Shown here in pieces: positions 1-64,000 of a DNA stretch of 64,000 nt. The DNA lies in assembly GCA_020348385.1 (NCBI GenBank), contig CP070750.1, positions 4,044,239 to 4,108,238 of the forward strand, in the 5' to 3' direction. The first letter of the stretch is position 1. The number at the start of each line of letters is the position of its first letter. This stretch comes from Candidatus Aminicenantota bacterium (GTDB lineage: Bacteria; Acidobacteriota; Aminicenantia; Aminicenantales; Aminicenantaceae). A model generated the notes under the pieces. The model ran no database searches, was not told where the DNA came from, and saw nothing but the letters and a program-made list of their open reading frames with translations. Made by a program: the position numbers and the translations under genes.

Positions 1-12
1 TTTTTCAGGGTT

Positions 13-936
13 ATGGTTGCCACCTGGTTGGTTTGGGCATTATTTTTTCTCCCCACCATCTCAGCGGCTGAGGAACGGTTCCAGATCGAGCTCTACGGCG
101 GCATCTCCTTTGTCAATCCCAAGGATTTCAATCTTCTCAGCAAGGCCGAACAGCAGTATAACGATATCTATTTCATCGAACGTCTGCGCAGCTACAACGG
201 ATATTTCGTGAACGATTTCCCCGAGATCAGAGAGGCAATACCGGGCGGGATTCGCTTCAGATACCATGTGTCGGAAAAACTCTCATTTTCTCTTGCCGCA
301 GAGGGATTTTTCCAGAAAAAGGAGCAGACCTTCGAAGGATCCTTTTACTACAGCTCGACCGCTTCGGAAAATCACACAAAAAGATACGATCCCTACAAAC
401 TCCGTTTATCGGGATTCGCTGTTTTAGGGGGAATCCATTACCGTTTGCCCGTTGGGAGCAAGACAGACATCGAGGTCGGAGCAGCCGCGGGATGGGCAAA
501 AGCCCAGTTCGATTTTAGCTCTAACTGGACTTACCGGGCTATCTACCAGGGTACTTCTGTCTCTTATGACTCGGTCGACGGCGGTATACTGGAAGAGGAT
601 GGATCGGGCAACGGATTCATGGGCCAAGCCATGCTGCGCCTGAACCGGATGCTGGGAAGGCGTATAGGGTTTTTTGTGGAAACAGCCTTCAGTTACTGCC
701 GGATGAAATCGGTCGAAGGAGGGGGGCGGGAAATCCGGATCAACATACCAGGAGAAACGACGTGGGAGGGCGCCTGGGGTATAAAAAAAGAAGAGATCCA
801 CTTGCTCTGGGGAGATAAAGAGGTTCTCGTGCCCACTAATTATTGGGCTGGGTGGATCGATTCGCAAAGGGAGCGGGACTTTGTCCTCGATCTGTCCGGC
901 TTCCGCCTGGTCCTCGGTATCGTTTTCAGACTTTAG
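13..936 (+). CDS. Outer-membrane beta-barrel protein (possibly 5'-truncated)
   Basis: A 307-residue exported protein. The N-terminus is a signal peptide: a hydrophobic stretch up to about residue 18, with a likely cleavage site after Ala-Ala. The mature part is rich in alternating hydrophobic and polar residues, Tyr/Phe and Gly, as in short transmembrane beta-strands. It ends in FRL, with the terminal aromatic-x-hydrophobic pattern of barrel proteins. I therefore call it an outer-membrane beta-barrel of unknown cargo, perhaps 8-12 strands. The frame stays open to base 1, so the true start may lie before the window. It converges on the kinase gene across a repeat and hairpin region. Confidence 0.6.
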   Translation: MVATWLVWALFFLPTISAAEERFQIELYGGISFVNPKDFNLLSKAEQQYNDIYFIERLRSYNGYFVNDFPEIREAIPGGIRFRYHVSEKLSFSLAAEGFFQKKEQTFEGSFYYSSTASENHTKRYDPYKLRLSGFAVLGGIHYRLPVGSKTDIEVGAAAGWAKAQFDFSSNWTYRAIYQGTSVSYDSVDGGILEEDGSGNGFMGQAMLRLNRMLGRRIGFFVETAFSYCRMKSVEGGGREIRINIPGETTWEGAWGIKKEEIHLLWGDKEVLVPTNYWAGWIDSQRERDFVLDLSGFRLVLGIVFRL

Positions 937-948
937 CTAAGGTTTATT

Positions 949-1187
949 CTGGACGATTCACAAGTTGAGATTGCTGCAGCGGCAAGGCAGTGGCCCATGA
1001 TGCTGTATTTGTATACTGCGAATGGGCTACAACGCAGTCGATGCGGTGAGATCAGCTTGCCCATAGGGTAAAAAATGCCGATAAATTTAAAAAGATTTTT
1101 CAATATAAGCAATTTCTGCAATGTCAGGATAACTTCCTGATGTTGCAGAAGTAAAAAGTTTCGGCATTTTTTTATGAATAGTTCAGG
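949..1187. repeat. Intergenic TIR-bounded repeat, family 2, copy 1
   Basis: Left end CTGGACGATTCACAA (949-963) and right end TTTATGAATAGTTCAG (1171-1186) are imperfect inverted repeats. Bases 964-1034 match the copy at 36.1 kb closely (shared AGATTGCTG, AGCGRC, GGGCTACAAC). Both contain a stem-loop of GTGGCCCAT with ATGGGCTAC type, whose bases change in a compensating way between copies. The element fills the gap between two convergent genes. It also contains the nested hairpin listed separately. Confidence 0.65.
1070..1173. terminator. Nested long hairpin, likely bidirectional terminator
   Basis: Outer arms AAAAAATGCCGA (1070-1081) and TCGGCATTTTTTT (1161-1173) are perfectly complementary. 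Inside them lies a second hairpin, TTCTGCAATGTCAGGA (1114-1129) with TCCTGATGTTGCAGAA (1135-1150), with two wobble or mismatch positions. The outer arms end in A and T runs on both strands. The hairpin sits between convergent genes, so it can end transcription in either direction. Confidence 0.55.
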
Positions 1188-1191
1188 ATGA

Positions 1192-4100
1192 TTAATCTTT
1201 GTCGAAATCCAGAGCATACGCCACAGCTTTATCAAAATCCATATGACGGCCCTGATTTTCGAATTCAGTGGCAGCTTTTTCCCCTAGCTCTTTTTTTGCT
1301 CGACCTATGTTCTTCTCCATCAGGATATCCCAGAACCTGACAGTTGGTACCGTTGCTCCTATGTCTTCCCATTTCTTGAGAGCAGAACCGTTCAGCCGGA
1401 GGGCCTTTTTGTACCTTCCCTGTCCGGCGATCCCCATGGCCATCCCCTGCATCTCGGCTGCTGCCTCCCACATGTCACCATAATCCAACGCCGCTTTCAG
1501 AGCATCTGAATAGCGCCTTTCTGCCTCTTTTGATTCATCCCTCTCCAATGCACAATCGCCATAATAATGCTTAGTGTCCATAATTTCCCGGGGCATTTTT
1601 AACTCCACTGCCTGTGCCATACATTTTTTTACCAGAGGTTCGGCCTTTTCATGCTGGAATTGCGTGATGAATCCAAAGCAAAGATGCGTCTTGCTCCGAC
1701 AGATCAGTTTGGGATCATCAAGTTTTTCTGCAATTCTCACGCTTTCTTCCGAAGCCTTCATTCCTTTTTCATGATCATTCAATGCATTTTTTAGCACTCC
1801 TACATCACTCAAAACATGCACGAGCTCCTGTTGTTCATCCAGTTCACGCCAGATTTGAATGCTTTTCTCTATAGCACCAAGGCCCTCAGAAAATTTTCTC
1901 TGCCAGGATTGGATAAGTCCCAAAGCAAATAAAGCCCGTGCAACACCAAAACTGTGTTTTTTCTGTTTGTTCAACGCAAGGCTCAAATACTCATTTCCCG
2001 CATTGAAATGGGAGTGGGCATGCCAGAACCATCCCATGGCTCCGGCAAGTTTAAGGAGCTTTTCCGGGTGGGAACTGGCCTCATCCAATGCAGCTCGCAG
2101 GTTGTCATGTTCAGTCTCCAGGCGGTTTAGCCACATCGATGTTTCATCCAGACGTTCGGAATAGGCTGTTTCCGCAAGTCCATGATAATAGGCCAAATGT
2201 CTTTCTCGATAGACTTCTTCTTCACCGCTCTTGGCAAGCTTTTCTCTGGCGTAGTGACGCAGCGTTTCCAGCAATCCGTAACGGATCGAGCCATCGGTTT
2301 GTGTTTCGGTTACGACCAATGATTTATCGACGAGGCTCGCAAACAGATCCAATACACATCCCTCTGTTAGCTGCTGGTCTGTGCACACCTTCTCAACGGC
2401 TTCCATGTCGAACCCGCCCACAAAAACAGCAAGGCGGTTAAACAAAACTCCCTCTTCAGACTCAAGCAAGTCATAGCTCCAGTCAATGGCTGCCCTCAGT
2501 GTTTTATGCCTTTCCCTCGTACCCCTGGTGCCACCGGCGAGTATCTGAAACCGTTCATCCAGGCGTTTAAGAATGTCGTCCAGGCCCAGGAGTCTTACTC
2601 TGGCTGCAGCCAGCTCGATGGCTAAGGGTATTCCGTCGAGACGCTGGCAGATTTGAAGCACGGCCGAAGCGCTCTTTTCTGTCAACCGGAATTCCCGTTG
2701 GATGGCTTTTGCTCTTTCCTCAAAAAGCCTGACCGCCTCAGAATTTTCCCTTAATTTCTCCACGTCTTCGATCCGATCGGATTCTGGAAGAGAAAGAGAA
2801 GGAACACGCCATGTGATTTCGCCTGGAGCGTTGAGCGCCTCTCTGCTCGTGGCCAGGATATTCAACCCAGGGACTTCTTGCAAAAGACGTTCCGCGGTTC
2901 TCGAACAGGCTTCAACAAGATGCTCGCAATTATCGAGCACTATCAACACATTTTTTTCTTTCCATCGAGAGATGATGGTTTCCGTGAGGGGGCGATGGGG
3001 TTCTTCTTTGACCTTTAAAATTCCTGCGAATGCCTCCGGGATCAAATCGGGCTCAGCGATCGGAGCCAATTCGACAAACCAAACACCATCTTCGAAGTCT
3101 GAGACAAACCCCGAAACCACCCGGATGGCAAGCCGTGTTTTCCCACAACCCCCGGCACCTGTCAATGTCACAAACCGGTGTTCGTCCAGGAGGCGTTCGA
3201 TTTCTTCGATCTCCTTTTCTCTCCCTATAAAGCTGGTGAGCTGGACAGGCAGATTGTGCTTTTCACCTCCTGCCCGGATTTTTGATTCGGGCTCAGGAGA
3301 TTTGAGGGCACTCAGGAATTCATCGGCCGATTGGAAGCGGTCCGAGGGATCCTTCTGCAGAGCTCTATCGATGACAGCGCACATATAATCAGGCAGATCC
3401 TCCCGATATTTTTTTGGTGACACGGGGTCTGCGTTCAAGATGGAGTAGATCATGGTTTGCTCACGATTGCCTTTGAAGGGGAGTATTCTGGTGAGCATTT
3501 CATACAAAACCACCCCCAACGACCATATATCGCTTCGGGGATCAATCTCATTTCCGATGGCTTGCTCGGGAGACATGTAGGCCACCGTGCCGATCGTGGT
3601 GCCTGTTCGAGTTAACTTCACTTTCCCTGCCAGCTTGGCTATCCCAAAATCCACGATTTTGGCCTGGCCCTTTTCTGTCAGCATGATATTGGCAGGTTTG
3701 ATGTCCCGATGAATGACTTCCTTTTCATGCGCTTCTTGGAGTCCGGAGGCGACTTGAGTGATTATGTTGACAGCATCCTCCATGGTCAACAGCCCTGATT
3801 TAATCCCTTCTTTTAGACTCTTGCCCCCGATATACTCCATGGCAATAAAGGTCTTGTTTTCATCCTCATCGATTTCGTGGATCACGGCAATGTTGGGATG
3901 ATTTAAGGCCGCTGCTGTTCTGGCCTCTTGGATAAACCGTTTTCGAACATCATCGTCCTGAGTTAGCTCAGCAGGAAGGAATTTCAAGGCCACAGTGCGG
4001 TCGAGTTTTATATCCTTGGCCTTGTAAACGATTCCCATGCCGCCCCTCCCCAGTTCTTCAAGGATCCGATATTTGTCTGCCACCATTTTTTTGTCAGATG

Positions 4101-4233
4101 GTTTAGGCGTTTCCAACGTTTTGGTTTGGATGGAAGGAGCTTCCTCAGAAGGCATGAGAGAGGTGGCGCAGTTGCTGCAATAACGGGCGGTATCTGTGTT
4201 CTCTGATTGACATTCTGGACATTTAACAGCCAT
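1192..4233 (-). CDS. Ser/Thr protein kinase fused to STAND-type ATPase and TPR-like repeats
   Basis: A 1013-residue signalling protein. Order of domains: zinc ribbon (C5, C8, C19, C22); Hanks-type kinase about 55-315 with glycine loop GRGGMG, VALK lysine 84, HRDIKPAN loop (D177) and DFG at 195-197; then about 330-720 a COG3903-type ATPase with Walker A GAGGCGKT and Walker B VLIVLDNCEHL; then helical TPR-like repeats to the end. No transmembrane segment is visible, so it is probably cytoplasmic. The second half matches the ATPase-TPR part of AfsR/LuxR-type regulators, but a kinase replaces the DNA-binding domain. It is monocistronic and has a standard ATG start. The ligand or substrate cannot be told from the sequence. 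Confidence 0.85.
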   Translation of the reverse strand: MAVKCPECQSENTDTARYCSNCATSLMPSEEAPSIQTKTLETPKPSDKKMVADKYRILEELGRGGMGIVYKAKDIKLDRTVALKFLPAELTQDDDVRKRFIQEARTAAALNHPNIAVIHEIDEDENKTFIAMEYIGGKSLKEGIKSGLLTMEDAVNIITQVASGLQEAHEKEVIHRDIKPANIMLTEKGQAKIVDFGIAKLAGKVKLTRTGTTIGTVAYMSPEQAIGNEIDPRSDIWSLGVVLYEMLTRILPFKGNREQTMIYSILNADPVSPKKYREDLPDYMCAVIDRALQKDPSDRFQSADEFLSALKSPEPESKIRAGGEKHNLPVQLTSFIGREKEIEEIERLLDEHRFVTLTGAGGCGKTRLAIRVVSGFVSDFEDGVWFVELAPIAEPDLIPEAFAGILKVKEEPHRPLTETIISRWKEKNVLIVLDNCEHLVEACSRTAERLLQEVPGLNILATSREALNAPGEITWRVPSLSLPESDRIEDVEKLRENSEAVRLFEERAKAIQREFRLTEKSASAVLQICQRLDGIPLAIELAAARVRLLGLDDILKRLDERFQILAGGTRGTRERHKTLRAAIDWSYDLLESEEGVLFNRLAVFVGGFDMEAVEKVCTDQQLTEGCVLDLFASLVDKSLVVTETQTDGSIRYGLLETLRHYAREKLAKSGEEEVYRERHLAYYHGLAETAYSERLDETSMWLNRLETEHDNLRAALDEASSHPEKLLKLAGAMGWFWHAHSHFNAGNEYLSLALNKQKKHSFGVARALFALGLIQSWQRKFSEGLGAIEKSIQIWRELDEQQELVHVLSDVGVLKNALNDHEKGMKASEESVRIAEKLDDPKLICRSKTHLCFGFITQFQHEKAEPLVKKCMAQAVELKMPREIMDTKHYYGDCALERDESKEAERRYSDALKAALDYGDMWEAAAEMQGMAMGIAGQGRYKKALRLNGSALKKWEDIGATVPTVRFWDILMEKNIGRAKKELGEKAATEFENQGRHMDFDKAVAYALDFDKD

Positions 4234-4348
4234 TGTAACCCCCTAAGTCGGTCGGAAGAAGGATATCAAGGAACAATAGAGGTGTCAACAAGTTCAGGAT
4301 AATTTTATTCGCATATATAACGCATTCATGATATCCTTGGTGGGTACG

Positions 4349-5827
4349 ATGAAAATACTCCTGATTTATTCCAAGTACCCTGACACCTTCTGGAGCTTCA
4401 AATACGCCCTGAAATTCATCTCCAAAAAAGCGTCCTTTCCTCCCCTTGGATTACTGACAGTGGCGGCCATGCTTCCCGATGAATGGGAAAAAAGGCTGGT
4501 CGATATGAACGTTTCCGGATTGACAGATGAAGACCTCAGGTGGGCTGACTATGCCTTCATCAGCGCCATGATCGTCCAGAAAAAGTCGGTCCAGGAAGTT
4601 ATCCGTAAGTGCAACGAGTTCAACGTTAAGGTTGTCGCCGGGGGCCCGCTTTTCACGACTGGCCACGAAGAATTCGAAGGCGTTGATCATTTCGTTTTGA
4701 ACGAAGCAGAAAACACACTCCCCGTTTTTCTCGAGGACTTGAAACAGGGACGCGCCCGAAAGATCTACACCTCCAAAGATTGGCCCGACATAAAAAAGAC
4801 GCCCAGCCCGCAGTGGACCCTCATCGATAAAAAAAAATACGCCTCAATGAGCATCCAATATTCCAGAGGATGCCCTTACAATTGCGAATTCTGCGACATC
4901 ATTGTTCTGAACGGGCATAGGCCCCGGGCCAAAAGCAAAACACAGATCCTGGCAGAATTGAAAGCCATCTATGACCTCGGTTGGAGAGGAGGAGTCTTTT
5001 TTGTGGACGACAACTTCATCGGCAACAAAAAAACGTTAAAAGAAGACACACTCCCCGCCTTAATCGAATGGATGACGGCGAAAAAATACCCCTTTTATTT
5101 TTTGACCGAAACATCGATAAACCTCTCCGATGATGATGAACTGATAAAAATGATGGTGAAGGCAGGATTCCGGAGAGTTTTTATCGGGATCGAAACCCCG
5201 AACGAGGACAGCCTGACAGAGTGTAATAAATACCTGAACAAAAATCGCGACCTTCTGGCCTCTGTGAAAAAAATCCAAAGCCTAGGTTTGGAGGTTCAGG
5301 GAGGCTTCATTGTCGGATTCGACAGCGACACGCCATCCATCTTCGAAAAACAGATAAAATTTATCCAAAACAGCGGTATCGTCACAGCCATGGTGGGATT
5401 GTTGAATGCGCCGCGCGGAACACGGTTGTATAAGCGCCTAAAAAAAGAGGGGCGATTGCTGGGAGGGATATCAGGCGACAACACGGATTTTTCGCTCAAC
5501 TTCATTCCCAAAATGAATCACGAAACTTTAATCAACGGCTACAAGAAGATCCTCAACACAATCTATTCACCCAAACACTACTACAAACGGGTGAGAATAT
5601 TTTTGAAACAGTACAAGCCAAAAAAATTCGACAAAAAAACCTATTTTAAATTCTGCTATCTCAGTGCCTTTTTGAAATCCATCTGGCTGTTGGGAATTCA
5701 GGGAAAAGAAAGATTCCACTACTGGAAACTGATTCTATGGACCTTGGTGAGACGCCCCTATTTTATCGGCATATCCATTTCATTTGCGATATACGGATTC
5801 CATTTTAGGAAGATCGCAGGAATTTAA
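4349..5827 (+). CDS. B12-binding-domain radical SAM protein
   Basis: About 492 residues from the preferred ATG at 4349; an upstream in-frame ATG at 4328 adds 7 residues. The N-terminal 150 residues form a cobalamin-binding-like Rossmann domain (MKILLIYSKYP..PPLGLLTVAAM..ADYAFISAM). The radical SAM core follows, with the CxxxCxxC cluster motif at C175, C179 and C182. The C-terminal 100 residues are basic and partly hydrophobic, resembling the DUF4070 tail of this group. Relatives include HpnP- and HpnJ-like enzymes that methylate or modify lipids and peptides. The substrate is not identifiable here. It stands alone, divergent from the kinase gene and convergent with the PilZ gene. Confidence 0.8.
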   Translation: MKILLIYSKYPDTFWSFKYALKFISKKASFPPLGLLTVAAMLPDEWEKRLVDMNVSGLTDEDLRWADYAFISAMIVQKKSVQEVIRKCNEFNVKVVAGGPLFTTGHEEFEGVDHFVLNEAENTLPVFLEDLKQGRARKIYTSKDWPDIKKTPSPQWTLIDKKKYASMSIQYSRGCPYNCEFCDIIVLNGHRPRAKSKTQILAELKAIYDLGWRGGVFFVDDNFIGNKKTLKEDTLPALIEWMTAKKYPFYFLTETSINLSDDDELIKMMVKAGFRRVFIGIETPNEDSLTECNKYLNKNRDLLASVKKIQSLGLEVQGGFIVGFDSDTPSIFEKQIKFIQNSGIVTAMVGLLNAPRGTRLYKRLKKEGRLLGGISGDNTDFSLNFIPKMNHETLINGYKKILNTIYSPKHYYKRVRIFLKQYKPKKFDKKTYFKFCYLSAFLKSIWLLGIQGKERFHYWKLILWTLVRRPYFIGISISFAIYGFHFRKIAGI

Positions 5828-5845
5828 AACGCCAAGACCGCTAAA

Positions 5846-6283
5846 CTAATCCCACTTCGAGTAGATATATTCCAGCAGGGTGCATAGAATATCTGGTTGC
5901 GTATTCTCGAATTCAATCCCCATCTCGTACACATCGCTATCTTCGATCTGGTTTCCCCATACAATCTTTCCTACGGGGCTGATGGTTTCTCTTAATTTCG
6001 ACAATGTGATCTTTAGTTTTATTGGCGTATCTAGAGGGATGTAAATGTTGGTCAGTATTTTTACCCCCCCCGCAGAAATATCCTTGATCTGGGCATACAG
6101 AACACGAGTGGGGCCGAGACTGGTTTCATCGGATAGGATTTCGATTTCAACGGGAAGTTCGTCCTCGCGCCTGGGCTCTTTGCGTTTTTCTCCTCTGGCT
6201 GATACGAATGCGTGAAAGATTTTATCTATCAGGGATAATCTCATGATCGATAAAATTATGGGAGAGGCGGGCAAATTTGGCAA
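5846..6283 (-). CDS. PilZ-domain protein, probable c-di-GMP receptor
   Basis: About 145 residues. The PilZ signature is present: a basic RKEPRR cluster near residue 35 (RxxxR-like) followed by DISAGGV (D/NxSxxG) near residue 70. These two motifs bind c-di-GMP in the family. The longest frame begins with TTG; an internal ATG at 6244 starts MRLSLIDK. Neither has a convincing Shine-Dalgarno, so the start is uncertain. A single-domain PilZ protein usually binds a partner in response to c-di-GMP. No diguanylate cyclase lies nearby. Confidence 0.75.
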   Translation of the reverse strand: MPNLPASPIILSIMRLSLIDKIFHAFVSARGEKRKEPRREDELPVEIEILSDETSLGPTRVLYAQIKDISAGGVKILTNIYIPLDTPIKLKITLSKLRETISPVGKIVWGNQIEDSDVYEMGIEFENTQPDILCTLLEYIYSKWD

Positions 6284-6385
6284 TCGCCTCTAGGGATGAT
6301 TTCAGGGGTGATTTTTCTTTCTAAAAATGGACTCATTTGTACGACTAAAAGAGTAGGAAACTCTTAAGGAGCGAGGACAAGTATC

Positions 6386-7126
6386 ATGATTTTTTTAATC
6401 CTTCTTTTGGTCGTTCCCTTATTAATCGGGTATTTCCTGGTTTTCTTAAAAATCGGAGCCATTCACGCATTCACCGTGGATCTTTATTATTGGCTCAAAG
6501 AAAAACGGCAAAACATCCTTTCTGGAAGGGGAAAATTGGCTAATATCGGCAAGTTCACTCTGGAACCTCTGTATTCATTACTCATCGCCATAAACGACTG
6601 GACAGAAAACATCGAAAACGCAGGCACAAAATCCGGGGTGCGGATCGCAGGATATTTATATCTTATCGGAATTCTCCTGTTCATCTTTTTCACGCTCGGA
6701 CAGTTTCTTTTTCTGCTGGCCCTGATAGGTGTCGGGATCTTGCTGGGAACAGTGGTCCTGAATTATCTTCGGACAACCCAAAAAAAAGCAAAATCCAAAC
6801 AAACTCAGGCCAATATCCAGGTAAAGCAGGCTGAGGGGGAATCCTTAACATTCATGGAAAGCATTTGGCCTCATTTTCGTTCCAAAAAGATCAGAGACAG
6901 AGTGGAGGATTTGTTCGGCCTGAAACAAATCGAAGTGGACTATCACGGCGACATTTTTTCCAGCGACATTACCTTGTTTCCGGTGAAAACCAAGATCGGA
7001 TGCGTGGACAAGAACGGGGGGATCTACGACACAAGAAAAGAACTGCCCGAAAAAATCGGCAGCATCGACGTCCAAGGAAACATCGTCGACGAGCGTTTTT
7101 TCAACCTCGACGACCTAACTCACTGA
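6386..7126 (+). CDS. Hypothetical membrane protein
   Basis: 246 residues, not recognised. It has a hydrophobic N-terminal segment (about 2-25), then a central pair of membrane segments (about 87-125), then a Lys/Gln-rich linker. The soluble C-terminal part (about 150-246) has a repeating pattern (KTKIGCVDKNGGIYD, then GSIDVQGNIVD) like short beta-hairpin repeats. A strong AAGGAG lies about 13 bases before the ATG. It is monocistronic, divergent from the PilZ gene. Confidence 0.6.
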   Translation: MIFLILLLVVPLLIGYFLVFLKIGAIHAFTVDLYYWLKEKRQNILSGRGKLANIGKFTLEPLYSLLIAINDWTENIENAGTKSGVRIAGYLYLIGILLFIFFTLGQFLFLLALIGVGILLGTVVLNYLRTTQKKAKSKQTQANIQVKQAEGESLTFMESIWPHFRSKKIRDRVEDLFGLKQIEVDYHGDIFSSDITLFPVKTKIGCVDKNGGIYDTRKELPEKIGSIDVQGNIVDERFFNLDDLTH

Positions 7127-7133
7127 TTTCGAA

Positions 7134-7557
7134 TTATGCGATAATTTTGTATTCTGTTACAATCTCTACATTGCCTTTTACCATCGCCCACACAGGACAA
7201 ATCGATTCCTCGGATAGTTGGATTGCTTTTTGAACATCCGCATCCATTGCATCCCTTGAGTTCAAGACAAATTCCAGAAAAATCTTATGAAACGATGTCG
7301 GGTGTTGATCCTGCCTTAGGCCTTTGGCATTGACTTGGAATCCCGAAACATTTTTCCCATCTTTCTTAACAAGGCTACAATTGAAGTGGCACTGCTGCCG
7401 CAAGACTCAGGAGCAGACCTTCAAGCCCGGTGTAACCTTCTCCATCCCCAAGAGGGGGATGGTAATCAAAAGTGATCGGTGGATTGGACCCTGCCTCACC
7501 GGTGGATTGGACTTTCTGATTTGATAGCGTCACTGTTGCCTTCAAATGTTCAGCCAT
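7134..7557 (-). pseudogene. OsmC-family protein gene broken by two frameshifts
   Basis: The pieces of one OsmC/YhfA-type protein lie in three frames of the minus strand. Residues 1-51 (MAEHLKATVTL to GLEGLLLSLA) read in one frame. SCGSSATSIVALLRKMGK, carrying the first redox cysteine, reads in a second frame over about 7365-7412. KNVSGFQVNAKG to the end, with the second conserved cysteine in EESICPVWAM, reads in a third frame down to 7134. Restoring one A in the A-run near 7363, and one copy of a 7-base direct repeat (GTCTTGC) near 7405, would rebuild an uninterrupted family-like sequence. Intact relatives are small peroxide-detoxifying enzymes. Sequencing or assembly error is possible. Confidence 0.7.
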
Positions 7558-7618
7558 ATTGCTGAGACCTCTATTTAGCTAAAAAATTAAGTTGTGGGCA
7601 TTCCTGGCGAAGTAACAA

Positions 7619-8863
7619 TTAGGGAAATATTCCTCGGTACCGGTATACCTCCGCAATCCTTTCGATCGCCACGACATAAGCTGCACATCGGAGGGTCACA
7701 TTTCTCTTTATTGAATTTGCCCAGACTTCCTTAAAAGCCTTGACCAGCTTGCGCTCCAGTTCAGCGTTGACTTGTTCTTCTTCCCAATAAAGACCACTCA
7801 TGGCCTGAACCCATTCCAAGTGACTTACCACAACACCACCAGCATTGGCCAAAATATCGGGGATAACGGCAACCCCCCTTTTTTCCAGTATTTCGTCTCC
7901 TTCCGGAGTTATCGGGCCGTTGGCCCCTTCAACAACGACTTTAGCTTTGATTTTGTCGGCGTTCTTCTGGTGAATTTGATCCTCCAAAGCAGCCGGAATC
8001 AGAACATCCACATCTTGGAAAAGAAGTTGTTCCTTGTCTATTTTACTTGCAGAATATTTAATAATACAGGCATGTTTTTCCACACAATCCAAAAGCTCTG
8101 GGACATCCAGGCCGTTGAGATCGATCAGGCATCCTGAAGCATCCGATACCGCCACGACCTTGGCACCCAGTTGGGAAAGGAATAAAGCAGCATGACCGCC
8201 CACATTGCCGAATCCTTGAACAGCGATTTTGGCTCCTTTAAGGCTCTTTTTTTGTGCTTTGAAAAATTCTCTAGTGATTAGCGCAACACCTCTTCCTGTC
8301 GCTTCTTTACGTCCCTTAGAGCCACCCAGAATCTCGGGCTTTCCTGTTACGATGCTGGGTTCTGTGTATCCTTTGAACATCGAAAATGTATCCATGATCC
8401 ATGCCATGGTTCTCGAAGTCGTGTAAACATCTGGAGCCGGAATATCGATGTGGGGACCCAAGATGGGCATGATCTCGGTCGTGTATCTTCTCGTCAGCCT
8501 TTCTAACTCGGGCTCAGATAGCCTATTGGGGTCACAAATGATCCCTCCCTTGGCTCCTCCATAAGGCAGGTCCAGAAGAGCACATTTCCAGGTCATCCAC
8601 GCTGCCAGAGCAACCACCTCATCCTCTGAGACATTGGGATGATAACGAACGCCTCCTTTGGCTGGCCCTTTGGCATCACTGTACTGGCAGCGAAACCCTT
8701 TAAAAACTTTTATTTTCCCGTCATCCAATTTGATCGGAACAGAGACTTTCAGGATCCGCATCGGATTTTCCAATATTTTTAAAAGATTCTTATCGAACTT
8801 GATCTCTCGGGCAGCTTTATATAATTGTTTCTGGGCCTTTCTAGCCAAAGAATCATCGATCAT
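7619..8863 (-). CDS. gdhA: Glutamate dehydrogenase
   Basis: 414 residues, the usual length for the hexameric family. It interconverts glutamate and 2-oxoglutarate plus ammonia. The N-terminal dimerisation domain has GPAKGGVRYHP and the substrate/catalytic segment LPYGGAKGG. The C-terminal Rossmann domain carries VQGFGNVGGHAA for NAD(P). The start follows AAGGAGGAACG directly. The gene is monocistronic, just downstream of the tRNA-Sec gene in the same orientation. The coenzyme preference cannot be decided with certainty. Confidence 0.93.
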   Translation of the reverse strand: MIDDSLARKAQKQLYKAAREIKFDKNLLKILENPMRILKVSVPIKLDDGKIKVFKGFRCQYSDAKGPAKGGVRYHPNVSEDEVVALAAWMTWKCALLDLPYGGAKGGIICDPNRLSEPELERLTRRYTTEIMPILGPHIDIPAPDVYTTSRTMAWIMDTFSMFKGYTEPSIVTGKPEILGGSKGRKEATGRGVALITREFFKAQKKSLKGAKIAVQGFGNVGGHAALFLSQLGAKVVAVSDASGCLIDLNGLDVPELLDCVEKHACIIKYSASKIDKEQLLFQDVDVLIPAALEDQIHQKNADKIKAKVVVEGANGPITPEGDEILEKRGVAVIPDILANAGGVVVSHLEWVQAMSGLYWEEEQVNAELERKLVKAFKEVWANSIKRNVTLRCAAYVVAIERIAEVYRYRGIFP

Positions 8864-8904
8864 CGTTCCTCCTTAATACGAGAGTAAAAATCTGATGTTT
8901 TCGC

Positions 8905-9000
8905 TGGCGGGAAGGTGTGGGAGTTGAACCCACCCAGGACTTTTCACAGCCCCGCGCTGGTTTTGAAGACCAGGAGGCCCACCGGGACCAATACCTTCCC
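8905..9000 (-). tRNA. selC: tRNA-Sec (anticodon UCA) with encoded CCA
   Basis: The RNA begins GGGAAGGT at 9000 and ends ACCTTCCC-G-CCA at 8905. It has an 8-bp acceptor stem and a 5-bp T stem (GTGGG/CCCAC around TTCAACT), making the 13-bp stack typical of bacterial tRNA-Sec. The anticodon loop CTTCAAA inside CTGGT/ACCAG gives UCA. The long variable arm lies between the anticodon and T stems. It starts 5 bases after the selB stop codon, so it is probably co-transcribed with selB. Confidence 0.95.
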
Positions 9001-9005
9001 GAGAG

Positions 9006-10922
9006 TTATCTTAATATATGCACGTCTTTGTCGCGTTTTGTCAATCCTATATTGTCAAAATATTCCAAAATCGCTGTCGCGTATTTCCGCGAGAGCTGGA
9101 GGATATCGCGAAGTTCGGCAACCGTGATACTCGGGTACTTTGCAAGATACTGCAGGACAATCCTCCTGGCTTTTTCGATGGCATCCCTATGGTAGACGAC
9201 TTTGTCGCTGAGGCGCACTAGAACTCCTCTCTCCAACAGGTTATACATGAGATTTTTGAATTCCTTTGTGTTGAGCCCCATCTTCTGCCTCAGTTCTTCC
9301 TCGATCGGAGAAGCGAAACCCATCCGTTGGAAATCTTGCTCGATTCGCTGGAGAATCTCCTGATCTCTTGGTTTGAGTTTGGATTCGTATCCCACAAGGC
9401 TCACATCTGAGTTCTTCCGCTTGAGGAAGCCTATTTCTACCAGGTCACCAATAACCGCCCTAAACGTCATGCTGTCCGTCAGCTCGAGAATCTTGGACCG
9501 GAGTTCTTCATAAGGCATCGCCAAGCGATGAGGGTTTTTATCCAAATAGTCCATGATTGTGGATTTCGATTTCTTTTCCAACTCTTCATAAAAATTTGCA
9601 TGCAGATATTTGGCATCCTTATGGCCTGTTATTTTTATGACTTTTTTCGATTCTTCTGAATGATGAAGAGCATCCTCGAGGGCCACCTCCTTTTCCCCGA
9701 TCTTCTTCCGCATCTCAGAAAGCGACATCGGTCGGGTTTTGGCATCCAACAAGACCTGATAAATCCTTTCTGTCAAGTCGCCGCCAAGCCTCTGCAAACC
9801 CTCTACCGTTTTGGCATCGAATCTTTTGTGCTTTTCCGGAGTGGAATCGAGAATTTCCCCTCCCCCCATCGTCATTAAAGGGGAAAATGTCCGGATCACG
9901 AAGCGATCCCCCGGCAGAGCAACCGTGGGGGATTCGAGGACAAACTGAACCAAAGCTTCCTGGCCTGGATGTAGAAAATCTTCCTCGAGGAGAACCAATC
10001 GCGATATGATCTCGGTCGTTCCCACATGAAGCCTGATCCTCGTTCTGTTCTTGAGTTTTTTCCCGTAACTCTTCAACAACCTGAGGTTCACATCCAATCG
10101 ATAAGTCGGGCTGAGAGAACCGGGTTCACCCGCACATTGCCCCCGTTTCAACACCTCCTTTTTGACATCCTGTAGGTTCAAAGCTGTGCGTTTTCCCAAA
10201 ACCGATCGGGCCACTTTCCGGTGATGAACTTGAATCCCTCGGACTTTTCCGGTTATCCCCTCCGGGAATATCTCGATCCTATCTCCATTTTCGACTTGGC
10301 CCGAGAGTATTGTTCCGGCAATAACCGTCCCGAATCCTCGCATGGTGAAAACCCGATCGACCGGCATCCGGAATATCCCGCTGTCGTGCCGAGTCCCGAC
10401 TTCATCACCCAAAACCATCATGGCTTTTTTCAAATCGTCAATACCGTTGCCATCCACTGCAGATACGGGAATGATCGGGGCATTTTCCAGGAAAGAATCC
10501 TTCAGGAAATTTTTCGTCTGACCGGTCACCTCGAGAATTCGATCTTCTGTCACGAGATCTGATTTTGTGAGAGCGACGATTCCTCTTTTTACTCCGAGAA
10601 GCCGGAGGATATCAAAATGTTCCCTGGTCTGGAGGGAGATCCCTTCATCAGCCGCAATGACCAAAAGGGCTGCATCGATGTTACTCGCCCCTGCGACCAT
10701 GGTTTTGATGAGCTTTTCGTGGCCGGGCACATCGATGAACACGATCTGTTTGTCGTAATCTGGAGTGTCCAAAAAAACAAATCCCAGTTCAATCGTAATG
10801 CCGCGGCGCTTTTCCTCGGCTAAAGTATCCGCATCGATCCCAGTTAGGGCTTTGACGAGAAGAGTTTTGCCGTGGTCGATATGACCGGCGGTGCCGATGA
10901 TGACATGCTCGATATCTGTCAT
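9006..10922 (-). CDS. selB: Selenocysteine-specific elongation factor SelB
   Basis: About 638 residues from ATG 10922; a TTG seven codons upstream is an alternative. It delivers Sec-tRNA to the ribosome at UGA codons marked by a SECIS hairpin. Visible features: G1 motif [11 protein letters not shown], switch region [16 protein letters not shown], and TKSD; then two beta-barrel domains; then C-terminal winged-helix repeats (about 370-638) that bind the SECIS. Its presence, with selC, selA and selD, means this genome decodes UGA as Sec. It directly precedes tRNA-Sec. Confidence 0.95.
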
Positions 10923-10987
10923 GGCTGAGGATGCCTTTTCCAAGGAAGGGCTATAGAATAACAGAATATCCGCGTGTTGAAAAGAAA

Positions 10988-11401
10988 TCAGAGTTTTCTG
11001 GCCAAGCGCTTCAAATCACTCTTCAGCAACATAAGCTTGGCATCAGGGTACACAGCAGTCAGGACGTCCTCGAGATTCTGGATTTCTTCTGCAATCTTCT
11101 GACGAACAGTGGTGCCTTCTTTCGTCAACCAGATGTTTTTACACCGCCTGTCCGAATCGCAATCCACTCTTTCGATGTATATTTTTTCACACAAACGATC
11201 GATGACACGGCTTCCCCTGGAAACGGATAATTCCATGCGTTTAGAAAACTCTTGGCAGGTTATTTTTTCCTCCTTGCCGATGCAAAGAATCCCCCTATAA
11301 TCTGCTTCGGAAAGGCCAAGTTTCTTCCTTATCTTGTGTTCACGAGCCAGAATGCCTTTTCCGATTTCCCCGAGAATAACAATCAATTTTTCATCGGTCA
11401 A
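10988..11401 (-). CDS. MarR-family transcriptional regulator
   Basis: About 137 residues. A winged helix-turn-helix is visible (KLGLSEADYRGILCIGKEEKITCQEFSKRMELSVSRGSRVIDRL), with the beta-wing containing the conserved Asp-Arg of DCDSDRRCKNIWLT. The longest frame starts at a TTG at 11419. A TTG at 11401 follows AGGAGA by 6 bases and is the better start. The gene diverges from fmdB, and the shared 100-base gap holds two overlapping promoters around a perfect palindrome. It probably represses itself and fmdB. Confidence 0.85.
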   Translation of the reverse strand: MTDEKLIVILGEIGKGILAREHKIRKKLGLSEADYRGILCIGKEEKITCQEFSKRMELSVSRGSRVIDRLCEKIYIERVDCDSDRRCKNIWLTKEGTTVRQKIAEEIQNLEDVLTAVYPDAKLMLLKSDLKRLARKL

Positions 11402-11412
11402 TATATTTCTCC

Positions 11413-11442
11413 TTGACAATTGTTGCTATTAGCAAGTATAAT
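11413..11442 (+). promoter_or_regulatory. Promoter for the FmdB-type gene
   Basis: A consensus sigma-70 promoter: TTGACA at 11413-11418, an 18-base spacer and TATAAT at 11437-11442, pointing to the gene at 11506. The spacer contains the palindrome TTGCTATTAGCAA (11423-11435). Confidence 0.75.
11423..11435. promoter_or_regulatory. Putative MarR operator
   Basis: The perfect inverted repeat TTGCTA-T-TAGCAA lies inside the spacer of the plus-strand promoter. It touches the -10 of the minus-strand promoter, so a dimer bound here would block both. MarR-family proteins typically bind such palindromes next to their own gene. A second perfect palindrome, GTCAAGCTTGAC, lies at 11459-11470 over the minus-strand -35. 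Confidence 0.6.
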
Positions 11443-11463
11443 AATCGGGAAAGATAAAGTCAA
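11435..11463 (-). promoter_or_regulatory. Promoter for the MarR-family gene
   Basis: On the minus strand TTGACT (11463-11458), a 17-base spacer and TATACT (11440-11435) drive the regulator gene that starts at 11401. It overlaps the divergent promoter almost completely. Confidence 0.65.
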
Positions 11464-11505
11464 GCTTGACAAAAGCTTATCTCATATCTGAAAGGAATAA
11501 CTAAG

Positions 11506-11718
11506 ATGCCTATTTATTCTTATCACTGCAAAGATTGCGGCAACAATTTCGAACTTCTGGTGGGCGTGACGGCAGATTCAAACGAAAAAAAATGCAACCG
11601 ATGCGGGAGCAAAACAATTGAAAAAACCTTGAGTTCTTTCAGTTTCAGGATGGGGTTATCATCAACCGGCAGCTCCTCCGGTTCCTGTTCAACGGGTGGC
11701 TGTTGTCCGACCTGCTGA
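11506..11718 (+). CDS. FmdB-family zinc-ribbon protein
   Basis: 70 residues. The N-terminal MPIYSYHCKDCGNNFELL with CNRCGSK downstream is the Zn-ribbon of the FmdB regulatory-protein family (CxxC...CxxC, spacing about 23). The tail is Ser/Gly/Cys-rich and ends CCPTC, common for this family. AAGGA lies 9 bases before the ATG. The role is unknown in general; members are often called putative regulators. Its promoter and operator suggest control by the divergent MarR protein. It converges on the DsbD-alpha-like gene with only 4 bases between. Confidence 0.85.
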   Translation: MPIYSYHCKDCGNNFELLVGVTADSNEKKCNRCGSKTIEKTLSSFSFRMGLSSTGSSSGSCSTGGCCPTC

Positions 11719-11722
11719 TGTA

Positions 11723-12295
11723 CTAGCGAAATTTTATCTGCGAAAATATATCCTGGTTTATTTTATTTACCTCTTTGGCAGCCGGAACAACCTGAAAAGG
11801 GATTTCGAACTCGAGCGTTTCCGGAGCCAAACACGACACATCATCGCAAGCCTGATATAAAAAGCTGGCCTTCAACATATTCTTTCCCTGCGGTATCGTA
11901 TCGCTGACGTGGATGCGTGCTCCCAAAACAACTTTCCCTTCGTAGACCTGGAGTTCCACCTCAGAGAAACTGTAGGTTCGTGTTTCAGGAACAGGATAGT
12001 AAATCTCATCAACTTCGACATTGTCATCCTCTTCGATCATGAGGGTACACGCGATCAGAAACTGATCGGTCAGCTCAGGACCGTTGATGTGCCAGCCCGG
12101 AGTGATGTCCAGGAGAAAAGCGACATCGATTTTTCCTCCCGGGTGCACGCCGTCATGAGAAACATAGGTTTTGACATCAAGGACTTCCCCTTCGGTCCCT
12201 CCTGATGAAAACCCCATCAGAAGAGGAAAACAAACAAGGGCAAACAAGGATGCGACTCTATGCCATGATTTGGATTGAAACTTGTTCTTCAACAT
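11723..12295 (-). CDS. Exported DsbD-alpha-like thiol protein
   Basis: 190 residues with a signal peptide (hydrophobic to about residue 30). The body resembles the N-terminal Ig-fold domain of DsbD: PGGKIDVAFLLDITPGWHINGP, then the cysteine pair in YQACDDVSCLAPETLEFEIPF. In DsbD this domain passes electrons to periplasmic partners. Here the membrane and thioredoxin domains are absent, so it must act as a separate subunit or a thiol-binding protein. It lies 62 bases downstream of the thioredoxin-like selenoprotein in the same direction, which suggests a shared redox role. No clear Shine-Dalgarno is seen. Confidence 0.75.
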   Translation of the reverse strand: MLKNKFQSKSWHRVASLFALVCFPLLMGFSSGGTEGEVLDVKTYVSHDGVHPGGKIDVAFLLDITPGWHINGPELTDQFLIACTLMIEEDDNVEVDEIYYPVPETRTYSFSEVELQVYEGKVVLGARIHVSDTIPQGKNMLKASFLYQACDDVSCLAPETLEFEIPFQVVPAAKEVNKINQDIFSQIKFR

Positions 12296-12357
12296 AATGG
12301 GGAAAGATAAACCTCGAAAACCGAAATGTCAAGAAAACAGCCAATCAGAGAATTATG

Positions 12358-13881
12358 CTACTTTTTTTCTTTTGTTTTTTCTATGGCTTTTTTTATCTGC
12401 TCTATTTTGCTCTTGTACCGGACTTTGACCTGATCATCGGCGAGTTCATAGGCCTTTTCCGCGGCCTTGAGCGCGTCCTCATAATTCTCCAGTTTCTGAT
12501 ACACGGTGGCCAAGGTGTTCCAATTGTAGGAAGCTTCCTGTAGCTCGATGGATTTTTTCACCGCTTCGAGAGCGCTTTCCAAGTTTTTCCCCTGTTGGGC
12601 CCAAAACATCGCATAGCTGTTCAAAACTGTGGCATTATCTTGATGTTTTGTCGCAAATTCAGGCCCAAAAATCTTCAGGGCCTTTTCTTCCTTTTCCAGC
12701 TTGAGGAAATTCTCCGCAGCAGCCCGGAAGTTAGACCACCTGTCCGGGTTTACCTTCAAGGCTAACTCCATCATGGTTTCAGCATTTTCGGTATTGGTTT
12801 TGTGTTTCACCCAGAAGCTGGCATACTGCATGAGCGTGTAAGTCAGATCAGAAACCTGTCTCTCTGCGAATCTCTTGCCGAAAGTATCATTCGCTTTATC
12901 CTTTTCTCCGCTCAGCATGTATAGTTCTGCAAGATCCTTCACGAAATAAGGATCTGGATTATATTTCATGATATCGTTGTTGATTTTTTCTGCCAGCTCG
13001 ATCCCCTTATCGATGTTGTCCTTATCCTTATCCCGGATGATTCTGGAGATATAAGAGCTGAGGACATAGGGATCATCGGGATACCTGGATGTGTATTCGT
13101 CGAAGAATACTTTGGCTTCCTCTTTGGGAGCCCGTGTCTGGTAATAATAACTCAAACGCGAGTATGAAGATTTCATCAACGGGCTTTCCGGATACTTTTT
13201 GATAAAAGCCTTGAGCGGTTCCGGATCCATTTTGCGGGCAAAAGCCGACATGGCTCCTATCGAGAACTCAGCGTATTCGGTGAAGGTAACCTTTTGGTCT
13301 TGATAATCCGTGGTTCCTTTTGCCCCGTTCGGGTCAAGGGTCAAAACTTCATTGTATAGCTCCTTGGCTTTTTCCTCCTCATATTTTCTGTCGTATTTCC
13401 GCGCAAGCTTAAAAACCGTTTCGACGTTTTTGGGATCTTCGGCGTATGCAGCAGAAATGGACTTAAACGTGTCGATACCCTTCACGCTTTTTTCGATGGT
13501 TTCGAGGAACTTTTCCGGAGGAGGACCATACCCGACATGCCAGTCATACTCTGAGCCATCATTGTCGAGTATCAATGTCGTCGGTGTGGCCCGAATGTTG
13601 AACCTTTTGTAAACCTCGTCTCCTATTTTATCTCCCCTTACGGCATGGAAAAGAACAAAATTCTTGTTGAAAAACTCTTGAAATTTTTTGTTTCCGTAGA
13701 ACTGCTGATCCAGCAGTATGCAGGATCCTCAGCCATCCGAGAAAAAGTCGATCAGAACCAGCTTGTTTTCGCTTTTGGCCTTTGAGACAGCATCGTCAAG
13801 GCTGCCTTGGAACCAGTCCTGAGCGACTCCAAAGGAGGATAAAAAAATGAGGAGAAGAGATAGAACGAATAATTTTTTCAT
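12358..13881 (-). CDS. Selenoprotein: exported thioredoxin-like (UxxC) protein with TPR repeats
   Basis: The frame from ATG 13881 (preceded by GAGGAGGTAAG) to 12358 is interrupted only by a TGA at 13729-13731. Reading it as selenocysteine gives 507 residues: a signal peptide (1-20), a thioredoxin-like domain (about 21-130) with U51-G-S-C54 in place of CxxC and a cis-Pro loop RATPTT (P100), then TPR-like helices to the end. Sequence on both sides of the TGA belongs to one thioredoxin fold, which rules out two separate genes. A SECIS-like hairpin follows, and selD and selA lie directly upstream. Probable role: periplasmic thiol/disulfide redox. A caller that treats TGA as stop would give fragments of 61 and 405 residues. 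Confidence 0.9.
13702..13716 (-). promoter_or_regulatory. SECIS-like hairpin for the UxxC selenoprotein
   Basis: In the mRNA, 12 bases after the UGA, CTGCT-GGATC-AGCAG forms a perfect 5-bp stem (6 bp with the flanking A-T) and a 5-base loop starting with GG. The loop lies 17 bases after the UGA, within the known bacterial SECIS window of roughly 16-37. Bacterial SECIS loops usually expose a G to SelB. Confidence 0.7.
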
Positions 13882-13995
13882 TCTTACCTCCTCAAAATAT
13901 GAGTAGCTCTTCATCAGTTTCTACTATAGAGGACATGCTTTCCCTTGTCAATAAGTTTTGGGAAACTATTCTGAATTGCTGCATTTGTAGCATGA

Positions 13996-15198
13996 CTAAT
14001 TTTTGGGATTCACGGTCAAAATGATCTTTCCATCGGATTCAGACACAACTCTGCCGATGATTGCCGCCGAGTTCACCCCTTTTCCCTTGAGTTTTGCTAC
14101 AAACTCATCTGAATGATCTTCCTTGACCGCAATAAGAAATCCCCCTGACGTCTGAGGATCATATAGGGCAATCTCCACATCTTCGCTCACGCCCTCATTG
14201 ACCTCCACGTATTGAGTAGCGTATTCCCTGTTTCTCTCGATGGCACCGGATATCAGCTCTTCCCGCACATAGCCCAACACATGCTTAAAAAAAGGAACCT
14301 GGTCCGTAAAAATCTCTGCTGTGACCTTACTCTGGGCGACCATTTCGCTCAGATGTCCCATCAAGCCGAAGCCTGTGACATCCGTTGCTGTGGTAACGCC
14401 AGCTTCAACCATAGCCTCGGCGGCCACTTTGTTCAGCTCTGCCATGGATTGTCCTATAACTGCCATGTCTTCCCTGGACGCCCGACCCAATTGACTGGCA
14501 AAACTGATGACTCCGGTTCCTAGGGGCTTGGTTAGGATCAAAACGTCCCCGGGTTCGGCCTTGTCGTTGGTGATGATCTTTTTTGGGTCAATGACGCCTG
14601 TCACGGCAAACCCGAACTTGATCTCGGTATCCTTGATACTATGTCCGCCGATCACTTCAACACCGGCTTCCTTCATCTTATCGATTCCGCCCCGCAACAT
14701 CTGATTCATGACCAAGTGACTCATGGTTTCGATCGGGAATCCTACGACCGACAATGCGGTTAGCGGCTCGCCTCCCATGGCATAGATATCGCTTAGGGAA
14801 TTGGCGGCGGCTATCTGACCGAAGATGTGCGGATCGTCCACGTTGGGAGTGAACACATCGACAGACTGGACCAGGGCCAAATCATCTGTCAGCTTGTACA
14901 CTCCGGCATCGTCGCAAGTATTGGCACTGACAAGGACTTTCGGGTTCGATATAGCTGGGAGGCCGGCCAACACAATTTTCAGGTCGGTCTGGTTGATTTT
15001 CGAGGCACACCCGGCATTCTCCACAAACTGTGTAAGCGGTATGTTATCCGGCATATCCCCCAATCTTTCCCCTGCGCATAAGCAAACGTTTTCCTGTTTG
15101 AAAAGATCGCAGGGGCACGGCTGTTTGGGATTGCAGATGCATTGCCCGAGTTTGATCGAGCGCTGCATAATCTGTTTTCTTTTTTCTTTATCGGCCAT
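13996..15198 (-). CDS. selD: Selenide, water dikinase SelD with Cys-rich N-terminal extension
   Basis: 400 residues. It makes selenophosphate from selenide and ATP, the Se donor for Sec synthesis. The active-site segment is NAGC64-ASK67, with Cys in place of the Sec seen in some SelDs. Later AIRS-type motifs include VDVFTPNVDDPHIFGQIAAANSLSDIYAMGG, VIGGHS, TDVTGFGLMGHL and DPQTSGG. Unusually, about 45 residues precede the core and hold three CxC pairs (C20/C22, C28/C30, C39/C41), able to bind a metal or Se. It starts 8 bases after the selA stop, so the two form an operon that runs on into the selenoprotein gene. Confidence 0.95.
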   Translation of the reverse strand: MADKEKRKQIMQRSIKLGQCICNPKQPCPCDLFKQENVCLCAGERLGDMPDNIPLTQFVENAGCASKINQTDLKIVLAGLPAISNPKVLVSANTCDDAGVYKLTDDLALVQSVDVFTPNVDDPHIFGQIAAANSLSDIYAMGGEPLTALSVVGFPIETMSHLVMNQMLRGGIDKMKEAGVEVIGGHSIKDTEIKFGFAVTGVIDPKKIITNDKAEPGDVLILTKPLGTGVISFASQLGRASREDMAVIGQSMAELNKVAAEAMVEAGVTTATDVTGFGLMGHLSEMVAQSKVTAEIFTDQVPFFKHVLGYVREELISGAIERNREYATQYVEVNEGVSEDVEIALYDPQTSGGFLIAVKEDHSDEFVAKLKGKGVNSAAIIGRVVSESDGKIILTVNPKN

Positions 15199-15206
15199 GG
15201 AATACC

Positions 15207-16616
15207 CTAGCCTCTCTTGAGGGCAAAAAGTAAAGCATCCAGAACAACCTTATCTTCCTCTTCTTGGATTGTCCGGACATCCAACAGCACGGCATCATTC
15301 TGCACCCTCGGAAAAACAGGGGTTTGATTATACCGCAACAACCGGCCTAAGCTATCGGCTGAAAGATCCTTAGATTTCACCATCAAAAGTTTGGTGGGAA
15401 TGGTCTGCACAGGCACAGATCCGCTTCCAACCTGAGAACCTCCCTCCACAACAGAGAATTCCACCCCCTCTGGAATCTGTTTCATGAGACTCCTCATAAC
15501 CTTTTTTGCCCGCGATTCAATTTTTTCGATAGGGAGTGCAAACATCTTGTGAACAGGATGCTTCTCCTTCAATTTTTCCGGTAACCGGAAAAGCCTCAGT
15601 GTCGCCTCCATCCCGGCGATGGTCATCTTGCCGATACGGAATGCCCGGGCCAGAGGATTTTTTCTTATTCTCTTGATGAGGTCGGCTTTTCCCACGATAA
15701 TGCCAGCTTGAGGGCCACCGATGAGCTTGTCCCCGCTGAAGCAGGCAACATCAGCTCCTGCCATCAGACTGTGTTGGACCATAGGCTCAGATTCGAAACC
15801 ATAATCACGCACATCCACCAGAGCTCCGCTTCCCAGGTCGTCGATCAGGGGAACATTGTGCTCTTTGGCCAGCTGGGCCAACTCTTCGATATCAGGCTCC
15901 CCTGAAAAACCCACGATGCGGTAGTTGCTGTGATGCACGCGCATGATTGCACCTGTTTCTTCCCAGATCACCGAGGCATAATCCCAGAGATGAGTCCGGT
16001 TCGTGGTGCCCACTTCCCGGAGAATGGCTCCGCTTGCCGCCATGACATCCGGCATTCGGAAAGCCCCACCGATCTCGACCAACTGGCCTCGGGAAACGAT
16101 GACTTCCTTTCCGTTTGCCAGGGTGTTTAGGGTAAGCATGGTGGCGGCTGCGTTATTATTAACGACAGTTGCAGCCTCAGCTCCCGTAATCTCACAGAGA
16201 AGATCATCGAGATGGACATCTCGATGGCCCCGCCTTCCTGTCTCGACATCTGTGGCCAAAGTGCAGTACCCTTCGATAACCTCATTGATGGCATCCTGTG
16301 CATCTTCGGAAAGCACAGCCCGTCCCAAACCTGTGTGGAGGATAACGCCTGATGCATTTACGGCCTTGACTAGAGAGGGCAAAAATGCCTTTTGGAGATG
16401 TGTCTCGATTTCTTTCAGGATGCTCTCCTGAGACAGCTTATCTTCTGCAGGTGAATCCTTCTCTTCTTTTCTAATGGCAGATCGCAACTCCTCTATGACC
16501 TTTCGGACTGCATCAACAACAATCTCCCTTCCATACTTTTCTATCAAACGTTCCAATGCCTCCGTTTTCAGAAGACTGTCCACAGAGGGAAGCTGACGGA
16601 GAATATCTTTGGTCAT
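15207..16616 (-). CDS. selA: L-seryl-tRNA(Sec) selenium transferase SelA
   Basis: About 469 residues from ATG 16616, which follows ACAGGAAATAAAA; in-frame codons upstream to 16706 are not needed. It is a PLP enzyme that converts Ser-tRNA(Sec) to Sec-tRNA(Sec). The N-terminal domain LRQLPSVDSLL is typical of SelA. The PLP lysine lies in CFSGDKLIGGPQAGIIVG, and GREIVVDAVRKVIEELR and HTGLGRA are also family-typical. It heads the selA-selD-selenoprotein run on the minus strand. Confidence 0.95.
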   Translation of the reverse strand: MTKDILRQLPSVDSLLKTEALERLIEKYGREIVVDAVRKVIEELRSAIRKEEKDSPAEDKLSQESILKEIETHLQKAFLPSLVKAVNASGVILHTGLGRAVLSEDAQDAINEVIEGYCTLATDVETGRRGHRDVHLDDLLCEITGAEAATVVNNNAAATMLTLNTLANGKEVIVSRGQLVEIGGAFRMPDVMAASGAILREVGTTNRTHLWDYASVIWEETGAIMRVHHSNYRIVGFSGEPDIEELAQLAKEHNVPLIDDLGSGALVDVRDYGFESEPMVQHSLMAGADVACFSGDKLIGGPQAGIIVGKADLIKRIRKNPLARAFRIGKMTIAGMEATLRLFRLPEKLKEKHPVHKMFALPIEKIESRAKKVMRSLMKQIPEGVEFSVVEGGSQVGSGSVPVQTIPTKLLMVKSKDLSADSLGRLLRYNQTPVFPRVQNDAVLLDVRTIQEEEDKVVLDALLFALKRG

Positions 16617-16737
16617 TTTTATTTCCTGTAAAAATGTTATAGCTGTCCTCATAATGTAGCATTTATATTCCCGGTTCATCAAGTATAGAAATCCGGCCAT
16701 AAACATCTTCTTTCCGTGATCTCGAAAGACAATATGC

Positions 16738-16945
16738 AGGCATTTAGGAATGGTTGAAACGACCTTGCAGATTTAGTCATTATGCGTTGTCTTTCGAGGG
16801 AACCCAACGAAGTTGGGACCGAGGATTGTGTGAGCACTGCGGTAGCTTATGTATATTGCTGAATAATGGCTGGAATCTTAGGATGAAAGACGATGAGGGA
16901 ATGGCGAGAAAATCCGCATAGGAGCAAAACCATTCTTAAAAGCCT
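16738..16945. repeat. Intergenic structured repeat, family 1, copy A
   Basis: The gap 16617-17020 holds no gene. It contains this element, bounded by AGGCATTTAGGAATGGTT (16738-16755) and AACCATTCTTAAAAGCCT (16928-16945), inverted repeats with two differences. Internal landmarks shared with copies at 38.9 and 53.8 kb: TTTCGAGGG, a hairpin right after it (here CCCAAC-GAA-GTTGGG, 16803-16817), TGAGCAC, and GAGGGAATGGCG. An 11-base inverted repeat, CTCGAAAGACA (16721-16731) with TGTCTTTCGAG (16788-16798), spans the left end. Confidence 0.75.
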
Positions 16946-17020
16946 AAATCTTGTTTTTTTAAAAATTGGAAAAAGGTAAACTTCTTGGGCATGTAAAATG
17001 AGTCGTTTTATCAGCTGGTC

Positions 17021-18589
17021 TTAATCGGGCAGCTTTGCTGCGATGCGGAATGTTCCTCCAAACCGGCGGCACCAACCTTCGTCGTTGTTGCAGATCCAGA
17101 CATCCGGGGTAATCTCGACTACGAATTCCTTAGCCCCAGATTCCTTTTTCCACCAGAAGGCAAGGATGCGCGGATCGGTGTCTTCTTCCCCTTCCCGATC
17201 TCCAGCCCGGACGGAATTCTTTTCCAACTCAACACCAGATACAGGCTTCAGGCCGATTTGAGCCGGGGAGGCCAGATTATTCCACACGAAGCCTGATTTG
17301 TCGTCAACTTTCAGGATTAAATAGACCATGCCTTGTCCAGGATGTGCTGGCTCGTTGTATATGGATGCTTCGACAGAGTAGGGAAGAGATGCTTCGGAAG
17401 TTTGTGTGCAATCCAGAACACTGAGCTTATCTTTCGCGGGAAGTTTATCAGGCAAAATCTCGTCCATGCTTTTTTCGAGTGTCGGAATAGAACCGAAGAC
17501 CTGGAATGTCCTGGTCCACTCTTGCGATGTTTCATCTTCACCCTGTCCCATCGTAGCCTTGACGGTGGCTGTAAATTCCAGGTTCTCAGCATCTTCGTTT
17601 TGGGCCCACATCACGCCGACGGTATGGGGATAGATGTCCTTTCCCTCCCTTCTTTTGCCCGCCACGATTTTGTTTTTCTGCAGTTCGACACCTTGAGCAC
17701 CTTCCAGCAGGATCTCGGTCGCCACAGCATTGTCAAAAAAGGCTTTGCTTTTTTCATCGGGACTGACCGTTAGGTACATCCGGCTTAACCCGGTGGGCGT
17801 CACTTTGGGAGGGAGTGTTCCGGCCTCGAGATGAACGGGAGCATTTTCCCCTGAAACATCTTTGATTTTCAACGGAGACAAAGCCTGGCGGGGCACTTCG
17901 GTTGCGGGAACCTCATCGTTGTCCGCGAAGGAAACGGCCATGCGTGGTCGATTGGCAAGCTCTTCCCATTTCTTTTCGGAAATCCCGGATGGTCCCAACC
18001 TCTCCTCCAACACTTTTTTCAACTCCTCGGGTTTAGCCCAATCCCAAGAGGCAAGAAGGGTTCCATCCTTGTCGATGACAAATTCCATGTTGGGCATTCC
18101 GCCATAGGTATTCTGCAGTGTATTGTCCATGTTATCGATGATCCAGGGGATGTCGAGCTGCAATTCGGCACTGGCTAGACGGGTGTACTCCTGTCGCATT
18201 TCAAGAGAGTCGGGCTGGGTGAAACCATAAAATCCAGGGTGAGGTTCACGACTCAAAACATTGTAAAACGAAACGCCGCGGTGACCGAAGGCTTTACTCA
18301 GAGCCTCCTCACGGGAGGCTATGCGTCGCCAAGGCGGTCACGTACAACCTCCCCACTGGATGACAAGAAGGGAATCTTTGTATAGGTTGCTCAATGGGAT
18401 CTCGTTCAGATCCTTGTCGTAGATCATGATGTCGGGAACTTTCTTGCCGACCTTTGGAGATCGTTCTTCCCAAGGAATACGCGGTCTGCGCTGCTGTTGT
18501 TGCCGCTGCTGCTGTCCCTTGAGAAAGGAACCGATCAGCAGAAGCACGAACAGAGAAAAGAAAACAAGGGAAATGCGTCCTTTTTTCAT
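17021..18589 (-). CDS. Selenoprotein: exported deiodinase-like protein (CTUPP) with two repeated beta-domains
   Basis: One frame from ATG 18589 to 17021 is broken only by TGA at 18338-18340. Read as Sec it gives 522 residues. There is an N-terminal membrane anchor or signal (6-23), a Gln-rich linker, then a thioredoxin-fold domain (about 45-220) with GGC82-T-U84-PPW, nearly identical to the GSCTUPPF active site of iodothyronine deiodinases. Downstream, E115-P-H117 matches the deiodinase EAH segment and NMDNTLQNTYGGMPNMEFVIDKDG its later core. Residues about 235-522 are two related DsbD-alpha-like domains, each with GVEL-K-N...AG.REG; the second has the cysteine pair ICNNDEGWC. The reaction is unknown: reductive dehalogenation or peroxide/thiol chemistry. 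Confidence 0.88.
18302..18320 (-). promoter_or_regulatory. SECIS-like hairpin for the deiodinase-like selenoprotein
   Basis: Seventeen bases after the UGA, AGCCTCC-CGTGA-GGAGGCT forms a perfect 7-bp stem with a 5-base loop containing GU. The loop begins 24 bases after the UGA, inside the bacterial SECIS range. Confidence 0.7.
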
Positions 18590-18627
18590 TTTCTTTTTCC
18601 TCCTTGGAATATCATTTCTGGATTATA

Positions 18628-20697
18628 TTAGGGATTGGGATCAAAAACAAGTTTCTCTTTTTTTTCACCCAGCTCGGCATCTTCTTTGATCGAACAGAGC
18701 GCATGGTTCCACACGACATCATGGACAAAGGCTGGGAAGAGAAGACGAACGAACCACCAGAATATCTTCCCTATGGCCCGTTTTCCCTTTTTATAGTCGA
18801 ATGACGTGTATATGACAAGACGGTTATTCCCATCTTTGGTCGGTTTGATCTCGAATATGAGTTTCCCTCTATCTGCATATTTTTCACTCACTTCGTAATA
18901 CAGAACTTTTTCCGGGACCACTTGCTTGAGCTTCATATCCAAAGAAAGGGGCAAAAATTTTATCTTGTACCTAATAATTGACCCTATCTGGTTGGACAAT
19001 CCCGCCTGACGCGTGATTTCCACAAAACGGAGTCTCATGTAGTTTCTCGTTTTTTCTCCAAATTTCCCGAACTCCCCGAATATTTTTCTGTTTGATGCTT
19101 TAATCTTGATGGCATACATGCGTTCGAAATCAGGGGTTCCATCTAGGGTCATTCCCAGGGCAGAAGAAAGAGAACTTTTGATATAGTCTCTCTTTTCCTT
19201 TAAAACGACCGTAGGATACCTGCCATACTCTCCCCATTTCAAGCCAAACAAAAATTCGGTAAAGATGTTTCTCAACGTCACAATTAATCCGCCGAGAAGG
19301 ACTGATTTGAGAGCCCGGAAATTGAACATATCGCCCAATATTTCCCTATAGTCTGCATAACCGCTGGCTATTTTCCACAAAACTTTTCCTAAAGGTCTCT
19401 TGCTCTTGTCCTTTATCTTCAGCTCTGTGGCGAATGTCTGATAAAGGATTCTGCTGAGGAATGGAGTGCTGAATGCAAGCCGGATCAGGTAAAATACCAG
19501 CTTTCCGTGGCGGTTATCCCTAGATAACCATTTGACGGTTTTTCCGTATTCTTTGATTAAATTTTTTTTACTTGAGCCTTTTTTCATAATGATGTGGGCA
19601 AGCTGTGAGGCGGATAAAAAGGCAGAATACAACCCATCTTTGTACAACCGAGATCCCACAGCATCGCCGATGATCGCCAGCCCTTCGGCAACTGGATTCT
19701 TGGCAACACCGACAGTCATTCTTGGTGAACAAGCACAGGCCACAGGGTAAGTGACAATATTCGGTAGGATTCTATTCAATTGGGGCAACTTGACTATTTT
19801 GCTTATGATCTTCCGGGTATCCTTCGGAAGCGTAGCTCTATCGATATATTTTCCTATGACAGTGACAGTCAAGTAGTCTCCTTTGGGAACAAGCGCGACA
19901 TGCTCTAGGGACAATTCCTTTGCTCCGTATTCTATAAAATAAACCTCGTTTTTCAAGTTTTTTTCTAGAACTTCTGGAGAGACTTTTAGTTCAAAAACGA
20001 GAGTCCTTCTAAGCTTGGCAGGAACAAAATCTGGATTAATCCGCTGAATCGAGCGAACAAGCGTATTTTCTCTGTAATCTTTGCCAGAGCGCGCATTTAT
20101 GCCAGTGGCAACGGCAACAAAAGAGGCAGGCATGGATATCACATCTCCTGATGCCAATTTGGTTTTTAACACAGGAATGTTTTGGTCCAAATAATTAATT
20201 TCCAGAACTTCTCCTTGGAGAATCCTCGCTCCTTCTTCGACCGCCTTCCCAAGGAGGAAAGCATCCAATCCTCGCTGCTTGTTTTTGGAATTCGACGGGA
20301 GCGATCCACGGAACACCGAAAACATTTTCATCTGGTTTGGAACCTTGATGGGGATATTTTTCCACATCCCGTGGATCCATATCCTGTTTATGTCTCCCCT
20401 GTTAATCTCTGGGGGGACATGGATTCCGGTCTCCTCCATTATGGCACTCAACCTGGGGGAGATGCCTCCGGCTCCGAAGTTGCATCCTTTGCTCCACCAA
20501 GTATTATCCTCGACCTTCAAAGTGGTTTTTTTTTCAACAATGACAACATCGATCTCCCGATTCAAGCTCCGGGCTTCTCTGAGAAGACAAATGGCGAAAA
20601 AAGATCCTGCTGGTCCCCCTCCAACGACAGCGAATCTCTTCCTATCCCATTTTGTCCAATCAAAGCCCTCGGGCGTAATGCGATGTTCTTCAGCCAT
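18628..20697 (-). CDS. FAD-dependent oxidoreductase (geranylgeranyl-reductase-like) with C-terminal SRPBCC-like domain
   Basis: 689 residues. The N-terminal Rossmann FAD site RFAVVGGGPAGSFFAICLL and the later GLAIIGDAVGSRLYKDGLYSAFLSA motif mark the geranylgeranyl reductase/FixC-like flavoprotein family, which reduces isoprenoid double bonds or halogenates. The last 180 residues (EYGRYPTVVLKEKRDYIKSSLSS..IYTSFDYKKGKRAIGKIFWW) resemble a lipid-binding START/SRPBCC-like domain. That fusion makes the protein about 250 residues longer than simple family members. It lies just upstream of the deiodinase-like gene on the same strand with a 38-base gap, so they may be co-transcribed. The substrate is unknown, probably hydrophobic. 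Confidence 0.75.
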   Translation of the reverse strand: MAEEHRITPEGFDWTKWDRKRFAVVGGGPAGSFFAICLLREARSLNREIDVVIVEKKTTLKVEDNTWWSKGCNFGAGGISPRLSAIMEETGIHVPPEINRGDINRIWIHGMWKNIPIKVPNQMKMFSVFRGSLPSNSKNKQRGLDAFLLGKAVEEGARILQGEVLEINYLDQNIPVLKTKLASGDVISMPASFVAVATGINARSGKDYRENTLVRSIQRINPDFVPAKLRRTLVFELKVSPEVLEKNLKNEVYFIEYGAKELSLEHVALVPKGDYLTVTVIGKYIDRATLPKDTRKIISKIVKLPQLNRILPNIVTYPVACACSPRMTVGVAKNPVAEGLAIIGDAVGSRLYKDGLYSAFLSASQLAHIIMKKGSSKKNLIKEYGKTVKWLSRDNRHGKLVFYLIRLAFSTPFLSRILYQTFATELKIKDKSKRPLGKVLWKIASGYADYREILGDMFNFRALKSVLLGGLIVTLRNIFTEFLFGLKWGEYGRYPTVVLKEKRDYIKSSLSSALGMTLDGTPDFERMYAIKIKASNRKIFGEFGKFGEKTRNYMRLRFVEITRQAGLSNQIGSIIRYKIKFLPLSLDMKLKQVVPEKVLYYEVSEKYADRGKLIFEIKPTKDGNNRLVIYTSFDYKKGKRAIGKIFWWFVRLLFPAFVHDVVWNHALCSIKEDAELGEKKEKLVFDPNP

Positions 20698-20812
20698 TTG
20701 TATCAGGAAAAGTCTAATCCATTATTTTTCAAAAAATTTTTTCCGAACGCGAAGTTGATGATTTTTTTGAACGAAGTGCTTCTTGAATTATTTTCTGGGA
20801 TTATTGGAATCA

Positions 20813-21457
20813 CTAACCACGGAATTGGTTGATCATCAGTTCTTCATCCCATGATGGAACAATAGCATGGTTAGACGAATATTGCCTCCATTCATCGTAT
20901 GAAACAAGCGGCCGGGTCCTTTCGATTTCATTGACCGTCGTTTTCACGACTCCGGGTAATTTATTTACCATTTCTGCCAAATACCTATTCAACTCCTCCT
21001 CAGAATCAGCCAGAATTGAAAATTGAATGCTGTCGCCGAAAAGATGAAACGTGTAGGCGATGTAAGCCATTATCAAGCCTTCAGGAAGGACAGCGTTTTT
21101 AATATTTTGATAAACATCTTTGAGTTTTTTCGGAAACACCTTTAGGGTAATCGTGAATCGTTTCATATCTTTTGTATCCTTAGGGATCGGAAAAAACACA
21201 GGTTTGATCATATTAATCACCCAAATATCCGTTATGTTTTCGATTTTGTTTAAACGCTCGGCGATAAAATCTCCGAGAACACCTGGATCATTGGTATGGA
21301 TAAATAGACTCACATCTTTGTGCTTGATTCTCTTGGAAAGGTATAGCAACTGTCCTTTCCCTTTTATGCTATCCTGCAATTCGGCTATTTGAGACATGAT
21401 TACATCACAAATCTTCATCTTCGTTTCCTGGGATTGCAACCGGATAATGTTGATCAT
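20813..21457 (-). CDS. Protein with two Lrp/AsnC-type effector (RAM) domains, no HTH
   Basis: 214 residues. Two segments resemble the Lrp/AsnC ligand-binding beta-alpha domain: about 35-105 (VSLFIHTNDPGVLGDFIAERLNKIENITDIWVINMIKP) and about 113-190 (MKRFTITLKVFPKKLKDVYQNI..ILADSEEELNRYLAEMVNKLPGVVKTTVNEI). No DNA-binding helix-turn-helix is seen. The ATG at 21457 follows GGGAGGGATCG. It lies upstream of the FAD oxidoreductase in the same direction (115-base gap) and may sense a small molecule for that enzyme. The function is inferred only from fold. Confidence 0.5.
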   Translation of the reverse strand: MINIIRLQSQETKMKICDVIMSQIAELQDSIKGKGQLLYLSKRIKHKDVSLFIHTNDPGVLGDFIAERLNKIENITDIWVINMIKPVFFPIPKDTKDMKRFTITLKVFPKKLKDVYQNIKNAVLPEGLIMAYIAYTFHLFGDSIQFSILADSEEELNRYLAEMVNKLPGVVKTTVNEIERTRPLVSYDEWRQYSSNHAIVPSWDEELMINQFRG

Positions 21458-21678
21458 CGATCCCTCCCTTTATTTCTTGACTATTCCCATAAAAACAATC
21501 GATTCCATTGGTTCTATATAGTTAGTTTATTTTCATCATCGCCATTTGTCAAGTTTCCCAAGCACTTTTTTGTCTCCAAAGTGGGAACAGGAAATCTTAC
21601 TCCCTGTCATAAAATTGCCCCTTTTTGAATAATTTATGACTTGGAGTTATAATTGGGATCACAATCGAGGAGAATATT

Positions 21679-23274
21679 TTGACAGGAATAACCAGGCGAA
21701 CATTCCTAAAAACAGCGGTGGGAAGCGCCATTGCCACGATGACTTTGGGATGCAATCTATTCAAGTCCAAAAAGCGGCCGATGAACCTGGTCTTCATCAT
21801 GACAGACCAGCAACCCATAAGCACACTGGGATGTTACGGCAATCCGCTGAATCCGACACCAAACCTCGATCGCCTGGCCCAGACGGGCATGCGCTTTAGT
21901 AATTTTTACATCAGCGCTTTTCCCTGCAGTCCATCCCGCGCCAGTATGCTGACCGGGATGTATCCCCAGAAACATGGCGTTATCACGAACAATGTTCCCC
22001 TCGGGGACAAAATTCCATCTCTCGGATTCATCATGCGGGATTCGGGTAGAGATACCGGCTATTTCGGCAAAAGCCATCTCAAGGGTCACATGTACAGAAA
22101 CATGCCCTGGAGAGAGCCTTTCAACGGGAAATGGTACTGGAAACGCTTAGCGGATGAGAGAGAATACAGATTCGAGCAGGTGGAAGGAGGATTAGGGGAA
22201 GACCATGCTCAACTGGGATTCGAAACTTGGGCAGGAGGATGGAAAGATTACCATGACTACCTGAGAAATGTCGGGTTGGGAGATCTGCTGAAGGAGCGCC
22301 CGATCCCCGGCAATCACAACGATCTTCCCAGTGCGGGAAGGGATGAACATCGGTATTCCCTACTCCCAGAGGAACACCACATGGCCTCCTTTTTTGCCCA
22401 AAAAGCGGTACAATACATCCGATCTCAACACGCAAAAAATCAGCCCTTTGGTGTGGTGCTATCATTTTTTGGCCCCCATCTCCCCGTTGCACCGCCTAAA
22501 CCTTGGGATGAGAAGTACTCTCTCGACCAGTGCCCGTTGCCGCCAAACCATCACGACATGCTCGAAGGAAAGCCGATAGAACAAAAAGACAACTCTGTCT
22601 GTTATATGGCACCAAATTGGGAAGAAGCCCAGTTTCGAGATTACATCCGCCGTTATTACGGATATTGCGCCTTCATCGACCAACAGATCGGAAGAGTTTT
22701 GAACACATTGACCGAGTGTGGACTGGAAGACAGCACCATCGTGATCTTCACCTCCGATCATGGCGATATGATCGCAGCCCACGGATTCATCTACAAAATG
22801 GACAATTGCTGCTATCAAGAACTGGCGAATGTTCCGTTCATCATCCGGGCACCCGGATTGACCAAACCCGGTACGACACACAAAGGGCTCGTCGAAAGTG
22901 TGGATATCTTGCCGACATTGATCGATCTTTTGGGCCTCCCTAAAGTAACAGGAGTACAGGGAAAAAGTTTTCGCAAAGTTCTCTCTTCCCCGGGAATTCC
23001 TTTTCGAGACCGCGTATTCATCCACTGGAATGGGCCTTCTTTCATCACTCTTGATGGCCAGTGGAAATATGCCCTCCATCCCCATAGCAAGACAGACGAG
23101 CTCTACCATCTCAAAGAAGATCCTGGTGAAATGAAAAATTTGGCGGTGGATGAAAAATTTAAAGACACCTTGAAAAAAAAGCGGCAGGAAATCTATTCCT
23201 GGCTTCATGAGACGACCTATCCCTATGCAGATGTCATTATAAAAAATACGAGAGATAAACACTTGATTTCGTAA
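21679..23274 (+). CDS. Tat-exported sulfatase (Cys-type)
   Basis: 531 residues from a TTG that follows CGAGGAG by 8 bases. The Tat motif RRTFLK is followed by a lipobox-like LGC25. The sulfatase active site C83-S-P-S-R87 needs conversion of Cys83 to formylglycine. NLVFIMTDQQ and TSDHGDM are metal-binding motifs. It hydrolyses sulfate esters, probably of polysaccharide or glycan, at the cell surface. It is monocistronic. No formylglycine-generating or anSME-type enzyme is seen in this window, so maturation must be encoded elsewhere. Confidence 0.9.
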   Translation: MTGITRRTFLKTAVGSAIATMTLGCNLFKSKKRPMNLVFIMTDQQPISTLGCYGNPLNPTPNLDRLAQTGMRFSNFYISAFPCSPSRASMLTGMYPQKHGVITNNVPLGDKIPSLGFIMRDSGRDTGYFGKSHLKGHMYRNMPWREPFNGKWYWKRLADEREYRFEQVEGGLGEDHAQLGFETWAGGWKDYHDYLRNVGLGDLLKERPIPGNHNDLPSAGRDEHRYSLLPEEHHMASFFAQKAVQYIRSQHAKNQPFGVVLSFFGPHLPVAPPKPWDEKYSLDQCPLPPNHHDMLEGKPIEQKDNSVCYMAPNWEEAQFRDYIRRYYGYCAFIDQQIGRVLNTLTECGLEDSTIVIFTSDHGDMIAAHGFIYKMDNCCYQELANVPFIIRAPGLTKPGTTHKGLVESVDILPTLIDLLGLPKVTGVQGKSFRKVLSSPGIPFRDRVFIHWNGPSFITLDGQWKYALHPHSKTDELYHLKEDPGEMKNLAVDEKFKDTLKKKRQEIYSWLHETTYPYADVIIKNTRDKHLIS

Positions 23275-23416
23275 CCATTTTCTCTATTTCTGTCGTTATT
23301 ATAACTGGAAGCTTACTCAGATTTGTGGTTTAATATCTAAGATTGAGTGGAAGAGAAATCCTCTGATCTCAGTCTAATAGGTGTACTCATAAGATTACAA
23401 CACAGTATATGAAACA

Positions 23417-25423
23417 ATGAAGTGCCCCAAGTGCCTGGCCGATAATCCTCCCGACAGCCGCTTCTGCCGGAAATGTGCCACTCCGCTTCCTGTCGAAGAG
23501 GATTTGGCCATCTCCCAGACCAAAACCCTCCAAATGCCCGCCACAATGTTGGATAGAGGGACCACTTTTGCTGAAAGATACGAGATCATCGAGGAATTGG
23601 GCAAGGGTGGTATGGGTAGAGTCTACAAGGCTTTTGATAAAAAAATCAAAGAAGTGGTGGCTCTCAAACTCATAAGGCCTGAAATCAGCGCCGATAGGAA
23701 CACCATCGAACGCTTTAACAACGAGCTGCGATTGGCCCGCAAGATATCACACCGCCATGTATGCCGGATGTATGATGTCGGTCAAGAAGGCCCCTCCCAT
23801 TTCATCACCATGGAGTATGTGCCGGGAGAGGATTTGAAAAGGTTTATCAAACGATCGGGACAGCTGACGGTCGGAAAAGCCGTTTCGATAGCCAAGCAGG
23901 TCTGCGACGGCTTGGCAGAAGCTCATCATCTGGGCATTGTCCACAGGGATCTAAAGCCGCAGAATATCATGATCGATGAGAACGGCAACACACGGATCAT
24001 GGATTTCGGGATCGCCCGTTTTCTCGAAGGAGAAGGCATGACGACCCAGGGTGTCATGATCGGGACGCCTGACTACATGGCCCCCGAGCAAGCAGAATTG
24101 GAAGGCGTGGATCAGCGGTCGGACATATATGCGCTGGGCATAATCCTTTTCGAAATGGTCACAGGACGGGTGCCATTCATGGGAAAAACTCCCTTGAGTG
24201 TCGCGATGAAGCACAAAAACCAGGATCCTCCCGATCCGACAGATCTCAACGCGCAGGTGACCGCGGACCTCAGTCGAGTGATACTCATGTGCTTGGAAAA
24301 AGAAAAAAGTCAGCGATACCAGATTGTGGAAGATCTTCTTGCCGATCTGAAAAATATCGAAGAAGGGCTGCCCACGACGCAAAAAATTATCCCAAAGGCA
24401 AAATCTCAGCCCTCCGATGAAATAACTGTCACGTTCAAGAAAAAAAAGTTCCTGATTCCGGCTCTGGTTGTGTTGGCCATCTTTGTGGCTTTTGTCATCC
24501 GGCAGATTATCCCTCCTGGGGAAACAGTAACAACTGTCCAAGAAACTTCGAACTTAGTGAAACCACCTGTTCCCCCTGAAATCAGAGCAGGGAGAGAAGA
24601 TAGGGCATCCGAAAAAACAACGCCTTCCTTAAGAAGCTTGATCCCAACGGATATAGAAAAAGTCATCGATCCGTCTAAATTCAGCGGCGAGATACAATGG
24701 CTGGGGAGAGCGCTCAGCATGATAAGCCCCGAAGCCATGAAAAACATAGATGAAGAGGAACTGAAAGGATTTGAAAAATTCCTGGTGACTATCAGGGACA
24801 AGCTGCCCGAGGAAGGTTCCTACAGGAGTGCCATCGACCAAGTCAGGAGCAAACTGAAAGAAGGGAAAAAGCTCCAGGACGCCGGCAAACAAGAGGAAGC
24901 GGAAGAAAGCTACTTGGAGAGCCAATCCCAGATGAGAAATCTCCTGGAATCGGTCAGACAGAAAGAAAGAGCAGACAGGGCAAAGAATTCGATGGAGCAA
25001 GCGCGATTGTATGCCTCCCAAAGAGTCAGCGCGGCAAAGGACAATTTGCTGTTTGCTGTGGCGGAGGAACAGGTGAAACTTGCCGCTGATTCCTACGATA
25101 AGGGCGATTTTGCCGGGGCAAACACGCTGTATGGCGTTCTGGAAAAAATCTTCACCTACAGCGTTCAGGAAAGCGATGGTGCTGGGAGTGTCGAAATTTT
25201 GAAAAATTATGTCGCAGGTCTCAGGACCGAGGTCAATATTGCGGGTATCCCTGCCTCCGCATCTTGGTTTTATGACAGAGCCAGGGAAGAAGAGGAACAG
25301 GGCAAATCGCTTTCAGAGGAAAAGGAATACGAAGCCGCAGTAGAAACCTACATCCAGGCCGCCTTCCTTTATGAAAAAGTCCAGGAGGAAGTTGCGAAAA
25401 ATCGAATCCCTCAAAGGCGCTAA
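23417..25423 (+). CDS. Membrane Ser/Thr protein kinase with zinc ribbon
   Basis: 668 residues: zinc ribbon (C3, C6, C17, C20), kinase domain about 55-320 (GKGGMG, VALK lysine 84, IVHRDLKPQN, MDFGIAR), a Lys-rich stretch, one transmembrane helix (about 346-366), and an extracytoplasmic C-terminal part of about 300 residues that is helical and charged, with TPR-like pieces near the end. It is thus a PknB-like receptor kinase with a non-PASTA sensor. It shares the zinc-ribbon-kinase head with the protein at 1192-4233, so the two are paralogues with different output or sensor modules. The start lacks a good Shine-Dalgarno. Confidence 0.87.
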   Translation: MKCPKCLADNPPDSRFCRKCATPLPVEEDLAISQTKTLQMPATMLDRGTTFAERYEIIEELGKGGMGRVYKAFDKKIKEVVALKLIRPEISADRNTIERFNNELRLARKISHRHVCRMYDVGQEGPSHFITMEYVPGEDLKRFIKRSGQLTVGKAVSIAKQVCDGLAEAHHLGIVHRDLKPQNIMIDENGNTRIMDFGIARFLEGEGMTTQGVMIGTPDYMAPEQAELEGVDQRSDIYALGIILFEMVTGRVPFMGKTPLSVAMKHKNQDPPDPTDLNAQVTADLSRVILMCLEKEKSQRYQIVEDLLADLKNIEEGLPTTQKIIPKAKSQPSDEITVTFKKKKFLIPALVVLAIFVAFVIRQIIPPGETVTTVQETSNLVKPPVPPEIRAGREDRASEKTTPSLRSLIPTDIEKVIDPSKFSGEIQWLGRALSMISPEAMKNIDEEELKGFEKFLVTIRDKLPEEGSYRSAIDQVRSKLKEGKKLQDAGKQEEAEESYLESQSQMRNLLESVRQKERADRAKNSMEQARLYASQRVSAAKDNLLFAVAEEQVKLAADSYDKGDFAGANTLYGVLEKIFTYSVQESDGAGSVEILKNYVAGLRTEVNIAGIPASASWFYDRAREEEEQGKSLSEEKEYEAAVETYIQAAFLYEKVQEEVAKNRIPQRR

Positions 25424-25588
25424 GCCATTAAGATATTCTATCTTTGAATTCCCAAGTTTAACGCAAATTCACGAAAAAAAATCCACCGCTGGATGAATAA
25501 GATTATGCAACTTTCAAATTTATCTTCGGGTTATCTATAATATTACCATTCCGTAAATGAAACTCAGAAATTTCGCAGGAGGAGTGAA

Positions 25589-27361
25589 ATGAGGAAAGCG
25601 CCTATCTTTCGCCCTTTGATTCTATGCATTGCGGTCCTAACCATATCTCTAGCGTCGGCCGATGGGAATGCGGCCAAAAAAGCCGGAGCCGCCGGAGAAA
25701 TCGTGGAAGGGGACTTGGCAAAAAAATTGGATATGTATTTGACGCGGATAACGCCGTTCGGGTTTTCCGGAGCACTTTTTGTCGCCAAAGACGGCAAAGT
25801 TATTCTGAACAAAGGGTACGGGATGGCCATCCGAGCGAAAAACGTGCCCAACACTTCGGGTACGGTATTCAGCACGGGCTCGATCACCAAACAGTTCACA
25901 GCTGCCGGTATCATGAAGCTGGAGATGATGGGCAAACTGAAGACCGAAGATCCAATCACCAAGTATTTCGATAATGTGCCGGAGGACAAAAAGACAATAA
26001 CCCTGCACAACCTCTTGACCCACACATCTGGGGTGATCGACTTCACGGGCATGGATTTTGAGGTCGCCCCCAGGGATGAAACGATGCAAAAAATCCTGGA
26101 TGCACCGCTTCGCCACAAACCGGGAGAGCAATTCGCCTATTCCAATGCCGGATACAGCATGCTGGCCGCCGTGATCGAGAAGGTCTCGGGGCAAAGTTAT
26201 GAGGAATTCATGAACAAAAACATATTCACCCCATCAGGGATGGCGTTTACAGGCTACAGAATTCCTGAATGGGACAAAAAGGTCGTCGCCCACTGGTATA
26301 GGGGAGAGAAGGACAACGGAACACCTCTCGAAAAGAACTACCCGTACTGGAATTATCTAGGAAACGGGGGCATCCTTTCCACCACAGAAGATATGTACAA
26401 ATGGCATCAGGCACTTCTCGAGGATAAGGTACTTTCGGCTCCGGTCAAAAAAAAGATGTTTGCGCCCTTCCTGAACGAATATGGATACGGTTGGGATATC
26501 ATCCAAAGAGAGATGGGAACACTGATCCAGCACGACGGGGGAAGCATGCTCGGTTGTAGTGCAGAGTTCCGGCGTTACATCGATGCCAAAATTGTTACCA
26601 TGGTGTTCTGCAACCAAAGCTACGGTCAGCGAGCTCTGTTCGAGGCGGTCCGGGATAAGATCGAGATGCTCGTTTTTGGCGGAGAAGTGGCTATTCCCCC
26701 GGAAGTTTCGGCACAGCAGCCGGACAAACTCCTGAAGTTCGTGGGAACATACAAGCTGGCCACCGGCGGACAACTTCAGGTCAAACGAGAAGACAAAACT
26801 ATCGTCATCTCTGCCCATGGGCAGGATGCTATTTCGGTGTTGTTCGAACCGGGAAACCCGGACCCAGTCCGCTTCGAGGAACTCAACAAGCTTGCGGCAT
26901 CGGTATTCGAAGCGGCGCTCAAGGGAGACTATGAACCATTCGGGAATGTCCTTGCCAACAAAGAACGGCGCATGAAACCAGTTCAGGAACTTATCGAGAT
27001 GAGGCTCCGCATGTACAAGCCGAGGACGGGTGAGATAAAAAACGTGAAGTCCCTGGGAACCCTATCATCCACACTCGATGGAGAAAAAGTAGCCATGACT
27101 TATGTGGAATTAAAGGGCGAGAAGGGAAGCATGTTCTTCGAGCTGTATTGGCAAGACAGTAAAAATGTCGGCGTGGGGCCGGCGCCTCCGCCAGGAGAGA
27201 TGGCCCTCCCGTTTTTGCCGGTATCAGAATCAGAGTTTGTAGGCTACAAAATAGATTCAGCTGTCGGTGCAAAAATCGGATTCAAGATGGATGATAGCGG
27301 ATCTGTAATCGGCCTCGTAATCCCTGGAGATCAGGATTTCATGGCCCCGAAGCACAAATAG
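25589..27361 (+). CDS. Exported class-C beta-lactamase-like serine hydrolase
   Basis: 590 residues with a signal peptide (to about residue 23). Penicillin-binding-fold motifs are S98-I-T-K101 (SxxK), YSNAGY (YxN) and HDGGS (HxG). The C-terminal 220 residues form an added beta-rich domain common in this exported family. It probably hydrolyses D-amino-acid peptides, esters or beta-lactams in the periplasm. AGGAGGAG lies directly before the ATG, and a TATAAT box lies about 50 bases upstream. It is monocistronic. A lipoprotein paralogue lies at 54992. Confidence 0.85.
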   Translation: MRKAPIFRPLILCIAVLTISLASADGNAAKKAGAAGEIVEGDLAKKLDMYLTRITPFGFSGALFVAKDGKVILNKGYGMAIRAKNVPNTSGTVFSTGSITKQFTAAGIMKLEMMGKLKTEDPITKYFDNVPEDKKTITLHNLLTHTSGVIDFTGMDFEVAPRDETMQKILDAPLRHKPGEQFAYSNAGYSMLAAVIEKVSGQSYEEFMNKNIFTPSGMAFTGYRIPEWDKKVVAHWYRGEKDNGTPLEKNYPYWNYLGNGGILSTTEDMYKWHQALLEDKVLSAPVKKKMFAPFLNEYGYGWDIIQREMGTLIQHDGGSMLGCSAEFRRYIDAKIVTMVFCNQSYGQRALFEAVRDKIEMLVFGGEVAIPPEVSAQQPDKLLKFVGTYKLATGGQLQVKREDKTIVISAHGQDAISVLFEPGNPDPVRFEELNKLAASVFEAALKGDYEPFGNVLANKERRMKPVQELIEMRLRMYKPRTGEIKNVKSLGTLSSTLDGEKVAMTYVELKGEKGSMFFELYWQDSKNVGVGPAPPPGEMALPFLPVSESEFVGYKIDSAVGAKIGFKMDDSGSVIGLVIPGDQDFMAPKHK

Positions 27362-27481
27362 CATCCCGACTGCCCGCGCCTTGATATTTCATGGGCAAAT
27401 CACTACTATATTATCAAGAAGTTTTTCATTTTTTGAAAAACGGAGTTTTCATGATCTACATGAGATGAATAAATGGTACTA

Positions 27482-27573
27482 GCGCAGCAGTCTGTTGCGC
27501 AAAATTTCGGCTTCGACCGGGAAGCTCTCCGGATTAAAGGTCGAGCCTCTCGGCTGAAACGAGAGGCTTTAAT
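27482..27573 (+). promoter_or_regulatory. Structured mRNA leader with alternative hairpins (candidate attenuator)
   Basis: Three stems can form before the gene at 27574. P1 is GCGCAGCA-GTC-TGTTGCGC (27482-27500). P2 is GGCTTCGACC (27509-27518) with GGTCGAGCC (27539-27547), enclosing CCGG/CCGG. P3 is AGCCTCTCG (27544-27552) with CGAGAGGCT (27560-27568). P2 and P3 share AGCC (27544-27547), so they exclude each other. P3 hides the GAGAGG Shine-Dalgarno and is followed by TTTAATTT. This is the layout of a riboswitch or attenuator, but I match it to no known class. Confidence 0.5.
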
Positions 27574-28782
27574 TTGAAAACGAAAAATTCCTGTCATCCC
27601 CCCGAATCCTCATTCAGTGCCGGTGGGCAAGCGAAAGAATCTTCACCGGTGGAACCCATCGCTTGGTTCCAGGATATGGTTCCTCACGCACTGGAATACG
27701 CAACCGAGGAAAAAGCTAAAGGCAAAAAAATCGTTGGCATCATGTGTGAATACACGCCCCGGGAACTCATCATGGCAGCCAATGCCATACCTGTATGTTT
27801 GTGTGGCGGATCGGCCGAGATGATCCCCCCAGCCGAAGTATATCTTCCGTCTAATCTGTGTCCGCTCATCAAATCAACATTCGGCTACAGCATCCAGAAA
27901 GCCAATCCTTTTTTGGAGATGGCAGATTTCTTGGTAGCAGAAACCACATGTGACGGTAAAAAAAAGATGTACGAGCTTCTTGCTGAACGCCATCCTATGG
28001 TCGTTTTGGAATTGCCCCAAAAGCCTGATGATCCCGATGCGTTCCAGCACTGGATAAAAGAAATCGCAAAACTAAAATCGGAACTGGAAACCCGTTTCAC
28101 CGTCACAATCACCCAAGAAAGTTTGAGGGATGCGATCAGGAAAATGAACAGAGAGCGCGAGCTTAGACGCAAGTTGGCTGAACTGATGAAGGACGAAGCG
28201 CCTCCTTTAACCGGCCGTGAGCTTCTGGATATGAAAAGCCTGATCTCCTGTATTCCGGAAGATTTGGATTTGTTCGAAAAAGCTTTGGAAGTGCTTCCTG
28301 GCCGAACGCTCGATCCTCCAGCCGAATCTAGGATCCGCGTTCTGTTGACGGGAGTTCCTTTGCCCCATGGAGCGGAAAAGGTTATGAACATTATAGAATC
28401 AAACGGAGGACTTGTGGTCTGCCAGGAAAACTGCACCGGCCTTAAACCTCTCCTCGAGGATATCCGTGAGGACACTCTAAATCCCCTTGAGGCATTGGCT
28501 GAAAAATACTTCCACATTCCCTGTTCCGTGATGACGACAAACGCAAGGCGACTGGATACGCTGCGATCGCTTATCCGCGATTACAAGCCACAATGTGTCA
28601 TCGAGCTGGTTTGGCACTCCTGCATCACTTACGACGTAGAATCTTATTTCGTAAGAAAGATGGCCGAAGAAGAGACTGGGCTTTCCTACCTGAAGATCGA
28701 CACAGATTACTCTCCATCTGATTCTGCAAGGCTTGCGATGAGGGTGCAGGCCCTGTTTGAGACTGTTAGAGGAAAGCGTTGA
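27574..28782 (+). CDS. 2-hydroxyacyl-CoA dehydratase D-component family protein (double-cubane type)
   Basis: 402 residues from a TTG start. The fold is the HgdB/FldC family with clustered cysteines, C58, C75, C77 and C96 (MCEYTPRE, VCLCGG, NLCPLIK) and TTCDGKKK. True dehydratases need two related subunits. Here only one is present, followed at once by its ATP-dependent activator. That pairing is known for the double-cubane cluster proteins (DCCP, E. coli YjiM/YjiL type), low-potential reductases. It is therefore more likely a DCCP-like reductase than an acyl-CoA dehydratase. Its expression may be set by the structured leader upstream. Confidence 0.8.
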   Translation: MKTKNSCHPPESSFSAGGQAKESSPVEPIAWFQDMVPHALEYATEEKAKGKKIVGIMCEYTPRELIMAANAIPVCLCGGSAEMIPPAEVYLPSNLCPLIKSTFGYSIQKANPFLEMADFLVAETTCDGKKKMYELLAERHPMVVLELPQKPDDPDAFQHWIKEIAKLKSELETRFTVTITQESLRDAIRKMNRERELRRKLAELMKDEAPPLTGRELLDMKSLISCIPEDLDLFEKALEVLPGRTLDPPAESRIRVLLTGVPLPHGAEKVMNIIESNGGLVVCQENCTGLKPLLEDIREDTLNPLEALAEKYFHIPCSVMTTNARRLDTLRSLIRDYKPQCVIELVWHSCITYDVESYFVRKMAEEETGLSYLKIDTDYSPSDSARLAMRVQALFETVRGKR

Positions 28783-28786
28783 AAAC

Positions 28787-29557
28787 ATGATATTTGCGGG
28801 AATCGATGCAGGATCGAGGGCCATAAAGGTTCAATTGATAGATGAGAACAACCGCACGCTTGCTTCGGGTCTTGGAGAGCAAGGCGTAAAACAGGCTGAT
28901 TTGGCCACTCAGCTGCTCGAGCAGACTTCCGCAAAGATCGGCATCAATCGTGATGACATAACCAAGGTTGTGGCAACAGGGTACGGGCGCGACTCATTAG
29001 AGTTTGTGGACACAGCGATCACCGAGATCACCTGCCACGCACGAGGAGTGATTCACCAAATATCTGAGGCTAAAACCATCATCGATATCGGCGGGCAGGA
29101 CAGCAAACTGATTCGGCTGGAGGGTCAAGGCGTGGTGCAGGATTTTGTGATGAACGAACGGTGTGCAGCAGGCACAGGAAATTTTCTCGAAGTGGTCGCT
29201 AGACAACTTGAGATGGACATTTTAGATCTCGGGAAATATGCAGAAAAGGCCGACAAGCCGGCTGTGATCAGCAGCATGTGTGTGGTTTTTGCCGAAACAG
29301 AAATATTAGGGCTACTGACATCCGGTGAATCGCGAGAAAACATTATCGCTGGAGTTCAGGCATCCATAGCAACGCGAATTGCCTCGATGGGAGGGCGTCA
29401 GATTGCCGATCCTGTCATCTTCACAGGGGGAGTGGCTCTGATACCTGGGATGACTTCCGTACTGGAAAATACGATCGGTCACTCAGTCGTCGTGGCCAAA
29501 GACCCTCAGTTCACCGGCGCAAAAGGAGCCGCGATCATGGCTTCTGAGCTAAACTGA
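28787..29557 (+). CDS. Activator ATPase of the dehydratase/double-cubane family
   Basis: About 256 residues from ATG 28787, 4 bases after the partner's stop. ASKHA-fold motifs are AGIDAGSRAIKVQLI and DIGGQDSKLI. The [4Fe-4S]-bridging cysteines are in NERCAAGTGNF and SSMCVVFAE. It belongs to the HgdC/BadF/BcrD family: ATP hydrolysis drives an electron to very low potential and onto the partner protein. It needs reduced ferredoxin or flavodoxin. It ends 4 bases before the convergent penicillin acylase gene. Confidence 0.92.
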   Translation: MIFAGIDAGSRAIKVQLIDENNRTLASGLGEQGVKQADLATQLLEQTSAKIGINRDDITKVVATGYGRDSLEFVDTAITEITCHARGVIHQISEAKTIIDIGGQDSKLIRLEGQGVVQDFVMNERCAAGTGNFLEVVARQLEMDILDLGKYAEKADKPAVISSMCVVFAETEILGLLTSGESRENIIAGVQASIATRIASMGGRQIADPVIFTGGVALIPGMTSVLENTIGHSVVVAKDPQFTGAKGAAIMASELN

Positions 29558-29560
29558 CGA

Positions 29561-31942
29561 TTATCTGCCTCTGATGATCATCCGATATTTTGCGTTTTTT
29601 TCGACCAAATCCCGGGAAAAATAATCGGGGTGATATACATTCTCGATATAAAGCTGAGTCTGGTCACAATAGTGGGCGCTGGCAGGAATACCGGAGACGC
29701 CGGTAGGAATAACGGTCAGCGATTCGTCCCAGTTTGCTAGCGAAAAGATATGCCGGTGGGAAGCTCCCCATGTGACACCAAAAGGGGCATTCACAGGATA
29801 GGAGTACGGGCACACCGTATGATCGCTCCCACCCACCTCGTAAGGACCGCTGTTGAAGCCAAACAGCCAGTCTAAGATCTTCACGCTCCCCAGAGGATGG
29901 CCGAACGTGAGCCGGTGAATTTTTCCCCACTGCCATTTATCCGTATTGCTTCCATGTTTTTCTCTAAGAGAAGCAACCGTATCTTTGAAACTTTTCCGTA
30001 CGATATCCGTGAAGGTCTCTTTTTTATCGGGCGTGTTTTTATCGTCACTCCAGAGAGAATCCCCAGCTGCCACCGTATTCTGAATGGTGTAATCCCGGAG
30101 CAAACCGGAATCCAGAAAGTCCGCAAAAAGTTCATCTCCCATCTCATCCAGCAGTAAATTCTCCGTGTATTGACACAAAAATTTCTCGAATATTGATGCT
30201 TCCGGGCTTGATTTCGCGAGAATTCCGTCCCATAAGGAGAATGCATCCAGAATTTGTTTTTCGAAAATGCTCCAATCATCTGATTTTCCCAGCTCGGTCA
30301 TGATTGCTGGTCTGATGCTTTCCACCAGTTTAGACTTCTGATCCGCCTGCATCCTCTTGAAGTCAGCAACCGATAAAAGGTCCTTCTCTTCCAGCACCTC
30401 CCTGATGCGGTCGATCCGCGTAGGCGGGAAGAACCAGTGGCTGATGTAGTGAGGATAATCTTCCCCGGCCGTCTTGTTATTGGCACTGGATACATAACCT
30501 CTTTCCGGATTGAAGCTGTGGGGAAGTTCATCAAAAGGGACAATTCCTTGCCAATCATATTCATCTGTCCAGCCGGGAAAAATGGTATTGGAACCCCCAT
30601 CTTTGCGGATCGGAACGCCGGCACAACAATACAGGCCGATATTGCCATCCACATCGGCATAAACCGTATTCTGGCTGACCGATATAAAAGTTTTCATCGC
30701 GTCCCTGAAATCATCCCAATTATCGGCCCGGTTGACGAGATAAACGGACCGGAGCTCGTTGGAATAATCGTTCCCGATCCAGCGCATGGAAATGGCCGAG
30801 TCCTTCACGTCATGAAACCGGGAAATGATGGGACCGCGGTGGGTGAACCGGAGATCTTCCCACACGGTCTGACCTCCTGATATTTCAATTTCTTCCGCTC
30901 TCACCTCCATGTCTCTCCATTTGCCGCTCAATTCATACTGATGAGGATTGTCCGGATTGATTTTCTCCAGATAAAAATCGACATTGTCCACCATCACGTT
31001 GGTGAACCCCCAGGCGATCCGGCCGTTATGTCCGGCCACGACAAAAGGCTGGCCGGGAAGGACAACTCCCGTGACATCCAAAGCTCCTTCCACAACATGA
31101 TGCATCTGATACCATATCCCAGGAGAATTCAACTCGAGATGCATATCGTTGGCCAGAATCGGCATCCCATCCACGCTCTTTTTTCCCGATACAGCCCAGT
31201 TGTTGCTTCCCCCAAAAACGGCAAGCCCCATTTTCCGGAGATGGTTGCCGGCAGACAGGAGGGTTGACTCCAAACCAGGATAAACAACGCTTTTATGAAG
31301 AACCATATCGGAAACCAGTTCTTTGGTTTTAGCATCGCCGAATTGTTTGCGGATCTTATCGAGAACGACCTCTTCATCCCAGGATAACCTCAGATCCCAT
31401 CCCATGTATCCCACAAGATTGATGGAATGTTCGGGCAGCCACTTATCGGGTTTATACCGAAGGATGATGAATTCGGGAGGGAGTCTGTCCATATGGGATG
31501 CGATGTATTGATTGACGCCGTCTGCGAAGGCCAAACATGCCTTCACCATCGGGTCCTCAGCATCTTCCAGGATGATTCGCGATTTTTCAGGCATCCGCAA
31601 TGACCGCATCAGAAGGTCTGTCTCCACCAGTTCTTCTCCAAATATGGCGGAGAGATTCCCGGTGCAGGCCCTGCGGAGAAGGTCCATCTGCCAGAGCCGA
31701 TCCTGAGCCATGCAGTACCCGACGACCCTGTAAAGATCGCTTTCATTTTGGGAGTATATATGGGGAATCCCGTAGGCATCCCGAAACACCAGAACTTCAT
31801 CGGTAATTCCCCTAAGCTTTACTCTTTCATTGTAGTCTGGAAGCCCTCGGCGCGCTAGGGACTGGACGAATAGGAGTCCTGTTATAAGCACCACCGCGAT
31901 CAATACAATCAAAACAATCCCCGCAACCTTTAATTTTTTCAC
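29561..31942 (-). CDS. Penicillin acylase family protein (Ntn hydrolase)
   Basis: 793 residues from GTG 31942, preceded by AAGGACACGCCA; the longer frame to 32296 overlaps the next gene and is rejected. It has an N-terminal membrane anchor or signal (6-27). The predicted autocatalytic nucleophile is S246 in GGSNNWAVSG, where the precursor is cut into alpha and beta chains. The conserved AYGIPHI and GYCMAQDRLWQMDL at the start are typical. It hydrolyses amides in the periplasm: penicillin G, acyl-homoserine lactones or other N-acyl compounds; the true substrate is unknown. It lies 56 bases downstream of the Gfo/Idh/MocA gene in the same direction. Confidence 0.9.
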   Translation of the reverse strand: MKKLKVAGIVLIVLIAVVLITGLLFVQSLARRGLPDYNERVKLRGITDEVLVFRDAYGIPHIYSQNESDLYRVVGYCMAQDRLWQMDLLRRACTGNLSAIFGEELVETDLLMRSLRMPEKSRIILEDAEDPMVKACLAFADGVNQYIASHMDRLPPEFIILRYKPDKWLPEHSINLVGYMGWDLRLSWDEEVVLDKIRKQFGDAKTKELVSDMVLHKSVVYPGLESTLLSAGNHLRKMGLAVFGGSNNWAVSGKKSVDGMPILANDMHLELNSPGIWYQMHHVVEGALDVTGVVLPGQPFVVAGHNGRIAWGFTNVMVDNVDFYLEKINPDNPHQYELSGKWRDMEVRAEEIEISGGQTVWEDLRFTHRGPIISRFHDVKDSAISMRWIGNDYSNELRSVYLVNRADNWDDFRDAMKTFISVSQNTVYADVDGNIGLYCCAGVPIRKDGGSNTIFPGWTDEYDWQGIVPFDELPHSFNPERGYVSSANNKTAGEDYPHYISHWFFPPTRIDRIREVLEEKDLLSVADFKRMQADQKSKLVESIRPAIMTELGKSDDWSIFEKQILDAFSLWDGILAKSSPEASIFEKFLCQYTENLLLDEMGDELFADFLDSGLLRDYTIQNTVAAGDSLWSDDKNTPDKKETFTDIVRKSFKDTVASLREKHGSNTDKWQWGKIHRLTFGHPLGSVKILDWLFGFNSGPYEVGGSDHTVCPYSYPVNAPFGVTWGASHRHIFSLANWDESLTVIPTGVSGIPASAHYCDQTQLYIENVYHPDYFSRDLVEKNAKYRMIIRGR

Positions 31943-31998
31943 TGGCGTGTCCTTATCTGAATATTTTTCTCGTTTACCAAATAGAGAACCGTCCCCTT

Positions 31999-33318
31999 TT
32001 ATGGATCGATCCCGAAGGCGGGTTTTCGGGTTTTCCATTTTCCCCGAGTGAAATCCGGAACTTTGATGGGAACACTGCCCTTGGCGATGGATTCCTCCGA
32101 GAGAGGCCCATGAACACTCATGATCACAGAATCGTATACATCGATCGGGGTTTGAGTTTTTTTGCGGACTGCATCGATAAAAAGGCTGAGCTCCAAATAG
32201 TCGGTGCCCCCATGGGAAAATTGGCCGGATTGGTCTTTCATGGCCTTCCACCAGGCATGTTCGTGATTTTCCTGGTAGGGATCGAAGGACTCCCATTTGT
32301 GGTACTCGGGGCTGAGGCCGGTGAGGTAGACCGCATTCCTCTGCTCGTTGTAAATTCCTCGGGTGCCTTGGATCATCCAGCGGTTGTCATAGGGTCGGGG
32401 CAGTTGCATGTCATAATTGATCACGATGGATTTTCCGTTTTTGGTGCGGACTACGGTGGTGACGATATCGCCTTGGGCATACTTTCGCATGGCATTGGGG
32501 TGATCGGGCCCGAACCGGCGGATAAAATAATCATTGATTCCGAAGCAATCGGTGGCAGTCGAGGTGAGGGAATCGTAATAGTCGCCGTACCCGATATCCA
32601 TCCAACTGATGACAGGACCGAGCTGGTGGGTGGGGTACTGGTCGCGGTTGTGCTGAAGAAGATATTTGGCGGCCCATCTGTCCTCCCCTGTCTCGGGGTC
32701 GAAGAACCAGTGGTCGATGCAATCGTGGGAATGGGCACAGTGGCAATGAACAATCTCACCCAACAGCCCTTGGCGGATCATGTTCAGAACAGCCAAGTTG
32801 TCCCGGCGAAAACTCCAATTTTCGAGCATCATGCAAGGAGTGCGGGTCTCTTCATATGTGTTGACCAACTCCCAGCACTCTTCCAGGGTGTAAGCTGCAG
32901 GCACTTCCACCCCGACATATTTACCGGCCTTCATCCCGGAAACAGCCATCGGGGCATGCCATTCCCAGTAAGTGGCGATGATCACGGCATCGATGTCATC
33001 TCGCTCCATCAGTTTTTTGAAGATGTACTCGTCTTTGTCGTATCCTTCCGGTTTTTTACGCCCGGATTGGACCACCATATCCTGGGCCAAGACCAGATGA
33101 TCTTTGTTGATGTCACAAAGCGCCGGGACTTCTATTTTTTGTAAATTGAGTAGGATCCCCAACAGGCTGCGGCCACGGTTTCCCGTGCCTACGACACCCA
33201 CTCTCACAGGCTTTGGATCGTCGGAAGAATGCCGTGGATTTATGCCGTGCTTTTTGGCTGCCAGGCTAACCGTGGCAACAGCATTCGCTTTCAGGAATTC
33301 TCTGCGGCTTAAAACCAT
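31999..33318 (-). CDS. Tat-exported Gfo/Idh/MocA-family oxidoreductase
   Basis: 439 residues. Tat signal SRREFLKANAVATVSLA; Rossmann motif VGVVGTGNRGRSLL; EVPAAYTLEECW corresponds to the EKP-like substrate segment of the family. The C-terminal half is the alpha/beta substrate-binding domain. Members act on sugars, inositols or glycosidic substrates with tightly bound NAD(P). Export by Tat suggests periplasmic glycan processing. GGAGGGGAAGAC precedes the ATG. It is probably in one unit with the penicillin-acylase gene downstream. Confidence 0.9.
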   Translation of the reverse strand: MVLSRREFLKANAVATVSLAAKKHGINPRHSSDDPKPVRVGVVGTGNRGRSLLGILLNLQKIEVPALCDINKDHLVLAQDMVVQSGRKKPEGYDKDEYIFKKLMERDDIDAVIIATYWEWHAPMAVSGMKAGKYVGVEVPAAYTLEECWELVNTYEETRTPCMMLENWSFRRDNLAVLNMIRQGLLGEIVHCHCAHSHDCIDHWFFDPETGEDRWAAKYLLQHNRDQYPTHQLGPVISWMDIGYGDYYDSLTSTATDCFGINDYFIRRFGPDHPNAMRKYAQGDIVTTVVRTKNGKSIVINYDMQLPRPYDNRWMIQGTRGIYNEQRNAVYLTGLSPEYHKWESFDPYQENHEHAWWKAMKDQSGQFSHGGTDYLELSLFIDAVRKKTQTPIDVYDSVIMSVHGPLSEESIAKGSVPIKVPDFTRGKWKTRKPAFGIDP

Positions 33319-33511
33319 GTCTTCCCCTCCTCTCGAATGAGATCTGGAATCAGGGTTAGATTATCAAATCCTCCCCTTATTGACAATTTATAATTTCGTT
33401 TCGGGATGCCCGGCCCCTTAATTCAAAACCACACCCTTCTTTTGTGTTTTGTATAACACTGGGTTCCAATTCGGTACCTGTCCCCAAATTCTTATGGTAA
33501 AATGGGTGATT

Positions 33512-34030
33512 ATGATTACGGTTCGTGTCGAAAGGAATGAAGACATCGGAGCTATTCACTTGGTGAATCGTATGGCTTTTGGCCAGGAGGATGAGGCTGT
33601 ACTCGTCCAACGGATTCGGGAATCATCGGGGTTCATACCGGCATTATCACTTGTCGCAGTAAAGGATTCCCGAGTTGTCGGTCACATCCTTTTCAGCCAG
33701 ATCCATATCGTCACGCCCAAAGAAGATGTGGCTGTTCTCTCGCTCGCTCCGATGGCCGTTCTACCTGAATTCCAGAACTTGGGCATCGGCTCCCAACTTG
33801 TAAACACCGGCCTAGAAAAATGCCGAGAATCGGGTCACACGATCGTCGTGGTCATCGGCCACCCCCAATACTATCCCCGTTTTGGATTTGTCCCGGCGGG
33901 AAAAAAGGGTTTGGATCTCCTATTCTCTGTACCGGCTGAAGCTTTCATGGTGTGTGAGCTTTTGCCCAATGCACTGGATGGAATTGAAGGAACAGTAATA
34001 TACCCGCCTGAGTTTGCGGAAGCGATGTGA
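33512..34030 (+). CDS. GNAT-family N-acetyltransferase
   Basis: About 172 residues from ATG 33512; in-frame ATGs at 33494 and upstream are possible. The GNAT core shows SLAPMAVLPEFQNLGIGSQLVNTGLEKCRESG (acetyl-CoA loop, Q/RxxGxG-type as NLGIGS) and HPQYYPRFGFVPA. It is most like YhbS. The acceptor substrate is unknown. It is followed 4 bases later by the methyltransferase gene, so the two form an operon. Confidence 0.82.
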   Translation: MITVRVERNEDIGAIHLVNRMAFGQEDEAVLVQRIRESSGFIPALSLVAVKDSRVVGHILFSQIHIVTPKEDVAVLSLAPMAVLPEFQNLGIGSQLVNTGLEKCRESGHTIVVVIGHPQYYPRFGFVPAGKKGLDLLFSVPAEAFMVCELLPNALDGIEGTVIYPPEFAEAM

Positions 34031-34034
34031 AAAC

Positions 34035-34781
34035 ATGAAGGATGTTCGCCGTCTTTATCATGATCTCAGCTGGATCTGGCCGATCGTCAGTCCCCCGGAA
34101 GATTATGTCGAGGAAACAGAATCTATAAGCCGTGTTATCAAAGAAAAAGCAAGGATAGATGTCCGATCTCTTCTTCATTTGGGCTGCGGTGGAGGCCGTA
34201 ACGATTTCACATTCCAAAAACAATTCGCTGTAACAGGGGTTGATATCAGCGAAGAGATGCTCAAGCTGGCGAAAGAACTCAACCCTGCAGCAGAATATAT
34301 CAAGGGAGATATGCGCTCTATTCGACTGGGAAGAACATTCGATTGCGTCGTTGCTTTGGACTCCGTCAATTACATGAAAACCGAAGAAGAGCTGAGCCAA
34401 TTATTCTATACTGCTTTCGATCATCTCAATCCTGGAGGTGTTTTCCTCACAGTCGTCGAAGAAAGCCAAAATCGTTTCAAACAGAACCGAGTCATCTCCT
34501 CCACCCATTCTCTGGACGATACCCAGATCACATTCATCGAAAACAGCTACGACCCGAATCCCGAAGACAATCATTTCGAAATGACATTCATCTATCTCGT
34601 CCGAGATAAAGGAGGCCTTAAAATCTACACAGATTCCCACATTTGGGGACTATTCAAAATGGATACCTGGCGCCGGTTGTTGAAAACAACGGGATTCGAT
34701 GTGCAGGAGCTTAAATTCGAGCATTCGACGTTTTTGGAGGACGAATTTTTACCGATGTTCGTATGCTCAAAGCCAAAATAG
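34035..34781 (+). CDS. Class I SAM-dependent methyltransferase
   Basis: About 248 residues from ATG 34035. Motif I is LLHLGCGGGRNDF, the acidic end of beta-2 is VTGVDISEEML, and motif II is FDCVVALDSVNYM. It methylates an unknown small molecule. It is translated 4 bases after the GNAT gene and likely coupled to it. Confidence 0.85.
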   Translation: MKDVRRLYHDLSWIWPIVSPPEDYVEETESISRVIKEKARIDVRSLLHLGCGGGRNDFTFQKQFAVTGVDISEEMLKLAKELNPAAEYIKGDMRSIRLGRTFDCVVALDSVNYMKTEEELSQLFYTAFDHLNPGGVFLTVVEESQNRFKQNRVISSTHSLDDTQITFIENSYDPNPEDNHFEMTFIYLVRDKGGLKIYTDSHIWGLFKMDTWRRLLKTTGFDVQELKFEHSTFLEDEFLPMFVCSKPK

Positions 34782-34858
34782 CGGATAACACATTTTATTT
34801 CTTGAAATGCAACAATTTTGCCTTATCATAGGTTATATGGATTTAAGGAGGTTGGAGT

Positions 34859-36073
34859 ATGAGTAAAACTATGAAGCTGACCGTGTACATTGGGATCATG
34901 CTGTTGCTGGCGGCAAGTGCATCATTCTCCCAAAAAATAGAAACAAAAGATGGAATTCGCCTCATCCACAACGAAAAAGAAGGAAAGTGGGGTAAGGAAC
35001 CAAAGATTGCGCTGGAATACATCAAAAACATCGGCGATTTGGAATCGGATGATGAAAATGTGCTGTTTTACATGCCCTCGGATATCGCCGTGGATGAGGA
35101 AGGAAACGTGTATGTGCTGGATTCCGGCAATCACAGGATCCAGAAATTCGATCCCCAGGGAAACTTTCTGGCTTCCTTCGGTAGGCGGGGACAAGGACCG
35201 GGGGAATTTCAGTATCCCCAGTCAATCGATATCGATGAGAATGGATTGATGTATGTGTCCGACTCAGGGAATCAAAAATTGCAGATATTAAAACCCGATG
35301 GGGCATTGGAAAAAGAGATCAAAAAAACAGACGAGGCTCCAGGCATCATCCGTGTCCGTTCCGACCAGATGATCATGGGGCAGGGGGCTTCCGTGTACAG
35401 CTTTAGGATGGGAGGCATGCAAGAAGAACAAGAGTTGCCCAAAATGATGAAAATTTTGGATAGGGATGCAGAGGTCCAGAAGGAGTTCGGAGACCAAAAG
35501 GACTACAAAGATTTTCTGGTGAATAGGATAGGGAACCGCTACCATTTTGCAGTCGATAAAGAGAGCCATGTCTATGTATCCTTCGATTATCAAAACCGGA
35601 TCGAGAAATATTCTCCAGACGGAAAACTCCTCTGGAGGGCCGACCGCAAACTCAATTACGATGTCTCGACACCCAAGGCCAAGGGAAATGTGACCAGAAG
35701 CGGCGGAAATGTATCCATCCGCATGCCGCAGATGAATAGTGTCTCCAGGGGAATTGCCGTGGATCAAAAAGGAAGAGTGTGGGTCGTCACCAATAAAAGA
35801 CAGATAAAAGAAGAAGAACAGGTCCAGACATCCGTGATGGTCACCCAAACCGGCGGAGAAAGGTCGCGGAATTATTCTGTGTCGGGAAACACCGATGTCG
35901 AAGAAACAGACATGTATCAACTAGAGGTGTACGACCCTGAAGGCATCCTGCTCGGTAGCATCCAGATCGACAGATTCGCCGACGATATCCACATCGTAAA
36001 AGACAGGATCTATATTCTGGACCAAATGCGGGGGATGCAGTACTACGTCTACAAAATCATCGAAACCAATTAA
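34859..36073 (+). CDS. Exported NHL-repeat/6-bladed beta-propeller protein
   Basis: 404 residues with a signal peptide (to about 26). NHL-type blades are clear: DIAVDEEGNVYVLDSGNHRIQKFDPQGNFLASFG, then SIDIDENGLMYVSDSGNQKLQILKPDG, then AVDQKGRVWVV. The 6-bladed 6-phosphogluconolactonase-like group fits. These are often binding or scaffold proteins in the periplasm. The ribosome site AAGGAGG lies 10 bases before the ATG. It is monocistronic. Its last codons abut a family-2 repeat. Confidence 0.85.
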   Translation: MSKTMKLTVYIGIMLLLAASASFSQKIETKDGIRLIHNEKEGKWGKEPKIALEYIKNIGDLESDDENVLFYMPSDIAVDEEGNVYVLDSGNHRIQKFDPQGNFLASFGRRGQGPGEFQYPQSIDIDENGLMYVSDSGNQKLQILKPDGALEKEIKKTDEAPGIIRVRSDQMIMGQGASVYSFRMGGMQEEQELPKMMKILDRDAEVQKEFGDQKDYKDFLVNRIGNRYHFAVDKESHVYVSFDYQNRIEKYSPDGKLLWRADRKLNYDVSTPKAKGNVTRSGGNVSIRMPQMNSVSRGIAVDQKGRVWVVTNKRQIKEEEQVQTSVMVTQTGGERSRNYSVSGNTDVEETDMYQLEVYDPEGILLGSIQIDRFADDIHIVKDRIYILDQMRGMQYYVYKIIETN

Positions 36074-36074
36074 T

Positions 36075-36209
36075 CTGAATTATTCACGAGCCAAGATTGC
36101 TGTAGCGACGAGGAAGTAGCCTCTGAAGCTGTAGTAGACTACCGCAGAGGGGCTACAACAAAACCGCCAACCCACGCCGCCCTGCAATAATAATTTGTAA
36201 ATAATTCAG
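36075..36209. repeat. Intergenic TIR-bounded repeat, family 2, copy 2
   Basis: Ends CTGAATTATTCACGA (36075-36089) and TTGTAAATAATTCAG (36195-36209) are inverted repeats with about two differences. The interior matches the copy at 949-1187 over about 75 bases (AGATTGCTG, GGGGCTACAACA). A stem GTAGCC..CT with AG..GGCTAC closes an inner stem GTAGT-AG-ACTAC, replacing GTAT-TTGT-ATAC of copy 1. The right end overlaps the stop codon of the sigma-factor gene, and the left end lies 2 bases after the propeller gene, so it fits exactly between two convergent genes. Confidence 0.7.
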
Positions 36210-37612
36210 ATGAAAGATTTGAGGGTGCGGCTGAGAGAGGGATTCTGAAGCTTCCGGATCGCCTTCAGCTCGATCTGCCTGATCCGTTCTCGAGTCACGT
36301 TGAATTTCTCCCCCACCTCTTCCAGAGTGTGCTCCCGCCCATCGACCAATCCGTACCTCATCTCCAAAATTTTAGTTTCTCTTTCCGTCAAGTTTTTGAG
36401 GATCTGCTTTATTTTCTCCTTTAGATTAGAGCGAACCACGAAATCCGGTGGAGAAGGCGCTCCTCTATCCTCGATAAAATCCGAGATCTGCCCGCTTCCA
36501 TCTTGACCGATTGGAAGTTCGATGGAAACCGGCTCCTGGGTGAATTTGATAAGATTTCTCACCTTCCCCACCGGTAGTTGGGTCGTCTCGGCCAGTTCAT
36601 CAAAGGTTGGCTCTCTTCCTTTTATCTCTCCGATAACGCGGGCCACCTTTTTAAGTTTGTGCAGGGTTTCGGTCACATGCACAGGGATTCTTATCGTGCG
36701 CGCTTGATCGGCAATAGCCCGGGTTATGGACTGCCGTATCCACCAGGTGGCATAGGTCGAAAATTTATTCCCCCTGCGGTACTCGTATTTCTCCACAGCC
36801 CTCATCAGGCCCATGTTTCCTTCTTGGATGAGATCTAGGAGAGGAACACCCCGGTTTTGATACTTCTTGGCGATCGATACGACAAGCCTCAAATTGGCAG
36901 CCACCATTTCCTGTTTGGCCTGACTCCAGACTTTCTTTCCCTTTTCCAACAAGGCAAGAATTTCTTCCACTTGATGCGGCCGGAGGCGAATCTTCCGCTG
37001 CATAGAATTGAGCTTTTTGCTGGTTTGTCTTAACTTTTCCTCCAGATCTTTTCCCTCTGCCTTCCCTTTGGCGCTTTTTTGCAAAAATTGCAGCTCCTGT
37101 TTGCTATCGGCCAGCCTCCGAGCTGTCCGGAGTTTATCGTGAATTTTATCAATAATTTTCTCCCTTTGGGATTCCCTGATCGTTAATCTCTCGATGAGGT
37201 CCTTTATCCTTATGACCAAACGCCCCCGGGCTAACATGTTCTTTTTTCCGGATGGGATTCGTTCCAACTCCGCATTCAGTTTTTTGATTTCCTCGATACT
37301 TTTGACCACGCGAGCCTTTACCCTTTTTAGCTTGGCTCCGGCAAGCTGCTCATCGGTGTATTCAAAAAGCGACCGGATAACGACAGGATTCTTCTCGATC
37401 TTCCCCTCGAGATACAAGATTTCGTCTATGATCAGCTGCGTTTTGGCCAGAGCATGAATAATTGTATTGTGCCCTCTCTCGATTTTTCTCGCCAGGGCTA
37501 ATTCTCCCTCCCTAGTCAAAAGCATTACATTCCCCATATCTCTCAGATATTGTCTCACAGAATCTGCTGTCGGGAAGAGACTTTCTTCCCGAATATTGTC
37601 ATAAATAGCCAT
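36206..37612 (-). CDS. rpoD: Primary sigma-70 factor RpoD/SigA
   Basis: 468 residues. Region 1.2 is [24 protein letters not shown]. Regions 2.1-2.4 are [73 protein letters not shown]. Region 3 is followed by region 4, with [26 protein letters not shown]. The length and region 1.2 fit the housekeeping factor, not a minor one. The acidic region 1.1 is short or absent. A charged helical insert (about 90-230) lies between regions 1.2 and 2. It recognises promoters of the TTGACA/TATAAT type seen elsewhere here. Confidence 0.93.
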
Positions 37613-37746
37613 TTTTCATCCCCTATTAATCCTATCGACATTCTTTATACGATTTTCAAGGTCATTTCGTTGCATTTTTTTTGGGAAATGACTAAATTTT
37701 TTTGATATAAAGCTGAAAACAGAATCAATAAAGGCAAGAAAACAGA

Positions 37747-38763
37747 CTAATATTCATGGATTTTCAGGCTGATGATTTTACTCGGGGTTAGCTTTTTATC
37801 CCACTTTTCGTTCATGCGTTCTATAAACTTCTTGTCAACATCATGGATCCGGAAGCTGATCAAATCTGAAGGGGAAATGTTATTGTACCCGACCGAATGA
37901 ACATCTTTGACAAAATCCACGCTTACATCATGGATGGCAAAGGAGATCAACTTGGATGTAGAAATATCTCGATAACCCAAATCACGAAGGCCTCGCACGA
38001 ACTCGGGTTCCACATCATGGATGCAAAAGCTGATCAGCTTCGAAGGGTCGATGTTCTTGTATCCCAATGCGTTCATCTCTTCAATATATTCGGCCGTCAC
38101 ATCATGAATAGCGAAGGAAATGAGACGGGAAGGATCTAAGCCAACATAACCCAAGGAATTCAATTCTTGCATGAAATCGACTGTCACATCATGGATTGAA
38201 AAAGAAATGAGGTTCGAAGGCGTGATGTCCTTGTATCCGAGGGAATGAATCCCTTTTATGAAATCGATGGAGACATCATGGATAGCAAATGAAATGAGAT
38301 TCGAAAAGGAGATATCCGAGTAGCCCAACGCGAACAGATCATCGATGTATTTCCTGTTGACATCGATTAAACACAGCATCATCATATCTTTCTCTTCCAC
38401 ATCGTCAAAGCCTTTTTCCTCGAGAAATATCCCATACTCCGAGTTGGGAAAAAAGACAAAACTTCCTGATCCGGACTCGTCGGAAAGCTCGCCTTCAAAA
38501 ACGATGGATCCAGCCTCCCGAATCAGGCGGAAAGATGCCATTTTCCCCCATTCGAATCCTTCAAAATCGGACTTTTGAAAAGAACTTGAAAATTGCCAAT
38601 CCCCGAACTCTCTTTTTTGGATTATTCTCATCTGAAGATGGATTTTGCCATCCCTATTTTTGGCTTTCCATTTCCCTTGGATGTTGTCTTGGGAAATCAC
38701 TGCGTAGGAGACAAGGCATAAAAATCCAAAAAGAATCGATGCGCCCCAGACATATTTTTTCAT
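37747..38763 (-). CDS. Exported protein with seven IHDV repeats
   Basis: 338 residues with a signal peptide (about 1-23). After a beta-rich N-terminal part (about 25-125), the rest is about seven repeats of 26 residues of the form F-x-x-x-h-x-x-L-G-Y-x-x-I-x-P-S-x-L-I-S-F-x-I-H-D-V. The repeats vary at fixed positions and the last ends LKIHEY. Similar 26-residue repeats are known to me from the C-termini of BlaR1/M56-type proteins of Acidobacteriota. The function is unknown; a solenoid for protein binding is likely. It diverges from the exported methyltransferase over a family-1 repeat. Confidence 0.75.
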   Translation of the reverse strand: MKKYVWGASILFGFLCLVSYAVISQDNIQGKWKAKNRDGKIHLQMRIIQKREFGDWQFSSSFQKSDFEGFEWGKMASFRLIREAGSIVFEGELSDESGSGSFVFFPNSEYGIFLEEKGFDDVEEKDMMMLCLIDVNRKYIDDLFALGYSDISFSNLISFAIHDVSIDFIKGIHSLGYKDITPSNLISFSIHDVTVDFMQELNSLGYVGLDPSRLISFAIHDVTAEYIEEMNALGYKNIDPSKLISFCIHDVEPEFVRGLRDLGYRDISTSKLISFAIHDVSVDFVKDVHSVGYNNISPSDLISFRIHDVDKKFIERMNEKWDKKLTPSKIISLKIHEY

Positions 38764-38858
38764 TTCGACCCTCCGGTATAGCAGTCTTTCATTAAAATAT
38801 ACTCCTCATTTCCAAAAAGGTTGCCATGAATGGAAGCATCTCTATTTCTTTTATAAAT

Positions 38859-39130
38859 TAGGCTTTTGGACATGGTTGAAGCGATCATTGAAAATTTAGT
38901 CATTACGATCCGTTCTTCGAGGGAAACAATATGGGTCATCCCCATATTGTCGGTGAGGATGTATTGAGCACGCCTTTTCTAAACGATTAGAGAGCCGAAC
39001 AATCATGGGAACAGAGATTAATGGCAGAGATTGGAAGTTAACGAGCGGAATTCCGCAGCCGCCGAGAAAAGCGGCGAGGGAATGGCGTAAGAAATCTTCA
39101 CGGGAGCAAAAAACCATTCCTAAAAACCGA
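38859..39130. repeat. Intergenic structured repeat, family 1, copy B
   Basis: The divergent gap 38764-39232 has no gene and holds this element. Ends are TAGGCTTTTGGACATGGTT (38859-38877) and AAACCATTCCTAAAAACCGA (39111-39130). After TTCGAGGG comes a perfect 10-bp hairpin ACAATATGGG-TCATC-CCCATATTGT (38926-38950), then TGTATTGAGCACG. Further on GCCGC-CGAGAAAA-GCGGC forms a second stem (39057-39074), followed by GAGGGAATGGCG. Copy A has different bases but a hairpin at the same first place. Confidence 0.8.
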
Positions 39131-39232
39131 TATAAATCCTTTTGGTATCACAGAAATAAAGATGCTTACGCCATGAACCCCTTTTTTTGACTGGGAGGGT
39201 CGACTTTGCTATGGTAATACCTTCGGCTAAAA

Positions 39233-40048
39233 ATGAAAAAAAGATATTTCACCCTCCTTTTCCTTTCTGTTTTGGTTTTCCTGTCGATTCCGTATGGCCT
39301 CATGACACAATCCCGTGAAATCGCCATCCGGAATTTAACCAAAAAGGTCGTTTCCTATTCTATAAAGACATCCCACGCCAGTCCCGCATCGAAAAAAATG
39401 CGTCTTGAGGCAGGCGAGCTGGAGCTTTTTAGTGATGGATTCTCACTCATCATATCTTTTGACAGCCAAGGTCAAACCATCACGTACCGCCTCGACCCGG
39501 GAATGGCTTACACCTTCCGGGACAACGAGGAGGGAGAGCTGGAGCTTTACGAAGGATCCCACAGCAGGACAGATGCGCCAGATTTGGCCCCCTATGTATC
39601 GACGCCTATGGTCGTGGTCGAGAAAATGCTGGAGATGGCAAAAGTGACAAAGTCCGACATCCTGTATGACCTTGGCTGCGGGGACGGCAGGATCGTGATC
39701 ATTGCAGCCAAAAAGTTCGGCACACGCGGCGTCGGAATCGACCTGGACCCGGAACGGATTAAAGAGTCCAACGCCTATGCCAAACTGGCCGGGGTAGAGG
39801 ATCTTGTTGAGTTTCGTCTCGAGGATGTCATGAAATCCAACATCTCCGAGGCAACGGTTGTTACACTTTACCTATTACCCGAATCCAATGCCATCTTGCG
39901 CCCGATCCTGGAACGACAGCTAAAGGAGGGGGCGAGGGTGGTCTCCCATAACTACCACATGCCTGATTGGCAAGCGAGAGAAATCGGGTACACAGAGGTC
40001 ACTACGGGAGATGGGGAAACACACACTATTTTTGTTTACAAAAAATAG
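39233..40048 (+). CDS. Exported class I SAM methyltransferase-like protein
   Basis: 271 residues. A signal peptide (about 1-24) precedes a small beta-rich domain (about 28-115) and a class I methyltransferase domain: DILYDLGCGDGRIVIIAAKKF (motif I), RGVGIDLDPERI, then ATVVTLYLLPESN. The latter resembles the protein-lysine methyltransferase-like FAM173/ATPSCKMT family. A signal peptide is odd because SAM is cytoplasmic; the domain may be an anchored or a repurposed binding fold. The ribosome site is weak. It converges on the His-rich membrane protein gene. Confidence 0.75.
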   Translation: MKKRYFTLLFLSVLVFLSIPYGLMTQSREIAIRNLTKKVVSYSIKTSHASPASKKMRLEAGELELFSDGFSLIISFDSQGQTITYRLDPGMAYTFRDNEEGELELYEGSHSRTDAPDLAPYVSTPMVVVEKMLEMAKVTKSDILYDLGCGDGRIVIIAAKKFGTRGVGIDLDPERIKESNAYAKLAGVEDLVEFRLEDVMKSNISEATVVTLYLLPESNAILRPILERQLKEGARVVSHNYHMPDWQAREIGYTEVTTGDGETHTIFVYKK

Positions 40049-40050
40049 TA

Positions 40051-40077
40051 CGGCCCAGGGATAGCATCCCCGGGCCG
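40051..40077. terminator. Bidirectional terminator hairpin
   Basis: CGGCCC-A-GGGAT-AGC-ATCCC-C-GGGCCG forms an 11-bp stem with one mismatch and a 3-base loop. It lies directly after one stop codon and before the convergent one. An A-run on the left gives a T tract for the minus-strand transcript. Confidence 0.75.
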
Positions 40078-40108
40078 CAGAAATTGAATCTTTGAACCAG
40101 GCTGTTTC

Positions 40109-40555
40109 TCAGTCCTCGTTTATCTTTTCCTTTTTCTCTTTCATTCTCTGCAGATAATCCTCGAAAGCCGCCTTTCCTTCATCTTGCCAATATTGCTTGT
40201 AGTGTTTCCAGCCTTCCACCATTTTGTCTTCTTTTCTGTCGTTACAACATTCTTCCTTCCAATCAAGGAACTTTTCGTGGAAATGATTGGAGTGATCTTT
40301 ATGGCGATGGCCGAAAGCGCCGAACAAAAGCTTTGCGAGGATGACAAGGCCAAACGCCTGCCAGTATGAGATTTCACCCAATCCAAATACGGCTGGCATC
40401 AGCCAATTCCACAGGAGCTTGACCACAATTCCAAAAACCAGTGCGAACACCACAGCAAAAGCGACTCCGAGAAAAACCCATCCGACAACATGAGCAGCTC
40501 TGGAACCGCGTGAAGGCCTGAAACCGCCCGGTCCGTGAAACGCATGTCTTTCCAT
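40109..40555 (-). CDS. Small His-rich membrane protein, ECF sigma partner
   Basis: 148 residues. Two hydrophobic segments (about 22-47 and 60-80) follow a basic N-terminus. The C-terminal soluble part starts with the His-rich stretch GHRHKDHSNHFHEKF, then a CC pair and a charged helix. AAGGAGAAAACTG precedes the ATG. It follows the ECF sigma gene by 21 bases. A small membrane protein beside an ECF sigma factor is often its anti-sigma or sensor, and the His/Cys content suggests metal binding. No known anti-sigma motif is seen, so this is an inference. Confidence 0.6.
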   Translation of the reverse strand: MERHAFHGPGGFRPSRGSRAAHVVGWVFLGVAFAVVFALVFGIVVKLLWNWLMPAVFGLGEISYWQAFGLVILAKLLFGAFGHRHKDHSNHFHEKFLDWKEECCNDRKEDKMVEGWKHYKQYWQDEGKAAFEDYLQRMKEKKEKINED

Positions 40556-40576
40556 CAGTTTTCTCCTTTTTTGTGT

Positions 40577-41065
40577 CTAAACCAACCTGGTTAGTTTTTT
40601 TCTTACATGCTGAAGGGCCCTCGATTTTCTGGCCAAAAGAGTCCCGATCGGAACCTCCCATCTCTCGGAGAGTTCACGGAATGACCACCCTTCCAATTCT
40701 GTGGCGATCACAACTTCTCTCTGTTCATCTGGCAGGGAATCAAGGGCCCGAAAGACAAAATCCATGAGCTCTTTCCTTTCCACCTTCCGTTCGGTATCGT
40801 ATCCGGCGTCGGAGATCACATCCGGCAGTGAAAGGACATTCTCCTTTTTCCGGAAAATATCGATCACTTTGTTTCTCAGTGAACGGTAAACATAGGCCGC
40901 AAAATTCTCGATCGGGATGGTCACATCGGCTTTGTCAAAAATGCTCAGCATGACGTCCTGCACGATATCTTCGGCATCCCGGTCTGCGGCATCATCGACC
41001 AAACGACGCACATATCTGACCAACCGGGCGTATTCTCTTTGGAAAAACTCGGTGAATTTGCTCAT
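40577..41065 (-). CDS. ECF-type RNA polymerase sigma factor
   Basis: 162 residues, typical of ECF sigma. Region 2 includes DAEDIVQDVMLSIFDKA and YVYRSLRNKVIDIFRKK. Region 4 includes LDSLPDEQREVVIATELEGWSFRELSERWEVPIGTLLARKSRALQHVRKKL. Region 3 is missing, as usual for ECF. It recruits polymerase to a specific regulon, likely on a signal from the membrane protein encoded directly after it. Confidence 0.92.
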   Translation of the reverse strand: MSKFTEFFQREYARLVRYVRRLVDDAADRDAEDIVQDVMLSIFDKADVTIPIENFAAYVYRSLRNKVIDIFRKKENVLSLPDVISDAGYDTERKVERKELMDFVFRALDSLPDEQREVVIATELEGWSFRELSERWEVPIGTLLARKSRALQHVRKKLTRLV

Positions 41066-41231
41066 GGTATTTTCAGGTTTGGTTTTCTCTCACTTGGAAT
41101 AGACGCAGAAATCTCTCGTTTATTGCAGGCATTGCCAACTTTTTTTTGGGTTGGGCTCACCCCCAACTGGAAACATTGTATAATATAAATTTAGCGAGAT
41201 AAAATATGTCCCGGTTTATACTCAATCAACG

Positions 41232-41987
41232 ATGATCATCAGAGAAATTCAAGCCAAAAGCATCCTGAATAAGTCGAAAATATTCGATTACTGCCTCAAT
41301 CCATACACAGGATGCCAAACGAGCTGCCAATACTGCTATGCGCGTCTTTTTATGCCCCGCTATTCTGGACACAAAGAACCTTGGGGAGAATTCGTGGATG
41401 TAAAAGTGAACGCCGTGGATCTTCTAAGACGACAGCTGGAACGGGCAAAAAAAGGCACGGTCTGGATTTCTTCGGTTTGTGATCCCTACCAATCGCTCGA
41501 AGCCAAATACAGGTTGACCAGAGGGTGTTTGGAAGAGCTTCTGAAAAAACAATTTCCTGTCAACATCCAGACGAAGTCTAAGCTGGTTCTCAGGGATCTG
41601 GATCTAATCCGCCAGTTTGCTGCGATCGATGTGGGCTTTACAATCGCCACGGACGACGAAACAATAGCCAAACTTTTCGAACCGAAAGCTTCGCCTGTGA
41701 GAGAGAGGATAAAGGCGCTGGGAATCATTCATGATGCCGGGGTCCGGACCTTCGCCTTTATCGGTCCTCTTCTGCCTGGAAATCCTGAAAAACTAGCAAA
41801 CAACTTGACTGGAAAGGTCGATTATGTGTATATCGATAGGATGAACTACTCGAGCGCAATCAGGAATTTTTATCGACACCACGGCTTGGAAGAAGCTTTA
41901 AATGACAACTTTTTTCGGAAGTATCGGGATCGCCTCGTTCGGGAAATGGAAAAAAAGGGGATAGCTTTTGAAGTTTTATTTCAATAA
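41232..41987 (+). CDS. SPL-family radical SAM protein
   Basis: 251 residues. The cluster motif CxxxCxxC sits at C28, C32 and C35 in NPYTGCQTSCQYCYARLF. VWISSVCDPYQSLEAKYRLTRGCLE and TKSKLVLRDLDLI match the spore photoproduct lyase-like family, the non-sporulating members of which have no settled role and may act in nucleic-acid repair or modification. The next gene, 12 bases away, is an AlkD-like DNA glycosylase, supporting a repair link. Confidence 0.85.
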   Translation: MIIREIQAKSILNKSKIFDYCLNPYTGCQTSCQYCYARLFMPRYSGHKEPWGEFVDVKVNAVDLLRRQLERAKKGTVWISSVCDPYQSLEAKYRLTRGCLEELLKKQFPVNIQTKSKLVLRDLDLIRQFAAIDVGFTIATDDETIAKLFEPKASPVRERIKALGIIHDAGVRTFAFIGPLLPGNPEKLANNLTGKVDYVYIDRMNYSSAIRNFYRHHGLEEALNDNFFRKYRDRLVREMEKKGIAFEVLFQ

Positions 41988-41999
41988 AAAGGAAACAAA

Positions 42000-42680
42000 A
42001 TGACATACCGAGAAGCGATGAGGAAGCTCAAGGCGCTGGGGACGGCACAAAACCGCAAAGTCTACAAACGCCACGGGGCAGGAAAGAATCTTTTCGGGGT
42101 GAGTTTTGCCAACCTCGGCAAACTCCAGAAAGAGATCAAAATCGACCATGATCTGGCTGAAAAGCTTTGGGCCTCCGGTAACACCGATGCCCAGTCGCTA
42201 GCCACCATGATCATTGATCCGAAACAAGCAAGCGAAGATTTTCTCGACAGGATGGTGAAGGAGATCTCCTACTACACCCTGGTGGATATTTTTGTGCGCA
42301 ACATCGTGAGCAAATCCCCTCTTGCCAGGAAGAAGATGCAGCGGTGGGTAAAATCGAAAAACGAATGGATCGGCCGGGCTGGGTGGATGCTGCTGTCCAT
42401 CCTCGCTATGCAGGATAAGGATCTCCAAGATCAGCAGCTTGAGACATACCTGAAAACCATCGAAAAAAACATCCATCAGGCTAAGAACCGCACAAGGGAG
42501 GCAATGAACAGCGCGTTGATTTCGATCGGGATCCGGAATGACAGGTTAGAAAGATTGGCTATTGCCACCGCCAAAAGGATCGGCCCGGTGGAAGTCGACC
42601 ACGGAGAAACAGCCTGCAAGACTCCAGAGGCTGAGGCCTATATAAAAAAGGCTCGATCCAGAGCAAAAAAGAAAAAATGA
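42000..42680 (+). CDS. DNA alkylation repair protein (AlkD-like)
   Basis: 226 residues of helical HEAT-like repeats: LGTAQNRKVYKRHGAGKNLFGVSFANLGKLQKEIK, then SLATMIIDPKQ, YYTLVDIFVRNIVSKS and WIGRAGWMLLSILAM. These match the AlkD/AlkC family, which removes alkylated bases. The C-terminus is Lys/Arg-rich. AAAAAGGAAACAAA precedes the ATG. It is probably in an operon with the radical SAM gene upstream. Confidence 0.85.
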   Translation: MTYREAMRKLKALGTAQNRKVYKRHGAGKNLFGVSFANLGKLQKEIKIDHDLAEKLWASGNTDAQSLATMIIDPKQASEDFLDRMVKEISYYTLVDIFVRNIVSKSPLARKKMQRWVKSKNEWIGRAGWMLLSILAMQDKDLQDQQLETYLKTIEKNIHQAKNRTREAMNSALISIGIRNDRLERLAIATAKRIGPVEVDHGETACKTPEAEAYIKKARSRAKKKK

Positions 42681-42694
42681 TTGGCCCTTAATGT

Positions 42695-43603
42695 TTAATT
42701 TTTGGCCAAGAATAACTTGTTGTCAATCTTATCGATGGTGATCAGAAAATCTTTTATGACATCGGAACCGAGCTTGACTGTCTGAGGGTATTCGAAGTTC
42801 ACGCCTCTCCTTTGCTCCTTCACACGTAGTTGTCTCACGGTGAATGCAAGGTTGCCTATGGCCATTTCGACATTCTCTATAAACAGATACCTTTCACCTT
42901 TTTTGATCTCGTTTGTATCCAGCATGCTCGGGTCGATAAAAGATGCGCTGCTCCCTGTGTCCATGTATATCACTGTGGGCTGGCCTCTGATCCGGCCTAA
43001 CACATAGATCAAGTCCGCCTGGCTCCCCGAGGCTTCCAGCAGAGGAACGACCGCCCCAGAGAATTTTTTATCATTAGCATACACAAAGGGTTTATCCGTT
43101 ATTCCGATTTTTTTTTGTTTATAATCGATAGTCACTCTCTTGTCTTTGAAATATTTCAGACCCAGCAAGCCGTTGAATTTCAGGATCGAAAAAATTCGCC
43201 AATCGGTAAAAGATGTCTTCACCGGCGCATAAGTAACCCCAAAAACCTCGAGGGAGGCGATTGTCGCAAGCGTTGTTTCCCCTCTGTAGGACCCATCGGG
43301 ATTTCGTTCAGTCGACTTTCCGGTGACTTTATGTTCGATTGTATCTTCGACTGCCGATGTCAAGCTGAATCCGGTGCTGCATCCCGTATCGAAATTCACC
43401 CAAACATTAGATCCGTTGACTTTGACTTCGACCAGAGGAATAGAGTTTATCTGAAGCTTTATCGGATATAACTCATCGGCCCGGTAATTCAATCTTTCTA
43501 TCCAATCAGGCTCCAATCGCTCAAAACTGAAAAATTGAGGGACAAAGACAGATAAGATCGCCATGGCGATAATCGTTTTTCTTAAAACCACAATTTTCTC
43601 CAT
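42695..43603 (-). CDS. Exported retropepsin/pepsin-like aspartic protease
   Basis: 302 residues with a signal peptide (about 1-26). Two aspartate motifs, NFDTGCSTGF (about 70) and YMDTGSSASFID (about 210), lie in two lobes, as in bacterial aspartyl proteases that resemble fused retropepsins. It probably cleaves proteins in the periplasm. It ends 14 bases from the AlkD-like gene, which converges on it. Confidence 0.82.
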   Translation of the reverse strand: MEKIVVLRKTIIAMAILSVFVPQFFSFERLEPDWIERLNYRADELYPIKLQINSIPLVEVKVNGSNVWVNFDTGCSTGFSLTSAVEDTIEHKVTGKSTERNPDGSYRGETTLATIASLEVFGVTYAPVKTSFTDWRIFSILKFNGLLGLKYFKDKRVTIDYKQKKIGITDKPFVYANDKKFSGAVVPLLEASGSQADLIYVLGRIRGQPTVIYMDTGSSASFIDPSMLDTNEIKKGERYLFIENVEMAIGNLAFTVRQLRVKEQRRGVNFEYPQTVKLGSDVIKDFLITIDKIDNKLFLAKN

Positions 43604-43686
43604 AAAACCACAACTCTAAACATCTATAAGACAATCATAAAAACCATTTGATTTATTTTCTGTTACTTACCACTGTCAAGCAATAT

Positions 43687-45222
43687 TTAACGTCTTTTGG
43701 CTTTTTCTTTCAAATACTCTTCTTTCGACTTGTACGGGGGGAAATGATGGGGCATCAGCTTGTAGGATGTATCGACCAGGGGAGCCGGATTTTCCGGAAT
43801 GTGATGCGATAATAGTTTTTTCACATCTTCATACTCGGATTTATCGGCCAGATTTGTCCACTCCTCAGGGTCCTTTTGGTGGTCGTAGAGTTCCTCGCTG
43901 TCGTCGATATACCGGGTGTACCGCCAGTCCTGGGTCCGCACGGAAAATTCGGAAAAATCGTAGGTAGAAATCGCCGGATAATCCCAGTTCGCCTCCGGAT
44001 TTTTCAATAATGGGATAAGACTGTGTCCATCCAACCCCTCTTTCTTAGGAAGTCCGCACATTTCCACCAGGGAGGGAAAGATGTCCATCAGGGATGTAAT
44101 CCGGTCGCACCGGATCCCATTCGCAGAGCCCTCCGGCAAGCCATGCGTCCCCTCGGGCACCCTCATCATTAAAACAGTCTGGAGCACATTCTCCCAAAGG
44201 GCAAATTTGCGCCAGTGTTCCTTCTCACCCAGCTGCCACCCGTGGTCTGACCAGAGGATAACGATGGTATTTTTGGAATAGGGACTGTTGGCGAGAGCAT
44301 CCAGGAGAACTCCAACCAAAGCATCGGCATAAGCGATCGAAGAAAGATATCCCTGGACTGCCAGTTTCCACTGGTTCGCCGCCAAAACATGTCTGTGATA
44401 CCCACCTGCCCTGTAGGCGATCTCCCGCGCTCTCTCCCCCACATCGTCCAGGTCATTTTCCCATACCCTGGGAAGATGCACGCTTTCCAGAGGGAACATG
44501 TCAAAATATTTCTTCGGCACATACCAGGGAAGGTGGGGACGATAGATCCCACAGGCCAGGAAAAAAGGCTTGGTGTATTCTCTTTTCAACTGGCTGATCA
44601 CCCAGGCGACCGATGCGTAGTCCCCGGTCTGTTCGTCCGGGATATCGATCGGAGACCAGTCAAAGGACATGTACATGTTGTGAAATGCCGGCATGTTCAC
44701 GGTTCCGCCCGGATTGGGCATGAAATAGTCGGGCATATGTTTTTCTTTGGACGGGAAATAATCATCCCAGGACTGGGGATCGGGCATGTTGTTGTGGAAA
44801 ATTTTCCCTGCGCCTGCTGACCAATATCCGTTTTGGCTGAAATATTTAGGCAGGGTAACGGCATCGGGCAGTACCTCCCGCCAGACCTGATAATTAGAGT
44901 AAAGGCCCGATGTGTAGCAGTGTTGACCTGTCAAAAGAGCTGTTCGAGAGGGATTGCAGGACGCCGAAGCGCAGTAATTGTGGGTGAAATTGACCGATTG
45001 GGAAGCAAAATTCTTCAAATTCGGCGTAAGCGCCTGAGGGTGTCCTCCCAGAGGCTCGATCCAGTCATTTAGGTCGTCGACCGAGATGAAAAGCACGTTT
45101 GGGCGGTCCAGGTCACCCGCCACTTTTTCCTTGCTTTCTTTTTTGGCACAACCGGGGATCGTCAGAGAAGCAGCGCCCAATCCGATGGTCCTTATAAAAT
45201 CCCGTCGGTTCCAAACGTTCAT
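43687..45222 (-). CDS. Tat-exported sulfatase (Cys-type)
   Basis: About 511 residues from ATG 45222, preceded by AGGTGAAAAA; the longer frame to 45252 is not needed. Tat signal NRRDFIRTIGLGAASLTIPGC with a lipobox-like C25. Active site C89-N-P-S-R93 (formylglycine site) and metal ligands FISVDDLND and WSDHGW are clear. It is like iduronate-2-sulfatase (IDS) or other glycosaminoglycan sulfatases. It probably acts on exported or surface glycans, together with the sialate esterase and hydrolases nearby. Confidence 0.9.
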   Translation of the reverse strand: MNVWNRRDFIRTIGLGAASLTIPGCAKKESKEKVAGDLDRPNVLFISVDDLNDWIEPLGGHPQALTPNLKNFASQSVNFTHNYCASASCNPSRTALLTGQHCYTSGLYSNYQVWREVLPDAVTLPKYFSQNGYWSAGAGKIFHNNMPDPQSWDDYFPSKEKHMPDYFMPNPGGTVNMPAFHNMYMSFDWSPIDIPDEQTGDYASVAWVISQLKREYTKPFFLACGIYRPHLPWYVPKKYFDMFPLESVHLPRVWENDLDDVGERAREIAYRAGGYHRHVLAANQWKLAVQGYLSSIAYADALVGVLLDALANSPYSKNTIVILWSDHGWQLGEKEHWRKFALWENVLQTVLMMRVPEGTHGLPEGSANGIRCDRITSLMDIFPSLVEMCGLPKKEGLDGHSLIPLLKNPEANWDYPAISTYDFSEFSVRTQDWRYTRYIDDSEELYDHQKDPEEWTNLADKSEYEDVKKLLSHHIPENPAPLVDTSYKLMPHHFPPYKSKEEYLKEKAKRR

Positions 45223-45321
45223 TTTTTCACCTATCTTCCCCATTTCGCGCATTCCCGTTTATACCATAGAGAAGGTACACAATCAATCAGAACGAAATGT
45301 ATAATTTTTTGTTAGAAACCA

Positions 45322-47745
45322 TTAGAATCGGTCGATGACCGGAAGGAGTATATGGGAAGGGTATTCTTTCGAGTGATAGATCTTCTGTTCAGCCTTTAGG
45401 TATTCTGTTTCCATCTCGTTATGGCCGCCTGTGTTCAGGTTTCTGGAGAAAAACGGGAAAAAAGCAGAGGTGATCTCCATCCGGATCTGCCACCCCTTCT
45501 CCAGAGTGATTCCCGTGTGCCAGAGGTCGATCGTGTATTCGTAAATCTCGCCGGGATGCAACAATTCAGGTTCGCTCAGCGAGTTTCGAAAGCGGGCTCG
45601 GATCGTTCCTCTCCCCCATGGATTCCCCAGAGGTATGGGCCCATCATTTTCGCTGAACGCAAAAATGGAGATAAACCAATCCGTATCCAGAGCCGAAGAG
45701 GAGGCATAAAGCTTGGCTGACATCGGGCCGACAATGGTCACCGATGTATCGAAAGGCTCGGTTTGAAAAACCAGAATATCCTGCCTTTTGTTCGTTATCT
45801 CCTCATAGCGCTTTTTGCCACTTTTTCCTGCACGAAACTGCCAAGCCGGTGTTGGATCGCCGGGATCGTACGTATAGGTGTCGTATGGTTTGCTTCCCCC
45901 AGGAAGTTTCCAGGTCAATTTTCCGTCTCCCTTGAGGGTATTCGCCCCTTTGTTGCTGCTCAAATACAGTTTGGTGAATTTTGTCTGGGGGAGCGGATAG
46001 GTTTCGGCCCTCAGCCATTTTTCGGAATTTATGGTATAGAGCTGGACCAATGGCTCCTCCATGATCTTATTGTCGATCCCCTTGAGCCAGTAATCGAACC
46101 AGCGCACATACAGAGTGGGCAAATCTACGGTTCCTTCTTCCCCCATATCTCTTCCAGAGTAGCTGATGGCCAAGTCGGAATGGCCCCAGGGCCCCAGAAT
46201 TAGCTTGATATGTTTGTTCTTGGATTCCTTCAGTCGAAGATAAGCCAGCTTGGATCCTATGGTGTCACCATCCAGCCAACCGGATTGGAGGAAAACAGGG
46301 ATATCCAGATCCTTCAATTTATCCAAGTAGTTGGCCCTCTCCCAGTAGGAATCATTCCTGTTGTGTTCAATCCACTTTCTCCAGTAGGAATTCTTTTTCC
46401 CGAAAATTTTTAGATCCAAGTCGATAACCGGGAGATGGTCGAGGTCTTTTTCGTAGTCACGGTCTGACACCTCGAAAAATTTCTTCATCGTGATATCGGA
46501 AGCCGCCGCTTTCTCCACCATCTCGGCCCACCATAACGAGCCCAGAGTGAAAAAAGAACCATATTCATACGGGATATTAAAAAAAGGGTCGGGGGGCACA
46601 ACATTCGGGATGATGGTGACCAGGTGGGGAGGTTTTTGTACCGCGGCCCAGAATTGGACCCACCCCAGATAGGAAGCTCCGACCATCCCGACTTTACCGT
46701 TCGACCATGACTGTGCGGCCAACCACTCGATGGCATCATATCCATCCTGGCTTTCGTTGACAAAGGGCTCCCATTCGCCCTCCGAAGCATACCGCCCCCT
46801 CACATCCTGGATGGCAACGATATATCCACGGCTGGCATAAAATTTTCCATCAAGCTCGCTGGATTCCTTTTTGTAGGGTGTCCGGATCAGGATACAAGGG
46901 AGTTTTCCTTCCCTTTTTTTTCCTTCGGGAAAATACAGATCGGTGGCCAGCTCCACGCCATCCCGCATCGGCATCATTTCCATCTTTTTGGCCACATCGA
47001 AATCCGGCTGGGATAATATGGGGTCAGCCTTTTCCGGGAACATCAACTCTTCGAAGCCCTCCCTGACGCCATAAGCCTGGGCGGCCTTCGTCTCTGTCAG
47101 GCAGATTCTATAGTCCTGGTCAACCCAATACACCGACGGAATGCCCATCGTCTTCACCTGGAATTTTTTGAAGGTCATCGATCTATCCCCGACCGACCTC
47201 ACTTCATCGGTGAGGTATTCCACTTCGATATCGATAATTTCACCCGGGAAAGATTCGGGTATCCGGAAGCGCTTGAACACCTGTTTTCCCTTTTTGTCCA
47301 AATCGTACTTGCGCAACATGACACTCTCATAATGCATCCCGTAATCATCATAAAGGACATAATCTTCAGGAAGCTCGACACTTTTTTCTTCGCCTTTTAT
47401 GGTATAAACGGCCCGATTCCCTTCATGTCGGCCCTGGATGGTGCCAAAAGCAGGGTTTTCGATCGTGATGCTTTTCCACACCCCGTTTTCATCGGGGACG
47501 ACCGCCATCCGAAACTCAGCCGTCTGCCCGGCCAACGATATGACCATTCTCCTTTGGTAATTTCCGTTTCTATCCAGAGAATTGGAAGCGGTGGCGATGT
47601 CCGTACCCTTCATGTAGAGTTTGAAGTTGGCGGAATCTTCAAAATCTTGCTTTTTTTGATGGGTCTCAGAAGTACAGGAATAAAAAGTCCATCCCAACGA
47701 AAAGAGTCCTATCAAGAAACATATAATTACATTTTTTGTTTTCAT
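45322..47745 (-). CDS. CocE/NonD-family hydrolase (X-Pro dipeptidyl-peptidase-like)
   Basis: About 807 residues from ATG 47745, preceded by GGAGGATACTC; longer upstream reading into 48171 overlaps another gene and is rejected. It has a signal peptide and lipobox (YSC23). An extra N-terminal domain (about 30-270) is followed by an alpha/beta-hydrolase with GASYLGW (nucleophile Ser) and GPWGHSD. The C-terminal jelly-roll domain is the CocE/X-Pro-peptidase type. It hydrolyses acyl esters or Pro-peptide bonds outside the cytoplasm. It follows the permease operon on the same strand but with a 35-base gap. Confidence 0.85.
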   Translation of the reverse strand: MKTKNVIICFLIGLFSLGWTFYSCTSETHQKKQDFEDSANFKLYMKGTDIATASNSLDRNGNYQRRMVISLAGQTAEFRMAVVPDENGVWKSITIENPAFGTIQGRHEGNRAVYTIKGEEKSVELPEDYVLYDDYGMHYESVMLRKYDLDKKGKQVFKRFRIPESFPGEIIDIEVEYLTDEVRSVGDRSMTFKKFQVKTMGIPSVYWVDQDYRICLTETKAAQAYGVREGFEELMFPEKADPILSQPDFDVAKKMEMMPMRDGVELATDLYFPEGKKREGKLPCILIRTPYKKESSELDGKFYASRGYIVAIQDVRGRYASEGEWEPFVNESQDGYDAIEWLAAQSWSNGKVGMVGASYLGWVQFWAAVQKPPHLVTIIPNVVPPDPFFNIPYEYGSFFTLGSLWWAEMVEKAAASDITMKKFFEVSDRDYEKDLDHLPVIDLDLKIFGKKNSYWRKWIEHNRNDSYWERANYLDKLKDLDIPVFLQSGWLDGDTIGSKLAYLRLKESKNKHIKLILGPWGHSDLAISYSGRDMGEEGTVDLPTLYVRWFDYWLKGIDNKIMEEPLVQLYTINSEKWLRAETYPLPQTKFTKLYLSSNKGANTLKGDGKLTWKLPGGSKPYDTYTYDPGDPTPAWQFRAGKSGKKRYEEITNKRQDILVFQTEPFDTSVTIVGPMSAKLYASSSALDTDWFISIFAFSENDGPIPLGNPWGRGTIRARFRNSLSEPELLHPGEIYEYTIDLWHTGITLEKGWQIRMEITSAFFPFFSRNLNTGGHNEMETEYLKAEQKIYHSKEYPSHILLPVIDRF

Positions 47746-47780
47746 GAGTATCCTCCGCTTTTTTATGATAACTCCCCTGA

Positions 47781-48437
47781 TTATTCCGTGTAGGATTTGC
47801 GTTTTTTGTATACAAGAACACTCATCGCAAGCAGGCCAAGGCTGAGAAAGAACAATCCCATTCCTCCGGTGGGAGACAGGAAAACATCGGAGATAAAAGA
47901 AAAAAAAGGATCTGATTGGTACCGAGGATTGGTAGCAAAGTAAACAAGCGGCCCTCCAAAAACTCCGAAAAGAAGCACAGTCCATTTGAGGGCATATCCA
48001 GGGCCTTTGCTCCTGTAAACGAAAGTAAAATCCTGGCTCAGATTCATGCAGGCAATCCAGATGAACACAGCACCGGTCCGGGTCAAAATCCACCAGAGAT
48101 ATTCGAGACCCATTTGGGCCTTCTGGCTCACCAAGCTGCTGAACCAGAGAAATACCATCAGGCTTAGCCAATAGGGCACAAACACAGAATAGCGAAAAAC
48201 CCCCAATCTTTTTACAGAAATAGGAAGCCCAGAAAAAAACCTGATTCGTTTCGTTTTTATCTCTTCTATCCCCGCGGTGACACCGATAACCACAACAGAA
48301 AAAAACATCAGCATTGTCAGTTGCTCTTCCAGATAGCCTTTGATGGCATTCGACAAAACCGCTAAGAAAACCACAGAGTACAGGAAAATAAACAGGGTTT
48401 TGTTATACTCGATGTCCGCTTTTATCATTTTCCACAT
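47781..48437 (-). CDS. ABC-2-like permease paralogue 4
   Basis: 218 residues, about six membrane helices. It starts MWKMIKADIEYNKTLF and ends KKRKSYTE, the same opening (K-A-D/E-I-x-Y-N) and closing (KSY) motifs as the three genes upstream. GGAGAATTCC precedes the ATG. It is the last of four tandem paralogues behind the ABC ATPase, so probably part of one exporter or of several. Confidence 0.78.
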   Translation of the reverse strand: MWKMIKADIEYNKTLFIFLYSVVFLAVLSNAIKGYLEEQLTMLMFFSVVVIGVTAGIEEIKTKRIRFFSGLPISVKRLGVFRYSVFVPYWLSLMVFLWFSSLVSQKAQMGLEYLWWILTRTGAVFIWIACMNLSQDFTFVYRSKGPGYALKWTVLLFGVFGGPLVYFATNPRYQSDPFFSFISDVFLSPTGGMGLFFLSLGLLAMSVLVYKKRKSYTE

Positions 48438-48491
48438 GGAATTCTCCTTTTCTTACCCATGAATAAAATGCTGACAGGGTTCACGCCCGAC

Positions 48492-49172
48492 TCATGAATC
48501 GACATAGGATTTCCTTTTGACAAATACCACAAGGCTTATCGCAGACAGCACTAGGCCTGCAGATATAAATCCGGTCGGAGATTCCAATAGCCGGGTGAGA
48601 AAATTTTGTGCTTGTGTATCTTCTCCAAAAAGGCCGAAGAAATTCGTGACGACATAAAAAGGTAAAAGTGCCCCGAAATAAACCACAAACCAAAATAAAG
48701 AAATAACAAATCTCTGGTGTTTATTGGTGAAGGTCATTCTTAAATCGCGATGAAGGAGGATCACAGCATTGACGACCAGAACGAGACCGGTCAAGGTGAA
48801 CATCTGGGAAAGGGATAGCAGGGTCAGCGACCGACTTGAAAAGGGATAGACAAACAAAGCGCTCAGAAAATACACCACATAAATTCCTAACAACACCCCA
48901 ATGGGATAGAGTAGGTGGGATATTCCTATTTTCCACGGGGAAATCGGCAGCAACACATGGAGCCGGTCTCTCTTCTGGATGGTCCGGTTTTTCTCCCCGG
49001 CATACACAGCTACTAAGGACAATCCCAATACCATCAACATGGTCATCGGTGCCCGATTGCGTTCCCACTTGACGCCAAGCCAGATCGAAACGAAAGAAGC
49101 CACACAAAACAGGATATATATATTAATCCTCAATCTATCATAGCTCATTTCGGCCTTGATTAAATTCCACAT
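48492..49172 (-). CDS. ABC-2-like permease paralogue 3
   Basis: About 226 residues from ATG 49172 (GAGGACGAT before it); the frame upstream to 49220 is not needed. It starts MWNLIKAEMSYDRLR, has about six hydrophobic helices and ends KRKSYVDS. It starts 7 bases after paralogue 2 ends. Confidence 0.78.
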   Translation of the reverse strand: MWNLIKAEMSYDRLRINIYILFCVASFVSIWLGVKWERNRAPMTMLMVLGLSLVAVYAGEKNRTIQKRDRLHVLLPISPWKIGISHLLYPIGVLLGIYVVYFLSALFVYPFSSRSLTLLSLSQMFTLTGLVLVVNAVILLHRDLRMTFTNKHQRFVISLFWFVVYFGALLPFYVVTNFFGLFGEDTQAQNFLTRLLESPTGFISAGLVLSAISLVVFVKRKSYVDS

Positions 49173-49179
49173 ATCGTCC

Positions 49180-49908
49180 TCACTGCACGTATGACTTGAT
49201 TCTGGGTAAACATAAAACAATCACGGTTGAACCAACTCCCAACATTATCCAAATCAGGGCAGAAGCAGGGGATTGAAAGATCCAAGACAAAAAATCATCG
49301 ACCCAATGGTTGTCCCCTTGCCTTTGATAGTTGTGCACGATCCCAGCCGCGATAATAGCTCCAAAAAACAGGATAAGGATTAATTGAATGACTCCCACTG
49401 CAACGGAATCCCGAAAGCGGCTTGTGAACGCGATGATGGAAAACACAAACCAGCTGACTCCGGTCAAAACACCAAGTGCGAGGAACACAGAATTATTCAA
49501 CATAAAATACTTGGAAATCCAGGCCCATACAAAAAATAGGGTCACAATAAAAATCCAGTAAATCAAATGAAGAAAACCATGGGCCGCACCAATCTCACGA
49601 ATCGAAACCGGAAGACATACAAGTTGCCGGGGCCTCTTTTCCTTGGCCCACGATGTGACCAGAACGGCCATGACAAAGTAGGAATAGGTCAGTGATAGGT
49701 ACACATAACCCGTATTCATATTTGCCAGCGTTTGTCGGGATACCACCTTCCAAAAATGTATTCCCAGAAATCCCAGAAGGGATGTGAGCAGAATGAAAAT
49801 AAACGCCTGCGTGTTGTAAGCAATCTCGGCTTTAAGTAGACACCATATTTTCTTCTCCACAATAATTCCGCTCTTTTTATTTGTTTTCCTTTGAGATTTA
49901 TTCAACAT
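49180..49908 (-). CDS. ABC-2-like permease paralogue 2 (shifted start)
   Basis: About 242 residues, six hydrophobic helices, closing motif RIKSYVQ. The paralogues' ATG-TGG start is changed here: the homologous position reads ATA-TGG after GGAGAAGAAA. The best canonical start is ATG 49908, which overlaps the end of paralogue 1 by 11 bases, follows AAGGAAATCCT and adds about 25 residues. A GTG lies between. Whichever is used, the gene is translationally coupled to paralogue 1. Confidence 0.7.
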   Translation of the reverse strand: MLNKSQRKTNKKSGIIVEKKIWCLLKAEIAYNTQAFIFILLTSLLGFLGIHFWKVVSRQTLANMNTGYVYLSLTYSYFVMAVLVTSWAKEKRPRQLVCLPVSIREIGAAHGFLHLIYWIFIVTLFFVWAWISKYFMLNNSVFLALGVLTGVSWFVFSIIAFTSRFRDSVAVGVIQLILILFFGAIIAAGIVHNYQRQGDNHWVDDFLSWIFQSPASALIWIMLGVGSTVIVLCLPRIKSYVQ

Positions 49909-50590
49909 AGGATTTCCTTCGACCAACAATAATAATCCCAAGGGCAGCAAGAATGCTCCCCGTACAAAAGAACAGGATGGATCCAAGGGAAGAGGAACTA
50001 AATTCTATCATCATAGTATTGATGGGACTAAAGTTCCCCAGTAGAGGAATAATCGCGGCATAGTAAAACAAAACCAAAACCACATACAGAAACGGACCGA
50101 GGAAATTAAGAATCAATTTCGCGGCTTTTCCCTTTAGGCAATGATTCAAGTCATAAAACAATGGGCCCGAGGCCAAGACAAACATCAATCCTGTAATCGA
50201 AAGAGTCTGCCAGATAAGAGGGAATTCAACATTGCCTTCATGAACGATCGGATATATCAACCAAAAAAGGAAAACAATACTGAACCAGAAAAATAAAGGG
50301 AGGGAGAGATAAATGATCCCCAGTGATCGAACGGGATGAATGAGTAGAGCATGAAACATGGCTCTTTTGGAACTTCTCCTGTCTATCGTCACACCCAAGA
50401 TAATCGGAAAAAGTACGGTCATGAAAATCATTTGATGAAAAATAACAATGATAGGAGTATTAAAATTTCCTTTCTGGTATATCCCTCCCTCCCAAATGAA
50501 GGAAAAGATCAAAGTCGGGACAGCGATGCCATAGGCAATGATTAAAAAATTCTTATTGTAAGCAATTTCTGCCTTAAGCAGACGCCACAT
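49898..50590 (-). CDS. ABC-2-like permease paralogue 1
   Basis: About 230 residues from ATG 50590 (GGAGGAAAGG before it). It starts MWRLLKAEIAYNKNFL, has about six hydrophobic helices and ends GRRKSYVE. Its start overlaps the end of the ATPase gene by 17 bases, so the two are coupled. Confidence 0.78.
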   Translation of the reverse strand: MWRLLKAEIAYNKNFLIIAYGIAVPTLIFSFIWEGGIYQKGNFNTPIIVIFHQMIFMTVLFPIILGVTIDRRSSKRAMFHALLIHPVRSLGIIYLSLPLFFWFSIVFLFWLIYPIVHEGNVEFPLIWQTLSITGLMFVLASGPLFYDLNHCLKGKAAKLILNFLGPFLYVVLVLFYYAAIIPLLGNFSPINTMMIEFSSSSLGSILFFCTGSILAALGIIIVGRRKSYVE

Positions 50591-51458
50591 CCTTTCCTCC
50601 TTTGAGGATTTGCACAGCAATCTCCTCGATGCTCATCCGCATGTCCTGGACATTTTCCGCGCCCAGTTCCTGGAGTTGATGCAACGTGATCTCAAAATCG
50701 GATGAGATGACCTGATGATCATTCCCTTCTTTTCGATGATTCACAATGGATTCGAAAGCGACGTTTTCCCCAGCAAGACGGAACGTGATTTTCCTCCACC
50801 GTTCGTTCAAGTCCTCTTTGGGTGTACGGAGCCAGATCTGCCCTTCATCGATAAAGGCCAGATCATCGGCCAACCGGCTTATTTCGGGGAGAATATGCGT
50901 GGTATAAAATATGGCACGATCTCCCGTTTCCAAAACCTCAAAAAGTACATCCAGCACCTCGGTCCGGACAACCGGATCGATCCCCGATGTCGGTTCATCC
51001 AGAAGAAGAAGATTGGGAGAATGGGCAAGGGCCGAAACCAAAGAAAGCTTTACCCGATTGCCGGTGGACAGGTCTTTTGCCCGTTTGTTCAAAGGGAGCT
51101 GGAATCGTTTGGCTAGCTCGGTCGCCTTTTCATCGGACCAATTGGGATAAAATTGCGAGAGAAACCGGAGATTTTGCAGTCCATTCCAGCGTTCATAAAA
51201 TACGTGCACATCTCCAACATAGCCGATATCCAGCTTCCACTCGGGTTTGTTCAGGTCATTTGGGCGTCCAAAGACCCGTATTTCTCCTGAATCCGGCCGC
51301 AATAATCCCACCAGACACTGAATCGAAGTGGTTTTCCCAGCTCCGTTGGGGCCGACCAGTCCAAGGACGGTTCCAGGTTCAAGTTCCAGATTTAAAGGTC
51401 CCAGCTTAAAGCCCGGAAATGTCTTGATCACATCATTATATTGAAATGCTTTTTCCAT
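50574..51458 (-). CDS. ABC transporter ATP-binding protein (YtrB-like)
   Basis: About 294 residues from ATG 51458 (AGGAGGAAATTC before it). Walker A GPNGAGKTT, signature LSTGNRVKLSL (degenerate LSGGQ), Walker B NLLLLDEPTSG and H-loop TTH are all present. It powers the four permease paralogues downstream. The layout (GntR, ATPase, ABC-2 permeases) resembles the Bacillus ytr operon, which answers cell-envelope antibiotics. Confidence 0.9.
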   Translation of the reverse strand: MEKAFQYNDVIKTFPGFKLGPLNLELEPGTVLGLVGPNGAGKTTSIQCLVGLLRPDSGEIRVFGRPNDLNKPEWKLDIGYVGDVHVFYERWNGLQNLRFLSQFYPNWSDEKATELAKRFQLPLNKRAKDLSTGNRVKLSLVSALAHSPNLLLLDEPTSGIDPVVRTEVLDVLFEVLETGDRAIFYTTHILPEISRLADDLAFIDEGQIWLRTPKEDLNERWRKITFRLAGENVAFESIVNHRKEGNDHQVISSDFEITLHQLQELGAENVQDMRMSIEEIAVQILKGGKDVASA

Positions 51459-51475
51459 GAATTTCCTCCTCAATC

Positions 51476-51862
51476 TTAAAAATTATTCAAATCTCCTTTT
51501 AAAGTTTCCCTGATGACTTCATTTATCTCCCTTTTGCTCAGCCCTTCGGCCAATGCGGCTCTTATCTTAGGTTCCAATATCTCTTGGAGCCTTTTTTTGG
51601 CCAGTGTTTTTCTTGCCTCATCGGAGAGCTCGGTCACAAAAAATCCTTTTCCCCTCCTGGAATGGATAAGGCCTTCGTGCTCCAGAGTTTCATAGGCGCG
51701 TTGCACTGTGATGACGCTTATATGTTGCTCTCTGGCCAGCTTTCGAATCGATGGCAGATCTGCTCCGGCAGTCAATTCCCCAGCCAAGATTTTGGCCCGG
51801 ATCTGCCGCACGATCTGGCTTTGAAGCGGTTCGTCCGAAAGGTCGGTTAAATGCAAAATCAT
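51476..51862 (-). CDS. GntR-family (YtrA-like) transcriptional regulator
   Basis: 128 residues. The N-terminal winged helix has LSDEPLQSQIVRQIRAKILAGELTAGADLPSIRKLAREQHISVITVQRAYETLEHEGLIHSRRGKGFFV. The short C-terminal helix (about 50 residues) is the YtrA type, which has no effector domain. It sits between the small membrane peptide and the ABC genes and probably represses the operon through the palindrome at 52036. Confidence 0.9.
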   Translation of the reverse strand: MILHLTDLSDEPLQSQIVRQIRAKILAGELTAGADLPSIRKLAREQHISVITVQRAYETLEHEGLIHSRRGKGFFVTELSDEARKTLAKKRLQEILEPKIRAALAEGLSKREINEVIRETLKGDLNNF

Positions 51863-51864
51863 AG

Positions 51865-51951
51865 CTAGCCCAAGAAAAAAAGCACGATCAAGATCAAAAC
51901 GATGACAAAAATCAAAGTTCTGGTTGTAACCTGTCCCTTTGGTCTTTGCAT
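51865..51951 (-). CDS. 28-residue small membrane protein
   Basis: ATG 51951 follows AAGGAG by 7 bases. The product starts MQRPKGQVTTRT and ends in one hydrophobic helix (LIFVIVLILIVLFFLG). It stops 2 bases before the GntR gene starts. In Bacillus ytrG, a small peptide gene also precedes the GntR gene of the ytr operon, so this may be a counterpart in place, though not visibly in sequence. Confidence 0.7.
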   Translation of the reverse strand: MQRPKGQVTTRTLIFVIVLILIVLFFLG

Positions 51952-52035
51952 GTTCGACTCCTTATCCTCGCCCTCTTCCAATTCCATCCATATCAAAAGT
52001 CCTCTCACAAATCGAAAAAGCTTCGTGTGTCATTA

Positions 52036-52078
52036 CTGTATATATACCATATATACAGTTAAAGAAGCCATTTGTCAA
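52036..52078 (-). promoter_or_regulatory. Promoter with GntR operator over the -10
   Basis: On the minus strand TTGACA (52078-52073), a 17-base spacer and TATATA (52055-52050) form a near-consensus promoter. The -10 lies within the inverted repeat CTGTATATA-TACCA-TATATACAG (52036-52058), 9-bp arms. GTATA/TATAC half-sites are typical of YtrA-type GntR regulators. Binding would block the start of the operon that includes the regulator itself. The remaining gap (51952-52203) holds nothing else that I recognise. Confidence 0.8.
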
Positions 52079-52203
52079 GCCTTTTTGAAAAAAATATTCA
52101 ACAATCCTCGATTTCCCCCGGAAAACAAGCCAACGATTTATTGGGAATAGAGTGGTTTTGTTGGGATAATTATGGTAATAAATGGCTATAGCAAGGAGGC
52201 AAA

Positions 52204-53778
52204 ATGTATGACAAAAAGCATGAAAAACATTTAAAAAGCATTATTCTCTCCCTTTTCAGCATTATTCTTCTAACGACCTTTCTGACTGCAGATATCCGAC
52301 TTCCGTCCGTCATTGGAAGCCACATGGTTGTGCAGCAGGACAAACCCATTAAAATATGGGGATGGGCCGTGCCGGGGGAAGGAATATCTGTGGTATTTGC
52401 AGACCAGAGGGCACAAACGTCGGTAAATAGCGATGGTATGTGGGAAGTCCAACTGAAAGCCATGAAAGCAGGAAAGAGCCCGCAAGAGATGACTATCACG
52501 GGCACCCAAAGCCCCGCAGTTCATCTGAATGACATCCATTTGGGTGAAGTTTGGATCTGTTCGGGACAGTCCAACATGGAATGGGAAATGTGGAGGACAC
52601 ACAGCCCTATCCCTGAAATCCAGCGTGCCGATTTCCCCCAAATACGCCTATTTCATGTTCCCCGAAAAGTTTCCGTCTTCCCATTGGAAGATGTGGAAGC
52701 GGAATGGGAGGTCTGTGCACCTCAAACCATACGGGATTTTTCAGCGGTTGCCTATTATTTCGGAAAGGAGCTTAGCCAAAAATTGGGTGTCCCGGTAGGA
52801 CTGATCAGTACGCGTTGGGGAGGAACACAGATCGAACCATGGACTCCGGTAATCGGTTTTCAGTCAGTCCCCGAACTCCGTGACATCCCTAAAGAAATGA
52901 AATCGGAGGACAACGAATACCGAACGGAATTGAAAAAACATCTGCAGGAACATAAAAATTGGCTGAAAATGGTGGAGGAGGCTCTTTTGCAGGGAAAAAA
53001 AATCCCTATTCAGCCGGACATTCCCCTCCATCCCCAGTATGACCCGCAGGCACCGACAGCCTTATACAATGCCATGATCCACCCGCTTATTCGATTTGGT
53101 ATACGAGGAGCTATCTGGTACCAGGGGGAATCCAACCGGAACGACGGATTGATCTATACCAAAAAAATGGAAGCCTTGATTACCGGCTGGCGGAGTGTGT
53201 GGGAATTGGGGGATTTTCCGTTTTTTTATGTTCAGCTGGCCCCGTATAACTATGGATACTTACTCAATGATGAAGAAAGTGACACCCTGGACTTCCACCG
53301 GCTTCCGCTGATATGGGAGGCCCAACTTCAAGCCCTGAAGATTCCTAACACAGGAATGACCGTCACAACCGATATCACCAACTTGTACGATATCCACCCC
53401 AAAAACAAAAGGGATGTGGGCTACCGGCTTTCACTCTGGGCTCTGGCGAAAACATATGGCCATAAGGATCTCGTTTATTCTGGGCCCTTGTATAAGTCCA
53501 TGTCTGTTGAGGGTAACAAAATCCGCATCCAGTTCGACCATGTGGGGAGCGGCCTTATTGCTCTGGACGACAGGCCATTATCTTGGTTTGCCATTGCCGG
53601 CCAAGATAGGACATTTTACAAAGCCAGGGCAGAAATCAGCGGCGCTTCGGTTTTGGCATGGAGTGAAAAAGTCTCTGGGCCTGTAGCCGTGCGATTTGGC
53701 TGGCATCAGCTGGCAACACCCAACCTGGGAAATAAGGAAGGGCTTCCGGCCTCTCCGTTTCGTACCGACCGCTGGTAG
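52204..53778 (+). CDS. Sialate O-acetylesterase-like enzyme
   Basis: 524 residues with a signal peptide (about 1-30). An N-terminal Ig-like segment (GSHMVVQQDKPIKIWGWAVPGE) is followed by an SGNH hydrolase with WICSGQSNMEWEM (nucleophile Ser) and WYQGESNRND, the sialate O-acetylesterase pattern. It removes O-acetyl groups from sialic acids or plant/host glycans in the periplasm. GCAAGGAGGCAAA precedes the ATG. It is monocistronic, divergent from the ABC operon. Confidence 0.9.
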   Translation: MYDKKHEKHLKSIILSLFSIILLTTFLTADIRLPSVIGSHMVVQQDKPIKIWGWAVPGEGISVVFADQRAQTSVNSDGMWEVQLKAMKAGKSPQEMTITGTQSPAVHLNDIHLGEVWICSGQSNMEWEMWRTHSPIPEIQRADFPQIRLFHVPRKVSVFPLEDVEAEWEVCAPQTIRDFSAVAYYFGKELSQKLGVPVGLISTRWGGTQIEPWTPVIGFQSVPELRDIPKEMKSEDNEYRTELKKHLQEHKNWLKMVEEALLQGKKIPIQPDIPLHPQYDPQAPTALYNAMIHPLIRFGIRGAIWYQGESNRNDGLIYTKKMEALITGWRSVWELGDFPFFYVQLAPYNYGYLLNDEESDTLDFHRLPLIWEAQLQALKIPNTGMTVTTDITNLYDIHPKNKRDVGYRLSLWALAKTYGHKDLVYSGPLYKSMSVEGNKIRIQFDHVGSGLIALDDRPLSWFAIAGQDRTFYKARAEISGASVLAWSEKVSGPVAVRFGWHQLATPNLGNKEGLPASPFRTDRW

Positions 53779-53795
53779 ACTATTAAGTCCCAACC

Positions 53796-54064
53796 TTTGT
53801 CCTTAGGTATGTTCGACACGACATTGAGGATCTAGCCTTTACGAATCGCTTTTCGAGGGTAACAATATGGTTGCCTCCATATTGTCGGCGATGTTGTATT
53901 GAGCACGACTTTGCTAAGCGATCAAAGACGCAGGAAAACAGGGGAACAGAAGCTGGAGTGGAAGAGATTTGGAGTTAACAGCTCAGTTCAGAGCCGCCGA
54001 GAAAAGCGGCGAGAGAATGGCGTTAAAGATCCTCACTATAGTGCAGAACATGCCTAATGGCAAA
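53796..54064. repeat. Intergenic structured repeat, family 1, copy C
   Basis: Ends TTTGTCCTTAGGTATGTTC (53796-53814) and GAACATGCCTAATGGCAAA (54046-54064) are inverted repeats that differ in base from copies A and B but still pair with each other. Internal: TTTTCGAGGG, a 9-bp hairpin ACAATATGG-TTGCCT-CCATATTGT (53862-53885), TGTATTGAGCACG, the second stem GCCGC-CGAGAAAA-GCGGC (53993-54010), then GAATGGCG. It fits exactly between the convergent esterase and SYLF genes. Confidence 0.8.
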
Positions 54065-54065
54065 T

Positions 54066-54785
54066 TCAAATTTTCGTGCTGGTGTATTCGGTCAAAATCT
54101 CTTTGAGTTCTTTCGCCACAGCCGGAATTTCCAATCTTTTTCCTCCGAATAAAATATCGTGGGCGCTGAGATAGTCCCAATCATAAAAGTTGGCATTGGC
54201 ATCCTCATCGATCTGGATCGCCGAGCCCTCCAAAGATACGCCTGCAAACAATCCCCGGCTCTTGGAATAAGAATAGATCTCTGCTTCCAATTCAATATCT
54301 GTGCTCACTTCAGCCCGGCGACCAAGAGGACCGGCAGCCACGGCTGCATCGGCACCCAAGGTAATTTTTCCTTCAGTGATCGATTCTATGCTTTTTTTCC
54401 GCTTGAACACCAGAATGACATCGATCGATTGAACCCCGATCTGCCATCCCACGCTCCCCCCGGCAATCCGGATAAAACAAGGATTCCCCCAGCGGCCTCT
54501 ATCGTCCCGGATAAGAAGAACGCCTTTGCCAAAACGGCCCCCGACAACCCAGGCAGCTTTGATCACCTTGGGGATAATGGCGATGCCAAAGGCCTTGTTC
54601 AACAAAGCCTCCGGAATCCCTTCCTCGGGGATCTCGATCATTTCTTCGATGACCTCGATGGCATCGTTCACTTTTTCCAATTCAGTAGTCTTGGATTTTG
54701 TCCTGCCCTGGATTCCTTCTGTTGTGAAAGTAACAATCAGCAAAAAAACCACAATAAAAATAAGCACCGTTGGTTTCTTCAACAT
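54066..54785 (-). CDS. SYLF-domain lipid-binding protein
   Basis: 239 residues with a signal peptide (about 1-24). The SYLF/YSC84-like core is seen in AFGIAIIPKVIKAAWVVGGRFGKGVLLIRDDRGRWGNPCFIRIAGGSVGWQIGVQSIDVILVF, then TLGADAAVAAGPLGR and AEIYSYSKSRGLFAGVSLEGS. Family members bind phosphoinositides or other acidic lipids, and bacterial ones are exported. GGGAGGCATTTC precedes the ATG. It is monocistronic. Confidence 0.9.
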   Translation of the reverse strand: MLKKPTVLIFIVVFLLIVTFTTEGIQGRTKSKTTELEKVNDAIEVIEEMIEIPEEGIPEALLNKAFGIAIIPKVIKAAWVVGGRFGKGVLLIRDDRGRWGNPCFIRIAGGSVGWQIGVQSIDVILVFKRKKSIESITEGKITLGADAAVAAGPLGRRAEVSTDIELEAEIYSYSKSRGLFAGVSLEGSAIQIDEDANANFYDWDYLSAHDILFGGKRLEIPAVAKELKEILTEYTSTKI

Positions 54786-54991
54786 GAAATGCCTCCCTAA
54801 AGAGCTACGAATAACCTAAAAAAATAGTTTACCCAATTCATTTTGCCGCTGTCAATTTCTGCCTGTATTTCGTGGGCTTCCCTATCCATGATATGGACAT
54901 TTCAAAAGGAGGGCACAGCGAAAGGGACCCATCAGAGATTTGACCCTAAAAATTCTCTATGATAAAAAGTTATTCCTGAAAGGAGATAAGC

Positions 54992-56695
54992 ATGAAAAAA
55001 TCTTTTGTTTTTCTTGTTTTTTGCGGACTTCTGATCACGTGTACGTGTATGTTAATGGTCGCATGCAAATCAGAAAGGGATTCAGTAACACCCCAAGGAG
55101 TGCTGGAAGTGGATAAGCTTTTCTCCCAATGGGATAAGCATGATTCTCCAGGAGCTGCCATTGCCGTTATCAAAGAAGGCAAAATCATTCACAAGAATGG
55201 ATATGGTGAATCTCAATTGGAATACAACATACCGATCACCCCTTCCACAATCTTCCATGTTGCTTCCGTATCCAAACAGTTCACAGCCTTCTCCATCGTC
55301 ATGCTGGCGAATGAGGGAAAATTATCCCTGGATGACAACATCCACCAATTCATTCCTGAAGTTCCCGATTTCGCGGAGACTATCACAATTCGACATCTCA
55401 TCCATCATGTAAGTGGGCTCCGAGATCAATGGGAACTTCTGGCCATGGCAGGCTGGAGGCTTGATGATGTCATCACAAAAGAGCATATCCTTATTGCAGT
55501 CAGGAATCAGGAAGAACTGAATTTTAAACCTGGTGAAGAATATCTATACTGCAACACAGGATATACTCTGCTTGCCGAGATAGTGGAGCGGGTAACAGGT
55601 CAATCGTTTCCCGAATGGACCAAGGAGAATTTATTCCAACCCCTTGGCATGTCAAACACTCACTTCCATGATGATCATCAGATGATCGTAAAAAACAGGG
55701 CTTATTCCTATGCCCCCTCAGAAAACAGCGGTTTTAAAAAAAGGGTATTGAGCTATGCAAATGTGGGAGCGACAAGTTTGTTCACGACTGTCGAGGATTT
55801 ATCCAAGTGGGCCAATAATTTCTTCACAAAAAAGGTAGGAGGGCCACTGGTTATTGCCCAGATGGAACAGCAAGGTGTTCTTAATAGTGGGGAAAAAATC
55901 GACTACGCCTTTGGTGTGAGCATCGGAAAATACAAAGGCTTGAAAACCGTTTCCCATAGTGGAGGCGATGCGGGATTCCGCAGTCACTTACTCCTATTCC
56001 CTGACCAAAAATTTGCCGTGGCCGTGCTCAGCAACTGCGGGAACATCAACACAGGACAACTGGCTCGACAGACTTCTGAAGTGTACCTAGGCAATTTTAT
56101 GGAAGAGGAACTGGAGGAGGTCAAAACGTCGGAGCGGAAAGTTGTCGACATCCCTTCCTCTGTTTTAGAGGTTTATGAGGGGAAATATGAGCTTGCGGAT
56201 GGCACTATATTGGTCCTCACGAAAGAAGGGGATCGTTTGATGGCGGAGCACCCAGCTGCGCCAGAAAAAATCCAGCTTTTTCCCGAGGCCATGGCCAAAT
56301 TTTTTATCAAAGAAGCGAATGCTCAGGTTCATTTCCATCCAGAAAAAGACGGTTATGTCGAGCGACTCACTCTTTTCATGGAGGGAAACGAGATAAAGGG
56401 GAAACGGATTAAAATCAAGGAGCTAACTCCAGAACAAATGCAAGGATATACAGGAGATTATTACAGCAGAGAGCTGGGTACATTTTATAAAATTATCCTG
56501 CAGGATAACAAACTTCTCGCTCGACATCGACGCCATGGAGACATCCCGCTGGTTTTGAATAAAAAAGACCTATTCACAGGGAGAAAGTGGTTCTTCCAAA
56601 AAGTTCGGTTCGTGAGGAATGAAAAACAAGAAATTTCAGAGTTTTTGTTAACCGGAGGACGGGTTAGAAACCTCCGCTTTATCAAGCAGCCATAA
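54992..56695 (+). CDS. Lipoprotein class-C beta-lactamase-like serine hydrolase
   Basis: 567 residues. The signal peptide ends in a lipobox-like VAC25. The hydrolase motifs are S92-V-S-K95, YCNTGY (YxN) and HSGGDAG (HxG). The last 190 residues are a beta-rich added domain. It is a paralogue by fold of the protein at 25589 and could act on peptidoglycan peptides, esters or beta-lactams. AAAGGAGATAAGC precedes the ATG. Confidence 0.85.
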   Translation: MKKSFVFLVFCGLLITCTCMLMVACKSERDSVTPQGVLEVDKLFSQWDKHDSPGAAIAVIKEGKIIHKNGYGESQLEYNIPITPSTIFHVASVSKQFTAFSIVMLANEGKLSLDDNIHQFIPEVPDFAETITIRHLIHHVSGLRDQWELLAMAGWRLDDVITKEHILIAVRNQEELNFKPGEEYLYCNTGYTLLAEIVERVTGQSFPEWTKENLFQPLGMSNTHFHDDHQMIVKNRAYSYAPSENSGFKKRVLSYANVGATSLFTTVEDLSKWANNFFTKKVGGPLVIAQMEQQGVLNSGEKIDYAFGVSIGKYKGLKTVSHSGGDAGFRSHLLLFPDQKFAVAVLSNCGNINTGQLARQTSEVYLGNFMEEELEEVKTSERKVVDIPSSVLEVYEGKYELADGTILVLTKEGDRLMAEHPAAPEKIQLFPEAMAKFFIKEANAQVHFHPEKDGYVERLTLFMEGNEIKGKRIKIKELTPEQMQGYTGDYYSRELGTFYKIILQDNKLLARHRRHGDIPLVLNKKDLFTGRKWFFQKVRFVRNEKQEISEFLLTGGRVRNLRFIKQP

Positions 56696-56745
56696 AAAAA
56701 TATGGTTCTTTTTTCGAAAAAGTTGCTCTAAAATCTTATAAGGCC

Positions 56746-57264
56746 ATGCAAAATTCTCTCGGAAAATGTTTTCTCATCATACTCATTCATTCTCTTCTTG
56801 CCTTTTTAATGTGCAGCGGACCAAAAACGGAGGAGGATCGGATCCGGGAACTGATGAAGGAGGCGGGCCAGCACATCGAAAAAAAGGATATCTCAAATCT
56901 CATGGGCCTTCTCTCCGATGATTATGCCGATTACCGAGGGCGGGACAAAACCCAAACAAAGGACATGGTCCAGACTTATTTCCGCGAGTTCAGAGGAATC
57001 GTCGTCCATGTGCTCGGCACGCGGATCGATGGAATAAACCCCGATGAAGCCTTCATCCGGACAGATACAGCCCTTTCCAGCGGAGCGGCTAAAGCCCTGC
57101 GTAAACTGGTGCCAGTATCCACCGATAACTATCGGTTCGAAATCGAGCTGGTCAAAAACCAAGGCCAATGGATGATCCGATACGCAGAGTGGCAACACAT
57201 CGGGATCGAAGAACTGTTTCCCGAATCCCTATCCATCCTTAAAAAGCTTTTCCCGGATAAGTAA
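56746..57264 (+). CDS. Exported NTF2-like small protein
   Basis: 172 residues, hydrophobic N-terminus with a cysteine in FLMCSG that may be a lipobox. The body resembles an NTF2/SnoaL-like cone: IRELMKEAGQHIEKKDISNLMGLLSDDYADYRG, then VVHVLGTRIDG and YRFEIELVKNQGQWMIRYAEW. Such domains bind small molecules or act as scaffolds. The function is unknown. It follows the serine hydrolase gene by 50 bases. Confidence 0.6.
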   Translation: MQNSLGKCFLIILIHSLLAFLMCSGPKTEEDRIRELMKEAGQHIEKKDISNLMGLLSDDYADYRGRDKTQTKDMVQTYFREFRGIVVHVLGTRIDGINPDEAFIRTDTALSSGAAKALRKLVPVSTDNYRFEIELVKNQGQWMIRYAEWQHIGIEELFPESLSILKKLFPDK

Positions 57265-57339
57265 CCTCACTCAGGATAAAGACAAAAAGGGTCTCATCGG
57301 ATATAATATTTTTTACCTGCAAACCTAAAGGAGAATAAC

Positions 57340-58272
57340 ATGGTTGACACAGCCACAACAATAACAAACATAACCACAGAGATCGTGATCATCGGGAGTG
57401 GGCCAGCAGGTTTGACAGCCGGGTTGTATACAGCACGCGCCGGAAGAAAAGCCCTGATATTGGAGGGCAGAGCGGCCTCCCGTTTGTCCATCGGATACAA
57501 GCTGGAAAACTATCCTGGATTCATCTCTATCGACAGCCAGGAACTCCTGCAAAAAATGCGAGAACATGCCGAGCATTTCGGCGCACAGATAAGGGCAGGC
57601 GATGCCATCAATTTCAGCCTGTCAACAGATCCCAAATACGTGACTACCAAGGATGCCTTGATCGAGGCCAAGGCAGTCATCATCGCCACAGGGCGAGGCC
57701 TTTCCAAAGCCAAGATGATCCCGGGAGAGGAAAAATTTTTAGGAATGGGAGTGAGTTACTGCGCCACCTGCGACGGTCCCCTGTTCCGCAGCCAGACCGT
57801 CGTGGCTCTGGGTAATACGGATGAGGCGGCCGAAGACATCTTAGCTCTCAAAGGAATGGACTGCGATGTGCGTTGGATCCCAGGGGAGCCAGAAATAAAG
57901 GTGTCAGAAGATCTTTTGAAGCAAATTACTGAAAAAGGGATTCCTCCCCTCAAAAAAACCAAGATTAAATCGATCGAAGGAGATCACCGGGTGAAAAAGG
58001 TGATCGTCGAAACCGAAAACAAGGAAGAAGAGCTGGACGTGCCGGCGATCTTCATCTTCAGAGAGATCCCGTCCACATCGCTTTTCGCCAAAGCTGGGGT
58101 GGAGCTGGACCATAGGCAGTGCATCAAAGTAGATCGGCAGCAGAAAACGAACCTGGACGGTGTGTTGGCAGCCGGCGATGTGACCTGCGGTGGTCTCCAG
58201 ATAGCCTCTGCCACCGGCGAAGGCTGTGTGGCCGCCATCCAGGCCATCAATTACGTCCGGAAAAAGTGGTGA
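57340..58272 (+). CDS. Thioredoxin-reductase-like flavoprotein
   Basis: 310 residues, usual for TrxB. The FAD site is IVIIGSGPAGLTAGLYTARAG, the redox centre YCATCDGPLF (CxxC), and the C-terminal DGVLAAGDVTCGGLQIASATGEGCVAA. The NADPH site is unusual: the usual VVGGGDSA is replaced by VALGNTDEAAEDI, so cofactor or partner specificity may differ, as in ferredoxin-dependent or flavin-type homologues. It reduces a thioredoxin-like protein. AAAGGAGAATAAC precedes the ATG. Confidence 0.85.
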   Translation: MVDTATTITNITTEIVIIGSGPAGLTAGLYTARAGRKALILEGRAASRLSIGYKLENYPGFISIDSQELLQKMREHAEHFGAQIRAGDAINFSLSTDPKYVTTKDALIEAKAVIIATGRGLSKAKMIPGEEKFLGMGVSYCATCDGPLFRSQTVVALGNTDEAAEDILALKGMDCDVRWIPGEPEIKVSEDLLKQITEKGIPPLKKTKIKSIEGDHRVKKVIVETENKEEELDVPAIFIFREIPSTSLFAKAGVELDHRQCIKVDRQQKTNLDGVLAAGDVTCGGLQIASATGEGCVAAIQAINYVRKKW

Positions 58273-58276
58273 GTCT

Positions 58277-59494
58277 TTAGCCCCAATCCAAACCTTCGGC
58301 GATTAAAGAATTCACACGGTCACCGATGTCGATCCCTCGGCGGCAGGAAGCAGCGCAATCGGAACATTCCCGGCAGACATCCAATCCCTTCTTTCCCGGC
58401 AATTCAGCGATAGTCGACCTCGCCTGGATTTGATTCCCGTATCCCCGAGCATACATATAGGCCCGCATCAGTTTGGGAATTTCGATGTTACTCGGACATG
58501 TTGGTACACAGGACCTGCAGTTCTGGCAGAACAGCGTGCCCCGCATGGATGCGGCCATCTGGAGGTCTCTCTGTTCTTGTCCGGTTAGCGTCAGGTCATT
58601 CATCACACCCATGTTCATATCCAGCTGGTCGAATGTGGTCATGCCGGGAATGGTCGTGCCCACATTTTCATCGTTAAGCACCCATTTGAGGGCTGCCTGG
58701 TTGTTGATCTCGGTATCCGGGTCTTGTTGGAGGCGTCTGCCACCTTGTGTTTTCATGGCAACGATCCCAACTCCCTTATTTGCCGCATACGCAATGGCCT
58801 TTTTTATGTCTTCTTTTTCCTCCAGGACATAATTGTATGCCACAAGAACGACATCGTATATGCCGGCGTCGGTGGTTGCCCGGATGACATTCGCCACATC
58901 TCTATGGGTGGAAGTCCCGATGAATCTTGCTTTTCCTTGTTCTTTTGCTTTGACAAGGGCATTCATCAAAGGTTCATAAATCGCCATCTGGGGGCTGTAG
59001 CAGCTGTGGAGATAAAGGATATCTACATAATCGGTGCGCAGCCGTTGGAGGCTTGTCTCAAGCTGAGTGAAAAGATTTTCCTCGGTGGCGGCGGGTTCTC
59101 TTTCGGTGCCCTTTAAAACAAAAACGCCTTTGTCCGAGTCCCGGGCGAAGCGCATTTTGGTCGCCACATAAACTTTGTCCCTGTCTCCTCTTCTCTCCAG
59201 GACCTCTCCGATAACTCTCTCACTATTGCCCCGGAGATAAAGATGGGCCGTGTCCAAATGAGTGATGCCCATATCCAACGCACGATTGATCAAATCCGGG
59301 CTGTCGGAGTTCATCACGCCAAAACTGACGATCGGGATCCGGAGATTGGTCCGGCCCAAAGTCCTGTAAATGATCTTCGGTTGCTGATCTTGACCGGCAA
59401 CACCTTTTGTCATAAACGGCGGTAAAAGCCCGGCCGAAACCAGTCCAAAAACCGACTTCCCAATAAAATCTCTTCTTTTCATACTCTGACCCAT
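58277..59494 (-). CDS. Tat-exported aldo/keto reductase with C-terminal ferredoxin-type clusters
   Basis: About 405 residues from ATG 59494 (AAAAGGAGGTCCCAAC before it); an upstream frame to 59677 is not needed. Tat signal MKRRDFIGKSVFGLVSAG. The aldo/keto reductase barrel has YRTLGRTNLRIPIVSFG, DTAHLYLRG, KM and YLHS. The C-terminal part carries CQNCRSCVPTCP and CRECSDCAASCRRG, two [4Fe-4S]-type motifs. The electron acceptor may be a periplasmic or membrane partner. It converges on the flavoprotein gene upstream. Confidence 0.88.
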   Translation of the reverse strand: MGQSMKRRDFIGKSVFGLVSAGLLPPFMTKGVAGQDQQPKIIYRTLGRTNLRIPIVSFGVMNSDSPDLINRALDMGITHLDTAHLYLRGNSERVIGEVLERRGDRDKVYVATKMRFARDSDKGVFVLKGTEREPAATEENLFTQLETSLQRLRTDYVDILYLHSCYSPQMAIYEPLMNALVKAKEQGKARFIGTSTHRDVANVIRATTDAGIYDVVLVAYNYVLEEKEDIKKAIAYAANKGVGIVAMKTQGGRRLQQDPDTEINNQAALKWVLNDENVGTTIPGMTTFDQLDMNMGVMNDLTLTGQEQRDLQMAASMRGTLFCQNCRSCVPTCPSNIEIPKLMRAYMYARGYGNQIQARSTIAELPGKKGLDVCRECSDCAASCRRGIDIGDRVNSLIAEGLDWG

Positions 59495-59704
59495 GTTGGG
59501 ACCTCCTTTTTCTCGAAACGAATTCAGCGCATTTTTTTCAAGACCAGCATTTTTTATGCCATATTGATATTTTTTGCAAGTCTTTGTTTTTAAATAGCTT
59601 GCATTCTTTCTGTCGGCAAGAGAATATCCCACACCTGGCAACATCGTAAATTTACTTAACATAAGCGGATTGCACAACTAGATTGGCTTGTAAATAATTC
59701 AGGT

Positions 59705-59725
59705 GTCCTGGATTATATCCAGGAC
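59705..59725. terminator. Perfect 9-bp hairpin
   Basis: GTCCTGGAT-TAT-ATCCAGGAC with a 3-base loop lies just before the tandem repeat array. It follows TTGTAAATAATTCAG (59688-59702), identical to the right end of family-2 copy 2. It may act as a terminator, but there is no T run. Confidence 0.4.
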
Positions 59726-59778
59726 GAGACCCTCCACCCCACCCTGCAATATTGGCCTCTTCCTCACATCCTTTAATA

Positions 59779-59871
59779 CTAGGGTGGGGTGGAGGGTCTA
59801 GGGTGGGGTGGAGGGTCTAGGGTGGGGTGGAGGGTCTAGGGTGGGGAGGAGGGTCTAGGGTGGGGTGGAGA
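59779..59871. repeat. G-rich tandem repeat, unit 19 bp
   Basis: Nearly five copies of CTAGGGTGGGGTGGAGGGT begin at 59779, 59798, 59817, 59836 and 59855. The fourth has one T-to-A change. An inverted copy, ACCCTCCACCCCACCCT, lies at 59729-59745, so a long hairpin or a G-quadruplex on the plus strand can form. The gap 59495-59876 holds no gene; it contains this array, the hairpin at 59705 and a solo family-2 end. Confidence 0.85.
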
Positions 59872-59876
59872 TCAGG

Positions 59877-61202
59877 CTAAAAGATTTTTTTGGGTTTGGG
59901 GATATATTTAAACAAGGACGATTTACTCTTGTCGTACAAGATTTTGCCGTTGATCAAGGTGTAATCTACGTATGTCCTGTAGTCGAATGGATTGCCGTCC
60001 AGGATGATAATATCGGCATCCTTACCCTCTTCGATGCTGCCGACACGATGGCTGATTCCCAGCAATTCGGCCGGCCAGAGGGTTATGGCTTTTAGGGCAT
60101 CTTTCTCATCCAATCCACCACGGATGGCGTAAGCGCCCGCCAGCGGAAAGGTCATCAGGTCTGTTCCGATGGTTCCACCAGGTCTAATATAGGGGTAGGA
60201 GTTAAGCACAGCAAATTTTATCCCGTTTTCCTTCTGGATCTGAGCATTCCTGATGTTCGAACCATTGGAAGGGATGGCATAAGGGTCCGGAGGGATGAAA
60301 GCTTCGGGCTGCAAAATGGTGGCAATGTTCCGACGTCCTATTTCCTCCGGCAAAAGCCAACCTTCTCCGGCTCCTACTATCTGAGCCTGCATGGAAAACT
60401 CGTCAACAAAGGCCAGAGTTTTCAGGATTTCCTTTTTCCTGCTCGCATTGAACCGCACCGGAAGCTCTCCTTTGAGCACAGCCACAAAATTGGCGATTTG
60501 CGGCGAAGCCACAGGAGGTTTTCCTTTTTTTATTTCTTTATTTGCCTCGTAGTCGTTTTCCTTTTCTATGTGATCTCTGGCTTGTTGAAAGAATCCTCTT
60601 AGCTCGTTTTTTTCCGAGGGTTTCAGCCTGATCATATCGATATACAGATAGGCCGGCTGTTTGATCAACATATCCTCGAGCTTCCCATAGGCAGGTTTGA
60701 TAACAGCATTCACGAAGGAATAGTTCTTTCTCATAGGTCCGGTACCGATGAAAAAAAACGGGCTGTAAGCCGTGATCCCTGAGGCAAGACAGAGACGAAG
60801 GTCCAGGCTGTAGGGATCCAGGTAATGGATGAGCTTGGGATTCTTGTCGTTCCGGACAGGAGCTCCCATTCCGATCGTATAAGACTGGGACACGATAAAC
60901 CCGGGCATAACCCGTTTATCTTTGGCATCCAGGACAAAAGCACCCTCGGGAGGAACGAGATTTTTTCCCACCTTCTGGATTTTTCCGTCTGCGATGAGAA
61001 TCATTCCCTGGTGTATGACACCTTTGGAGATGGTGTGGATGGTCCCGCCTTTGATCACAATAATGTCGCTTTTTTTGTCATGCCCAGGTTTTTTTTCAGC
61101 TTCCTGTTCGCTGTCCTGAAATATGCTGGCCGATGTATAAAAAGCAGGGTAAAGTAACGTCACCACCAAAAAACATACAAGAACCCATCTGCCGTTTTTC
61201 AT
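59877..61202 (-). CDS. Amidohydrolase-like protein with lost metal ligands
   Basis: 441 residues with a signal peptide (about 1-26). It has the imidazolonepropionase-type frame: KGGTIHTISKGVIHQGMILIADGKIQKVG, then MPGFIVSQSYTIGMGAP, and C-terminal GRRN-type LGISHRVGSIEEGKDADIIILDGNPFDYRTYVDYTLINGKILYD. The usual HxH metal site after PG is replaced by SQS, so the binuclear centre is probably absent. It may be a pseudo-enzyme or bind a ligand. It overlaps the upstream paralogue by 4 bases (ATGA), so it is coupled to it. Confidence 0.8.
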   Translation of the reverse strand: MKNGRWVLVCFLVVTLLYPAFYTSASIFQDSEQEAEKKPGHDKKSDIIVIKGGTIHTISKGVIHQGMILIADGKIQKVGKNLVPPEGAFVLDAKDKRVMPGFIVSQSYTIGMGAPVRNDKNPKLIHYLDPYSLDLRLCLASGITAYSPFFFIGTGPMRKNYSFVNAVIKPAYGKLEDMLIKQPAYLYIDMIRLKPSEKNELRGFFQQARDHIEKENDYEANKEIKKGKPPVASPQIANFVAVLKGELPVRFNASRKKEILKTLAFVDEFSMQAQIVGAGEGWLLPEEIGRRNIATILQPEAFIPPDPYAIPSNGSNIRNAQIQKENGIKFAVLNSYPYIRPGGTIGTDLMTFPLAGAYAIRGGLDEKDALKAITLWPAELLGISHRVGSIEEGKDADIIILDGNPFDYRTYVDYTLINGKILYDKSKSSLFKYIPKPKKIF

Positions 61203-62470
61203 TTCACGTAAATCCCTCCGGATAGGACGTTTTCGATGACCGGAATATTTTCCAAAGGATTATTTGGGAACACGATCAGATCAGCCCGCTTCCCTTTCTC
61301 CAGGCTTCCGACAACCTTCTCCATCCCCAATATTTCGGCAGGAACAATAGTCACGCCCTTGAGGAGCACATCTTTGTTCACGCCATAAAGGGCCAGCTTA
61401 TTCAGATAGTCGAACAGGTGAATCTGTTCCTGTATGCCTCCGGGCGGTTGGAAGGCCATCTTTAAGCCTAATCCCTGGCATTTCAAAACATAGTTCGTTC
61501 GCTCTGCCCGCGACCACCGTATGACCGTCCTGATCTCAGGACTGAGGATTACAGGGATGTTTTTTTCCTTGAGCAAAGAGCCGGCTCTGTATATTTCAGG
61601 TCCTCCCACAACGACCACTTTCACCTTGGGGAAGCCTGATAAAAGCGCATCGAGATGAGACAAGGCACTGGGGGAATAGCAATCAGCCATCAGAGGAAGT
61701 CTTCCTTCCACAACATCCATGAGTATTTGTGTCGATTCCTTGATCTTTTCTTCTTCCTCCTCCTCAGCCTCCTTTTCGCTTTTGCCTTTTTTCTTTTCCT
61801 TGTCTTTTTCCTTTTCCTGTTTTTTCTCCTCCGCTTTCTTTTTCTTCTCCTCTATTTTTTTCTGGGCCTCATCCAAAGCCCTCTTCAACATGTCCCAGAA
61901 TAGCGTGTTGACGTAGACATTGACCTTCAGAAAGGCCTTTTCTTTAACCAAGATGTCCTTCAGCCTCTCCCCTCCCGGTTGGATCACAGCGCCCAAACCA
62001 GCTATCCCGCCTGGCCGGGGAGAAATCGCCATAGTCGTAAGACCATTTTTCAGAGCCATAAGATAAACCGGATCTTCAGGATAAATGGAATATCGAACAG
62101 GATAATGGGCAAGGTTTGCTATGGCCGGTCCCGATCTAAAAACTGCGCTCTGCTCTGCTGCAGAAGGGGGTGGAATCCCCAGATAAGAATGGGGAGAAAC
62201 AACGCCAGGCATGATGAAACTTCCCGAATGATCCAGGACCTCTGCATCCGAAGGAACGAGCACATCTGGTCCTATATCTTCGATGAGGCCATCCCGGATC
62301 AGGATCACACCATTTTCGATGATCCCATCCGTAATGGTGTGAATCTGGCCTCCTTTGATGGCCAGAAGTTTTTCCTGTCCATCGAGGCAAAAAACACTGG
62401 CAGCCAGCACAAGAATGCCGATAATGAGGACTTTTTGATTAGTACTGCTGCCCATCCCTCGATACCTCAT
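61199..62470 (-). CDS. Amidohydrolase-like protein, degenerate metal site
   Basis: 423 residues from ATG 62470 (an ATG at 62455 is also possible) with a signal peptide. It shares the frame AIKGGQIHTITDGIIENGVILIRDG and C-terminal GMEKVVGSLEKGKRADLIVFPNNPLENIPVIENVLSGG with its neighbours. The metal motif is reduced to SPHSYLG, with one of the two histidines gone. A long charged Lys/Glu coiled-coil segment (about 190-235) interrupts the barrel. It is coupled to the gene on each side by short overlaps. Confidence 0.8.
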   Translation of the reverse strand: MRYRGMGSSTNQKVLIIGILVLAASVFCLDGQEKLLAIKGGQIHTITDGIIENGVILIRDGLIEDIGPDVLVPSDAEVLDHSGSFIMPGVVSPHSYLGIPPPSAAEQSAVFRSGPAIANLAHYPVRYSIYPEDPVYLMALKNGLTTMAISPRPGGIAGLGAVIQPGGERLKDILVKEKAFLKVNVYVNTLFWDMLKRALDEAQKKIEEKKKKAEEKKQEKEKDKEKKKGKSEKEAEEEEEEKIKESTQILMDVVEGRLPLMADCYSPSALSHLDALLSGFPKVKVVVVGGPEIYRAGSLLKEKNIPVILSPEIRTVIRWSRAERTNYVLKCQGLGLKMAFQPPGGIQEQIHLFDYLNKLALYGVNKDVLLKGVTIVPAEILGMEKVVGSLEKGKRADLIVFPNNPLENIPVIENVLSGGIYVK

Positions 62471-63692
62471 AAAAAATCTTCCCGTTGATCATTGTCAAAA
62501 TGACATGGCTGCGGACATCCAAAGGATTCCCCGTCCAGACAACAAGGTCAGCATCCTTACCCGCCTCAATGCTCCCAACGCGGTCATCGATCCCGAAGGC
62601 CCTTGCCCCATTTATGGTAATACCTTCAAGGGCCATCTTATCATCGATCCCCAAGCGCACAGCCATGGCCGCTTGAAGGAAAAGTTTCTCTTGCCCCGTG
62701 CCCACCGCATCGGTGTTTATCGAGATGTTCTTCACTCCTGCCCCGGCGTATTCTGTTATGATCCCATGAAAGGCGTCATCCCAAAAATCGTACAGCCGCG
62801 GCCCACAATCAAAATGAACCTTACGCGTGCTCACCGCAGGCGCGTTTTGATAGCCGCCGAATTCGCCGTGGGTGATGACAGCGTTTTCCATATTCAGTTC
62901 ATCATGGTACATCCGGAAGACTGTCTGCACGGGCTGGAACCAAGCCACATGAATAAAAGCGGGCAGCGTACCGTCAAAAACCTCCTTGATGTACTCAAAC
63001 TTGACATTTTTTTTCGGCTTGACTTTCGATGCTCCCGATTCATAAGCCTCCCACTCATCGTGGTAGGCTTTGATCTGGAGCATCAGTTCCTTCAAGTGCC
63101 ATGTCATCCCCATCCGGCCGGTCCCGATCTCTCCCGACCATCTCCTCTCCGGATTGCCTGCCTGGGCGATCTTCAGCACCCCAGGAAAGCGAAGAACCAC
63201 TTCGTCGAGATCATCCCCTGCTGTCTTCATGATGACCCCTGTTCCGCCGTTGTTACTCCCGCTTCCTGGGATGTGATTGATCGTTGTGACGCCAGCAGCC
63301 ACAGCGCGCTTCAAACCGGGCGTGTTCAAGGCAATGGTGTCCAAAATCCTCAAGCCTGGATTGAGCGAAAAGACCATGTCGTTGATATCACCGTAACCCT
63401 CCCCACCCGTGTGAGAGTGGATATCCACAAAACCGGGCAAAAGCCAGTGTTGGGACGCATCGATCACTTTGTATCCTGCAGGAATAGCTATGTCTGAGTC
63501 TTTCCCGACTTTTTCTATCTTTCCGTTTTTCACCAAGACAATCCCATTCTGGATAACACCCTTGGTGATGGTTAATATTTTGCCGGCTTTGACGGCGTAA
63601 GGAGGCCGGCCCTTTTGTGCTTCTAATACAAGCCCGACCGAAGACAAACAAACAGTTAAACAAAATGCCATGCGCAAAATTTTATATCTCAT
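62439..63692 (-). CDS. Exported amidohydrolase with intact HxH site
   Basis: About 417 residues from ATG 63692 (GGGAGTTGAACGAG before it); the TTG at 63701 is less likely. A signal peptide is followed by the metal-dependent hydrolase core. LPGFVDIHSHTGG holds HxH, and ISINTDAVGTG holds the late Asp. It is probably an imidazolonepropionase/dipeptidase-type hydrolase on a periplasmic amide. The substrate is not identifiable. It starts 18 bases after the next paralogue upstream. Confidence 0.87.
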   Translation of the reverse strand: MRYKILRMAFCLTVCLSSVGLVLEAQKGRPPYAVKAGKILTITKGVIQNGIVLVKNGKIEKVGKDSDIAIPAGYKVIDASQHWLLPGFVDIHSHTGGEGYGDINDMVFSLNPGLRILDTIALNTPGLKRAVAAGVTTINHIPGSGSNNGGTGVIMKTAGDDLDEVVLRFPGVLKIAQAGNPERRWSGEIGTGRMGMTWHLKELMLQIKAYHDEWEAYESGASKVKPKKNVKFEYIKEVFDGTLPAFIHVAWFQPVQTVFRMYHDELNMENAVITHGEFGGYQNAPAVSTRKVHFDCGPRLYDFWDDAFHGIITEYAGAGVKNISINTDAVGTGQEKLFLQAAMAVRLGIDDKMALEGITINGARAFGIDDRVGSIEAGKDADLVVWTGNPLDVRSHVILTMINGKIFYEVSRDGQQY

Positions 63693-63710
63693 CTCGTTCA
63701 ACTCCCGAAT

Positions 63711-64000
63711 TCACTCCTGCGAAAAAAACCTTTGGCCGCCGATATAAATCCACTGGACATTTGTACTAAGATCAAAAGGTTCCCCGTCCAAAACCACAAA
63801 ATCGGCATCCCTGCCAGCTACGATGCTCCCCAATCTGTTGGACAAGTTGAAGATCTTTGCGGGATGGATCGTCACCAGGTCCAAGGCTTGGGATCGGGAT
63901 AAGCCATTCTGAACAGCAAAAGCCAACTGGAACGGAATGAGGGATGCTCCCTGAGAAGAGCCTGAGCAGAAGGCAACCGGAATACCGCTTACCAAGAGTT
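63711..64000 (-). CDS. Amidohydrolase, C-terminal part (cut by window end)
   Basis: At least 94 residues, open to base 64000. It shows the C-terminal amidohydrolase pattern ALDLVTIHPAKIFNLSNRLGSIVAGRDADFVVLDGEPFDLSTNVQWIYIGGQRF. It is the fourth member of the tandem set. The metal site lies outside the window. Confidence 0.82.
   Translation of the reverse strand, partial: LLVSGIPVAFCSGSSQGASLIPFQLAFAVQNGLSRSQALDLVTIHPAKIFNLSNRLGSIVAGRDADFVVLDGEPFDLSTNVQWIYIGGQRFFSQE

Follow-up and report, generated by a model that had tools for sequence, protein, structure and literature searches.

Within a 64,000-nt stretch of DNA from a Candidatus Aminicenantota bacterium (hereafter, the window), the gene at 12358-13881 on the minus strand encodes a fusion of a thioredoxin (Trx) domain and TPR repeats, 507 aa long, whose active site is U51-G-S-C54 when its in-frame UGA is read as selenocysteine (Sec). 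We favour the reading that this protein is an exported selenoprotein that would act as a thiol-disulfide reductase or isomerase of the cell envelope and bind clients or partners through its TPR region, and we assign this statement as a whole a probability of roughly 0.55. On sequence grounds, Sec insertion at UGA51 is nearly certain; the functional step alone, in which the TPR region would guide a thiol-disulfide reductase/isomerase of the envelope to its partners, which we prefer to a peroxide-linked or shuttle role, stands at about even odds.

The frame runs from the ATG at 13881 to 12358 on the minus strand, as do all features of the gene given below. Its 507 codons contain a single TGA, codon 51 (13729-13731), and no other stop when this codon is read as U, while the plus strand of the same span contains many stops. 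A sequence-only reading of the window had given these coordinates, with the strand left unstated, and had described an exported TPR protein with an in-frame TGA at residue 51, a Cys at residue 54 and a cis-Pro loop, all of which we recovered. A Shine-Dalgarno sequence, GAGGAGGT, was read directly at 13886-13893, 4 nt 5' of the ATG and upstream of the UGA; at this strong site ribosomes would load 50 codons ahead of the UGA. By eye, the protein begins with a classical signal peptide (13822-13881; MKKLFVLSLLLIFLSSFGVA, with Q following the putative cleavage site), which in a sister clade is replaced by a lipobox (e.g. LVLAC), so export of both clades is likely. The Trx domain covers residues ~23-127 (13501-13815) and was matched in Pfam by Thioredoxin_2 (residues 35-127; E 1.8e-11, 44.7 bits against a gathering score of 27) and by Thioredoxin_7 (residues 23-106; E 4.1e-10, 40.1 bits against 27). 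The domain had been labelled TlpA/thioredoxin-like; the matched families are of the DsbD C-terminal/DsbH-like kind and not of the TlpA/AhpC type. Around Sec51 the sequence reads ...FFSDG-U-G-S-C-ILLDQQFY..., with Cys54 (13720-13722) as the putative resolving Cys, and U51, C54 and the TPT cis-Pro loop (residues 99-101) are invariant across a 23-row alignment. The domain thus has the features of a thiol-disulfide oxidoreductase, namely a profile match above the gathering score, a CxxC-type site and a cis-Pro. In the TPR region (residues ~135-490; 12412-13479), TPR_12, TPR_2, TPR_19, TPR_8 and TPR_14 scored above their Pfam cut-offs between residues ~144 and 489, profile matches that predict a TPR fold for the C-terminal ~350 residues.

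The homologues provide evidence for Sec. At the UGA column, 62 aligned homologues from Acidobacteriota genomes showed 50 U, 12 C and no other residue, with a gap in one further row; no stop or unrelated residue was seen where the sequence-only reading had expected Sec or Cys. This count draws on 60 relatives, a search of 396 genomes of the phylum and a family-wide search; the relatives are mostly fragmented, incomplete assemblies, and the distribution was tested inside the phylum. All 39 distinct family members have the TGA at the same place and, as Cys54, a Cys three residues later; they reach down to ~40% identity or less, and their active-site motif takes the forms U-[GPA]-[SGAN]-C (including UGGC, UPGC, UGNC and UASC). 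Since every close relative keeps the UGA codon, the architecture appears to be a genuine selenoprotein one. Strong matches, counted by hand, place the family in 24 of the 60 relative genomes, with a single internal TGA in nearly every case, and the proteins of two genus mates are 77-80% identical to the one in the window. Remoter Sec members elsewhere in the phylum have WUGAC, TUHWC and TUSSC, and the one that was scanned also has TPR. A family mate (L025) has a TPR-bearing relative with Cys, in the motif WCGPC. Inside the GTDB family of the source organism, genomes without the Sec form are also without a strong Cys version, except for a distant one in G025. An orthologue in G014 that apparently lacked the TGA was rejected as a case of loss, because a scaffold gap of 100 N interrupts its sequence. 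When the Trx domains of 47 Sec rows and 11 Cys rows were placed in a maximum-likelihood tree, the two forms split at one branch with 83/93 support; one Sec/Cys change suffices in 82% of the bootstrap trees, and no return to Cys was seen. Because long branches lead to the Cys forms, a single origin of the split is suggested, not proven. From this tree with its single split, Sec appears fixed in the Trx-TPR family.

An ordinary stop at codon 51, which would divide the frame into a peptide of 50 aa and a TPR protein of its own that starts at TTG (13575-12358), as a broken gene or as two genes, agrees with standard ORF calling, which yields exactly this 405-aa TTG ORF (the downstream part of the selenoprotein), but has virtually no chance of being right given the same TGA in 39 distinct relatives with Cys at the column in the remaining homologues, the conservation of the Trx domain across the UGA with U51-x-x-C54 and the TPT loop, and the strong ribosome site upstream.

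Downstream of the UGA lies the SECIS-like hairpin of the sequence-only reading, which proved to be conserved and which covariation now supports as a SECIS. The predicted bSECIS (ACUGCUG-GAU-CAGCAGU, 13701-13717, minus strand) has 7 bp and a 3-nt loop at 13708-13710, with 11 nt between the UGA and the hairpin and 18 nt between the UGA and the loop. In 32 relatives the hairpin is fully paired (224 of 224 pair cells are standard), and all 32 have G as the first loop base. Compensatory changes were found at three of the seven pairs: A-U to C-G in two sequences, C-G to U-A in three and G-C to C-G in nine. None of 500 shuffles reached the covariation score, and the covariation was lost when the partner columns were slid by 1-3 positions as a control. 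At the innermost pair, a silent Leu change from CTG to CTC is always coupled with a change from Gln to Glu (CTC with GAG, CTG with CAG), and at a second covarying pair both of the linked changes are silent (CTG/CAG to TTG/CAA); such coupled codon changes reflect selection on the RNA. Published limits for bSECIS elements are a loop of 3-9 nt, a stem of 4-16 bp, a G within the first two loop positions, a spacing of 16-37 nt and MFE <= -7.5 (PMC13188914), and the hairpin falls within them (loop of 3 nt, stem of 7 bp, first loop base always G, spacing of 18 nt and -8.6 kcal/mol for the hairpin). The case for this predicted SECIS is carried by covariation; the folding energy alone is unremarkable (z -1.6), and in the sequence from the window the hairpin has one competing alternative fold. 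Rfam gave no SECIS match in the 64-kb window at the gathering score, a result of little weight, since no single model can cover the diversity of bacterial SECIS elements. The lipoprotein clade (L021, L022, L023, L024 and L047) is without the 7-bp hairpin and has another one a few nucleotides further on, of the GACC-NNNN-GGUC type, which suggests SECIS turnover inside one family.

SelA, SelD, SelB and tRNA-Sec, which had been reported at the locus, were all located within the window, on the same strand as the selenoprotein gene and around it: tRNA-Sec (UCA) at 8905-9000, SelB at 9006-10943, SelD at 13996-15198 and SelA at 15207-16706. A stand-alone exported DsbD_N-like protein with the dithiol YQACDDVSC is encoded directly downstream of the selenoprotein gene (11723-12295), and a second selenoprotein gene, AhpC/deiodinase-like with GGCTU84, lies at 17021-18589 (TGA 18338-18340), both also on the minus strand. 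The order SelB, DsbD_N, Trx-TPR, SelD, SelA and second selenoprotein recurs in G006, and in G024 up to SelA, where the contig ends. Across the 60 relatives, SelA was found in 20 of the 24 genomes with the family and in 4 of the 36 without it (Fisher p=1.8e-8), and SelB in 16 of 24 and 3 of 36, respectively (Fisher p=2.7e-6); the exceptions are mostly fragmented, incomplete assemblies. A lineage-wide change of the genetic code, with UGA decoded as another amino acid, would equally leave UGA open in frame but is just as improbable as a stop, for other genes terminate at TGA (e.g. the MarR gene at 10988), tRNA-Sec, SelA, SelB and SelD are present together with a covarying SECIS after the UGA, and homologues show Cys, not Trp or Gly.

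Several features of the locus and its genome deserve mention in their own right. The second selenoprotein has the motif WGGCTU84PP and a long C-terminal part, its TGA is kept in L053, and it scored 62.9 bits against NCBIfam deiodinase_rel, under the cut-off of 250. A kinship of its C-terminal part with DsbD_N, suspected from the Cys spacing, found no support from hhalign. Between its DsbD_N and selenoprotein genes, G006 encodes an exported metallopeptidase-like protein of 676 aa (HELGHCVEQ; L053:6203-8233), which is absent in the window. The source genome (G000) is a single record of 4.35 Mb, estimated 83% complete, and looks like a scaffold that contains foreign pieces outside the window; the window itself is free of N. 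A second SelB in this record (L107:8559-10722; C1:1214774-1216669), with 81% DNA identity to the SelB in the window, sits between two 100-N gaps, and its flanking joins look chimeric; the fragment is most likely a scaffolding mix-in, not a duplication.

The combination of Sec, Trx and TPR had been called rare, which is true in general but not within Aminicenantes, where genomes commonly have it, often in more than one copy. In one GTDB-type family (f2), tandem copies number four in G037, three in G043 and two each in G049, G052 and G056, and arrays in which two to four selenoprotein paralogues follow one another were mapped at L035:5474-11983, L036:6612-11363, L038:2637-5749 and L042:1209-4491. 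Such arrays represent an unusual density of Sec genes. OsmC is encoded directly upstream of the arrays in three genomes (L035, L037 and L038); other neighbours are a pyridine-nucleotide-disulphide oxidoreductase on the opposite strand in two and a DegP-type protease in one. Longer forms of ~700 aa, which have the motifs GUGNC/GUGSC and a TPR region of greater length, were also observed (L040:5642-7873, L041:6039-8480 and L043:5815-8121).

As for function, the nearest matches of the Trx domain are the DsbD C-terminal domain, TsoB, DsbH and, in the PDB, the putative disulphide isomerase 2kuc. The DsbD_N neighbour, the genes beside the tandem copies in f2 (OsmC and the pyridine-nucleotide-disulphide oxidoreductase, or the DegP-type protease) and the joining of Trx and TPR as in CnoX also speak for the functional proposal. 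We propose that Sec51 would attack a disulfide (or an oxidised thiol) of a client in the cell envelope and that C54 would then release the client, leaving a Sec-Cys selenenylsulfide that a small redox partner could recycle. The TPR region would bind clients or partners, and the whole would amount to a selenium-using envelope 'chaperedoxin', a thiol-disulfide reductase/isomerase coupled to client binding. A candidate for the recycling partner is encoded next to the gene: the DsbD_N-like dithiol protein (C1:4056045-4056380), apart from which no DsbD_N was found in the genome. The N- and C-terminal domains of DsbD are redox partners in E. coli, which makes the pairing of Trx-TPR with a DsbD_N-like protein an attractive but unproven guess. 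DsbD_N is also a near neighbour of the Trx-TPR gene in L051 and L053; the pairing was seen in only three genomes of one family, and other families have different neighbours, which counts against the proposal.

DsbD_TM had no match in the source genome, at its estimated 83% completeness, or in the selenoprotein itself, and the genome has a VKOR-type gene (C1:4311780-4312163); the protein may thus be a reductase, an isomerase or an oxidase. A stand-alone DsbD_N and a VKOR-type gene without a DsbD_TM match make an unusual envelope redox set. It is nonetheless improbable that the selenoprotein is an envelope oxidase that forms disulfides and is recharged by the VKOR-type protein, as this gene lies ~250 kb from the selenoprotein gene and Sec at such redox sites usually favours reductive chemistry. 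A mainly peroxide-linked or electron-shuttling role, in which the selenoprotein would reduce OsmC or a Prx/deiodinase-like selenoprotein and the TPR region would be a docking scaffold, survives better. It draws on the AhpC/deiodinase-like selenoprotein nearby and on OsmC upstream of the arrays, and we still consider it unlikely, because UxxC domains of the Thioredoxin_2/7 type are typically thiol-disulfide enzymes and the nearest named relatives listed above point the same way.

A wider picture may be put forward tentatively, at less than even odds: Sec-obligate, repeatedly duplicated, exported Trx-TPR 'seleno-chaperedoxins' may run a selenium-dependent envelope proteostasis/redox system in Aminicenantes and some other Acidobacteriota, with no close Cys version, and loss of the Sec machinery may lead to loss of the family, not to conversion to Cys. 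Since Cys homologues are numerous for most Sec families, the Trx-TPR family would lend itself to the question of why Sec cannot be dispensed with. The gene arrays, in which as many as four genes follow one another, open the selenium demand of these uncultured bacteria to testing. Because standard ORF calling truncates each member at the UGA, the family easily escapes notice.

The Trx-TPR architecture is an addition to the selenoprotein catalogue, while its Trx domain is itself a known selenoprotein kind: a 2026 review lists 119 selenoprotein families and subfamilies, including the Thioredoxin_2 UxxC kind (PMC13188914). The Trx-TPR fusion with fixed Sec and tandem paralogue arrays is absent from that catalogue, which mentions no TPR, and our literature search found no Trx-TPR selenoprotein and no Aminicenantes selenoprotein; other entries or papers could already contain one. 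NCBIfam had no model above cut-off for the selenoprotein. Compared with known systems, the protein stands as follows. First, the 'thiol:disulfide interchange protein' selenoprotein (PF13098; PMC13188914, Table 1) shares the Pfam family of the best domain match and a UxxC with Sec first, whereas the protein described here adds ~350 aa of TPR, absent from the catalogue entry, and forms its own clade with fixed Sec and tandem paralogues. Second, the C-terminal Trx domain of the TsoB rhodanese/DsbD fusion-like selenoprotein (NF045694) is the best NCBIfam selenoprotein match, shared by 23 of 23 aligned members; we rejected identity with TsoB, given 33.5 bits against a cut-off of 805, a match to the Trx part alone, and the absence of the rhodanese, the DsbD membrane part and the second Sec. 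Third, the Trx7/PDZ (seleno)protein (NF041199), a weak match of six members, likewise joins a Trx_7 selenoprotein domain to an interaction domain, but has CxxU and PDZ where the selenoprotein in the window has UxxC and TPR. The UGSC-containing selenoprotein family (NF041046), considered for the shared U-G-S-C letters, gave no match at E<=1 and was rejected as a different family. Fourth, the likeness to DsbD lies in the Trx domain, which resembles its C-terminal domain, and in the DsbD_N-like protein encoded next door; the protein falls outside DsbD, with the domains in separate genes, a TPR tail and no DsbD_TM. At last, an N-terminal Trx domain and a C-terminal TPR are common to our protein and the chaperedoxin CnoX/YbbN. 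CnoX/YbbN is cytosolic, whereas the selenoprotein is exported, of the Thioredoxin_2/7 type, contains Sec and has a longer and different TPR set. Membership was rejected on the signal peptide and on the Pfam matches, among which the YbbN-type TPR_20 (PF14561) was not found. CnoX in some species is a CxxC reductase and a holdase (PMC6282202), and we infer that the selenoprotein would likely work in a comparable mode, outside the cytosol.

Follow-up and report, generated by a model that had tools for sequence, protein, structure and literature searches.

The stretch of DNA analysed here, hereafter the window, comprises 64,000 nucleotides of contig CP070750.1 (assembly GCA_020348385.1) from a Candidatus Aminicenantota bacterium. 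On its minus strand, from 18589 to 17021, a frame that we call dio runs through 83 codons, a TGA and a further 438 codons to a TAA stop. The translation starts with MKKGRISL, reads GGCT-TGA-PPWRR around codon 84 and ends in AAKLPD. The gene is single-copy in its genome (one contig, 4.35 Mb). It is the first gene of a minus-strand operon for making and inserting selenocysteine, in which selA, selD, the Sec-thioredoxin-TPR gene, the DsbD_N gene, the MarR regulator gene, selB and the tRNA-Sec gene follow in this order; selA, selB, selD and tRNA-Sec all lie in the window on the strand and in the operon of dio. The features are:

17021..18589, minus strand: deiodinase-like selenoprotein gene (dio), 522 aa, single in-frame TGA (Sec84)
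18512..18589, minus strand: hydrophobic N-terminus (residues 1-26), an export signal or anchor as judged by sequence inspection, not by a predictor
17990..18457, minus strand: deiodinase-like thioredoxin-fold domain, residues 45-200, with C82, T83, U84, E115 and H117
18338..18340, minus strand: TGA codon of selenocysteine 84, context GGCT-U-PPW, codon shared by six genomes
18302..18320, minus strand: predicted bacterial SECIS hairpin AGCCUCC-CGUGA-GGAGGCU, from fold, near-invariant DNA and codon identity
17489..17869, minus strand: first Ig-like beta-domain, residues 241-367, without conserved Cys
17030..17437, minus strand: second Ig-like beta-domain, residues 385-520, DsbD-alpha-like, with a Cys pair
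17069..17092, minus strand: C500...C507 codons (WIC-NNDEGW-CR), invariant in 8/8 sequences
15207..16616, minus strand: selA, Sec synthase, start set at the MTKDILRQ methionine (the open frame extends to 16706)
13996..15198, minus strand: selD, selenophosphate synthase with a Cys-rich N-terminal extension
12358..13881, minus strand: second selenoprotein, exported, with TPR repeats after a thioredoxin domain (DG-U-GSC); its TGA lies at 13729-13731
11723..12295, minus strand: stand-alone exported DsbD-alpha (DsbD_N) protein, C-x4-C
10988..11419, minus strand: MarR-family regulator, between the redox genes and selB
9006..10943, minus strand: selB, Sec-specific elongation factor
8905..9000, minus strand: selC, tRNA-Sec

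The initial annotation had read dio as a single frame crossing a TGA in GGCT-U-PPW, with homologous sequence on each side. We searched 148 related genomes and found full-length homologues in five (protein identity 50-89%), as well as C-terminal fragments at contig ends in two more. The second hit in G006 (L010) is an ordinary AhpC/TSA-type redoxin and was set aside. All six full-length genes carry a single TGA, always at this codon, with homologous protein on both sides of it; in distant relatives (e.g. L041, L046, L054, L056) Cys replaces Sec. A separate gene downstream of the TGA is rejected on this shared codon and on the constraint on both sides. Across the whole protein the only conserved cysteines, besides U84, are C82, C500 and C507. 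A nonsense mutation or sequencing error, leaving two unrelated frames or a decaying gene, has a negligible chance of being correct: we found no point in its favour, and we reject it on the TGA kept at one codon in six genomes, the constraint on both sides and the Sec machinery in the operon. The conservation indicates that the TGA is a genuine Sec codon, more than could be due to chance. The E-P-H group noted after it is likewise present in the translation (E115-P-H117), and from inspection of the N-terminus we infer an exported protein, as had been proposed.

The predicted SECIS hairpin begins 17 nt 3' of the TGA and has the apical loop CGUG(A/U). The 61-base stretch that holds it folds only slightly better than shuffles (z -1.45), hence the argument for a SECIS rests on conservation. 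The hairpin DNA is almost invariant among the six dio genes. Where residues are identical, codons agree in 42% of pairs gene-wide versus 89% at residues 91-99, which rank first of all nine-residue windows for synonymous-codon identity and coincide exactly with the hairpin. Consensus folding of the six genes recovers the apical stem and contains no compensatory changes, because the hairpin sequence hardly varies; no SECIS family of Rfam matched at the gathering score. Hairpin and codon-identity peak together look as expected for a bacterial SECIS.

Position within the selenocysteine operon, to which the initial annotation made no reference, is conserved as well. The dio gene stands immediately upstream of selA in all seven contigs with a visible neighbour (G000, G003, G006, G020, G021, G027, G035), and the cassette can be followed through to tRNA-Sec in G000, G003, G006 and G035; in other families of the order, selA-selD-selB occurs but dio does not. 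Within the family, selA accompanies dio in 7/8 carriers, the eighth being cut by a contig end (Fisher test, P-value about 0.0004, for 38 genomes by our own count from genome labels). In the phylum sample, selA is present in 28/33 genomes with a TGA-bearing relative versus 253/396 overall (P-value 0.005, not corrected for kinship). Searches for a plasmid match and for a viral relative found neither. Adjacency to selA in 7/7 contigs, together with a gap of several hundred bases between the two genes in the window, could point to a selenium-dependent leader, in which translation through the UGA tunes selA-selB expression to selenium supply and enzyme activity is secondary. However, protein, Cys pair and catalytic residues are strongly constrained, the dio strand showed no terminator-like structure between dio and selA, and the related fusions examined elsewhere in the phylum are not adjacent to selA; we hold such a role to be very unlikely.

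Several further observations concern the same operon. The Cys-rich SelD extension (CICNPKQPCPC...NVCLCAGE, ahead of a normal SelD domain; gene at 13996-15198, minus strand) recurs in other Aminicenantes (e.g. L018, L019, L020, L028, L034) and is perhaps a metal or Fe-S site. The TGA of the Sec-thioredoxin-TPR gene is conserved in L018, L029 and L030. The Sec operon of G006 encodes a protein of 684 aa (L018 3202-5256, minus strand) that carries a HELGH motif like that of zinc peptidases and is also found in L029; the L018 protein has no Pfam or NCBIfam match. In G030 dio was not found, and the place upstream of selA is taken by a gene for an FAD-binding oxidoreductase (L026 3-1805, plus strand).

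The initial annotation had likened the core of the protein to that of iodothyronine deiodinases and proposed profile searches and structure prediction as checks. The predicted structure is a thioredoxin/deiodinase fold followed by two C-terminal Ig-like sandwiches. The top rows of the fold search are mouse DIO2 (Z 16.1, rmsd 3.2, 158 aligned) and DIO3 (Z 15.8, rmsd 5.3, 166 aligned), at a level shared by thioredoxin-like and peroxiredoxin chains, ResA and TlpA-like ones among them; a profile search matched 4tr3 at E 7e-11, with ResA second. Family models stay below threshold both for deiodinases (PF00837, T4_deiodinase, 20.2 bits versus gathering 27) and for AhpC-TSA (22.8 versus 26). The NCBIfam deiodinase model (NF038285, deiodinase_rel) matches residues 44-178 at 3.5e-17 and 62.9 bits, far under its cut-off of 250 and as a domain match only. 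Neither the peroxiredoxin motif P-x3-(T/S)-x2-C (Ile77 and Gly81 occupy those places) nor the C-x-x-C active site of TlpA/ResA (here U-P-P-W) is present. The rank of ResA and TlpA-like structures in the fold search and of ResA in the profile search, and another exported thioredoxin in the operon, would suit a TlpA/ResA-type thiol-disulfide reductase or cytochrome c maturation factor, in which U84 reduces envelope disulfides with electrons from the C-terminal domain. Since the second Cys of C-x-x-C is Trp87 in the UPPW sequence, the classic dithiol mechanism is absent, and we consider this function unlikely.

The protein shares with DIO1-3 the fold, the CTUPP motif and the active-site residues, C82, T83, U84, E115 and H117 all being kept; the resolving Cys two residues before Sec is shared with DIO1 and DIO3. 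In human DIO1, mass spectrometry of the U126C enzyme revealed a disulfide between Cys124 and residue 126, and Cys124 is required for glutathione reduction; Thr125 is essential, S123A has reduced activity and H174A is normally active (PMC9141512). The invariant C82 occupies the place of Cys124, with the same spacing to U84 as Cys124 to residue 126, and Thr83 corresponds to Thr125. Unlike DIO1-3, the window protein is bacterial and has donor-like domains of its own. It also belongs to a different clade and lacks counterparts of DIO3 Ser167, Tyr197 and His219 (G81, L112 and no His in the TQPDSLE stretch); the absence of the first and third had been noted before, and Tyr197 now joins them. The deiodinase-specific loop (loop D), between the His and the next helix, is 8 residues shorter than in DIO3: His117 lies 10 residues from SLE, versus 18 in mouse DIO3 and about 21 in the animal-like bacterial L063.

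We looked for wider relatives with a catalytic-domain profile over 396 genomes of the phylum. Relatives occur in 47 of them, mostly with one TGA, and form several groups: FGSxTUPPFR, FGSxTUPFCG, Cys forms (SITCPVF, SATCPMT, SSTCPVT) and xGCLTUPPFL, every member of the last having a C-terminal domain that contains WNN. In a tree whose bacteria were sampled within this phylum, the Aminicenantes proteins are sister to the CLTUPPF fusions, together forming one fusion clade (SH-aLRT 94). Mouse DIO3 joins L059, L061 and L063-L065 (support 99) with the window protein outside, a placement that involves a long DIO3 branch and the only animal sequence in the tree. The FGSxTUPPFR proteins have the long deiodinase loop and up to 41% identity to mouse DIO3. 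Among them, L059, L061, L063 and L064 are short, N-terminally anchored Acidobacteriota selenoproteins with EAHP; as candidates for genuine bacterial deiodinases they rank ahead of the window protein.

An animal-type deiodinase is therefore rejected on the sub-threshold PF00837 score, the missing loop and residues, and the tree position. Of the proposed kinship the deiodinase-like thioredoxin fold stands, and the lost loop residues and the place outside the DIO3 clade make "deiodinase-like" the right term for the domain, with deiodination itself unsupported. Deiodinase-type chemistry might nevertheless be compatible with this active site, since DIO1 H174A is active and S123A only reduced. An extracytoplasmic reductive dehalogenase would make use of it: U84 would remove I or Br from natural organohalides as deiodinases do, and would then be regenerated by the donor domain. 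The CTU motif with Thr83, Glu115 and His117 as in deiodinases speaks for such an activity, and the partial function of DIO1 without Ser123 and normal function as H174A (PMC9141512) make the absences here non-fatal. Yet the loop falls 8 residues short, another residue stands in place of Tyr197, mouse DIO3 sits in another bacterial clade, and by eye no halogen-related genes were seen among the window ORFs examined. We regard dehalogenation as quite unlikely.

The C-terminal half had been described as two related DsbD-alpha-like domains, one with a Cys pair. The two Ig-like sandwiches are modelled with a mean pLDDT of 87.6, although the model is unreliable for how the domains of the protein sit relative to one another (pTM 0.45), and they are indeed related to each other (hhalign 98%, E 1.3e-13). 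The Cys pair is C500/C507, in the second domain only, plausible as a resolving or donor pair. The DsbD-alpha label is less direct. Neither domain matched Pfam, and profile comparison with the neighbouring DsbD_N protein found no relation. Structure searches of the PDB with the C-terminal model returned only generic Ig-like folds (Z about 8), with no DsbD-alpha among the matches listed; PDB profile searches, run with domain 2 as well as the fusion domains, gave no relative. Domain 2 does align over 118 columns, Cys pair included, with the C-terminal domain of the CLTUPPF fusions (E 8e-14), and those domains match DsbD_N in 6/9 cases (best E 5.5e-6). Via these intermediates domain 2 may be called DsbD-alpha-like, which is indirect support; for domain 1 the label would follow from its relation to domain 2, other comparison being weak. 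DsbD-alpha (PF11412) is, like domain 2, an Ig-like domain with a close Cys pair, and homologues of domain 2 match PF11412; the window protein is not matched directly, and its domain is fused to a selenoenzyme, not to a membrane transporter.

The CLTUPPF fusions (L042-L045, L048-L050, L052, L053) resemble the window protein in having Sec and a DsbD-alpha-like C-terminal domain with WNN and a Cys pair. They differ in carrying a single such domain where the window protein has two, in having Cys at U-3 rather than U-2, and in a replaced catalytic Glu (LAHPE) where the window protein keeps Glu115. Some have EF-hand-like repeats; the DxDGDG type accompanies the DsbD-alpha-like domain in L042, L044, L045, L048, L049 and L067. 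None of the fusions examined adjoins selA, whereas dio is directly upstream of it, and their neighbours gave no functional hint.

Overall, we suggest, with a probability of roughly 55%, that dio encodes a cell-envelope selenoenzyme from the deiodinase-like branch of the thioredoxin/peroxiredoxin fold that carries, by fusion, a thiol donor module of its own. The Sec decoding context, the fold, the conserved residues, the fusion and the operon are established parts of this picture; the C-terminal domains probably recharge the selenoenzyme. The U84 selenolate would attack an oxidised substrate, and C82 would then attack the oxidised selenium to give a C82-U84 selenenylsulfide, a route modelled on that of DIO1 Cys124 and residue 126, whose spacing is the same. 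The C500/C507 dithiol on the DsbD-alpha-like domain would reduce this bond and be re-reduced by envelope thioredoxin-type partners; the operon supplies candidates in its Sec-thioredoxin and its stand-alone DsbD-alpha protein. A CcdA/DsbD membrane protein, which 6/8 dio carriers have, might also recharge C500/C507 in most relatives. The first Ig-like domain probably serves as a structural spacer. No DsbD/CcdA membrane protein was found in the window's own genome (83% complete, PF02683 included in the search) or in its congener, a point against this relay. The missing Pfam match and merely generic Ig-like structural matches of the C-terminal domains, their lack of a profile match to the neighbouring DsbD_N protein, the unreliable domain placement and the absent peroxiredoxin motif weigh on the same side. 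The substrate is probably not a hormone; judging by fold and company, our guess is most likely a peroxide, next a protein disulfide and third an organohalide.

Deiodinase-like selenoproteins of bacteria are already known. A 2005 study of the Sargasso Sea reported four Sec forms (PMC1088965), and a 2026 review includes the family and gives its motif as UxxC (PMC13188914); the novelty suggested in the initial annotation was overstated in this respect. That family (PF00837-related, NF038285) has Sec or Cys at the same deiodinase-like site and a bacterial SECIS, as here, but the window protein has CxU instead of UxxC, scores far below the NF038285 cut-off of 250, adds two C-terminal domains and is encoded in a sel operon. 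In the part of the literature searched, no paper links deiodinases with DsbD-type fusions or with Aminicenantes; the two names occur together only in a review, which we take to treat them as separate families, and the same partial coverage held no selenoprotein paper on the Aminicenantes lineage. The fusion and its operon position were likewise absent from the literature searched.

It is conceivable, if quite unlikely, that deiodinase-like/DsbD-alpha fusions form a class of self-recharging envelope selenoenzymes across Acidobacteriota, which heads the Sec operon of Aminicenantes, may be the main reason why the trait is kept and might dehalogenate natural organohalides outside the cytoplasm. 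The window protein bears on the origin of deiodinases and on the role of their bacterial relatives. With a deiodinase resolving Cys beside Sec and a probable built-in donor, it makes the question of re-reduction addressable in one polypeptide, and its place at the head of the operon ties a single enzyme to retention of the Sec trait in the lineage.
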